From positions 1 through 46,516 of the forward strand of contig CACNHI010000002.1 of assembly GCA_902620265.1 (NCBI GenBank): a stretch of DNA of 46,516 bases, in the 5' to 3' direction. Of the stretch, positions 1-46,516 are shown one piece after another; the stretch's first letter is position 1, and every line of letters starts with the position of its first letter. Below the pieces are notes generated by a model, which was given only the letters and a program-made list of their open reading frames with translations, did not search any database and was not told where the DNA came from. The position numbers and the translations under genes are program-made. The stretch is from an uncultured Pelagibacteraceae bacterium. GTDB lineage: Bacteria; Pseudomonadota; Alphaproteobacteria; Pelagibacterales; Pelagibacteraceae.

Positions 1-405
1 GTAAAAAGCATCATAGGAAGATTTTTAGAGCATTCTAGAATTTACTGCTTTAGTAACGGTACAAAAAAAATGCCTGATAGAAATGCAAAAGTATATATTT
101 CTTCAGCTGATTTAATGCCGAGAAATTTGAATAGAAGAGTAGAACTTCTAGTGCCAATTGAAAATGAAACCGTTCATGAGCAAATTTTAGATCAAATAAT
201 GTTAGCAAATTATCTTGATACTAATCAGAGCTGGGAGCTCAATGCTGATGGTAATTATAAAAAAATTAAATATAGTAATAACGATTCCTTTTCAGCTCAT
301 GAATATTTTATGAATAATCCGAGCTTATCTGGAAGAGGCAAGGCTAAATTAAAAATGCAGCCTAAACAACTGCACTTAAGATTGATTAAAAGTGGAAGTA
401 ATTAA
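1..405 (+). CDS. ppk: Polyphosphate kinase, C-terminal fragment (5' truncated by window)
   Basis: Frame 1 is open from base 1 (VKSIIGRFLEHSRIYCFSNGTKKMPDRNAKVYISSADLMPRNLNRRVELLVPI), typical of the Ppk1 C-terminus; followed directly by ppx. Confidence 0.95.
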   Translation, partial: VKSIIGRFLEHSRIYCFSNGTKKMPDRNAKVYISSADLMPRNLNRRVELLVPIENETVHEQILDQIMLANYLDTNQSWELNADGNYKKIKYSNNDSFSAHEYFMNNPSLSGRGKAKLKMQPKQLHLRLIKSGSN

Positions 406-1903
406 AAGCAAAAATAGTTTAAAATTAAAACAGGCAAAATTAGCTATAATAGACATTGGATCAAACTCTATAAGAATGCTAATTTATGAAGATTTCAGTT
501 CTTCTCGTGTGCCTTTTTTTAATGAAAAAGCTGTTTGTGAACTTGGAAAAAATTTAGATAAATCGAAAAAACTTCACAGATCTGGTACTGAATATGCTTT
601 AAAAGTTTTAAAAAGATTTTCTGAAATTTTAAATATTTCAAAAATCACAAATCTAAAGATTATTGCAACAGCAGTTATAAGAGAAGCAACTGATACAAAA
701 CCTTTTATTGATGAAGTTGAAAAACTTTTTAAAACTAAGATTAATATATTATCAGGCGAAGAAGAAGCTACATGCTCAGCTGAGGGAGTAAAAATAGGTT
801 TTGAAAATGTTGATGGATTAGTTGCTGATCTTGGGGGTGGTAGTTTGGAGTTAGCCCGAGTTGAAAACAATATAGTAACCAATACAACCTCATTACCCGT
901 TGGCGTTTTAAGATTATTAAATAATCCTATAGTTAAAAAAAGAAATTTAGCAAAATATATTAAAAAATTATTAAGAGATGAAAAATGGCTCTCAAAAAAG
1001 AAGTTTAATAATTTATATTTAGTTGGAGGTACTTGGCGTGCATTATTTAAGTTACATCTTTTTCAAAATAATCATCCGGTACATATAATTCATCAATATA
1101 GTATTGATAACAATGTTTTATCTAAGTTTGTTGAAAAAATTTCATCTTTTAATAAATCTAAACTTAAAACAGTTGAGTATATTTCAAAATCTAGAACACC
1201 ATATTTACCCTATAGTTGCATTATACTTGATGAAATTATGAGAGTTACAAATCCAAGAAATATAATTTGTTCTATAAGTGGTTTGCGTGAAGGTTCTTTA
1301 TCAATTGACTATTTTAAAGATGTAAAAGAATCTGAAATCTTTTACAAAGCACTTGAGAATGTTGCAAAAAAAAGAGGTGATCTAGGATCGAACTATAAAA
1401 AATATTATGATTTTATTCAGCCAGTTTTTGAAGGCAATGAACATTTTAATAAGAAATTATTATATCTAGCATGTGTATTAAGCCATATGGATTGGGGATT
1501 AGGAGCATTTCAAAAAGCTGAATTAGTATTTCAAGAAACGATAAACACTCCGTTACTTAGACTGACACACAAAGAAAGAATACAATTAGCTTTGTCATGT
1601 TATTGGCGCTATTGCAGTATCAAATATAATCCAAAAATGGAGTACCTAACTTTTTTAAATAATAATGAAATTTTTTCAAGCAAACAAGTGGGAGCTGCAT
1701 TGAGATTTTCACAATCATTGACCTCGATATCTACGATATTTCTTGAAGAGTTTAAATTGTATAAAAGAGGTAATGCTGTATTTTTGAAAATTCCATCACA
1801 ACATCAAGAAATAATCTCAAAACAAGTTACTAAAAGATTTAAAGCTCTTGCTAGAGAATTATTTTTAGAGCCAAGAGTAATTTATTCAAATAATTCAAAA
1901 TAA
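392..1903 (+). CDS. ppx: Exopolyphosphatase (Ppx/GppA family)
   Basis: IDIGSNSIRMLIYE and DLGGGSLELARVE ASKHA phosphatase motifs; GTG start overlapping ppk by 14 nt. Confidence 0.93.
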   Translation: MEVIKSKNSLKLKQAKLAIIDIGSNSIRMLIYEDFSSSRVPFFNEKAVCELGKNLDKSKKLHRSGTEYALKVLKRFSEILNISKITNLKIIATAVIREATDTKPFIDEVEKLFKTKINILSGEEEATCSAEGVKIGFENVDGLVADLGGGSLELARVENNIVTNTTSLPVGVLRLLNNPIVKKRNLAKYIKKLLRDEKWLSKKKFNNLYLVGGTWRALFKLHLFQNNHPVHIIHQYSIDNNVLSKFVEKISSFNKSKLKTVEYISKSRTPYLPYSCIILDEIMRVTNPRNIICSISGLREGSLSIDYFKDVKESEIFYKALENVAKKRGDLGSNYKKYYDFIQPVFEGNEHFNKKLLYLACVLSHMDWGLGAFQKAELVFQETINTPLLRLTHKERIQLALSCYWRYCSIKYNPKMEYLTFLNNNEIFSSKQVGAALRFSQSLTSISTIFLEEFKLYKRGNAVFLKIPSQHQEIISKQVTKRFKALARELFLEPRVIYSNNSK

Positions 1904-2024
1904 ACCAAAGTTAATTAAACTTTAATAATAAGTAAATATTTCTGTAACTTAATCTTTTTAAGATAACTTACGAAATTTAAATATTCATTATTTATTCCCC
2001 TATTTAAATTTTGTTAATTAACTA

Positions 2025-2059
2025 CTTTCTCCCTTCTTTTAAATTAAGAAGGGAGGAAG
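2025..2059. terminator. Strong hairpin between convergent genes (candidate bidirectional terminator)
   Basis: CTTTCTCCCTTCTT-TTAAATT-AAGAAGGGAGGAAG: 14-bp stem with one G-U pair and a 7-nt loop; no clean T-tract on either side. Confidence 0.55.
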
Positions 2060-2074
2060 ACAATTTATTTGATA

Positions 2075-2281
2075 TTAATTATTTATAGATGCAGGAGACT
2101 GCTCTGCTTTTTTAGCAAGTTTTTTTGCTTTTTTTTCAGCAACCTTTTTTTCTAAACCAGCAATTTTAATATTAACTTTTGACAATTTTTTTTCTTTTGC
2201 CGTAATTTTATTTTTCAATCTATCAATTGCTTTTAAAATTTTTGTTTTTTTCTTCTCATTTTTTTTTAGTTTTTTTCTCAT
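2075..2281 (-). CDS. Small Lys-rich coiled-coil protein (68 aa)
   Basis: Complete ORF, GGAGG Shine-Dalgarno 5 nt before ATG, regular hydrophobic heptad 15-47. Confidence 0.75.
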   Translation of the reverse strand: MRKKLKKNEKKKTKILKAIDRLKNKITAKEKKLSKVNIKIAGLEKKVAEKKAKKLAKKAEQSPASINN

Positions 2282-2353
2282 TACCGCCTCCGAATTGTTT
2301 GATATTTAACTTAATCATATAATTCTTAAAAAAAAAAGATATTTTGATACAAC

Positions 2354-2851
2354 CTATAGTTTATAGTTTTTAAGACCTGTTATTAAATAAAAAAACATTG
2401 CTATATGAGAACTATTATTGAATTTTTGATTTAATATTAATTTAAATATGTCTCTTTGATTAAAAAGATGAATTCTAATACCTTGTTCTGGTTTCGAAAT
2501 TTTAATTAAGTCTTCTGTGTAATAACCAGTAATTTTAGTAGTTAGTCGTCCAGGTTCAGTATAAAAAGTTATAATTTTACTTAATTTTGATCTTGATCTA
2601 TATCCTGTTTCTTCTCTTAATTCCTTATATGCTGATTGCAGAGTTGTTTCCTTTTTTTCCACTATGCCAGAAGGAAACTCGTAATTAATTTTATTAATTG
2701 GAATTCTTTTTTGAGAAACTACTATATATTTGTTTTTAATTTTTGGTATTACCAATGAAAGATTAGAAGTTTTAAGATAATGATAGAATTCTTTTTTTTT
2801 AAATTTTTTATTAATCAAACTTATTTGATTGGTAAGTTTTATATCTTTCAA
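2354..2851 (-). CDS. NUDIX hydrolase
   Basis: Nudix box GIVEKKETTLQSAYKELREETGY (GX5EX7[K/R]EUXEEXGU). Confidence 0.88.
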   Translation of the reverse strand: MKDIKLTNQISLINKKFKKKEFYHYLKTSNLSLVIPKIKNKYIVVSQKRIPINKINYEFPSGIVEKKETTLQSAYKELREETGYRSRSKLSKIITFYTEPGRLTTKITGYYTEDLIKISKPEQGIRIHLFNQRDIFKLILNQKFNNSSHIAMFFYLITGLKNYKL

Positions 2852-3507
2852 TTTTTCTCTAAAAATAATTTTTTAACAATTAATACAGCAATTAACATTC
2901 CTATAAGCTCAGCTAAGATATAATAAGGAGTGTTTAAATAACTAATACCTGTAAAAGACTCTGTAAATGTTCTAGCAATTGCAACAGCTGGATTTGCAAA
3001 AGAAGTAGATGAAGTAAACCAATAACCAGCAGTAATATAAAGACCAACGCTAGCAGCAACAGCAATTTTACCTGACTTCATTGAACCAAAAATTATCACT
3101 ATAAGTCCTAATGTTGCTATTACCTCAGATGTGAATATGTAAATTCCATCTCTTGATTTAGTAGACAATTCATAAATTTCATTTTCAAAAAAGAAATTGG
3201 CTAAACCAACTCCAATCAAGCAACCAATCAATTGAGCAATGATATAGTAGGCTAGAAGTTTCTTTTTTAATTTACCTGTTATTGCCATTGCGATACTTAC
3301 AAATGGATTAAAGTGAGCCCCTGATACATCAGCAAAAACTGTAATTAGTACAAATAAACCTGCTCCTGTTGCTATAGTGTTTGCAATTAACATTACCGCA
3401 ACATCATCAGTTAAGTTTTCTGCCATTAAACCTGAGCCAACAATAATCATTACTAAAAAACAACTGCCTAATAGTTCAGCAAGAAAATAACGACTTTTAT
3501 TTTTCAT
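2848..3507 (-). CDS. MIP/aquaporin family channel (AqpS-like, putative arsenite channel)
   Basis: Multi-TM protein with SGAHFNPFVS and ANPAVAIARTF boxes; adjacent to and overlapping ArsC. Confidence 0.85.
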   Translation of the reverse strand: MKNKSRYFLAELLGSCFLVMIIVGSGLMAENLTDDVAVMLIANTIATGAGLFVLITVFADVSGAHFNPFVSIAMAITGKLKKKLLAYYIIAQLIGCLIGVGLANFFFENEIYELSTKSRDGIYIFTSEVIATLGLIVIIFGSMKSGKIAVAASVGLYITAGYWFTSSTSFANPAVAIARTFTESFTGISYLNTPYYILAELIGMLIAVLIVKKLFLEKN

Positions 3508-3928
3508 TTATTAGTTCCCTTATTTGTTTATGAATATTATTGTAAACTTTTTCAATTATTTCGTCTTTTTTATTTAAGTCATTTATTTCATTAAGTAATT
3601 TAACAGGATCCTCTATATCCCAATGAATTATCTGGTCTTTATTAGGCCAAATAGGACAAACTTCATTATTGGCATTATTACAAACTGTAACAATATAATC
3701 CATTTTAATTTGACTATTGATAAATTCATTAAAATTTTTAGATCTATAATTTGAAAGATCATAATGTTTTGATAATAAATAATTCTTCACATCTTCATTT
3801 ATTTTTCCTGTTGGATTACTCCCAGCACTAAAACCTTTATACAAATCGTCATACTCGTTATTTATTATACTTTCAGCAATAATACTTCTTGCTGAATTAC
3901 CTGTGCACACGAACAATATATTCTTCAT
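3497..3928 (-). CDS. arsC: Arsenate reductase ArsC, low-MW phosphatase (thioredoxin-coupled) type
   Basis: N-terminal FVCTGNSARS CX5R loop and VCNNANNEVCPIWP cysteine pair. Confidence 0.88.
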   Translation of the reverse strand: MKNILFVCTGNSARSIIAESIINNEYDDLYKGFSAGSNPTGKINEDVKNYLLSKHYDLSNYRSKNFNEFINSQIKMDYIVTVCNNANNEVCPIWPNKDQIIHWDIEDPVKLLNEINDLNKKDEIIEKVYNNIHKQIRELINEK

Positions 3929-4150
3929 TTAAAAAATAATCTTGTAAATACCAATTACAAACAATGGAATTTGTAATCCAAAGTTTGTAAGAATTGCCTT
4001 ATCTTTGCTAATAAATCCAGCGACAGTCCATCCAACAACTCCTAATCCATGAAAGTAAATATTAATGGGGTAGATGTTTAAGTTTGTAAGTAATATTCCG
4101 GTTAATACAAGGAATGTACTGATCCATTTTAAGTATTTTTTTAAAAACAT
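3929..4150 (-). CDS. Small two-to-three-TM hypothetical membrane protein (73 aa)
   Basis: Complete ORF directly upstream of arsC, hydrophobic segments. Confidence 0.7.
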   Translation of the reverse strand: MFLKKYLKWISTFLVLTGILLTNLNIYPINIYFHGLGVVGWTVAGFISKDKAILTNFGLQIPLFVIGIYKIIF

Positions 4151-4245
4151 TTTAATCCTTTTTATTTCTTATATTTAAGTTTTGTTAAGATTTTATTAAA
4201 TTATCATCTAGTAAAGAATATAAATAGTGATACAACTAAGAATAT

Positions 4246-5244
4246 ATGTCTACAGTTCCACTTTCATTAGACCAAATATACGATCTTGCCTTTAACACAC
4301 TTAAAGCCATTGGTTGTGATGATGAAAACGCAAAAATTCTAAGTACTTTAATTACAAATGCAGAAAGAGATGGATCAATGTCTCATGGATTGTTTAGACT
4401 TCCTGCTTATGTATCAGGTTTAAAAAGTGGAAAGATTAATGGGAAGGGTAGACCTGAAATCAAAAAAATATCATCAAGCGTGATAAAAGTTGATGGTAAA
4501 AATTGTTTAGCTCCTATGGTACTAAATAAAAGTATTCCAGATCTAATTGCTGCAGCAAAAGAAAATGGAGTAGCTGTACTTGCCATAACTAATTCGCATC
4601 ACATGGCAGCCATGTGGCCTGAAACAGAAATGATTGCTGAACAAGGTTTGGTCGCTTTTGCATGTACATCGTATAAACCTGCTGTAGCTCCCGCAGGGGC
4701 GAAAAAACCTTTATTTGGTACGAACCCAATTTCATTTGCTTGGCCTAGACCTGGGATGACACCAGTTGTTTATGATATGGCAACTGCATCAATGGCAATG
4801 GGAGAAGTGCAAGTTGCTAAAAGAGAAGGTCATAAAGTTCCGTTAGGTACAGGATTGAGTAAAGATGGAAAAGAAACTACAGATCCGGCTGAGATTGCTG
4901 ATGGAGGAGTTCTTTTACCTTTCGGTGGTTACAAAGGATCAGGTATCGCTATGATGGTAGAGTTATTAGCTGGAGCTTTAGTAGGTGATAACTTTAGTTA
5001 TGAAACAGCTGCAAAAGATAATAACGACGGTGGCCCACCTAGCGGTGGTGAATTTATTTTAGCAATGTCACCTGACAAAATATCTGAGAGAAATTGGAAA
5101 GATCACTCAAATAACTTTTTTGAAAAGATGAAAGGTTTAGAGGGAGTAAGATTACCAGGTGAAAGACGTCATAAAAATAGATTAGATAAAGGTCCAAGAA
5201 ATATAAATGAGGACTTAGTAAAAAAAATAAAATCTTTAAGCTAA
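4246..5244 (+). CDS. Ldh2-family malate/L-lactate dehydrogenase-like oxidoreductase
   Basis: SHGLFRLPAYVSGLKSGKIN, TNSHHMAAMWPETE, FGTNPISFAWPRPG, PFGGYKGSGIAMMVELLAGAL motifs. Confidence 0.9.
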   Translation: MSTVPLSLDQIYDLAFNTLKAIGCDDENAKILSTLITNAERDGSMSHGLFRLPAYVSGLKSGKINGKGRPEIKKISSSVIKVDGKNCLAPMVLNKSIPDLIAAAKENGVAVLAITNSHHMAAMWPETEMIAEQGLVAFACTSYKPAVAPAGAKKPLFGTNPISFAWPRPGMTPVVYDMATASMAMGEVQVAKREGHKVPLGTGLSKDGKETTDPAEIADGGVLLPFGGYKGSGIAMMVELLAGALVGDNFSYETAAKDNNDGGPPSGGEFILAMSPDKISERNWKDHSNNFFEKMKGLEGVRLPGERRHKNRLDKGPRNINEDLVKKIKSLS

Positions 5245-6012
5245 TTCAATCTCAATAGGCGTGTGATCTGATGGTTTTTCTTTTCCACGCGGTGTCTTAT
5301 TAATACTTACATTTTTTAAAATATTTATAAGTGAATTTGATAATAGAAAATGGTCTATGCGCATCCCATTATTTTTTTGCCATGCACCCCTCATATAATC
5401 CCAAAATGTGTAACCCTCAGTATCGGGATATTTATGTCTATAACTATCAACATAGCCCATGTTTAATATTTCCCTATATTTTTTTCTTATTTCCAATCTA
5501 AATAACGCATCATTTTCAAAACTTTTTGCATTATAAACATCTTCTGCTGCAGGAATGATATTAAAATCACCAGATAAAATAATATTCTCATTTTTCTGAC
5601 CTAATTTTTTAAGTAACTTTGTAAGATCATCTAACCATTTTTTTTTATAATCATATTTTTCTGTATCAACTGGGTTTCCATTTGGAGTATAAATATTTAT
5701 TACCAATATTTTTCTTTTTTTAAATTCAAACTCTGCAGATATTGTTCTTGCCTGTTTAAGTTTATCCTTGATTATATCAGTACTTACATTTTCTAATTTT
5801 TTTTTGGAAATAATAGCTACTCCGTTATAGCTTTTTTGACCAAATACATAACTATGATAACCTAAATCCTCAAACTCATTAAAAGGGAAATTTTTTTCTT
5901 CTGTTTTGATCTCCTGCATTAAAAGAATATTTGGTGAAAATTTATTAAGATAATCTTTTATATTTTCAATTCTTGCTCTTACAGAATTAACATTCCAAGA
6001 GCTGATTTTCAT
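5236..6012 (-). CDS. xth: Exodeoxyribonuclease III
   Basis: MKISSWNVNSVRARIENI, LMQEIKTEE, LSGDFNIIPAAEDVYN, RIDHFLLS, PSDHTPIEIEL; start set to the internal ATG at 6012, so the provided ORF is over-extended. Confidence 0.93.
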   Translation of the reverse strand: MKISSWNVNSVRARIENIKDYLNKFSPNILLMQEIKTEEKNFPFNEFEDLGYHSYVFGQKSYNGVAIISKKKLENVSTDIIKDKLKQARTISAEFEFKKRKILVINIYTPNGNPVDTEKYDYKKKWLDDLTKLLKKLGQKNENIILSGDFNIIPAAEDVYNAKSFENDALFRLEIRKKYREILNMGYVDSYRHKYPDTEGYTFWDYMRGAWQKNNGMRIDHFLLSNSLINILKNVSINKTPRGKEKPSDHTPIEIELA

Positions 6013-6329
6013 TAAAGAGAGAAAGAAACGCCACAGCCACAAGAAGATTTGCTTTGTGGATTTGTGATTTTAAATGACTCGCCAATTAACTCAGAAACGT
6101 AGTCAACTTCCGATCCATTTAAAAGTTCAGCTGATTTTTTATCAATCAAAACATTATTAAATACTAGATCGTCTTGCTCAGCTTTTGTATCGAAAGAGAA
6201 ATCATATTGGAAACCTGAGCAACCACCACCTTTAATAGCGATTCTAAAAAAAGATCCTTTTGCTTTTTCGACAAGAAGGTTGTTTATCTGTTTTATAGCT
6301 TTATCAGTAAATTTAATTTCTTTATTCAT
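6012..6329 (-). CDS. erpA: Iron-sulfur cluster insertion protein (ErpA/IscA family)
   Basis: KGGGCSGFQYDFSF and SSCGCGVSFSL C-terminus. Confidence 0.9.
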   Translation of the reverse strand: MNKEIKFTDKAIKQINNLLVEKAKGSFFRIAIKGGGCSGFQYDFSFDTKAEQDDLVFNNVLIDKKSAELLNGSEVDYVSELIGESFKITNPQSKSSCGCGVSFSL

Positions 6330-6379
6330 GTATAATCACTGTTATTAGTAATATAATATTTTTTTTCTAATTTTAAAGT

Positions 6380-7498
6380 ATGAATAATTTCATAAAACTA
6401 GGTCAATTTAAAAGCAATGGACGCCTTGTCTCTGAGCCAAATAACAAATTCAGAACACCCTTTCAAAGAGATCGTGATAGAATTATACATAGCGAGGCAT
6501 TTAGAAGGTTAAAACACAAAACACAGGTATTCGTTAATACCGATGGGGATCATTTTAGAACTAGAATTACACATTCAATTGAGGTTTCTCAAATTGCAAG
6601 GACGATATCGAAATATCTACATTTAAATGAGGAACTAACAGAAACTCTAAGTCTTGCACATGATTTAGGTCATACCCCGTTCGGGCATGCTGGTGAAGAT
6701 GCTTTAAATGAATGCATGATTAATTATGGAGGTTTTGATCATAATATTCAAACCTTAAGAATTGTGATGTTTTTGGAAAATAAATATTTAAAATTTAAAG
6801 GATTAAATTTAACTTTAGAAACTTTAGATGGACTAATAAAACATAACGGTCCAGTACAAAATAAATTGAAAATTGACAATTTGATTGGAATTAAAAACTT
6901 TAAAAATAAAATTAATTTTAATAAATATCCCTCTCTCGAAGCACAGATAGCGGCTATTTCTGATGACATAGCTTATAATAATCATGATATTCAAGACGGA
7001 ATAAAGGCAAAAATTTTGTCGTTAAATGAATTATTAGAAATTAATTTTTTTAAAAATATTTATAAAAAATATAAATCAAAAATAGAAAATAATAATAAGC
7101 AGGTAATACTTAATCAGATAGTAAGAGACTCTATAAATTTAATGGTAAAAGATATAATTGATAACACTATTGAAAATATAAAAAGAAATAAGGTAAATTC
7201 AAAAAATAAAATATATTCAAGCACTAATTTGATAGTAGATTTTTCTAGCAAATATAAAAGCATTATTAGCGAGATTAGATCATTTTTGAGAATCAGCATG
7301 TATAATAATAAAAAGGTTTTATTGAATAATAATAATGGGAAAAAAATTATTAAAAAATTATTCAATAAAATTCAAAAAAAACCTAATTTATTTATTAGTC
7401 ATCTCTCTAATAAATCTGATAAACAAAGAGCAGTAGCTGATTTTATATCGGGTATGACAGATAGGTATGCAATCAGTATGTATAATAAAATAAAATGA
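6380..7498 (+). CDS. dgt: dGTP triphosphohydrolase-like HD protein
   Basis: FRTPFQRDRDRIIHSEAFRRLKHKTQVF, THSIEVSQIART, LAHDLGHTPFGHAGEDAL. Confidence 0.93.
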   Translation: MNNFIKLGQFKSNGRLVSEPNNKFRTPFQRDRDRIIHSEAFRRLKHKTQVFVNTDGDHFRTRITHSIEVSQIARTISKYLHLNEELTETLSLAHDLGHTPFGHAGEDALNECMINYGGFDHNIQTLRIVMFLENKYLKFKGLNLTLETLDGLIKHNGPVQNKLKIDNLIGIKNFKNKINFNKYPSLEAQIAAISDDIAYNNHDIQDGIKAKILSLNELLEINFFKNIYKKYKSKIENNNKQVILNQIVRDSINLMVKDIIDNTIENIKRNKVNSKNKIYSSTNLIVDFSSKYKSIISEIRSFLRISMYNNKKVLLNNNNGKKIIKKLFNKIQKKPNLFISHLSNKSDKQRAVADFISGMTDRYAISMYNKIK

Positions 7499-9228
7499 AT
7501 ATATTTGAGACATATCAAGACAAAATAAAGAATTTAATTTTAGAAATTAATAAGCAAGGAAAAATTGAAATTTCTGACAATCTAGACTCTATTGGCGTAG
7601 ATTTACCACCTAGTCAATTTAAGGCTCATATTTCAACAAACGTTGCTATGGTTTTATCTAAAATAAATAAATCTAATCCTAATGACCTTGCAAAAAAAAT
7701 TGAGGTTGAGCTATTAAAAATTGATAAGGATATTGAAAAAATTGAAATCGTAAAACCTGGGTTTATAAATATAACTTTCAAAAATACTTTTTGGAATAAA
7801 TTTATTCAAAATGTAATTAATCAAAAACTAGAATATGGTTCAAATTTAACAGCTAAAAAGAAAAGTTTCTTTTTAGAATTTGTCTCCGCCAATCCTACAG
7901 GTCCACTTCATGTTGGCCATTGCAGAGGAGCTGTTTCCGGCGATGTACTTGCTAATATTTTAAAATTCAACAAGCACAAAGTGCATAAAGAATATTATGT
8001 AAATGATTATGGAAATCAAATAGTCAATTTTACAAAATCTGTTTACTACAGAATTAAAGAACAAACCGATAAAGAACCTTTTCCAAAGAATAATGAGGAT
8101 TTATATCCGGGTGATTATATTATCCAAATCGCAAAAAAAATAATTAATGATAATAAAGATCTAGATTTTAAAGATTTCGAAAAAATATCTGATAAATTAA
8201 CAATACTAGCGGTAAACGAGTCTATTAAAATTATTAAATCAAATTTAAAAAATATTGGGATTGTTCATGACAAATTTCAAAGTGAAAGAGAAATTGTCAA
8301 CAATAATGAAGTTCAAAAAACAGTTGATAAATTAATTAAAAAGCAATTTGTTTATAAAGGAAAAATAAAAGCTCCTGAAGGTGAAGATAAAAAAAATTGG
8401 GTGGAAAGAGAACAACTTTTATTTAAATCGACAGATTTTGGAGATGATAAAGACAGAGCGTTACAAAAATCAGATAACAGCTGGACTTACTTTGCTGGTG
8501 ACGTTGCATATCATGAAAATAAATTAAATAGAAAGTATGATACTTATATTAACATTTTAGGCGCAGACCATGCAGGATATATAAAAAGAATAACAGCCTC
8601 TGTCGAAGCCTTATCAGGAGAAAAGAATAAATTAGTTTGCAAAGTCAGTCAGTTAGTTAAATTAATTAAAGAAGGCAAGCCTTTTAAGATGTCAAAAAGA
8701 AAAGGCGACTACATAACAGTTGAGGATTTAATCGATGAAGTTGGAAAAGATGCTACAAGATTTATAATGTTAAATAGAAGTAGTGATGCAGAAATAGATT
8801 TTGATTTTGATAAAGTAAAAGAAAAATCAAAGGATAATCCATTATATTACGTTCAATATTGTTATGCTAGAATTTGCTCGGTATTTAGACATATAGGTAA
8901 AGAAATTGATAAGGATATAAAAGTAGATAACTATAATTTTAACTTTTCTCCAGAAGATATTGATATTTATAAAAAAATATCTGAATGGCCAAAATGTATT
9001 GAAATCTCGTCAAAAAAATTAGAACCTCACAGAGTGCCAACATATCTCTATGAACTATCATCACTATTTCATTCTTACTGGAACATGGGCAAAGATGATA
9101 AAAGTAAAAGATTTATTAGTGAAGATAAAAAAATTTCAGATGAAAAATTAGTACTATTAAAGTCAGTTTCTAATGTAATAAAATGTGGAATGAATCTAGT
9201 TGGGGCTAGTACTCCAGAAAAAATGTAA
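7495..9228 (+). CDS. argS: Arginyl-tRNA synthetase
   Basis: EFVSANPTGPLHVGHCRGAVSGDVLANIL; ILGADHAGYIKRI; FKMSKRKGDYIT. Confidence 0.97.
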   Translation: MNIFETYQDKIKNLILEINKQGKIEISDNLDSIGVDLPPSQFKAHISTNVAMVLSKINKSNPNDLAKKIEVELLKIDKDIEKIEIVKPGFINITFKNTFWNKFIQNVINQKLEYGSNLTAKKKSFFLEFVSANPTGPLHVGHCRGAVSGDVLANILKFNKHKVHKEYYVNDYGNQIVNFTKSVYYRIKEQTDKEPFPKNNEDLYPGDYIIQIAKKIINDNKDLDFKDFEKISDKLTILAVNESIKIIKSNLKNIGIVHDKFQSEREIVNNNEVQKTVDKLIKKQFVYKGKIKAPEGEDKKNWVEREQLLFKSTDFGDDKDRALQKSDNSWTYFAGDVAYHENKLNRKYDTYINILGADHAGYIKRITASVEALSGEKNKLVCKVSQLVKLIKEGKPFKMSKRKGDYITVEDLIDEVGKDATRFIMLNRSSDAEIDFDFDKVKEKSKDNPLYYVQYCYARICSVFRHIGKEIDKDIKVDNYNFNFSPEDIDIYKKISEWPKCIEISSKKLEPHRVPTYLYELSSLFHSYWNMGKDDKSKRFISEDKKISDEKLVLLKSVSNVIKCGMNLVGASTPEKM

Positions 9229-9485
9229 TGTTTAAGGAAATTAAATATCTAATATATTTACTTGTTATAGCCTTTTTTTTCATTTTTTCAGTCAGATATT
9301 ACATATCTGATGATTATAAAAAAAAATATTATAGAGGTCTTGAGTCACATAAAGACAAGACAATTACTTACGCTAAAAATTTACCAACTTTAAAAAATGA
9401 TACAGATAAAATTCTTACATACGTTGAAAATAACAATACATCTAAAAAAAAATATAAATTCTGGGATTTGTTAGACAATGATTAG
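9228..9485 (+). CDS. Single-TM small protein in the position of the argS-nagZ SPOR protein; no SPOR domain visible
   Basis: 85-aa ORF, ATG overlaps argS stop, one N-terminal TM; positional argument. Confidence 0.65.
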   Translation: MFKEIKYLIYLLVIAFFFIFSVRYYISDDYKKKYYRGLESHKDKTITYAKNLPTLKNDTDKILTYVENNNTSKKKYKFWDLLDND

Positions 9486-10428
9486 TAAAAGAAGAGCATT
9501 TATAGTTGGTATAAAGGGTTATAAATTAACAAATAAAGAGATTTCGTTTTTAAGAAAATACAGGCCTTGGGGCATTATACTTTTTACAAGAAATATTAAA
9601 TCAATAGAGCAAACCAGACTATTAACTGAGAAAATTAAATCAATTTTTAAAGATAAAAATTTCCCAATTATGATTGATCAAGAAGGAGGCGTTGTTTCAA
9701 GATTGGAAAATATTTTGACCTCAAAACCATTTAATTCAACTTATTATGAAAGTATTTACAAAAAGGATAACAGAAATTTTGAAACATATTTAAAAATTTA
9801 CGTAGATCAAATCTCATATCTTTTAAAAATGATTGGAATAAATATAAATAATACTCCTGTTCTTGATCTAAAATATAGCTTTTCCCATAAAATTATTAAA
9901 AGTAGAGCTTTTTCAAAAAATCCAAAAATTGTTAGTAAAATTGGTGATTTAGTTATTAAACATTATAAAAAAAATGGCATTTCATGCGTTATTAAACATA
10001 TACCAGGTCATGGCTTAGCTAAATTAGATAGTCACCACTCATTACCAAAAGTTAATAAAAGTCTTAAATATTTAGATAAAAACGATTTCAAAGCATTTAG
10101 AAAGAAAGATGCAATTTTCGCAATGACATCTCATGTAATATTTAACTCAATAGATAAAAACAACACTGCAACTCATTCAAAAAAAATTATTAATATAATA
10201 AGAAATAAATTAAACTTTAAAAATGTTTTAATCAGTGATGATATTTCGATGAAAGCATTGAGATATTCAATAAAACAAAATACTATTAGGTCGTTTGATG
10301 CCGGTTGTAATATCGTACTTCATTGCAACGCTAAATTGTCTGAAATGTTAGAAGTGGCTAAAAACTCACCAAAACTAAACAGTTTTTTAATGAAAAAAAC
10401 TAAAGAATTTTATAAATTAGTAAGTTAG
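9478..10428 (+). CDS. nagZ: Beta-N-acetylhexosaminidase (GH3)
   Basis: IMIDQEGGVVSRL, CVIKHIPGHGLAKLDSHHSLP, LISDDISMKAL. Confidence 0.93.
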   Translation: MISKRRAFIVGIKGYKLTNKEISFLRKYRPWGIILFTRNIKSIEQTRLLTEKIKSIFKDKNFPIMIDQEGGVVSRLENILTSKPFNSTYYESIYKKDNRNFETYLKIYVDQISYLLKMIGININNTPVLDLKYSFSHKIIKSRAFSKNPKIVSKIGDLVIKHYKKNGISCVIKHIPGHGLAKLDSHHSLPKVNKSLKYLDKNDFKAFRKKDAIFAMTSHVIFNSIDKNNTATHSKKIINIIRNKLNFKNVLISDDISMKALRYSIKQNTIRSFDAGCNIVLHCNAKLSEMLEVAKNSPKLNSFLMKKTKEFYKLVS

Positions 10429-11166
10429 ATGCTAAATGAAAACAATGCACAGTTTAATGTAAATCTTACACACTTCAGTGGATCATTAGAGGTTTTGTTA
10501 GATTTAGCAAAGTCACAAAAAGTAAATTTAGAAAATATTTCAATTACTAAACTAGCAGATCAATTTCATGATTTTATTTCTAATTCAAAGGATCTAGATT
10601 TAGAATTGGCTTCAGAATACCTGCTGATGGCAACATGGCTTGCCTATTTAAAATCTAAACTATTATTGCCTGAAAGTGACGAGGAAGAATTTAAAGCCTT
10701 AGAGGTAGCTGAAAAATTGAAGCTACAATTAAAAAAGTTAGAGCTAATTAGATTATTATCCGACCAAATGCTTAAGAGAAAGAGATTGGGTCGGGATGTT
10801 TTTTTAAGAGGAGTAAAAGGTCAGATTAGATCTATATATAGTTCAAAATATTCACTTACATTATTCGAATTATTAAAAACGTATGCAACAATCATAATGA
10901 CAAAAGATTTTCAAAGAATAAATATTCCAAAATTACCTGTATTCACAACAGAAGAGGGCATCAATCAAATTAGAAGTTTTTTTGGAAAATTAGATGATTG
11001 GAAAAATATTGATGAATTGGTTCCAAAAAATTTTATCAATAAAAATCTTAATAAAACTGGTAAAGCAGGAATATTTGCTGGATCTTTAGAGCTTGTTAAA
11101 GAAGGTAACCTAAAAATTAAACAAGAAAAGCTTTTTAGTGATATTTATATAAGAGAAAATAAATGA
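10429..11166 (+). CDS. scpA: Segregation and condensation protein A
   Basis: FSGSLEVLLDLAKSQKVNLENISITKLADQF; ASEYLLMATWLAYLKSKLLLP; precedes scpB. Confidence 0.93.
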   Translation: MLNENNAQFNVNLTHFSGSLEVLLDLAKSQKVNLENISITKLADQFHDFISNSKDLDLELASEYLLMATWLAYLKSKLLLPESDEEEFKALEVAEKLKLQLKKLELIRLLSDQMLKRKRLGRDVFLRGVKGQIRSIYSSKYSLTLFELLKTYATIIMTKDFQRINIPKLPVFTTEEGINQIRSFFGKLDDWKNIDELVPKNFINKNLNKTGKAGIFAGSLELVKEGNLKIKQEKLFSDIYIRENK

Positions 11167-11855
11167 AAAAAGATACTAAAAATAACATAGTCAATTTTCC
11201 TAGTAATTCAGTAAATGGAGAACGAGAAGTTGAAGCAATCTTATTTGCTGCAGCTGAACCTTTAGATATAGATACTATAGAGTCTAAAGTAAAAAAGAAT
11301 GTTAACGTAAAAAAAATTTTAGAAAAACTTCAGCATACTTATTCAAACAGAGGTATTAATTTAGTTTGTATTTCAAACAAATGGTCTTTTAGAACTGCTC
11401 AAAATCTTTCAAAGTTAATGTCTCAAGAAAAAACAGTCGAAAAAAAACTATCAAAGGCTGCAATCGAAACCTTAGCAATAATAGTTTACCACCAACCTGT
11501 TACCAGAGCTGAGATAGAAGAAATAAGAGGTGTTGCATTTGGAACTAATACACTTGAGATACTTATGGAACTTAATTGGGTTAAACCACAAGGTAGGAAA
11601 AATGTTCCGGGAAAACCTATACAATACGGAACAACTGATGAATTTTTAAGCCATTTTAATTTACAAAAACTCAGTGATTTACCAACAGTTGATGAGCTTG
11701 GTTCTGCAGGATTAATTGACTCAAGTAGTATAGATGCGTCAGTGTTTGGTACTGGTAAGTTCTATAAAGAAAAGCAAGAAGAGAAGAAGGAAAATATTTA
11801 TTCTAATATAGACGAAATGTTAGGCAGTACTTTAAAAGAGACTGATAGTGACTAA
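11163..11855 (+). CDS. scpB: Segregation and condensation protein B
   Basis: VEAILFAAAEPL, ALETLAIIVYHQPVTRAEIEEIRGV, TLEILMELNWV. Confidence 0.93.
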   Translation: MKKDTKNNIVNFPSNSVNGEREVEAILFAAAEPLDIDTIESKVKKNVNVKKILEKLQHTYSNRGINLVCISNKWSFRTAQNLSKLMSQEKTVEKKLSKAAIETLAIIVYHQPVTRAEIEEIRGVAFGTNTLEILMELNWVKPQGRKNVPGKPIQYGTTDEFLSHFNLQKLSDLPTVDELGSAGLIDSSSIDASVFGTGKFYKEKQEEKKENIYSNIDEMLGSTLKETDSD

Positions 11856-11898
11856 AATTGCTCTTTCAAATTAAAGACAAAGGATATATATATTAGAC

Positions 11899-12099
11899 AT
11901 GAGTATAGGATTTTGGCAAATAGCAATCGTAGTAATATTAGTAGTTTTACTCTTTGGTAGAGGAAAAATATCTAGTTTAATGGGTGATGTTGCCAAAGGT
12001 ATTAAAAGTTTCAAAAAGGGTATGGCTAGTGATGTAACAGATGATAGCCAACCAAAAAATATCTCTGAAAATAATCAAGACTCAGATAAAAAAGAGTAA
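11899..12099 (+). CDS. tatA: Sec-independent translocase TatA
   Basis: [41 protein letters not shown]. Confidence 0.95.
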
Positions 12100-12104
12100 A
12101 ATTG

Positions 12105-12329
12105 ATGCCGCAAATAGGCTGGTTAGAAATTCTAATTATTGTTTCCATAGCTATAATTGTTATTGGTCCAAAAGATTTTCCAGTAATGTTAAAAAAAGTT
12201 GGTTCATGGATAGGATCAGCTAAAAGATATTTTAGCAATATACAGAGTGAAATAACTTCCCTTGAAACAGAGGATTTAACTGCAGAAAAAAAAGAAAATA
12301 ATAATTTAAAAAACAATGAGCCAAAGTGA
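12105..12329 (+). CDS. tatB: Sec-independent translocase TatB
   Basis: MPQIGWLEILIIVSIAIIVIGPKDFPVMLKKVGSWIG; ATG at 12105 preferred over the TTG at 12102. Confidence 0.92.
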   Translation: MPQIGWLEILIIVSIAIIVIGPKDFPVMLKKVGSWIGSAKRYFSNIQSEITSLETEDLTAEKKENNNLKNNEPK

Positions 12330-13092
12330 AGAAAAAATAGGTTTTATCAGCCACTTAACTGAGCTTAGAAAGAGATTAATTCACTGTTTAATTTTTTTAT
12401 TTTCTTTATTTGCAGTTTGTTATTTCTTTTCAGAGTATATTTATGGTTTCTTAGTGGAGCCGTATGCAAATGCAGTTAAAGATGACAACGTAGAGAGAAG
12501 GTTAATATTTACAGCACTTCAGGAAACTTTTTTAACATATTTAAAAGTATCTTTTTTTGCAGCTTTTTTTATTACCAGCCCCTTTATACTAATTCAAATA
12601 TGGAAATTTATAGCTCCAGGTTTATATGATCATGAAAAATCTGCAATATTGCCTTACTTGGTAGTAACACCAATTCTTTTTTTACTAGGAGGAATGTTGG
12701 TTTATTATTTGATAATGCCACTTGCGATAAAGTTTTTTCTGTCTTTTGAAAGTGTTGGTGTTTCAACAAACTTACCAATACAACTTGAAGCTAAAGTAAA
12801 TGAATATTTATCACTGGTAATGAAATTAATTTTTGCTTTCGGATTGAGTTTTCAATTACCCGTAGTACTAAGTTTGCTTGCAAGAATTGGATTTATAGAT
12901 GCTAAATTTCTAAAAGAGAGACGAAAATATGTAGTTGTTATTATATTTGCAGCTGCTGCGCTTCTTACACCGCCTGATCCAATTACACAAATAGGTTTAG
13001 CAATACCATTATTAATTTTATATGAATTATCAATATTTTCTGTAAATTTGATTGAGAAAAGAATCAAAGAGAAAGAAAAAGAACATGCATAA
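12316..13092 (+). CDS. tatC: Sec-independent translocase TatC
   Basis: FISHLTELRKRLIHC, FAFGLSFQLPVVLSLLARIG, ALLTPPDPITQIGLAIPLLILYELSI. Confidence 0.96.
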   Translation: MSQSEEKIGFISHLTELRKRLIHCLIFLFSLFAVCYFFSEYIYGFLVEPYANAVKDDNVERRLIFTALQETFLTYLKVSFFAAFFITSPFILIQIWKFIAPGLYDHEKSAILPYLVVTPILFLLGGMLVYYLIMPLAIKFFLSFESVGVSTNLPIQLEAKVNEYLSLVMKLIFAFGLSFQLPVVLSLLARIGFIDAKFLKERRKYVVVIIFAAAALLTPPDPITQIGLAIPLLILYELSIFSVNLIEKRIKEKEKEHA

Positions 13093-14344
13093 TATAAAGG
13101 ATATTAGAGCAAATTTAGAAAATTTTGTAAAAACAATATCTAAAAGAAATCACAAAGTTGATCAAAGTTTACTGCAAACATTAGATACAAAAAATAGAGA
13201 TTTAATCCAAAAAAAAGAAAATCTAGAACAAGAAAAAAAAATTATTTCAAAAAGCAAAGATAAATCATTATTTGAAAAGTCAAAAAAATTATCAAATGAG
13301 ATAGATCAAATAACTTCTGAACAATTAAAAATAAAAAGTGATTTAGATAATTTATTATCTAATATACCTAATTTACCTTTAGCTGATGTACCAGAGGGCT
13401 CAGATGAAAGTCATAATACAGAAGTTGAAAAGAAAGGAAAAATACCTGAATTTAAATTTAAACCAAAGTCTCATAGCGAACTAGGTGTTGATTTATCAAT
13501 GATTGATTTTGACTTGGCTACAAAAACTACAGGATCAAGGTTTGTATTTTTAAAGGAAAAAATAGCTCTATTGGAGAGAGCTTTATCGAATTTCATGATT
13601 GATAAACATACTAGCGATAATGGATACACAGAAATTTCACCACCTCTTATTGCTTCCGAGAGCACAATGTATGGTACAGGTCAAATACCAAAATTTATCG
13701 ATGATCAGTTTGAAATTAAGCTTGATGATAAATCTGAGAGAAAGTTTTTAATACCAACTGCTGAAGTTATTTTAACAAATATGGTTAAAGGCAAAATATT
13801 AAATAAAAATGATTTACCATTAAGGTTAGTTGCATCTACCCCTTGTTTTAGAAAAGAAGCTGGTAGTTACGGCAAAGATACAAAAGGTATGATAAGACAG
13901 CATCAATTTTACAAAGTTGAATTAGTAAGTGTTGTTGAACCAGAAAATTGTAAAAGTGAGTTAGAAAGAATGACAAATTGTGCAACTGGAATTTTAGATT
14001 CATTAAAATTGCCTTATAGAAAAGTTGTTTTATGCACTGGAGATATGGGTTTTAGTGCTGAAAAAACATATGACATTGAAGTATGGATACCCTCAGAAAA
14101 CAAATATAGAGAAATTTCAAGCTGTTCATCTTGTGGATCTTTTCAAGCAAGAAGAATGAAAGCTAGATACAAAAATGATAAAAAGGAAACAGTATTTTTA
14201 GGGACACTTAATGGCAGTGGTCTTGCAGTAGGCAGGACATTAATCGCAATATTGGAAAACTATCAACTTGAGGACGGGTCAATAAAAATTCCCGAAGTTC
14301 TTAGACGGTACATGAAAAATTTAGATATAATTTCAATCAAATAG
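13085..14344 (+). CDS. serS: Seryl-tRNA synthetase
   Basis: Start MHNIKDIRANLENF; CFRKEAGSYGKDTKGMIRQHQFYKVELV; LNGSGLAVGRTLIAILENYQ. Confidence 0.96.
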   Translation: MHNIKDIRANLENFVKTISKRNHKVDQSLLQTLDTKNRDLIQKKENLEQEKKIISKSKDKSLFEKSKKLSNEIDQITSEQLKIKSDLDNLLSNIPNLPLADVPEGSDESHNTEVEKKGKIPEFKFKPKSHSELGVDLSMIDFDLATKTTGSRFVFLKEKIALLERALSNFMIDKHTSDNGYTEISPPLIASESTMYGTGQIPKFIDDQFEIKLDDKSERKFLIPTAEVILTNMVKGKILNKNDLPLRLVASTPCFRKEAGSYGKDTKGMIRQHQFYKVELVSVVEPENCKSELERMTNCATGILDSLKLPYRKVVLCTGDMGFSAEKTYDIEVWIPSENKYREISSCSSCGSFQARRMKARYKNDKKETVFLGTLNGSGLAVGRTLIAILENYQLEDGSIKIPEVLRRYMKNLDIISIK

Positions 14345-14390
14345 AAGTTGTTTTCAAATATCAATTAGTATAAAAAACACATATAAAATT

Positions 14391-14678
14391 ATGTCTAACT
14401 CTGGAATTGGTCAGTTTATACCCCTAATACTTATATTTGTAATATTCTATTTTTTCTTAATTAGACCCCAACAAAAAAAAGCTAAAGAACACAAAACAAT
14501 GGTCGAAAATCTTAAGCGAGGGGACAAAGTTATAACTTCAGGTGGAATAGTTGGAAAAGTTGATCGAATTATAGATAATGAAAAAGTTGAAGTTGAAATT
14601 GCTGATAATGTTAAAGTTGAGGTAGTAAGAGCAACAGGTATACAAGCACTACTTACTACTCAAGAAGTAAAAAAATAA
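14391..14678 (+). CDS. yajC: Preprotein translocase subunit YajC
   Basis: FYFFLIRPQQKKAKEHKTMVENLKRGDKVITSGGIVGKV. Confidence 0.95.
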   Translation: MSNSGIGQFIPLILIFVIFYFFLIRPQQKKAKEHKTMVENLKRGDKVITSGGIVGKVDRIIDNEKVEVEIADNVKVEVVRATGIQALLTTQEVKK

Positions 14679-14691
14679 TTTACTAAACAAA

Positions 14692-16248
14692 GTGCTCAAA
14701 TTTTCTAAAATTAATATTTTAATTACTACCTTATTGTCAATAATTGTAATTTTTTTTACTATTTCAAATTTCACTGAATTTGAAGATGAGTTTGTAAATA
14801 AAAAAATTAACCTTGGTTTAGACTTGCAAGGTGGTTCATATCTTTTGCTCAAAATTGATAACGATCCAGTAATTATTAAAGAACTTCAAAACAAAGCCAT
14901 TTCTCTAAAAAATGTTCTAAAAGAAAATAATATAAGCGTTCTTAATATTAGAGTGACAGATGATAAAAAGATTTTATTATCGATAAATAAAAAAGATGTA
15001 GATAAGCTTAATCAACTATTTAATGATAAAAATGGTATAGTTAATCCATATTTTGATCAATTTAAATCCTTTCAATTTGAAATTGCAAATCAAGAAGGGA
15101 ACTTTGAAATTTTTTTTTCAAAATACGGACTAATACAATTAAAAACTTCATCACTTGATCAGGCTATTGAAATTGTAAGAAGAAGAGTTGATGAAGTTGG
15201 AACAAACGAACCAAATATTTTAAAGAGGGGTAATGATAGGATATTAGTCGAATTACCTGGTTTAGATGATCCTATGCGAATTAAAAATCTATTAGGTAAA
15301 ACTGCAAACTTATCTTTTAGATTTGTAACTCAAACTAATGAGGAAACCTTCGGATCGGAAGAACTTGAGTTTGAGGATGGTTCAGAAGTAGCCAATGTTA
15401 GTAAGCGTATAATTGTAAGTGGTGAAAATCTTATTGATGCACAACCACGTATGGATAATCAAACAAATGAAACAGTTGTTACATTTGATTTTGATAGAGT
15501 TGGGGCCAAGAGATTTGGTAGGGCAACTACAAAAGGTATTGGTAAAAGATTAGCAATAGTTTTAGATGGTAAAGTTATTAGTGCACCTGTTATCCAGGAA
15601 GCTATTGTTGCTGGCTCAGGACAAATTTCTGGTGATTTTACTTTTCAATCAGCAACTGATCTTGCTTTATTATTAAGATCAGGAGCACTACCAGCACCAT
15701 TAGAAATAATAGAAGAGAGAACAGTAGGTCCAGGATTGGGTCAGGATTCAATTAAATCTGGATTATCCGCGCTATTGATTGGTTTTATTTTAGTAATTAC
15801 GTTTATGTTAATAAAGTATAGAGTTTTTGGAATAATTGCGAATGCTACTTTAATTTTAAATTTATTTTTTTTAGTTGGAATTTTAACACTTTTTGAAGCA
15901 ACATTAACACTTCCTGGAATAGCAGGAATTATCTTAACTGTTGGAATGGCAGTAGATGCAAATGTATTAATTTTTGAAAGAATTAAGGAAGAGATTAAAA
16001 ATGAAAAAAATCAAATTATAGCTTTTGATGCTGGTTATAATAAATCTAGAAATGCTGTACTAGATGCCAATATTACAACCTTAATAGCTGCAATAATTTT
16101 ATTTTTTCTTGGATCTGGGCCAATTAAAGGCTTTGCTGTAACATTGGGTATAGGAATATTTACAACTTTATTCTCGGTTTATTTTATAGCAAGATTGTTT
16201 ACATCAATTTACGTAATTCGAAATAAAAATAAAGATCAATTAATTTAA
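14692..16248 (+). CDS. secD: Protein translocase subunit SecD
   Basis: NLGLDLQGGSYLLL, RRRVDEVGTNEPNI, GMAVDANVLIFERIKEE; GTG start. Confidence 0.97.
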   Translation: MLKFSKINILITTLLSIIVIFFTISNFTEFEDEFVNKKINLGLDLQGGSYLLLKIDNDPVIIKELQNKAISLKNVLKENNISVLNIRVTDDKKILLSINKKDVDKLNQLFNDKNGIVNPYFDQFKSFQFEIANQEGNFEIFFSKYGLIQLKTSSLDQAIEIVRRRVDEVGTNEPNILKRGNDRILVELPGLDDPMRIKNLLGKTANLSFRFVTQTNEETFGSEELEFEDGSEVANVSKRIIVSGENLIDAQPRMDNQTNETVVTFDFDRVGAKRFGRATTKGIGKRLAIVLDGKVISAPVIQEAIVAGSGQISGDFTFQSATDLALLLRSGALPAPLEIIEERTVGPGLGQDSIKSGLSALLIGFILVITFMLIKYRVFGIIANATLILNLFFLVGILTLFEATLTLPGIAGIILTVGMAVDANVLIFERIKEEIKNEKNQIIAFDAGYNKSRNAVLDANITTLIAAIILFFLGSGPIKGFAVTLGIGIFTTLFSVYFIARLFTSIYVIRNKNKDQLI

Positions 16249-17141
16249 TGATACAAAATTTAAATTTTAATAAGTACTATAAATTGTTTAATATAATTTC
16301 TGTAGTATTAGTTATACTATCTATAATATCTATATTATTCAAAGGTTTGAATTACGGAGTAGATTTTAAAGGTGGAACTTTAATTGAGCTCAGAATAAAT
16401 GATAACCAAACAACCATTTCTAATTTGCGTAGTGCTTTTAACAACATGAATCTAGGTGATGTTGCAATTAAAAATTTCGGTAATGATAATGACTATTTAA
16501 TAAAATTTGTTAAAAAGGATAGAGATAAAAATTTAATTCAAAATATCAAAAAAGATCTTCAATCAAGTATTGGACCAGTTTTCGAATTTAGAAGGGTTGA
16601 GAGCGTTGGTCCAAAAGTTAGCGCTGAATTACTTAATAAAGGATTAATAGCTATAGCTGCATCTTTAGGGGCTATGCTATTTTATATATGGATAAGATTT
16701 GAATGGCAGTTTAGTCTTGGGGCTATAATTGCATTATTTCATGACGTTATATTAACAATAGGAATTTTTTCATTGTTTAACATTGAAATAAATTTATCAA
16801 TTGTGGCAGCTCTTTTAACAATTGTTGGATATTCAATGAATGATACCGTTGTAATTTTTGATCGAGTGAGAGAAAATTTAAAAAAACATATAAGTATAAA
16901 AATATTTGAATTAACAAATATTTCAATTAACGAAACACTGTCTAGAACTATAATTACTTCAGCTACCACACTGTTGGCATTGCTTTCAATATTTATCTTT
17001 GGTGGTGAAATTTTAAAAGGATTTTCTTTAGCAATGATTCTTGGTGTTATTTTTGGAACTTATTCATCAATATATATTGCAAATCCAACATTAGTTTATT
17101 TAAAAGTATCTTATAAAACCGTTGTTAAAGAGGATAAATAA
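16248..17141 (+). CDS. secF: Protein translocase subunit SecF
   Basis: LNYGVDFKGGTLIEL, VGPKVSAELL, VGYSMNDTVVIFDRVREN. Confidence 0.97.
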   Translation: MIQNLNFNKYYKLFNIISVVLVILSIISILFKGLNYGVDFKGGTLIELRINDNQTTISNLRSAFNNMNLGDVAIKNFGNDNDYLIKFVKKDRDKNLIQNIKKDLQSSIGPVFEFRRVESVGPKVSAELLNKGLIAIAASLGAMLFYIWIRFEWQFSLGAIIALFHDVILTIGIFSLFNIEINLSIVAALLTIVGYSMNDTVVIFDRVRENLKKHISIKIFELTNISINETLSRTIITSATTLLALLSIFIFGGEILKGFSLAMILGVIFGTYSSIYIANPTLVYLKVSYKTVVKEDK

Positions 17142-17744
17142 TTAGTAAAGGTTTTGCGCTGCTACCATCGATAGTAGCATTGGTAATGATAGTAATGTAT
17201 TCGTTCTAGAAAAGAGCATTGCTGTTCTCGCAGATTTAGCTTTTAATTCAGGATCACACTCAACTATTCCCAAAGCTCTTTTTTGGTTTGGCCATATGAC
17301 AAACCAAACATTAAACGCCATCACGAGTCCTAACCACATTCCAATACCTATTGCAGTGTTTCTTCCACCTCCAGATCCTATGCCTAAAGTCATAGATTCA
17401 TGCAAATATCCATTCAGCCAACCTAAAATTAAACCGGAAAGAATTGTAGCTAGTGCAGCCCATCTAAAATAGAATAACGCAGCAGGGGCTATTACTTTAC
17501 CAATAGCTGGTTTATGTTCGTCTGGTATTTTTGGCATACTAGGTATTTGAACGAAATTAAAATACCATAGCAAGCCTATCCACATTATTCCAACTACAAC
17601 ATGGATGTATCTGAATAACCAGCTCCAAAAAATCCTATCTATATCAAATCCCTCGTTATTAAAAAAAAGACCTAAAAATAGGAGAATACTAATAGCTAGT
17701 GATGTGTGAATTGTTTTTGGTAAAGATGATAATATTTTTCCCAT
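17142..17744 (-). CDS. Membrane protein resembling the PuuD (urate hydroxylase) membrane domain; no cytochrome c domain
   Basis: RYIHVVVGIMWIGLLWYFNFVQIPSMP and NVWFVIWPNQKRALG; multi-TM; ends at 200 aa without CXXCH. Confidence 0.65.
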   Translation of the reverse strand: MGKILSSLPKTIHTSLAISILLFLGLFFNNEGFDIDRIFWSWLFRYIHVVVGIMWIGLLWYFNFVQIPSMPKIPDEHKPAIGKVIAPAALFYFRWAALATILSGLILGWLNGYLHESMTLGIGSGGGRNTAIGIGMWLGLVMAFNVWFVIWPNQKRALGIVECDPELKAKSARTAMLFSRTNTLLSLPMLLSMVAAQNLY

Positions 17745-17774
17745 AATTTAACATAGCATATCAGAATATATATA

Positions 17775-20651
17775 TTAAGCGATTTTTTTAGATTTTGTAA
17801 TTAGAAGATCTTTTAAAAATTGGCCGGTATAACTATCTTTTACTTTAACAATATCTTCTGGTTTTCCCTCTGCGATAATATTACCACCTTTAACACCACC
17901 ATCTGGGCCCATATCGATAATATGATCTGCAGTTTTAATAACATCTAAATTATGTTCAATCACTACAACTGTATTCCCTGTTGCAACAAAAGTATGAAGA
18001 ATTTCTAAAAGTTTTTTAATATCATGTTGGTGTAAACCAGTAGTTGGTTCGTCTAAAATATATATAGTTCTACCGGTAGATCGTCTTGATAGCTCTTTAG
18101 CTAATTTTATTCTTTGAGCTTCACCACCTGATAATGTTGTAGCTTGCTGACCAATTTTTATATATCCCAAACCAACTTTTTTTAAGGTTAATAATTTAGT
18201 TTTAATAGAAGGAATATTTTCAAAATAATCACAGCCCTCATCTACTGTCATATTCAAGACATCTGCTATACTTTTATCTTTAAATTTTATTTCAAGAGTT
18301 TCTCTATTATATCTGCTACCTTTGCATTCATCGCAAGTTATATATACATCAGGAAGAAAATGCATTTCGTATGTAATTACTCCGTCACCTTCACAAGCTT
18401 CACATCTACCTCCTTTAACATTAAAAGAAAATCTCCCCGGTTTATAACCTCTACTTTTAGACTCTGGTAATGCAGTAAACCAATCTCTTATCGGACCAAA
18501 TGCACCGGTATATGTAGCAGGATTGGATCTAGGCGTTCTCCCAATTGGTGATTGATCTATATTTATAATTTTGTCGACTAGTTCAATACCTTTAAAACTT
18601 TTAAATGCCATAGGTATCTTTCTGCTTTTATTATTATTTAAACTTAAGTTTAGAGCATTATATAAAGTTTGAAGTATCAAAGTTGATTTTCCACTTCCAG
18701 ATACTCCTGTTACACATGTGAAGCAACCAAAAGGTATTTTTAAATTTACATTCTTTAAATTATTTCCAGTAGCTCCACCAATTTCTAAAAATCTACCATT
18801 CTTTGCTAATTTTCTATTTTTTGGAATTGGAATGAATCTTTTATTTGAAAGATATTTTCCAGTAATACTATTTTCGTTTTTAATTATTTCATTGTATTGA
18901 CCTTCTGCTACTATTTCACCACCCTTGCTTCCAGCCTCCGGTCCCAGGTCAATTATATGATCAGCATTTTCCATCGTCTCCGTGTCGTGCTCAACAACTA
19001 TAACTGTGTTTCCTAAATCTCTAAGTCTTTTAAGAGCATTTATTAATTTAACATTATCTTTTTGATGTAGACCAATTGAAGGTTCATCGAGTACATAAAG
19101 TACACCCGTAAGTCCAGATCCTATTTGGGATGCTAACCTTATTCTTTGCGACTCTCCTCCTGATAAAGTGCCAGACTCTCGAGATAATGTTAAATAATCT
19201 AGACCAACATTCATTAAAAAACTTAATCTCTCATTTATTTCTTTCAAGATATGTTCTGCTATTTTAAGCTCTTTTTGGCTAAAATAAATTTCCAGTTCTT
19301 TAAACCATTTTTGGGCTTCAATTATAGATTTATTTGTTATCTCGCTTATATGTAGGTCATTAATTTTAACACATAGTGCTTCTTCTTTTAGTCTATGACC
19401 TTTACATTGATCGCATTTTGTATCTGACTGGTATTGAGCTATTTCTTCTCTTTTCCAATCACTATCAGTTTCAAGATATCTTCTTTCTAAATTATTTATA
19501 ACACCTTCAAATGTTTTTTTATGCGAATATTTTTCATAACCATCATCGTAAGAAAATTTTATTTCCTCTTCATCTGAACCATACAAAATAATATCTTTAA
19601 TTTTTTTTGGTAATTTTTGCCATTTTTCATTCAATGAAAAATCATAGTGTTTAGATAAAGAAGATAGCGTTTGAGCGTAATATAATGAAGAGGATTTGGA
19701 CCATGGTTCTATAGCTCCATCTGCTATAGACTTTTTCTCATTTGGGATTACTAGCTTTGGATCAACATTCAATTTTACACCTATACCTTCACATTCTTCA
19801 CAAGCACCATAAGGACTATTAAAAGAAAAAAGCCTTGGTTCTATTTCTTCAATTGTAAAACCACTTTCAGGGCATGCAAACTTTGATGAAAATATTATTT
19901 TTTCAACTTTTCTATATTTTTTAGGCAAGGTTTCATTTTCATACTCAACAAACAAAAGACCATTTGATAAATTTAGAGCTACTTCAATACCTTCAGCCAG
20001 TCTATTACCTAATGATGAATTTAAGACAATTCTATCAACAAGAATATAAATGTCGTGTTTTATTTTTTTATTTAATTCAGGTACTTTATCAATCTCGTAT
20101 AAAACACCATCAATTTTGATTTTTCTAAAACCTCTTTTTTTATAACCTAGTATTTCTTTTTTATATTCTCCTTTTCTTCCTCTTACTACTGGTGAATAAA
20201 GATAAATCGTACTTTTTTTTGGCAATTCTTTTATTTTGTCAACCATTTGAGTGATTGTTTGTGATTGAATTCTTTTACCTGTAAACGGCGAATAGGGTAC
20301 CCCAACTCTTGCATAAAGAACTCTCATGTAATCATATATTTCAGTAACGGTAGCTACTGTTGATCTTGGATTTTTGGATGTATTTTTTTGTTCAATAGAT
20401 ATTGCAGGACTTAGTCCCTCAATTAGATCTACGTTAGGTTTTTTCATTTTATCTAAAAATTGACGCGCATAAGCTGAAAGACTTTCGACATATCTTCTCT
20501 GGCCTTCTGCATAAATAGTATCAAAGGCAAGAGACGATTTTCCAGATCCTGATAGACCTGTAATGACTACAAATTTATCCTTAGGTATTGATAAAGATAT
20601 GTTTTTTAAATTATGTTCTTTTGCCCCTTTAATAACTATGTTTTTAAGCAT
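17775..20651 (-). CDS. uvrA: Excinuclease ABC subunit A
   Basis: Two [24 protein letters not shown] Walker A motifs, [16 protein letters not shown] zinc modules, LDEPTTGLH. Confidence 0.98.
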
Positions 20652-20743
20652 ATTTTTAGTTGCTTTCAGTAAATAAAATTAATAATCACTCCTATACTAT
20701 GATATAAATATAAAAAGATAATTTATATCTTCACTAAAATATT

Positions 20744-21196
20744 ATGGCAGGAAGCTTAAATAAAGTACTATTAATTGGCCGTTTAGGCGCAGACCCAGAA
20801 ATCAAGCAAATGGTTAACGGAAAAAGTGTAGCAAGGCTAAGTTTGGCTACAAGCCAATCCTGGAAAGATAAAAATTCTGGTGAAAAAAAGGAGAAAACTG
20901 AGTGGCACCGAATTGTAGTTTTCAATGAGGGTTTAGTTAATGTTGTTCAACAATATTTGAAAAAAGGTGCTCAAATCTATGTTGAAGGTCAATTAACTAC
21001 AAGAAAATGGAAAGATGAACAATCTGGCCAAGATAAATATTCAACTGAGATAGTAATTCAGGGTTACAACTCATCATTGACAATGTTAGGGGGCAACAAT
21101 CAAGCTAATAACATACCATCTCAAGATAATGGAAAATCAGTTGAAGATACATCTCAAGATATCTCAAAAGATCTTGATGACGACATTCCCTTTTAG
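20744..21196 (+). CDS. ssb: Single-stranded DNA-binding protein
   Basis: [26 protein letters not shown], acidic DDDIPF C-terminal tip. Confidence 0.97.
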
Positions 21197-21201
21197 TTTT
21201 T

Positions 21202-23784
21202 ATGCAAAAAATTCAGAATCCTAAAAATTCAAATGTAAAATCCATAGCAATGTATGATGAGATGAGTTCGTCATACCTATCATACGCAATGAGTGTAATT
21301 GTTAGTAGAGCTCTTCCAGACGTACGTGATGGATTAAAACCAGTTCATAGACGTATATTATACGCCATGTATAAAGGAGGATTTGATTGGACAAAACAAT
21401 TTAGAAAATCTGCACGTGTAGTTGGAGATGTAATTGGTAAATATCATCCACATGGTGATCAAGCTGTTTATGACGCACTAGTTAGAATGGTTCAAGAATT
21501 TTCTATGAGCCTTCCTCTTATAGATGGTCAAGGAAATTTTGGCTCGATCGATGGAGATCCACCAGCAGCGATGAGATACACTGAAACTAAATTATCGAAA
21601 ATTTCGCAATACTTAATAGAGGACATAGAAAAAAAAACAGTAAATTTTAAGAGTAATTACGACGAGACAGAAACAGAACCTGAGGTTTTACCAGCTCAAT
21701 ATCCAAATTTACTAGTAAACGGTGCAGGTGGTATCGCAGTCGGTATGGCAACAAGTATTCCTCCTCATAATTTAGGGGAAGTTATAAATGGTGCATTAGC
21801 TTTGATCGAAAATAAAGATATTAAATTAAATGAATTAATGAAACATATACCTGGTCCAGACTTTCCTACAGGGGGCACAATTATAGGTAAAAATATTATT
21901 AAGGAAGGTTATAAAATTGGAAGAGGCTCGTTCAAGATTAGAGGCGATATAAATATTGAACAAAGGAAAAACGGAAAAGAAAGAATTGTAATAACTTCAA
22001 TTCCATATCAAGTAAACAAATCGAGTCTTAATGAAAGAATTGTTGAATTGGTAAGAGATAAAAAGATTGAAGGTATTAGTGATATAAGAGACGAGTCAAA
22101 CAGAGAGGGTATTAGGGTATCAATTGACTTAAGAAGAGGTGTTGAACCAGAGACTGTAAAAAGACAGCTGTATAAATATACATCAATAGAAAGTTCATTT
22201 GGTTTCAATACCTTGGCTATTGTTAATAAGAAGCCTCAAACTTGTTCATTAAAAGATTTTTTAGAAAATTTTCTGTCTTTTAGAGAAGATGTTGTAATAA
22301 AGAGAACTAAATTTGATTTATATAAAGCAGAAGAAAGAGCGCATATATTAATAGGCCTTACTGTATCAATCGAAAATTTAGATAAAATAATTAAAATAAT
22401 TAGATCCTCAAAAACTCCAGATGAAGCACGCAATTCATTATTAAAAAATAAATGGAAAATAAATAAAGCATCAAAGTTTATTAAATTAATTGAAAATAAA
22501 AAAAGCACCGGATCTTATACATTGACTTTAAATCAAGTTAATTCAATTCTAGAATTAAGATTGCAAAAATTAACAGCTTTAGGAATTCAAGAAATTGAAG
22601 TTGAAATAAATAAATTGTCTGAAATGATTATTCAATTTAAAAAAATTATTAATTCCAAAAAAGAATTAATGAAAGTAATAAGTGGAGAATTAAAAAATAT
22701 TAAAGAGAAGTATAGCGAACCTAGAAGGACAAAAATAATTGATGCTGTTTTAAACTATGATATTGAAGAAACCATACAAAAAGAATCAATTTTAATTACA
22801 GTAACATTGCAAGGTTATATAAAAAGAAGTTCACTTAGTAATGTTAAAAAACAAAAAAGAGGTGGCAAAGGTAAGTCAGGTATTAAAACTAGAAATGAAG
22901 ATTCTGTTGTTCAAACACTCTCTGTAAATACTCATACACCAGTGCTTTTTTTTTCAACAGAAGGTTTAGTATACAGGGTAAAAGCATGGAAAATCCCTGA
23001 AGGTTCTGCAATATCAAGGGGTAAGTCACTTTTTAATATTCTCCCTCTTAAAAATCATCAATCAATAAGCTCAATAATGCCTTTTCCTGATAATGAAGCA
23101 GAAATTAAAAACATGCATATTGTTTTTGCTACAAGTAAAGGAAAAATTAGAAAAAATAGTTTAGAGGATTTTTCTTCAATAAATACATCTGGAAAAATTG
23201 CAATGAAACTTGATACAGATGATAAAATTATTGGTGTTAAAATTTGTAGTGAAAATCAAGATATAATGTTAAGCACCAAACTTGGAAAATGTATTCGTTT
23301 TGAGTCAAAAAAATTAAGAACTTTCAAGGGCCGTTCATCCAAAGGTATTAAAGGAATAAATTTAGGAAATAATGATAGCATTGTATCACTATCAATAATC
23401 GATAAAGATGATAAAATTAAAAAAAATGGTAAAAACGGTAGCGATAATAAGGCAGAGATAAAAGCTAAAGAAAAATTTATACTTTCAATTACAGAGAATG
23501 GATATGGAAAAAGAACAACTCATTACGACTATAGAGTAACAAATAGAGGAGGAAAGGGTATAATTGGGATAGTAAATTCTCAAAGAAATGGAAATGTCTC
23601 ATCATCCTTTCCAGTTGTAGAGGGAGATGAAATTTTAATATCAACAAACACTGGAAGGGTAATAAGAGTTGCAATTAAAGAAATTAGACTAGCAGGCAGA
23701 AATACTCAAGGTGTAAGAATAATAAAATTATCTGGGGACGAAAAAGTTGTTTCAGCAAACAAAATTGATGATAACTTGAAATAA
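21202..23784 (+). CDS. gyrA: DNA gyrase subunit A
   Basis: [44 protein letters not shown], gyrA box [10 protein letters not shown]. Confidence 0.97.
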
Positions 23785-24278
23785 TGAAAAGAAATGTTTT
23801 ATACCCTGGTACTTTTGACCCAATTACGTATGGTCATATAGATTTAATTAAAAAGGCACTTAATATCGTTGATACAGTTATAGTCGCTATTTCTGAAAAT
23901 AGTAATAAAAATTATTTGTTCAACTCATCAGAAAGATTAGAGATTGTAAATAAAGCTCTATTCAAGGATTTAAAACTAAGTAATAAAAAAGTTAAAGTAA
24001 TTACTTTTAATTCATTGACAACTTCTTTGTGTAGAAAAATGAATTCTAAAATCATATTAAGGGGCTTAAGAGCTGTTTCAGATTTTGAATATGAATACCA
24101 ATTAGCGGGGATGAACAAAAAATTGAACAATAAAATTGAAACCATGTTCCTAATGTCTGATATTGAAAATCAAATAATATCTTCTAATTTTGTGAAAGAA
24201 ATTATTGAGCTTGGAGGTGATATCAGAAAGTTTACAACACCAAGTACTATCAAAGCTTTAAAAAATAAATATGCGTAA
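23784..24278 (+). CDS. coaD: Phosphopantetheine adenylyltransferase
   Basis: VLYPGTFDPITYGHIDLIKKAL, ILRGLRAVSDFEYEYQLAGMNK, ISSNFVKEI. Confidence 0.96.
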   Translation: MKRNVLYPGTFDPITYGHIDLIKKALNIVDTVIVAISENSNKNYLFNSSERLEIVNKALFKDLKLSNKKVKVITFNSLTTSLCRKMNSKIILRGLRAVSDFEYEYQLAGMNKKLNNKIETMFLMSDIENQIISSNFVKEIIELGGDIRKFTTPSTIKALKNKYA

Positions 24279-24825
24279 GTATTTTTTATATATATTTTTA
24301 ATTTTTTTTTTATCAAATAACTTAATAGCAAAGGAGAATATAATGATATTAAAACTTAAAACTGGCGATGTTGAAATTGAATTGTTTGAAGACATTGCAC
24401 CAAAACATGTAGAAAGAATAAAAAAATTAGCTAATGAGGGTAAATATGATAACGTAGTTTTTCATAGAGTTATCGAAGGATTTATGGCTCAAACTGGTGA
24501 CGTACAATTTGGTAATTCATCTTCGGCACAATACAATATTGATAGAGCCGGTATGGGTGGTTCTGAACTTCCAGATTTACCTGCTGAATTCAGTGATATA
24601 CCACATTTAAGAGGAACAATTTCAATGGCTAGATCATCTGATCCAAATAGTGCAAATAGTCAATTTTTTATTTGCTTTGAAGATGCTCCACATTTGGATC
24701 GTAATTATACAGTTTTTGGAAAAGTAATTAAAGGAATGGAATTTGTAGATAAAATAAAACTTGGCACGGGTCCAAACGGTTCAGTTTCAGATCCCGATAA
24801 GATCATTAGTTTTAAATCGAAGTAA
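24271..24825 (+). CDS. Peptidyl-prolyl cis-trans isomerase (cyclophilin) with signal peptide
   Basis: VVFHRVIEGFMAQTGDVQFG, SMARSSDPNSANSQFFICFEDAPHLDRNYTVFGKV. Confidence 0.95.
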   Translation: MRKYFLYIFLIFFLSNNLIAKENIMILKLKTGDVEIELFEDIAPKHVERIKKLANEGKYDNVVFHRVIEGFMAQTGDVQFGNSSSAQYNIDRAGMGGSELPDLPAEFSDIPHLRGTISMARSSDPNSANSQFFICFEDAPHLDRNYTVFGKVIKGMEFVDKIKLGTGPNGSVSDPDKIISFKSK

Positions 24826-24833
24826 AATGATTA

Positions 24834-25946
24834 ATGTCATTAAAAAAGTTTTCGTTTAAGGTTCTATCGAAAGAACAATACGCTAGAACTGGTATTATTA
24901 ATACAAGTAGAGGAAAAATTCATACACCAGCATTTATGCCTGTTGGCACACAGGCAACTGTAAAGGCTGTCTTTATAGACGATATAATCAAAACCGGAAG
25001 CGAGATAATTTTAGCAAATACTTATCATTTAATGCTTAGACCTGGGGTTGAAAGAATTAAAAAACATAATGGTCTTCATAAATTTATGAACTGCAATCTA
25101 CCTATACTTACAGATTCTGGTGGTTTTCAAGTAATGTCACTTTCAAAATTAAATAAAATTGATAGGGAAAAAGGTGCTATTTTTAATTCACACATTGATG
25201 GTAAAAAATTCATATTAAGCCCTGAGGAAAGTATTAGAATTCAAAAAGGTTTAAATTCCGACATTGTAATGGTTATGGATGAATGTCCTAAGAATACAAA
25301 AGATAAAAATAAAATAAAAGCCTCGTTAGATTTATCTATGTATTGGGCTAAAAGATCAAAAAATGCTTTTGGCACAAACAAACTAAAAGCGTTATTTGGC
25401 ATTGTTCAGGGAGGTTTATTCAATGATCTACGAATAGAATCTTTAGATAAATTATTGGATATAAATTTTGATGGGTATGCACTAGGTGGTTTAGCCGTTG
25501 GAGAAACACAAAATGAGATGTTTAATGTTCTTGATGGTCTTAAGTCTTTTTTACCACAAAATAAGCCTAGATATTTAATGGGTGTGGGGACCCCATCAGA
25601 TATTTTGGGTGCTGTGAAAAGAGGTATAGATATGTTTGATTGTGTATTGCCAACAAGATCTGGAAGAACTGGTCTTGCATTTACATGGAATGGTAGAATT
25701 AATATAAGAAATTCTAAATTTAAATACGATAAATCTCCACTTGATAAAAACTGTAATAAATTTAACTTAAATAAATATTCAAAAAATTATTTAAATCATC
25801 TTTTTAATACAAACGAAATATTAGCTTCAATGCTTTTAACATTGCACAATATTAATTTCTATCAGGAATTGATGTTAGCCATTAGGCAAAATATAAAAAA
25901 AGGAACTTTTGAAAGGTTTCACAGGAAATATTTTAATAAAATATGA
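24834..25946 (+). CDS. tgt: Queuine tRNA-ribosyltransferase
   Basis: TPAFMPVGTQATVKAV, LANTYHLMLRPG, LTDSGGFQVMSLS, YALGGLAVGE, MFDCVLPTRSGRTG. Confidence 0.96.
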   Translation: MSLKKFSFKVLSKEQYARTGIINTSRGKIHTPAFMPVGTQATVKAVFIDDIIKTGSEIILANTYHLMLRPGVERIKKHNGLHKFMNCNLPILTDSGGFQVMSLSKLNKIDREKGAIFNSHIDGKKFILSPEESIRIQKGLNSDIVMVMDECPKNTKDKNKIKASLDLSMYWAKRSKNAFGTNKLKALFGIVQGGLFNDLRIESLDKLLDINFDGYALGGLAVGETQNEMFNVLDGLKSFLPQNKPRYLMGVGTPSDILGAVKRGIDMFDCVLPTRSGRTGLAFTWNGRINIRNSKFKYDKSPLDKNCNKFNLNKYSKNYLNHLFNTNEILASMLLTLHNINFYQELMLAIRQNIKKGTFERFHRKYFNKI

Positions 25947-25998
25947 TACCTTTTAAACATTGATTATATTTAAAAAAAGTCTATATAAGAAACTCTTT

Positions 25999-26073
<75 letters not shown>

Positions 26074-26074
<1 letters not shown>

Positions 26075-26099
26075 TCAAGATGTTTTAACTAATCTTGAT
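26074..26099. terminator. Hairpin at the tRNA-Lys/M48 convergent junction
   Basis: ATCAAGAT-N10-ATCTTGAT perfect 8-bp stem; first base is the tRNA CCA terminal A; overlaps M48 stop codon. Confidence 0.4.
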
Positions 26100-26912
26100 A
26101 GGTGGATACTTGAGTATTATTTCATTCATCCATTCATTTATTTGTTTAATTCTATTCGAAGATGATGGATGTGTGCTCATGAATTCTGGAGGTTCTTTGC
26201 CTTTATTTGCTTCTTTCATTCTTTCCCAAATTTTTGTTGTTTCTCTGATATCAAAACCTGATAAGGATGAAAAAATAAGTCCTAAATAATCTGCCTCGGA
26301 CTCTTGCTTTCTATTAAATGGATTCATTAAACCTAATTGAGCTAAAAGACCAACAGTGTCCATTCCAGTCGTTCTATTTACTTGGCTTATTTTACCACCA
26401 GTTAAAATATCAGTTATTTGAAATGTAGTATTTATAAGTACGCCCCTGCTTGCTCTTTCAACAGAATGTTTTGCAACAGCATGCGCCACTTCATGACCCA
26501 TAACCGCAGCTAAACCATTTTTATTTTTGGTAATATCTAACAAGCCAGAATAAACGGCAATTTTTCCACCAGGCATGCACCATGCATTTTTAATTTTTTT
26601 ATTATCTATCAATATATATTCCCACTGAAAGTTTGACGTTGGATCTCTAAGATCTTGTTGATAAAAATATTCACTTATTGACTCTTCCATTTTTTTACCT
26701 ATCTCTTTAATCTCATTAAGGGTATTCCCAGATTTAATAAGTTTTTCTTTTTCTTTTACTTTTTCGTAAATTTGTGCGGCTTGTGCATTTAATTTAGATT
26801 CGGGAATGAGTTTTAATTGTTTTCTATCAGTAATTGGGGCTGTTGTGCATGAATTTAATAAAAAACCACCACAACCACAACCAATATACTTTATAAAATT
26901 ACGTCTGTTCAT
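26085..26912 (-). CDS. M48 family Zn metalloprotease, putative lipoprotein
   Basis: MGHEVAHAVAKHSVERASRG (HEXXH), ESEADYLGLIF, STHPSSSNRI; lipobox-like CGCGGFLLNSC region. Confidence 0.93.
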   Translation of the reverse strand: MNRRNFIKYIGCGCGGFLLNSCTTAPITDRKQLKLIPESKLNAQAAQIYEKVKEKEKLIKSGNTLNEIKEIGKKMEESISEYFYQQDLRDPTSNFQWEYILIDNKKIKNAWCMPGGKIAVYSGLLDITKNKNGLAAVMGHEVAHAVAKHSVERASRGVLINTTFQITDILTGGKISQVNRTTGMDTVGLLAQLGLMNPFNRKQESEADYLGLIFSSLSGFDIRETTKIWERMKEANKGKEPPEFMSTHPSSSNRIKQINEWMNEIILKYPPIKIS

Positions 26913-26971
26913 TTAGAGTTAGATTTTAAAATCATTATATTATAATATCAATAGCATCATTGAAGAAGAAA

Positions 26972-27577
26972 ATGAAAAAAAAAATTTCGATATTTAATAG
27001 ACTTAGAAATTACTTTATTGCAGGTATAGTAGCAATTATACCAATTGGTATAACATTGTATTTAACAATGTTTATTATTGAAGTTTCCTCTAAATTAATA
27101 CCAAAAGAAATTAACCCTAATAATTATTTACCATTTTCAATACCAGGTTTAGAGATAATTTTATCAATAATAATTATTACATTTATTGGTGGTTTATCTG
27201 TTTCATTTATTGGAAAAAAAATTTTACAGCTTATTAATGATTTATTTAAAAAAATACCGTTTCTCAGAACAATATACTCAGCAATAAATCAGATGACAGA
27301 AAGTTTTACAAATAAAGATAAAGGAAAAAAAAGTGTGGTTTTAGTTGAATATCCACGAAAGGGAAGTTGGGCAGTTGGATTTGCAACAAAAGATAATCAA
27401 GGCGAAATTTCTAAAAAAACTAATTCTGAACTTGTAAATGTATTTGTACCAACAACGCCAAATCCTACAAGCGGTTTTCTTTTAATGTTTCCCAAAAAGG
27501 AAATTATATATTTAGATATGACATTTGAGGAAGCTTCTAAATTTATAGTTTCAGCCGGCACATCTAATACAAAGTAA
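26972..27577 (+). CDS. DUF502 family membrane protein
   Basis: RNYFIAGIVAIIPIGITLYLT, IPFLRTIYSAINQM, VFVPTTPNPTSGFLLMFPKKEII; ATG at 26972 preferred to TTG at 26960. Confidence 0.9.
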   Translation: MKKKISIFNRLRNYFIAGIVAIIPIGITLYLTMFIIEVSSKLIPKEINPNNYLPFSIPGLEIILSIIIITFIGGLSVSFIGKKILQLINDLFKKIPFLRTIYSAINQMTESFTNKDKGKKSVVLVEYPRKGSWAVGFATKDNQGEISKKTNSELVNVFVPTTPNPTSGFLLMFPKKEIIYLDMTFEEASKFIVSAGTSNTK

Positions 27578-27578
27578 T

Positions 27579-29618
27579 TTAAGTAATATCATTTAATACA
27601 TCTGCTCTATCATAAAGCTTTAACAATGAATTATATTTATTTAAATTTTTATTTTCTAACTCAATTTTTTTCACCTCTTTCTCAGCTAAAAAAAATAAAT
27701 CTTCGTTTTGAATTGGATCAGCCAATCTAAAATTTTTAATACCACTTTGTTTAAAACCTAATAAATCTCCATATCCTCTTAATTTCATGTCTTCCTCTGA
27801 AATTTTAAAACCATCATTTGTTGACTTTAAAATTTTTATTCTTTTTTTGGCGTTTTCACTTAAGTTTGTTCTAAACATTAGTATACAAAACGCTTCATTA
27901 ACACCACGTCCTACACGACCTCTTAATTGATGTAGTTGAGATAATCCAAATTTATTTGCATTTTCAATTATTATTAGATTTGCATTTGGAAAATCAATGC
28001 CTACTTCAATTACTGTGGTTGAAACAATTATATCTATTTCTCGATTTAAAAATTTTAACAAAATTTTATCCTTTTGATCTTTTTCAAGTCCACCATGAAG
28101 AAGTCCAACTCTATTTTTAAAAATTTTTTTTAAAGATTCATATCTTTTTATTGAAGACTGCTGATCTACTTTTTTGGATTCCTCTATTAATGGACAAACC
28201 CAAAAAATTTGATTTTTATTTTTTATATTTTTTTGGACAAATTTAATAATTTCATCAATATTTCTATCGTTTTTACTATATGTTTTGATCTCTTTTCTAT
28301 CTTTTGGTTTAGATTTTATAATTGAAGTATCCATATCACCATAAATAGTCATAATCATTGTTCTTGGAATTGGAGTTGCAGACATAACGAGGACATCACA
28401 ATTTCGTCCGGCTTTATCAGACAATTTCTTTCTTTGTTTTACACCAAATTTATGTTGCTCATCAATTATAATTAATCCAAGTTTTTTATATTGAACTTTA
28501 TCTTGGAAAATAGCATGTGTTCCAATAAGTAAATCAATTTTACCTTCAGATAAACTTTTTAAAATTTTTTTACGCTCTTTAGACTCGGTTTTACCAGTAA
28601 GAATTTTAATATTTATATTTGCATTAAATATTTTTACTGCTAACAAATAGTGTTGCCTAGCTAGTATTTCAGTAGGAGCCATAAAGGCAACTTGAAATTT
28701 ACTATAGATTACATTTAATGATGAAATTAATGAAACTATAGTTTTTCCACTACCTACATCACCTTGCAGAAGTCTAAACATTTTTCTTTCAGATTTTAAA
28801 TCATAATTTATTTGATTAATTGCATTTAGTTGGCCATTTGTTAGTTTGAAATTAATTTTTTTAAGAACTGAATTTATAGGCATATTATCAAATACTTTTT
28901 TTGTTTTTTTTATTCTTTTAATTTTTGATCTTATTCTAGAGCTTATTAAAAAATGTGATAGAATTTCATCAAAAATTAATCTATTTAAAAAATCACCTTT
29001 TTTTTTATAATTTTTTGAATCATGAAGTTGTAATATAGAATCTTTCCACGTAATATTATTAAATCTTTTCAATATATCTTTGCTCAACCATTCATCTAGA
29101 TCTGGTAAATTTTTCAAAACACTGTTAATTAATTTTTGATATTTCTTTTCATTTAAGCCTTCTGTTAAACTGTATTTAGGTTGAATTTTTCTTATAGAAT
29201 TTTCGTCTGTTGATATATGCGTTGGATTAACAATTTGATATTTTTTATTAAAAAAATTTATTTTACCACTTATAATAATCTCGCGATTCAACGGAAGAAT
29301 TTTCCTAATATAACCTTCATAACTGTTAAAAAAAACACAGTCTATTGTTCCGGTATCATCTTCGCATATTACTTTATTAGGTAAATTTCTTATTCTAGGA
29401 AAATTATATTTTTTAACTAAAACCTTCAAAGTATGTACTTTTCCAATTTCTAGTTCATTAACTTTGAAGATATTACTTCTATCAATAAAATCCCTGGGTA
29501 AATTCCAAAGAAGGTCAAATATAGTATTAATATTCTTTTTTTTTAATAAACTAGCTGTTTTTGTTCCTATGCCACTTATGTTATTTATATTTGAGAGCAA
29601 GTATTCTATACCATTCAT
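27579..29618 (-). CDS. recG: ATP-dependent DNA helicase RecG
   Basis: RLLQGDVGSGKTIVS, IIDEQHKFGVKQR, VMSATPIPRT, QLRGRVGRGVNEAFC. Confidence 0.97.
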   Translation of the reverse strand: MNGIEYLLSNINNISGIGTKTASLLKKKNINTIFDLLWNLPRDFIDRSNIFKVNELEIGKVHTLKVLVKKYNFPRIRNLPNKVICEDDTGTIDCVFFNSYEGYIRKILPLNREIIISGKINFFNKKYQIVNPTHISTDENSIRKIQPKYSLTEGLNEKKYQKLINSVLKNLPDLDEWLSKDILKRFNNITWKDSILQLHDSKNYKKKGDFLNRLIFDEILSHFLISSRIRSKIKRIKKTKKVFDNMPINSVLKKINFKLTNGQLNAINQINYDLKSERKMFRLLQGDVGSGKTIVSLISSLNVIYSKFQVAFMAPTEILARQHYLLAVKIFNANINIKILTGKTESKERKKILKSLSEGKIDLLIGTHAIFQDKVQYKKLGLIIIDEQHKFGVKQRKKLSDKAGRNCDVLVMSATPIPRTMIMTIYGDMDTSIIKSKPKDRKEIKTYSKNDRNIDEIIKFVQKNIKNKNQIFWVCPLIEESKKVDQQSSIKRYESLKKIFKNRVGLLHGGLEKDQKDKILLKFLNREIDIIVSTTVIEVGIDFPNANLIIIENANKFGLSQLHQLRGRVGRGVNEAFCILMFRTNLSENAKKRIKILKSTNDGFKISEEDMKLRGYGDLLGFKQSGIKNFRLADPIQNEDLFFLAEKEVKKIELENKNLNKYNSLLKLYDRADVLNDIT

Positions 29619-29635
29619 AGTTTATTTATATAACC

Positions 29636-29890
29636 ATGTCTCAAAATAAAGAAGATATTAAAAATAAGATTATATATAGAAGCTCATACAGAGGAACTAA
29701 AGAAATGGATATATTAATGACTAACTTTGTAAAATCTATAATTAATGAATTAGACTATAATCAACTAATTCAACTAGATAAATTTATTAATTTAGATGAT
29801 GAAATTTTAAAATCTTTAAAAAATAAAGAACTAAAACATAAAATCGATGAAGACTTAATAAATATATTGCAGAAATTCGAAAAATTTTGA
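29636..29890 (+). CDS. sdhE: Succinate dehydrogenase assembly factor SdhE
   Basis: KIIYRSSYRGTKEMDILMTNFV (RSXRGXKEXD motif); divergent from recG. Confidence 0.93.
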   Translation: MSQNKEDIKNKIIYRSSYRGTKEMDILMTNFVKSIINELDYNQLIQLDKFINLDDEILKSLKNKELKHKIDEDLINILQKFEKF

Positions 29891-29893
29891 TAC

Positions 29894-29983
29894 TGGCGGA
29901 GAGACTGGGATTCGAACCCAGGAAAGAGTTGCCCCTTTGCCGGTTTTCAAGACCGGTGCTTTCAACCGCTCAGCCATCTCTCC
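29894..29983 (-). tRNA. tRNA-Ser (TGA)
   Basis: Reverse complement GGAGAGATGGCTGAGCGG...CCGGTCTTGAAAACCGG...variable arm...GGGTTCGAATCCCAGTCTCTCCGCCA. Confidence 0.97.
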
Positions 29984-30048
29984 TAAAAAGTCTTTTACGA
30001 TTATTAGTATATATTTCAAGAATAAAATAGTTTAATTCATTAAATATT

Positions 30049-30933
30049 GTGCCAAAAAATAATAATTTTAATAAAGGTATTTTTCTAACAGCTACAGGTT
30101 CAATTTGGTGGGGTCTTATTGGTGTTATTTATTTTAAATATATAGCTTTTGCTGGCCATATAGAGGTTGTAATTCATCGAAGTTTATGGACAACTGTAAT
30201 GCTTGTTATTACATCTATTTTATTTTCGAAAATTAATAATATAAAAAAAGTTTTAAGAAATAAAAAAAATTTAATAATACTTTTTTTTTCTGGAATTTTA
30301 ATTTTTACAAATTGGGCCGTTTGGATTTATGCAGTCTCAACAGATCGTGTAATAGATGCAAGTTTTGGATATTTTATTATGCCAATCATAAGTATTTTTC
30401 TTGGATATTTTTTTTTTCAAGAAATTTTAACTTTTAAGAGTAAAATTTCTATATCAATTGTAATTTTTTCAATTTTATATTTATTATTCTCAAATTTTAA
30501 TTCGATACCATGGGTTGGTCTAATTGTTGCTTTAAGTTGGAGCTTTTATAATCTTCTAAGAAAAAAAATAAACGTTGAGACCGATATTGGACTTCTAATA
30601 GAAAGTTTATATATTTTACCAATTATACTAATTTCCTTTTATTTTCTAGTTCAGAATAATGTTAACGATTTTAATTTAGAAAATCCAAAACTTATGTTTA
30701 TTTTTATGCTTGCTGGGCCTATGACTGTAATACCATTGTATTTATACGTTAGAGGTGTTGAACTTTGTGGGTTAGGTCCTACAGGTATGATTTTTTATAT
30801 TACACCTACTTTACAATTTATTCTTGGATATTTTCTATATAATGAGCCATTAAATAATGAAAAGTTAATTAGTTTTATTTTAATTTGGATTGCTGTATTT
30901 ATCTATTTAAAGGATCTTTATGAGAACAAATAA
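30049..30933 (+). CDS. rarD: RarD/EamA-family transporter
   Basis: GSIWWGLIGVIYFKYIA, EVVIHRSLWTT, TNWAVWIYAVSTDRVIDASFGYFIMPI; GTG start. Confidence 0.9.
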   Translation: MPKNNNFNKGIFLTATGSIWWGLIGVIYFKYIAFAGHIEVVIHRSLWTTVMLVITSILFSKINNIKKVLRNKKNLIILFFSGILIFTNWAVWIYAVSTDRVIDASFGYFIMPIISIFLGYFFFQEILTFKSKISISIVIFSILYLLFSNFNSIPWVGLIVALSWSFYNLLRKKINVETDIGLLIESLYILPIILISFYFLVQNNVNDFNLENPKLMFIFMLAGPMTVIPLYLYVRGVELCGLGPTGMIFYITPTLQFILGYFLYNEPLNNEKLISFILIWIAVFIYLKDLYENK

Positions 30934-31912
30934 AATAATTTTGTATGTATTTATTTATTTAATTTTGAGTATTAAAGCATCTTACGCTTCATCTTTTAAT
31001 CAATGGAAGTCAGATTTCAAAATATTAGCATTATCCAAAGGAATTTCTGAAGACACTATAGATAAAGTTATGAATGACGCAAAATTTCTTCCAAAGGTAA
31101 TAGAATATGATCGTTACCAACCTGAATTTTATGAAGATACAAAAACATACATTACGAAAAGAACATCGAAAAAAAAAGTAAAATCTGGTTTAAATTATTA
31201 TAAAAAAAATACAAAAATAATTAACGTTATAGATAAAAATTTTGAAATAGAAAAAGAACTTTTGTTAGCTTTAATGGGTATAGAAACAAATTTTGGAAAC
31301 TACCTGGGTAAAATGGATATAATTTCATCTTTATCCACTTTAAGTTTTGACAAAAGAAGAAGTGAATTTTTTACAAAAGAATTATTGACTGTTTTAAAAT
31401 TAATTGACAAAGGTATTGTAGATAAAGAAATTTTATATGGATCTTGGGCAGGCGCTTTTGGAAATTTTCAATTTATGCCTTCGACAATTGAAAAATATGC
31501 TATTGATTACAACCAAAATAACCTAATCGAACTTAAAGAAAATTCAGATTCATTCGCATCAGCTGCTAATTATTTGAATAAAATGGGATGGAAAAAAAAT
31601 GCACCATGTTTTAAAAAAATATCACTTAAATCAAATGTACCACAGAAAATCTTGAACACATCTGCAAAAAAAATAAAATTTAAAAAAAAATTAAAATATT
31701 ATAAAAAATATATAAACGAAAAACTTACTTATGACGAAAATGTTAAAGTGGCTATTATCACACCTGATGCTGAAATTGTTGATAATGCTAAAATTAATGA
31801 ACCCGCATACATTGTATTTCAAAATTACGAATTAATACTTAAATGGAATAGATCTTTAAGATTTGGTCTTGCTGTATGTACTTTAAAGAATAAATTTAAA
31901 AATGAACTATAA
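30920..31912 (+). CDS. mltB: Lytic murein transglycosylase (MltB family)
   Basis: LLALMGIETNFGNYLGKMDIISSLSTL, GSWAGAFGNFQFMPSTIEKYAID. Confidence 0.92.
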   Translation: MRTNKIILYVFIYLILSIKASYASSFNQWKSDFKILALSKGISEDTIDKVMNDAKFLPKVIEYDRYQPEFYEDTKTYITKRTSKKKVKSGLNYYKKNTKIINVIDKNFEIEKELLLALMGIETNFGNYLGKMDIISSLSTLSFDKRRSEFFTKELLTVLKLIDKGIVDKEILYGSWAGAFGNFQFMPSTIEKYAIDYNQNNLIELKENSDSFASAANYLNKMGWKKNAPCFKKISLKSNVPQKILNTSAKKIKFKKKLKYYKKYINEKLTYDENVKVAIITPDAEIVDNAKINEPAYIVFQNYELILKWNRSLRFGLAVCTLKNKFKNEL

Positions 31913-32654
31913 AATAATTATTATCATATTATTTTTATTAAGCTCTTGTACTAATAATATTGCAATTCAAAATCATGAAAATCAAATAATTAAACCTAAA
32001 TTTGTGAATTCGGGTTTTACATTAATTTACGATGAAAAATTATTTACAAATAAAATAATAAATAAAAAAATGAATGATAGGGATTTAATTATATTCCAAA
32101 AAAATTTAAAAAAGGGGGCATCTGTTAAATTGATTAATCCAATTAATAATAAAAGTCTATTAGCCTATGTTGGAAAAAAAACAATTTATCCAAGTTTCAA
32201 TAATTCTGTAGTTTCAAAAAGAATAGCCTTCGAGTTAGAGCTTAATAATGATGAGCCATATATAATAATTGAGGAGATAGTTGATAACAGTGCATTCTTC
32301 GTAAAAAAATCAAAAACTTATGAAGAGGAAAAAGAAGTAGCTAATAAGGCCCCAGTAGAAAAAATACTTGTTAATGATCTTAATAAGACATTAGAAAAAA
32401 TTAATATTAAAAAAGTAAAGAAATTTAATTATTCAATAAAAATAGCTGATTTTTACTTTGAAGATTCAGCTAAAACTATGAAAAAAAAAATTTTAAATGA
32501 GTCAACAATTAAAAACGTTGATATAATAGAAAAAACAAAAAATAAATATAGAGTGATTATAGGCCCTTATATGGATTTGAAGTCTCTTCAAAAAGATTAT
32601 AATAAACTTGAAAAATTAGATTTTGAAAATATACAAATTATCAAAAATGTTTAA
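31902..32654 (+). CDS. RlpA-like lipoprotein with degenerate DPBB domain and C-terminal SPOR domain
   Basis: Lipobox LLSSC; C-terminal IKIADFYFEDSAKTMKKKI...YRVIIGPYMDLKSLQKDYNKL (SPOR-like); sits between mltB and dac. Confidence 0.65.
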   Translation: MNYKIIIIILFLLSSCTNNIAIQNHENQIIKPKFVNSGFTLIYDEKLFTNKIINKKMNDRDLIIFQKNLKKGASVKLINPINNKSLLAYVGKKTIYPSFNNSVVSKRIAFELELNNDEPYIIIEEIVDNSAFFVKKSKTYEEEKEVANKAPVEKILVNDLNKTLEKINIKKVKKFNYSIKIADFYFEDSAKTMKKKILNESTIKNVDIIEKTKNKYRVIIGPYMDLKSLQKDYNKLEKLDFENIQIIKNV

Positions 32655-33792
32655 AAAACTAGCTTATTTTATTATACTTCTGTTTGTACCATTTAAAATC
32701 TATGCTTTTGATATAAAGGCTCCGTCCGTAATATTGCAAGATTTCCTGTCTGGCGAAATTCTGTATGAGAAAGATGCTGATAGAGAAATATACCCGGCGT
32801 CAATGACGAAAATAATGACCACTATAATTGCCTTTGAAATGTTACAACGGGGTGAAATAAATTTAGATGATAAATTTTTAGTTTCAGAGAAGGCATGGAA
32901 ATTATCAACCGCAGGGTATTCTTCCATGTTCATAATGGTAGGTGACGAAGTCTCAGTTGAAAATTTATTAAGGGGAATTATTGTTGCTTCAGGTAATGAT
33001 GCTTGCATAACTTTGGCTGAAGGCATAGCTGGTTCTGAAGAAGAATTTGCAATAATTATGACTGCTAAAGCAAAAGAAATTGGAATGGAAAATACTAACT
33101 TTTCTAATTCATCTGGTATAAATGATCCAGATAATTTTTCGACATTAAAAGATATATTAATAATGTCGAATTATCTTATTAAGAATTTCCCAGATTATTA
33201 TAGGTATTTTAGTGAATTAGAATTTACATGGGATAGAACGGGTGGAGATCCCATAAGTCAAGGAAATCGAAATCCTTTGCTTTATAAAAACATTGGAGCT
33301 GACGGGATTAAAACTGGATACCTTGCTGTAGAAAAATATTCATTGGCATCATCTGTTGAAAGAAATGGTAGAAGACTTGTAGCAGTAGCCAGTGGCTTCA
33401 AAACAAAAAAAGATAGATCTAAAGAGTCAATGAAATTGCATATGTGGGGGTTTACAAATTTTGATACAATTAAAATATCTCAAAATAAAGAGAGTATTGC
33501 TGAATTTGACGTCTGGTTAGGTAAAAAAAATAAAGTAGCTGGTTACGTTAAAGAAAATGTTTATAAAACAATTAAAAAGGGCAGAAAAAAAGACCTTAAG
33601 GTAAATATTGAATATCAAGGTCCAATCAAAGCTCCAATTGTCAAAGATCAAGAATTAGGGATGTTAAAAATCTATTTTAAAGATGATTTAATTAGCCAAC
33701 ATAAAATTTATGCGAGCAGCAATGTAAAGAAGGTTAATTTATTTTCCAGATTAGCAAAATCATTGAATTATTTGATATGGGGCGATGTATAA
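32647..33792 (+). CDS. dacC: D-alanyl-D-alanine carboxypeptidase (PBP5/6 family)
   Basis: YPASMTKIMT (SXXK), SGNDA (SXN), DGIKTGYL (KTG); start set to internal ATG at 32647 with signal peptide. Confidence 0.92.
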   Translation: MFKKLAYFIILLFVPFKIYAFDIKAPSVILQDFLSGEILYEKDADREIYPASMTKIMTTIIAFEMLQRGEINLDDKFLVSEKAWKLSTAGYSSMFIMVGDEVSVENLLRGIIVASGNDACITLAEGIAGSEEEFAIIMTAKAKEIGMENTNFSNSSGINDPDNFSTLKDILIMSNYLIKNFPDYYRYFSELEFTWDRTGGDPISQGNRNPLLYKNIGADGIKTGYLAVEKYSLASSVERNGRRLVAVASGFKTKKDRSKESMKLHMWGFTNFDTIKISQNKESIAEFDVWLGKKNKVAGYVKENVYKTIKKGRKKDLKVNIEYQGPIKAPIVKDQELGMLKIYFKDDLISQHKIYASSNVKKVNLFSRLAKSLNYLIWGDV

Positions 33793-34405
33793 TAAACCCA
33801 TTATAGTATTTGAGGGTATAGAAGGTTCAGGTAAAACAACACATCTTAAGAACATTACAAGCTATCTAAAACAAAGAAAAGTTAAATATGTTTCATTAAG
33901 AGAACCTGGTGGCAGTAAAAATTCTGAATTAATTAGGAAAATTATTTTAAATAAAAAATCAGACCTTCATATATTTAGTGATTTATTACTGTATTTAGCA
34001 GCGAGAAATGAAAATATTAACAAAATAATAAAAAAAAATTATAAAAAAAAAATAATACTAATCGATAGATTTGTTGACTCAACCATTGCATACCAGCACT
34101 ATGGTATGGGTATTAATTTAAATCTTATAAATTCAATTAATAAATATTTAATTAAAGATATAAATATTGATTTTACTTTTTTAAATACTGTAGATCTTAA
34201 AAGATTGAAAATGAGACTTAAAAAAAGAAGAAATTTGAATAAGTATGATAAATTCAAAGTTTCTTTTTATAAAAAAGTGCAAAAAGGTTTTATAAAATTA
34301 TCAAAAAAGAAAAAAAACTATACAATTATCGACTCTAACAAAGATATAAATCTAAATAAAAAAATAATTTTAAATAAAATAAATAAATTAATTTTTAAAC
34401 GATGA
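33785..34405 (+). CDS. tmk: Thymidylate kinase
   Basis: IVFEGIEGSGKTTHLKNI, LREPGGSKNSELIR, IDRFVDSTIAYQHYG. Confidence 0.95.
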   Translation: MYNKPIIVFEGIEGSGKTTHLKNITSYLKQRKVKYVSLREPGGSKNSELIRKIILNKKSDLHIFSDLLLYLAARNENINKIIKKNYKKKIILIDRFVDSTIAYQHYGMGINLNLINSINKYLIKDINIDFTFLNTVDLKRLKMRLKKRRNLNKYDKFKVSFYKKVQKGFIKLSKKKKNYTIIDSNKDINLNKKIILNKINKLIFKR

Positions 34406-35325
34406 ATGTAGACTTTAATAAAAAAATTTATGGATACAATGATTTGTTAAATTTTTTTATAAAATTAGATAAAGAAGAAAGAATACCTAATAAATTTATA
34501 TTATCTGGAAATAAAGGTATCGGTAAATCTACTTTTGCATATCATTTAATAAATTACATACTTTCAAAAAATGAAAAAGATAAATACGATACAATAAATT
34601 ATAAAATAAATGATGAGAACAGATCATATAAATTAATTAAGGATCTCACACACCCAAATTTTTTTTTAATTGATGCTGATGAAGGAAAAGAACAAATTAG
34701 TATTGATAAAATTAGAAAATCTTTTGACTTCATAAATAAATCATCAATGAATAATGACTTTAGAATTGTACTCATAGATAACGCAGAATATTTAAACCAA
34801 AGTTCAGGAAATGCCTTACTTAAAATAATTGAAGAACCAAATGAAAAATTAATATTTATATTAGTACATGATATTTCTTATAAGTTGTTAGATACAATAA
34901 AATCCAGATGTATTATTTTCAAAAAGGTGTTTTCATGTGAAGAAAAAATTTCAATCTTTGAAAAAGTCGTGAATCAAAATTTTAGCGATATTTTCGAAAA
35001 TAATTTTCTATCTAAATTTATGAGTGTTGGTGAATTAATATATTTAAAGCAATTTTCTGAGGAATATAAACTTAAAGAAAAAATTGATAATAAAAATATA
35101 TTAAATATATATCTGATGAATAAATATAACAAAAATAACAAAAGAATACAAAAAATAATGTTAAAGCTAATGCAAATATATTTATATCAAATAAATATGA
35201 ACTCTTTTAATGAAAAAAACTATATATGGTATAATTCATTTTTTAAAAAAATTACTGAAGCTAATATATACAACTTAGATATTGGAAATCTTTATTTTGA
35301 ATTTCAAAAAAAAATGAATGAGTAA
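34402..35325 (+). CDS. holB: DNA polymerase III delta' subunit
   Basis: ILSGNKGIGKSTFAYHLINYIL, VLIDNAEYLNQSSGNALLKIIEEPNE; after tmk, before metG. Confidence 0.9.
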   Translation: MNVDFNKKIYGYNDLLNFFIKLDKEERIPNKFILSGNKGIGKSTFAYHLINYILSKNEKDKYDTINYKINDENRSYKLIKDLTHPNFFLIDADEGKEQISIDKIRKSFDFINKSSMNNDFRIVLIDNAEYLNQSSGNALLKIIEEPNEKLIFILVHDISYKLLDTIKSRCIIFKKVFSCEEKISIFEKVVNQNFSDIFENNFLSKFMSVGELIYLKQFSEEYKLKEKIDNKNILNIYLMNKYNKNNKRIQKIMLKLMQIYLYQINMNSFNEKNYIWYNSFFKKITEANIYNLDIGNLYFEFQKKMNE

Positions 35326-36850
35326 AAATTTTTATATAACAACACCAATTTACTATCCTTCTGCAAAACCACATATGGGTCACGCTTATTCAAGTATAGT
35401 ATCTGATTTTTTTGCAAGATTAAAAAAAATACAGGGATATGAAGTCTTTTTCTTAACTGGTACAGATGAACATGGTCAAAAAATCCAACGTGCAGCAGAA
35501 ATAGAGAAAAAAGATCCTCTAAAATTTTGTGACGAAATAAGCAAAACCTTTGAAAATCTTTGCAAAAGTTTGAATCTCTCAAATAATGACTTTATCAGAA
35601 CCACAGAAGAGCGACATAAAAAATCTGTTGAACATTTATGGAAAGTTCTTGAGGATAAAAATGAAATTTATTTATCAAAATATTCTGGCTGGTATTCAGT
35701 ATCTGACGAAGCTTTCTATAGTAATGAGGAAATTGAAGTAATTGATGGTATAAAAAAATCTAAATCATCTGGATCCAAAGTTGAATGGGTAGAGGAAGAA
35801 TCTTATTTTTTTAAATTATCAAAGTGGCAAAAGCCATTACTAAAATTTTACGAACAAAATCCAAAATTTATTTTGCCAAAGTCTAGAAAAAATGAAGTAA
35901 TTAGTTTTGTAAAAGGTGGACTTAAAGATTTATCGATAAGTCGAAAGTCTTTTACTTGGGGCATAAAAGTTCCATCTAATACAGACCATGTTATTTATGT
36001 TTGGTTAGATGCATTAACCAATTATTTGAGTGCACTCAATTATCCTGATATAAATGACAAATTCTACAAAAAGTTTTGGCCTGCAGATGTACATATTATT
36101 GGAAAAGATATTCTAAGATTTCATGCTATATATTGGCCAGCATTTCTTCTGGCTGCAGATATTAATCCTCCTAAAAGAGTTTATGGTCACGGATGGATAC
36201 TATCTGGTGATGAAAAAATGTCTAAATCAAAAGGCAATATTCTTGATCCACTTGAGATAATTAATCAATATGGACTGGATCCATTAAGATACTATTTACT
36301 TAAAGAAGTATCATTTGGGAATGATGGAAACATTTCTAATGAAAAACTAGAAAGTTGCATTAATAGTGATCTAGCAAATAACTATGGAAATTTATGTCAA
36401 AGAGTAATTTCATTTTGTGAAAAAAACATAGGGTTAAAAATACCTAAAATAAATGATTTTGATATGGAAGATTTACAAATTTTAGATAATTACAAAAATA
36501 ACTATGAGGATTTAAAAATTCATATTGATAATCAAAATATCAATTTTTATTTAAATTTTATTATTGATCAACTTTTTAAAGCAAATAAGTACTTTAACGA
36601 TCAAGAACCATGGAAAAAAAAAGATGACAAGAAAAGATTAAATACAATAGTTTACGTTTCATTAGAAATTATTAGGAAAATTTCAATCTTGCTTTATCCA
36701 ATAATACCTCAGACTGCATTAAAGGTACTCAATATATTTAATATTAAAGAGAGCGATATAGAATTTGCGACAATTTTAAATGATAAATATTTATTAACAG
36801 AAGATAGAATCAATAAAATAGAAATTTTATTTAAAAAAATATCAAAATGA
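35318..36850 (+). CDS. metG: Methionyl-tRNA synthetase
   Basis: YITTPIYYPSAKPHMGHAYSSI, FLTGTDEHGQKIQRAA, GWILSGDEKMSKSKGN. Confidence 0.97.
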   Translation: MSKNFYITTPIYYPSAKPHMGHAYSSIVSDFFARLKKIQGYEVFFLTGTDEHGQKIQRAAEIEKKDPLKFCDEISKTFENLCKSLNLSNNDFIRTTEERHKKSVEHLWKVLEDKNEIYLSKYSGWYSVSDEAFYSNEEIEVIDGIKKSKSSGSKVEWVEEESYFFKLSKWQKPLLKFYEQNPKFILPKSRKNEVISFVKGGLKDLSISRKSFTWGIKVPSNTDHVIYVWLDALTNYLSALNYPDINDKFYKKFWPADVHIIGKDILRFHAIYWPAFLLAADINPPKRVYGHGWILSGDEKMSKSKGNILDPLEIINQYGLDPLRYYLLKEVSFGNDGNISNEKLESCINSDLANNYGNLCQRVISFCEKNIGLKIPKINDFDMEDLQILDNYKNNYEDLKIHIDNQNINFYLNFIIDQLFKANKYFNDQEPWKKKDDKKRLNTIVYVSLEIIRKISILLYPIIPQTALKVLNIFNIKESDIEFATILNDKYLLTEDRINKIEILFKKISK

Positions 36851-37605
36851 TAGACTCACATTGTCATTTAGATCGTGAACCTCTTTTATCTAATTTGAGT
36901 CAGGTTTTGATTAGAGCAAAAGAGGCAGGGGTTAAAAAATTATTAACTATTTGTACTACGACAAGTGAATACACTAATATTCTTGATATAATATCAAAAG
37001 ATCAAATGATTTATGGCACTTTTGGAATACATCCTCATGAAACGAAAAATTATTTTATTAAAAAAGATGAAATTATCAAAAAAGTAAAGATGAGCAGTAA
37101 GATTATTGGGGTAGGCGAGACTGGATTGGATTTTTATTATAATAACAGCGATAAAGATTCTCAATTACAAAGTTTTCAAAATCACATCGAAGCAGCAATA
37201 AGTCTGAATATCCCTCTTATCATTCATTCTCGAAACGCAGAGAATGAAACTTATGATATTCTAAAAAAAAATTATCATAAAAATTTAAAAATACTTATGC
37301 ATTGTTTTACAGGTTCAAAAGATTTAGCATTAAATTTATTACCATTGAATGCTTACTTTTCTGCGAGTGGTATCATTACTTTTAAAAATTCAACATTATT
37401 ACAAGATACTTTTAAGGAAATTCCTGAAGATAAATTACTAATAGAGACCGATAGTCCTTTTTTATCTCCAGAACCAAATAGGGGAAAAAAAAATGAACCC
37501 GCTTATATTAAATTTACTGCACAAAAACTTGCAAGTTTAAGAAATATGGAAATGGAAAAATTAATAAAAATCACAACTAAAAATTTTAATACGTTATTTT
37601 TTTAA
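36847..37605 (+). CDS. tatD: TatD-family deoxyribonuclease
   Basis: MIDSHCHLDR, GTFGIHPHE, GVGETGLDFYY, LIIHSRNAENET, LLIETDSPFLSPEPNRGK. Confidence 0.95.
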   Translation: MIDSHCHLDREPLLSNLSQVLIRAKEAGVKKLLTICTTTSEYTNILDIISKDQMIYGTFGIHPHETKNYFIKKDEIIKKVKMSSKIIGVGETGLDFYYNNSDKDSQLQSFQNHIEAAISLNIPLIIHSRNAENETYDILKKNYHKNLKILMHCFTGSKDLALNLLPLNAYFSASGIITFKNSTLLQDTFKEIPEDKLLIETDSPFLSPEPNRGKKNEPAYIKFTAQKLASLRNMEMEKLIKITTKNFNTLFF

Positions 37606-37611
37606 TACTCA

Positions 37612-38382
37612 ATGAAATTTACAATTTTAGGATGTGGAAGTTCAATGGGTGTACCAAGACCTGATGGTAATTTTGGGAATTGCAATCCTAATAATAAAAA
37701 GAATATTAGAACAAGATGTTCTGCAATAATTCAAGGCAAATCTTTAAATATACTTATTGATACCTCTCCAGATATGAGACAACAGTTAATTGACAATAAT
37801 ATAAATAATGTTGATAAAGTTCTTTTTTCACATATGCATGCTGATCAAACACATGGAATAAATGATCTTAGGGTTTTTTATCTAAAAAAAAGAAAGCCCA
37901 TTGATATATATGCAGATTCAGCCACACAAAAATATTTGAAAAAATCATTCTCATACTGTTTCGAAAATAATTCGCCTGAATATCCTGCAACTTTAAAAAT
38001 GAATTCTATTAAAAAAGATTTTTATTTTAATGATGGAAAAAATAAAATTCATATTAAATCTTTAATGGTCAAACATGGAAATGTGGATTGTACTTGTTAT
38101 ATTATAAATAAAAAACTAGCTTACATAAGTGATGTAAGTGATATACATAAAAAAGACTTTAAATTTTTAACAAATTTAAAGTATTTAATCATTGATTGTT
38201 TATGGTATAGAGAACATCCATCACATTTGAATCTAGATAAATCGCTTAGATTGATTAATATTCTTTTACCTAAAAAAGCTATTTTAACTAATCTCCATTC
38301 AGATCTTGATTACAATAAACTTAAAAGTAAGTTAAAAAAAAATATAGTTCCAGCTTATGATGGAATGAGTATTAATTTATAG
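37612..38382 (+). CDS. MBL-fold metallohydrolase (PhnP-like)
   Basis: ILGCGSSMGVPRPDG, LIDTSPDMRQQL, FSHMHADQTHGINDLR. Confidence 0.92.
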   Translation: MKFTILGCGSSMGVPRPDGNFGNCNPNNKKNIRTRCSAIIQGKSLNILIDTSPDMRQQLIDNNINNVDKVLFSHMHADQTHGINDLRVFYLKKRKPIDIYADSATQKYLKKSFSYCFENNSPEYPATLKMNSIKKDFYFNDGKNKIHIKSLMVKHGNVDCTCYIINKKLAYISDVSDIHKKDFKFLTNLKYLIIDCLWYREHPSHLNLDKSLRLINILLPKKAILTNLHSDLDYNKLKSKLKKNIVPAYDGMSINL

Positions 38383-38922
38383 AAGACTCTCAATTTTAGA
38401 AGTGATCTTTTTTGACATAGGTTTTGTAAAAGAGTTATAAGTTTCTTCAATCTTTCCTTCTTTGTTGATTAAAATTTTATGAAAGTTCCATTTGGGTATA
38501 GCAGACTTGCCATAATTTTTTTTAGCCCATTTAAATATTTCATGTGAATTTTCACCTTTAACTTCAGTTATAGTTGTCATTGGAAAATCTATATTGAAAT
38601 TTACATCACAAAATTCTTTAACTTCAGTATCTGCCTTTTTTTCCTGATTAAATGAATTTGATGGAACACCTAAAACAATCAGACCATCTGACCTATACTT
38701 TTCCCAGAGTAACTGTAAATCGTCATATTGTTTTGTGAAACCACAATAGCTTGCAGTATTTACCACTAATACTATTTTATTTTGATAATCCTTTAGGTTA
38801 ATTATTTCACCTGTAATACTGCTTATTTTAAAATCAAAAAATATTTTTTCGTAATTAGCTGAAACCTTATTATTTGTGAAAAAAATCATAATTAGGATTA
38901 TTAATAATGTTATTTTTTTCAT
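38377..38922 (-). CDS. Glutathione peroxidase (Cys-type, with N-terminal signal sequence)
   Basis: VLVVNTASYCGFTKQYDDLQLLWEKYRSDGLIVLGVPSNSFNQEKK; IPKWNFHKILINKEG. Confidence 0.94.
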   Translation of the reverse strand: MKKITLLIILIMIFFTNNKVSANYEKIFFDFKISSITGEIINLKDYQNKIVLVVNTASYCGFTKQYDDLQLLWEKYRSDGLIVLGVPSNSFNQEKKADTEVKEFCDVNFNIDFPMTTITEVKGENSHEIFKWAKKNYGKSAIPKWNFHKILINKEGKIEETYNSFTKPMSKKITSKIESLL

Positions 38923-38926
38923 AACA

Positions 38927-40102
38927 TTATCGCTTATCTGGTGTAAGTAGTATTAAAAAGTATCCTGCTAGTGTTGAGAGTAAAGATCCTGTTAAAACCC
39001 CAATCTTAACACCATCCATGTATTGAGTATTATCAATGAAAGCTAAGTTTCCAACAAATAAACTCATTGTAAAACCAATTCCAGTCAATATTCCTACTCC
39101 ATAAAAATTATACCAGCTTGAGTTTCCAGGCATCTGAGCAATTTTTAATTTTATTGATACATAAGAAAAAACGAATACACCTAACTGCTTACCCACAAAT
39201 AAACCCAATACAATACCCAATGGTACTTTGTTGAGTAATGATGAAAACGATAAACCTTCTAATGAAACACCAGCATTTGCAAAAGCAAATAATGGCATTA
39301 TACCAAATGCAACATAAGGACTGATAGCATGTTCAATTTTTACTAGTAATGAAAAATCTTTCTCTTTTTTTCTGTGTGGAATAGTCATAGCTAATAAAAC
39401 ACCTGCAATAGTAGCGTGTATTCCAGAATTATGAGTGAAATCCCATAGTAAAAGTCCTATTAGCAAATAGGGAAAGAAAACTTTAATATTAAATTTATTT
39501 ATTATTAATAGAATAATAAATGCAATCAGCATTAAAGATAAATAAATTATATTTAACTCTCCTGAATAAAATAAAGCTATAATTAATATTGCTCCCAAAT
39601 CGTCAATAATTGCTAATGCTGTTAGAAAAACTTTTAATGATAAAGGGACTCTTTTACCTAAAAGAGATAATACACCCAATGAAAAAGCAATATCTGTCGC
39701 CGATGGTATAGCCCATCCATTTAATGTTTCAGGATCACCAAAATTTATAAAAACATAAAATAATGCTGGAACAACCATTCCTCCAACAGCGGCAATGATA
39801 GGTAATAATGCCTGCTTTATATTAGAAAGTTCCCCTTGCAAAAATTCTCTTTTTATCTCAAGTGTAACGAAAAAAAAGAAGATCGCCATTAAAGCGTCGT
39901 TAATCCAATGTAACACAGATAACTTAAGACCAAAATTGTTTATTCCAATAAATAGATACTTGTTTAATGTCTCAAAATAAATTTCTGATAAATTGGAATT
40001 ACTTATTATTAACGCTAAAATTGCGCTAATTAATAATACAAGACCACTAGCTGCTTCTAATTTAAAAAACCATTTAAAGGGTTTTGAAATATAATTTATC
40101 AT
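38927..40102 (-). CDS. nhaA: Na+/H+ antiporter NhaA
   Basis: VTLEIKREFLQGELSN, GWAIPSATDIAFSLGVL, FLTALAIIDDLGAILIIALFYS, GIGFTMSLFVGNLAF. Confidence 0.97.
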   Translation of the reverse strand: MINYISKPFKWFFKLEAASGLVLLISAILALIISNSNLSEIYFETLNKYLFIGINNFGLKLSVLHWINDALMAIFFFFVTLEIKREFLQGELSNIKQALLPIIAAVGGMVVPALFYVFINFGDPETLNGWAIPSATDIAFSLGVLSLLGKRVPLSLKVFLTALAIIDDLGAILIIALFYSGELNIIYLSLMLIAFIILLIINKFNIKVFFPYLLIGLLLWDFTHNSGIHATIAGVLLAMTIPHRKKEKDFSLLVKIEHAISPYVAFGIMPLFAFANAGVSLEGLSFSSLLNKVPLGIVLGLFVGKQLGVFVFSYVSIKLKIAQMPGNSSWYNFYGVGILTGIGFTMSLFVGNLAFIDNTQYMDGVKIGVLTGSLLSTLAGYFLILLTPDKR

Positions 40103-40103
40103 T

Positions 40104-40556
40104 TTATCTAATTAAATCTTTAGAAAATAAATAAAAATCTGTTATGCTTTCATAAAAATTACCTAATAAGAAATTAAAACCAGGTATTAAATTATTAATT
40201 TGAACTTTAAAAGTATCAAGCAAAATTATAAATGCGATAAAAGTTATTAAAAATAATAAAAATAAATTTAAAATTGAGATTTTATTATTTTTTTGCATTA
40301 CATCACCTAGATTTTTAACATCAATTTTTTCAGCTTCTTTAATAATGCTGTCTATAACTGGTGGCACTTGTTCATCTGGATTAATTTTTTTAATTTTAAA
40401 TTCTTTTTTATTATTTTCATTTTCTAGTTTTTTATCATTTAATTTATAATGCCATTTTTTCTCGCAAAAACCACATTTTAGCATTCTTCCTTTTGCAGGA
40501 ATTAAGGATGCGTCTACATTGAATTTTTTATCACCACATGGACATGTAATTATCAT
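40104..40556 (-). CDS. Zinc-ribbon (MJ0042-type) single-TM protein
   Basis: MIITCPCGDKKFNVDASLIPAKGRMLKCGFCEKKWHY; one TM near C-terminus. Confidence 0.82.
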   Translation of the reverse strand: MIITCPCGDKKFNVDASLIPAKGRMLKCGFCEKKWHYKLNDKKLENENNKKEFKIKKINPDEQVPPVIDSIIKEAEKIDVKNLGDVMQKNNKISILNLFLLFLITFIAFIILLDTFKVQINNLIPGFNFLLGNFYESITDFYLFSKDLIR

Positions 40557-40650
40557 GTGATCTTTTATACCAGATTCTTATTAAAATTCTTTTATTTTTG
40601 ATCGCTTTATCCTTTGAAATTAACATTATCTACTGTATTAGTATGCCAAT

Positions 40651-40727
<77 letters not shown>

Positions 40728-40732
40728 TTATT

Positions 40733-41014
40733 ATGAAAAAAGCAAAAATATATAAACCTGCTAAAACATCTATGCAATCAGGTAGAGCAAAAACTAAAAA
40801 ATGGCTTTTAAGGTTTGACGATATAAAAAGTGGCATAAATCCTTTAATGGGTTGGGAAAGCTCAACTAATACTATGTCTGAAATAAATCTTGAATTTTCT
40901 TCTCAAGAGGATGCTGTTAAATACGCAAAAAAAAATAATATAAGTTATGAACTAATAGAACCTAAGGAAAGAAAAGTAATTAAAAAATCCTACGCTAATA
41001 ACTTTACTAAATAA
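40733..41014 (+). CDS. ETC complex I subunit conserved region protein (NDUFS4-like)
   Basis: AKIYKPAKTSMQSGRAKTKKWLLRF, PLMGWESSTNTMSEINLEFSSQEDAVKYAKKNNISYEL. Confidence 0.9.
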   Translation: MKKAKIYKPAKTSMQSGRAKTKKWLLRFDDIKSGINPLMGWESSTNTMSEINLEFSSQEDAVKYAKKNNISYELIEPKERKVIKKSYANNFTK

Positions 41015-42012
41015 TGTTTAAATTTTTTACAGATAAAAGATGGCACCTTTGGAGCATAGGAGGAACTATCCTTATCCTTGTTGCTACATGGTATCAAGTT
41101 CAGCTAGACGTTAGAATTAACGAATGGTTTGGAGAATTTTATGACACGTTGCAAAAAGCTTTATCAGAACCCGGTGCTGTATCAGAAAAGGAATTCATTG
41201 CATATCTTTTTACATTTGCAAAAATTGCAGCTATTTACATATTAGTTGTAATTTTTAGTGATTATTTTACTAGTCATTGGACTTTTAGGTGGAGGACAGC
41301 AATGGCTGACTTCTATCATGATAAATGGAATTTTGCTTCTTCAATTGAAGGTGCATCTCAGAGAGTACAGGAAGATACTCTTAAATTTGCAAGAATAATG
41401 GAAGGTTTAGGTGCTGAACTTTTAAGAAGTGTGATGACTTTAATAGCGTTTACACCGATATTATGGGGTTTATCAAAGAGCATCACTGTTCTACCATGGA
41501 TAGGAGAAGTTAATCATGCACTAGTTTGGGTTGCTATAATTTCTGCTTTAGGTGGAACTTTTATTCTTGCTGCAGTTGGTATAAAATTACCTGGAATTGA
41601 ATATGATATTCAAAAAGAAGAAGCAGCGTATAGGAAAGAATTAGTTCTTGGCGAAGATTATAAAGAGAGTGCTCAACCAGAAAAAATTGAAAATTTGTAT
41701 GGAGGTGTAAGAAAAATACATTATAAAATGTATTTTCATTATTTGTATTTTAATGCAGTTAAATGGAGCTATCTACAAGGTATGGTCATTGTTCCATACC
41801 TGGCATTGGCACCAACAATTGTAACAGGTGCGATTACGTTAGGATTTGTTCAACAAATAATTAGAGCTTTTGGAAGAGTAGAAACCTCACTTCAATATCT
41901 TGTAAGGAGTTGGCCAATAATAGTTGAGTTGATATCTGTATGGAAAAGACTTAATGAATTTGAAAATAAACTTAAAGATAATACTGAAAAAATATCTAAA
42001 GAAAAAATTTAG
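41014..42012 (+). CDS. SbmA/BacA-like transporter membrane domain
   Basis: WHLWSIGGTILILVATWYQVQLDVRINEWFGEFYDTLQKAL, HWTFRWRTAMADFYHDKW, ASQRVQEDTLKFARIMEGLG. Confidence 0.88.
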   Translation: MFKFFTDKRWHLWSIGGTILILVATWYQVQLDVRINEWFGEFYDTLQKALSEPGAVSEKEFIAYLFTFAKIAAIYILVVIFSDYFTSHWTFRWRTAMADFYHDKWNFASSIEGASQRVQEDTLKFARIMEGLGAELLRSVMTLIAFTPILWGLSKSITVLPWIGEVNHALVWVAIISALGGTFILAAVGIKLPGIEYDIQKEEAAYRKELVLGEDYKESAQPEKIENLYGGVRKIHYKMYFHYLYFNAVKWSYLQGMVIVPYLALAPTIVTGAITLGFVQQIIRAFGRVETSLQYLVRSWPIIVELISVWKRLNEFENKLKDNTEKISKEKI

Positions 42013-42962
42013 TGCCATTAAATAAAGATTTAACCAAAGAAATAGTTACAGTAACCTCTCGAGCAGCAATAGCTTGCTATAAATTTTTAGGTAAAAATGA
42101 CAAAAAATCAGCTGATAAGGCAGCGACAGATTCAATGAGAAATGAAATTAATAAACTTAGAATTAATGGTGAAGTTGTAATAGGTGAGGGTGAACTAGAT
42201 GAAGCTCCAATGTTGTATATTGGTGAAAAATTAGGTTCAGGAGGAGAACTAAATTTAGATATAGCAGTTGACCCACTTGAGGGAACAAATTTTGTTGCAA
42301 AAAATTTACCTGGAGCTTTATCAGTAATAGCAATAGCTGAAAAAGGTAATTTGTTTAATGCACCAGAGACTTACATGGATAAACTAGCTGTATCAAACAC
42401 TGTTCCAAAAGATGCAACTGATTTAGACTTTTCATTAGAAAAGAACATTAAAAATATTGCCGATTCTTTAAATAAAGATCTAAAAGATATAACTGCTTGT
42501 TTATTAAATAGGCCAAGACATAAAAAAATTATAGATACTCTTGGAGAGATGAAAGTTAAAATGAAACTAATATCCGATGGTGATGTTTCAGGTGCATTGA
42601 TGGTTACTAATAAAAAATTTGATGTTGATATTTTTTTAGGTATAGGTGGAGGCCCTGAAGGTGTTTTGGCTGCATCTGCCATAGATACAATGGGATGCAA
42701 ATTTCAAGGAAGATTCATATTTGAAAATGAAAGAGATAAGGATAGAGCTAAAAGAATGGGTATAAAAGATCTTAATAAGAAATACGAATTAGAGGAAATA
42801 ATTAAAGGTGACTCTATATTTTGTGCGACAGGTATAACAAACGGCGATCTAGTAAGCGGCATTAAAGTTAAAGATAAAAAATATATTACTGAAACTTTGG
42901 TTACACATAAAAGCAGTGATTTAAGTGAAATTGTTGTTCGTGAAGACATTATAAAAACTTGA
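42012..42962 (+). CDS. glpX: Fructose-1,6-bisphosphatase class II
   Basis: VIGEGELDEAPMLYIGE, DIAVDPLEGTNFVAKNLPGALSVIAI, DIFLGIGGGPEGVLAASAIDTMGC; GTG start. Confidence 0.95.
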   Translation: MPLNKDLTKEIVTVTSRAAIACYKFLGKNDKKSADKAATDSMRNEINKLRINGEVVIGEGELDEAPMLYIGEKLGSGGELNLDIAVDPLEGTNFVAKNLPGALSVIAIAEKGNLFNAPETYMDKLAVSNTVPKDATDLDFSLEKNIKNIADSLNKDLKDITACLLNRPRHKKIIDTLGEMKVKMKLISDGDVSGALMVTNKKFDVDIFLGIGGGPEGVLAASAIDTMGCKFQGRFIFENERDKDRAKRMGIKDLNKKYELEEIIKGDSIFCATGITNGDLVSGIKVKDKKYITETLVTHKSSDLSEIVVREDIIKT

Positions 42963-42997
42963 TAAATATTATTTTTTACAATAAAAGATGCAAACTT

Positions 42998-43072
42998 GGT
43001 CCCTTCGTCTATCGGTTAGGACACATGGTTTTCATCCATGAAAGAGGGGTTCGATTCCCCTAGGGACCGCCA
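42998..43072 (+). tRNA. tRNA-Glu (TTC)
   Basis: GGTCCCTTCGTCTATCGGTTAGGAC...ATGGTTTTCATCCAT...GGGGTTCGATTCCCCTAGGGACCGCCA. Confidence 0.97.
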
Positions 43073-43074
43073 TA

Positions 43075-43329
43075 ATGACTTATTATATTTACTTAATTAT
43101 TAGCAAAGTCAAAAATAAGTCAATTTCTTATGTAGGCTATACCAATAATATTAAAAATAGAATCAAATTACACAATGCTGGAAAAGGAGCTAAATTTACT
43201 AAAGGAAGAAAATGGATCTTAGTATATAAAAAAAAGTTTGCCTCAAAAAAAAAAGCAATGAGTGAAGAATACAAATTAAAAAAAAACTATAAATTAAGAA
43301 ATCAAATCAAAATAAATGTTAAAGTTTAA
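43075..43329 (+). CDS. GIY-YIG nuclease family protein (UPF0213/Slx1-like)
   Basis: TYYIYLIISKVKNKSISYVGYTNNIKNRIKLHNAGKGAKFTKGRKWILVY. Confidence 0.92.
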   Translation: MTYYIYLIISKVKNKSISYVGYTNNIKNRIKLHNAGKGAKFTKGRKWILVYKKKFASKKKAMSEEYKLKKNYKLRNQIKINVKV

Positions 43330-43903
43330 AAAAATAAAAGGTAACTTTGTTCACCCAACAGCTGTTATTAATTGGAAATCTTTAATAATTGGAAAGGGAA
43401 ATACTATTGGACCATACGTCGTAATAGGCAATCAAGCCCAATGGAAAAATAAAAAAAATTCAGGTAAAATTATTATTGGAAATCGAAATGTTTTTAATGA
43501 ATATACAAATATACACCTTCCAACAACACTTAAAAAAAAAACCTATATTGGCAATGATAATTATGTGATGAACTCATCAACTATTGATCATGATTGTCAT
43601 ATAGAAGATAATATTATTTTAAGCAGTAATGTTATATTAGGCGGTAATGTTTATGTAATGAAATATGCTAATTTAGGTATAAAATCAATTGTACATCAGA
43701 ATCAAATAATTGGTTCATATAGCATGATAGGAATGGGTTCTATTGTAACTAAAACTAAAAAAATTTTACCTGGCTACATATATTTTGGTAAACCAATTAA
43801 AAAAATAAAAAAAAACACATTGAGTTTAAAAAAAAATAAAATTAATTATAAGAAATTAATGTTAGAAAATAAAAGATTTAAGGAGCTTTTAAAAAAAAAA
43901 TGA
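43316..43903 (+). CDS. LpxA-like left-handed beta-helix acyltransferase (short form)
   Basis: Hexapeptide repeats (VHPTAVIN...IGKGNTIGPYVVIGNQAQWK), IDHDCHIEDNIILSSNVILGGNVYV matching the LpxA catalytic-His region. Confidence 0.88.
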   Translation: MLKFKKIKGNFVHPTAVINWKSLIIGKGNTIGPYVVIGNQAQWKNKKNSGKIIIGNRNVFNEYTNIHLPTTLKKKTYIGNDNYVMNSSTIDHDCHIEDNIILSSNVILGGNVYVMKYANLGIKSIVHQNQIIGSYSMIGMGSIVTKTKKILPGYIYFGKPIKKIKKNTLSLKKNKINYKKLMLENKRFKELLKKK

Positions 43904-45978
43904 GGGAGATCGCAATTTTATTACCATATAAAGAAAACTTTACTGAAAATAGTGCAGGTGCTGCATCTATCTGGGTTAAAGATTATTTAAACAAAAGTAG
44001 TTTAAAAAGTAGGTCTACCGTATATGGCTATCTTAGTAATAAATCCAAACCATTACTTAAAAATTTTAAAAATCTTAAATTGGGTAATTCATTTGTAAAA
44101 AAAAATATTTCCTACACTGACAAGTTATACAAAGAATATCTTAAATATAATTTTAAAATAATTGAAATTCATAACAGACCAGAGTCACTTCTTTATTTAA
44201 TTAAAAAAAAAGTAAAATCAAAACTTATATTTATTTATCATAATAACCCCCAAGATTTAAGATCCTCGTCTTCCATAAATGAAAGAATTTTTATAGCAGA
44301 AAATACAGATCAAATTTATTTTGTTAGTAATTGGGTTAAAAATAAATTTTTTGAAGATTTACCTTATAAACATAGGAATAATTGTGATATTTTATATCCT
44401 GCTATTAGTCCTATTAAAAGATTTCCAAAAAAAGAAAAATTAATTATTTTTACAGGAAAATTGAATTCATCCAAAGGCTTTGACACATATGGTAAATCTA
44501 TAATAAAGATTTTAAATAAATTTACTGATTGGAAAGCATTAGCGATTGGTAATGAACCACGAGAAAAATATAATTTTAAACATAATCGTTTTGAAATTCT
44601 TGATTGGGTAACCCACTCAAAAATATTAGATTATTATAAAAAATCATCAATTTCAGTTGTTCCTTCTCGATGGCAAGAACCATTTGGAAGGACTGCAATG
44701 GAGTCAGCAGCTTTTGGGTGTGCAACTATTACATCCAAAAGAGGTGGTTTACCTGAAACATTCGAAAATAGCTTGTTTATAAAAAAAATTAATCATCACG
44801 AACTTTCAAATATTATTGAAAAATTAATTAAAAATCAGTCATTAAGAGAAAAAATACAAAAAAAAAATTGGAAAAATGTGATTCATAAAATTTCAGATCA
44901 TGTTAAAAAAATTGATAATTTAAAATATTTTTTTTTAAACTCAAAATTTAATTATAATAGAGGAGTTAATTTAAAAGTATTACATATATCCACATTTGAT
45001 GAAAGAAGCGATCATCGTTTATTCAATATTTCTATAGCTAACAAAATTTCTAAGGGACTTATAAGAAATAACCATGATGTGATAAACTTTAGTTACCGTA
45101 ATTATTTATCTAAAAATTTTTTAACAAAAAATAATAAAATAATTAATGATAAAGTCACCAATATTGTAGAAAACTACCGTCCAAATTTAATTGTTCTTGG
45201 GCATAATAATATTTTAGAAAGTAACACTTTATCAAAAATTAAATCAAAATATAATTCTAAAATTATATTATGGTACGAAGATGCTTTAGGATATCGGGGC
45301 GAGGGTCCTAATTGGAGAAAAAACTTAAATTTAATTGAGAAAAACTCTGAATTAATTGATCAATATTATTTAACTACACATCCTGATGAAATAAAAACAA
45401 GTATAGATAAAAAAAAACTAAATTACTTACCAATACCTGTTGATCCTAATATTGAAAATTTAAAAATCTATGATTTTAAAAATAGATTTAAAGACTTATT
45501 TTTTGCTTTAAGTCATGGTGTAAATTTCGGTAAACTAAAAAGAGGAAAGAGTGATGAAAGGGAAGGTTTTATAAATCAATTAATGGGTAAATTTCCTAAT
45601 ATTAAATATAATGTCTTAGGGATATCAAATGAATTACCAAAATGGAATTATAATTTTTATAATGAATTAATTAAATGTAAAATGTCGCTTAACCTAAGCA
45701 GAGGTAAACCATTAAAGTATACATCAAGTAACAGAATAGCAGCTTTGATTGGCAATGGAATATTTACATTTATAGATGATAAAACTAAATTTAGACATTT
45801 TTTTAATGAAGACGAGGTTGGTTTTTATAAAAATATAGATGACCTTGGAAAAAAAATAGAGTATTTACTAAAATATCCTAATAAAATAAATCAATATGCT
45901 AAACAAGGCAAAGCAAAATACTTTAAATTATTTAATAATAAATTAATTACAAAGCAGATTATTCAAAAAACTTTTTAA
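43900..45978 (+). CDS. Two-domain glycosyltransferase: N-terminal GT4-like and C-terminal CgeB/GT-B-like
   Basis: SVVPSRWQEPFGRTAMESAAFGCATITSKRGGLPETF (GT4); second half LKVLHISTFDERSDHRLF... CKMSLNLSRGKPLKYTSSNRIAALIGNGIFTFIDDK resembles Glyco_trans_1_2/CgeB. Confidence 0.85.
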   Translation: MREIAILLPYKENFTENSAGAASIWVKDYLNKSSLKSRSTVYGYLSNKSKPLLKNFKNLKLGNSFVKKNISYTDKLYKEYLKYNFKIIEIHNRPESLLYLIKKKVKSKLIFIYHNNPQDLRSSSSINERIFIAENTDQIYFVSNWVKNKFFEDLPYKHRNNCDILYPAISPIKRFPKKEKLIIFTGKLNSSKGFDTYGKSIIKILNKFTDWKALAIGNEPREKYNFKHNRFEILDWVTHSKILDYYKKSSISVVPSRWQEPFGRTAMESAAFGCATITSKRGGLPETFENSLFIKKINHHELSNIIEKLIKNQSLREKIQKKNWKNVIHKISDHVKKIDNLKYFFLNSKFNYNRGVNLKVLHISTFDERSDHRLFNISIANKISKGLIRNNHDVINFSYRNYLSKNFLTKNNKIINDKVTNIVENYRPNLIVLGHNNILESNTLSKIKSKYNSKIILWYEDALGYRGEGPNWRKNLNLIEKNSELIDQYYLTTHPDEIKTSIDKKKLNYLPIPVDPNIENLKIYDFKNRFKDLFFALSHGVNFGKLKRGKSDEREGFINQLMGKFPNIKYNVLGISNELPKWNYNFYNELIKCKMSLNLSRGKPLKYTSSNRIAALIGNGIFTFIDDKTKFRHFFNEDEVGFYKNIDDLGKKIEYLLKYPNKINQYAKQGKAKYFKLFNNKLITKQIIQKTF

Positions 45979-46516
45979 TTAATCTTTTTTAAAGTTTTTA
46001 AAATTTTAGTTGCAAAAGATATATCTGTTATAGGTCTTTTTTTTGTTTTTATACATTTAAAAAAGTATCTCATCTCATCTTGTAAACTGTCATTTTGCTT
46101 TATTGGGGGTGAAAAATTTTTTCCAACGTAAATTTTAGCCTTTTTATTAAAAAATTTATTGTCAAAATGTGAAATTTTTGGATATTGCGCATACTTATTA
46201 AATATTTTAATTTTATTTATACTTTCCATTTCATCAAATAATAACATCTTGTTAGTAGAGATAATCGTTAATCTTCTTATTTTATCTGGATTTAACCAGC
46301 TATTATTTATATCCACATAAAAATTTTTATATTTGAAACTTAGGTTTGAAATATCAGCAATATTTTTCTTTAGAATTGAATAACTAGTATTCTTAATTAA
46401 TTTAGGCATTCTGTTAAATAAAAATAAAAATATACTTAAATCGTGAGATGAAAGATCATATGATGCACTTACATCATTTCGTACTGGTCCTAAATTTTGT
46501 CTTTGAAATTTAACGT
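45975..46516 (-). CDS. Gfo/Idh/MocA-family oxidoreductase, C-terminal part (5' truncated by window)
   Basis: Reverse strand open to the window edge: VKFQRQNLGPVRNDVSASYDLSSHDLSIFLFLFNRMPKL..., the 'D.SSHDLSI' signature, continuing into the provided ORF. Confidence 0.85.
   Translation of the reverse strand, partial: VKFQRQNLGPVRNDVSASYDLSSHDLSIFLFLFNRMPKLIKNTSYSILKKNIADISNLSFKYKNFYVDINNSWLNPDKIRRLTIISTNKMLLFDEMESINKIKIFNKYAQYPKISHFDNKFFNKKAKIYVGKNFSPPIKQNDSLQDEMRYFFKCIKTKKRPITDISFATKILKTLKKIN

Follow-up and report, generated by a model that had tools for sequence, protein, structure and literature searches.

Bacterial transcription units that join tRNAs to a protein-coding gene are exemplified by the Escherichia coli operon thrU-tyrU-glyT-thrT-tufB, in which a leader with a ribosome-binding site lies between the tRNA and the coding sequence. 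In human and animal mitochondrial DNA, mRNAs abut tRNAs and the AUG lies a few nucleotides past the tRNA 3' end, an arrangement termed tRNA punctuation: once the tRNA is excised, the mRNA would begin where the tRNA ended and would be leaderless (Montoya, Ojala and Attardi 1981, as cited in PMC4633059). Leaderless mRNAs, with the AUG at or near the 5' end and no Shine-Dalgarno sequence, also occur in actinobacteria and other bacteria, mostly with transcription starting at the start codon itself (PMC3848588, PMC4681348, PMC4633059), and an AUG close to the 5' end favours leaderless translation (reviewed in PMC9031893). Here we describe a locus of the Pelagibacteraceae in which a nuclease gene starts immediately after a tRNA-Glu gene. 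As in the E. coli operon, a tRNA and a protein gene seem to be transcribed together, the SAR11 gap being 2-5 nt instead; as in the actinobacterial mRNAs, the AUG would lie near the 5' end, except that here the end would come from tRNA processing.

The tRNA-Glu/nuclease junction and its predicted transcription

The window, that is, the whole stretch of 46,516 nt that was analysed, comes from a genome (G000) that is 66% complete. Its features of concern here are the following.

40651..41014, + strand: tRNA-Pro(UGG) (40651-40727) and, after 5 nt, from ATG 40733, the gene for an NDUFS4-like complex I subunit of 93 aa (PF04800, 3e-33)
42958..42963, + strand: CTTGAT, a conserved -35-like box overlapping the glpX stop codon TGA (42960-42962)
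42977..42987, + strand: conserved -10 region TACAATAAAAG, whose hexamer would be TACAAT (12 nt past the -35 hexamer) or TAAAAG (17 nt past it)
42998..43072, + strand: tRNA-Glu(UUC) with encoded CCA (ARAGORN, ending in GCCA; Rfam RF00005, 59 bits)
43073..43074, + strand: 2-nt spacer TA, read from the sequence
43075..43329, + strand: gene for a single-domain GIY-YIG nuclease of 84 aa, UPF0213-like (PF01541, 7e-17)
43316..43903, + strand: LpxA/NeuD-like hexapeptide acyltransferase (PF00132; the NCBIfam LpxA/NeuD-like match is below cut-off)
43900..45978, + strand: two-domain glycosyltransferase (PF00534 and PF13524), overlapping the preceding acyltransferase ORF

The junction reads GGGACCGCCA, TA and ATGACTTATTAT in succession, and both ARAGORN and the sequence itself confirm the preliminary description in placing the tRNA-Glu CCA end at 43072 and the nuclease ATG at 43075, 2 nt further on. 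Followed upstream, the nuclease frame runs into a stop codon within tRNA-Glu (TGA, 43039-43041), and no in-frame ATG, GTG or TTG lies between that stop and 43075. Upstream alternatives were therefore rejected and 43075 is the sole bacterial start of the nuclease, so that the earlier argument for this start site was right. The spacer, said earlier to leave no room for a promoter or Shine-Dalgarno sequence, is too short to hold any other signal. A perfect 9-bp inverted repeat (TGACTTATT / AATAAGTCA, window 43076-43122) could fold over the start codon; it was set aside because the letters pairing around the start codon change among relatives (ATGAAATATTTT and others), and the repeat was not seen to be conserved.

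The protein belongs with the single-domain GIY-YIG proteins of the UPF0213 type. Its domain covers residues 3-74 and scores 61.9 bits against a curated cut-off of 22.6 (PF01541), the catalytic Tyr, Arg and Glu are kept, and it resembles the solved relatives 1zg2 (1.1e-10) and 1ywl (5.4e-06) in domain, length and sequence, with no difference of kind. The nuclease family is encoded in 302 of 397 genomes of the Pelagibacteraceae. All 117 sequences compared share Y6, Y19, G21, R29, H33, N34 and E65, and dN/dS between pairs of relatives is about 0.05-0.24; these invariant catalytic positions and low ratios show a real, translated and functional gene under purifying selection. The acyltransferase ORF begins before the nuclease gene has ended, which puts it in the same transcription unit. 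A MKISILLPYKENF-type glycosyltransferase relative lies directly 3' of the nuclease gene in other genera too; in most of these the nuclease does not adjoin a tRNA, yet the same kind of glycosyltransferase comes next in most loci inspected.

Upstream of tRNA-Glu, an ungapped alignment of 75 nt from 67 sequences contains a promoter-like block 11-40 nt before the tRNA, with CTTGAT and TRCAATARAA (about -21 to -12), which is the most conserved part of the region. CTTGAT occupies positions -40 to -35 from the tRNA 5' end (C 87%, T 90%, T 91%, G 84%, A 84%, T 88%), and in the -10 region T-22, T-21, C-19, A-18, A-17, T-16, A-15, A-13 and A-12 are each about 80-96% conserved. The block persists with different upstream genes and where the upstream ORF ends 35, 45, 50, 94 or 115 nt from tRNA-Glu, so neither a stop codon nor any one neighbour explains it. 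The best conserved hexamer, TRCAAT, stands 12 nt from the -35-like box, too short for the usual sigma-70 spacing, whereas TAAAAG fits a 17-nt spacer; with either, a start site is predicted a few nucleotides before tRNA-Glu. A simple scan for a canonical sigma-70 promoter returned a single weak site, no more than shuffles give, and the cross-genome comparison was the more informative of the two approaches. The site scan found no promoter-like site on the + strand within tRNA-Glu, and no terminator-like site between the tRNA and the nuclease coding sequence; nothing resembling the upstream block stands between the tRNA and the ATG. The locus thus has the make-up of a tRNA-mRNA dicistron: a protein gene directly downstream on the same strand, no terminator between, and a promoter-like block upstream of the tRNA with none between tRNA and coding sequence. 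That tRNA and nuclease are co-transcribed, as proposed earlier, is strongly supported at the level of sequence by this block lying upstream of the tRNA alone, by a spacer too short for a promoter, and by a layout that is both conserved and recurrent.

Tight tRNA-to-gene junctions in relatives

The nuclease start region was read in 117 loci, 67 of them from the window's genus. An intact tRNA-Glu lies directly 5' of the nuclease in 59 of these 67, at exactly 2 nt in 37 and at 7 nt or less in 57, counts that represent non-independent events, the sampled genomes being related. The 2-nt spacing pointed out in the preliminary description is therefore conserved in relatives, and it is more than chance. 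The gap ranges from -1 to 7 nt, rarely 35, and the letters of the 2-nt spacers vary (TA, CA, AA, TT, AT). At two loci (L124 and L150) the junction reads GCCATG, the last A of the tRNA-Glu CCA serving as the A of the nuclease ATG. Apparent gaps of 0 (L131) and 2 (L178) were traced to mis-set starts, the true values being 3 and 5. In another genus (L173, L175, L178) the nuclease starts 5 nt after tRNA-Arg(UCU). Some genomes of the window's genus carry the nuclease away from a tRNA (L009, L010, L026, L116, L125, L130; in L125 with a reversed gene inserted), so the linkage is dispensable. The start codon is ATG in 66 of 67 tRNA-adjacent nuclease genes versus 30 of 47 non-adjacent ones, an excess that leaderless initiation would favour and in which genus and adjacency are confounded.

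The nuclease is one case among many. We surveyed co-directional tRNA-to-CDS neighbours in five genomes: the window's own, a complete one of the same genus (G003), a complete one of another genus (G005), one of the sister family (G397) and a 3.4-Mb alphaproteobacterium (G418). ORFs were called mechanically, and a start may be misplaced by a few codons. Gaps of at most 12 nt made up 7/10, 7/15, 8/16, 3/14 and 1/15 of the pairs, respectively, or 22/41 in the three Pelagibacteraceae against 4/29 in the two other alphaproteobacteria (pooled Fisher p = 0.0009). The layout occurs at about seven tRNAs per Pelagibacteraceae genome. Genes that abut a tRNA include those for the CCA-adding enzyme (tRNA-Gln), HisRS (tRNA-His), trigger factor (tRNA-Leu) and the NDUFS4-like subunit (tRNA-Pro), as well as an NAD-kinase-like protein and an AMP-binding enzyme. 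The tRNA-Pro gap, 5 nt in the window, is 6 nt in the complete genome of the same genus. HisRS starts 4 nt after tRNA-His in the window's own genome (L240, contig C13), and in the other genus (G005, L304) an ORF whose N-terminus is similar to HisRS starts 5 nt after it. A gap of -1 before trigger factor in the latter genome was an artefact of the called start: the sequence MKVTV begins 9 nt past that ATG and 8 nt past the CCA.

Most telling is the pair of tRNA-Gln(UUG) and the CCA-adding enzyme, read in 18 genomes of the genus (L337-L354, and L232). The gap is 3 nt in 17 of them and 5 nt in one, and at least seven spacer sequences occur (AAT, ATT, GAT, TTT, CAT, TAT, CTT); the length of the spacer is held while its letters change. 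No tRNA stands upstream of the CCA-adding enzyme in two sister-family genomes. This pair, with its fixed 3-nt gap, offers the cleanest place for testing whether mRNA 5' ends are made by a cut at a tRNA. In Ca. P. ubique the median intergenic length is 3 nt (PMC2704228), and a small gap can thus be explained without any special mechanism. The unusual feature is the kind of neighbour upstream, a tRNA that has to be excised. The recurrence of tRNA-abutting start codons in the Pelagibacteraceae, above all at tRNA-Gln and the CCA-adding enzyme, is the larger finding of this study.

Proposed release of the mRNA and the enzymes of tRNA maturation

We consider it fairly probable that these junctions are tRNA-mRNA units in which a cut near the CCA yields a near-leaderless mRNA, the layout being a streamlined, genome-wide means of supplying mRNA 5' ends, akin to mitochondrial punctuation, and not a device specific to the nuclease. 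A promoter just upstream of tRNA-Glu would give one RNA in which tRNA-Glu is followed by the nuclease ORF and then by the overlapping genes for polysaccharide; the tRNA 5' end would be trimmed by RNase P, and RNase E or another endonuclease would free the tRNA by cutting at the CCA or a few bases from it, the CCA-adding enzyme rebuilding the CCA where the cut removes part of it. The remaining mRNA, its AUG 0-5 nt from the 5' end, would be translated by leaderless-type initiation. We infer co-transcription, the cut and the leaderless mRNA alike from the anatomy of the junction, its conservation and recurrence, the promoter-like block and the enzyme inventory. When the junction is folded with the start of the coding sequence, the tRNA keeps its cloverleaf up to the CCA, so the uncut RNA would offer the 30S subunit no leader. 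Against release by a cut, it could be that the uncut tRNA-mRNA is itself translated, and exonucleolytic trimming of the tRNA 3' end would destroy the mRNA.

The preliminary description had 3' processing release an mRNA beginning TA-AUG, thereby coupling nuclease expression to tRNA maturation. The release is plausible and the best reading, with two points on the other side. It would require an endonucleolytic cut at the CCA, for which the usual enzyme, RNase Z, is not recognisable in these genomes, so that RNase E or another nuclease is left. And with the A shared by CCA and ATG in L124 and L150, a molecule cut after the CCA could not supply a complete AUG as well as a templated CCA end. A dedicated coupling is unsupported, because the nuclease is sometimes found away from a tRNA and many unrelated genes sit equally close to one.

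The enzyme inventory was taken at the level of family models, at which a divergent enzyme could be missed. CCA is encoded in every tRNA read in the two complete Pelagibacteraceae genomes. All 31 genomes searched have RNase E, which passes its cut-off in 30 of them; the CCA-adding enzyme is present in 30/31. For RNase PH, 11 of 12 genomes of the sister family exceed the family cut-off, against 0 of 19 of the window's genus, where weak matches in proteins of about 700 aa are probably PNPase. For RNase Z (ELAC-type), which makes the 3' cut in mitochondrial-type processing, no match to TIGR02651 passed the cut-off in 60 genomes. Across the genus a single weak match recurs, to an MBL protein resembling PhnP/GPMC; the window's own weak match, the MBL protein at 37612-38382, was dismissed as a candidate, since it fits PhnP/GPMC-type MBL models far better. 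The other alphaproteobacteria searched also fall below the RNase Z cut-off, so a divergent RNase Z is possible. No RNase D passed its cut-off in the genomes searched; most of them encode a short relative, some 200-235 aa long. In P. acnes, which is without an obvious tRNase Z, cuts fall a few nucleotides after the CCA or between its Cs (PMC3848588). By analogy, a cut of this type, followed by rebuilding by the CCA-adding enzyme, would reconcile the GCCATG cases with release of the mRNA.

The SAR11 gene layout, with 22/41 co-directional gaps of 12 nt or less, fits mitochondrial punctuation at the level of gene order. It differs from the mitochondrial system in its encoded CCA, in that about half of the co-directional pairs are tight, and in that no RNase Z was recognised. 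More tentatively, and with some doubt, we suggest that in the Pelagibacteraceae tRNA 3' processing might serve quite generally to make mRNA 5' ends; this bacterial counterpart of mitochondrial punctuation would have arisen as RNase PH and canonical RNase Z were lost. SAR11 bacteria rank among the ocean's most abundant cells. Should many of their mRNA 5' ends indeed come from a tRNA cut, tRNA maturation would be tied to gene expression in a free-living bacterium, and a mitochondrial-style mode of expression would become testable in a bacterium. Among the linked genes are some whose products work on tRNA (CCA-adding enzyme with tRNA-Gln, HisRS with tRNA-His), and these could come under feedback from the rate of tRNA maturation. 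Such an origin of mRNA 5' ends would also raise the question by which nuclease tRNA 3' ends are made when neither RNase PH nor RNase Z is recognisable in the lineage. In the literature searched, largely that open without subscription, we found no description of tRNA-derived mRNA 5' ends in SAR11.

Alternative readings of the junction

Could the small gaps result from plain streamlining, spacers having been deleted everywhere with no expression that depends on processing? The nuclease would then be expressed weakly by read-through from the tRNA, the unprocessed tRNA acting as a 5' untranslated region in competition with tRNA maturation. The 3-nt median intergenic region of Ca. P. ubique (PMC2704228) suits such an account, as does the unfixed spacing at the nuclease (-1 to 7, rarely 35), and junctions with a gap of -1 require either uncut RNA or a cut within the CCA. 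Even so, we regard it as unlikely: a cloverleaf reaching up to the start codon would probably block the 30S subunit, the tRNA-Gln/CCA-adding enzyme spacer keeps its 3 nt despite its changing letters, and trigger factor, HisRS, the NDUFS4-like subunit and the CCA-adding enzyme, which share the position, fit weak and accidental read-through poorly. Very unlikely is a promoter of the nuclease's own, from which transcription would begin within the tRNA gene and give an ordinary short leader. Start sites internal to stable RNA genes are possible as far as sequence can tell; against this, the scan found no + strand promoter-like site within the tRNA, whose sequence is in any case dictated by its function as a tRNA, and the tRNA before the nuclease is tRNA-Arg in another genus.

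The least probable explanation, already mostly refuted, is that the junction marks the edge of an integrated element which brought in the nuclease gene and had the tRNA-Glu 3' end for its attachment site, the spacing being a remnant of site-specific integration. Pelagiphages do integrate into tRNA genes (PMC3861242). Duplication or fragmentation of the tRNA-Glu 3' end is confined to two loci: L140, with a complete tRNA-Glu about 1.5 kb upstream, a second copy of its 3' end (at least 27 nt) standing 2 nt before the ATG and small ORFs between the copies, and L004, with a 3' tRNA-Glu fragment only. At both loci, though, the insert lies between tRNA and nuclease, which leaves the nuclease on the host side; the nuclease-glycosyltransferase pair occurs in other genera with no tRNA nearby, and the other dicistrons hold housekeeping genes. 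No integrase was seen among the window neighbours examined, and the window has a single complete tRNA-Glu. The junction is nonetheless a landing site for inserted DNA, which accounts for part of the exceptions to the layout (L140 and L004).
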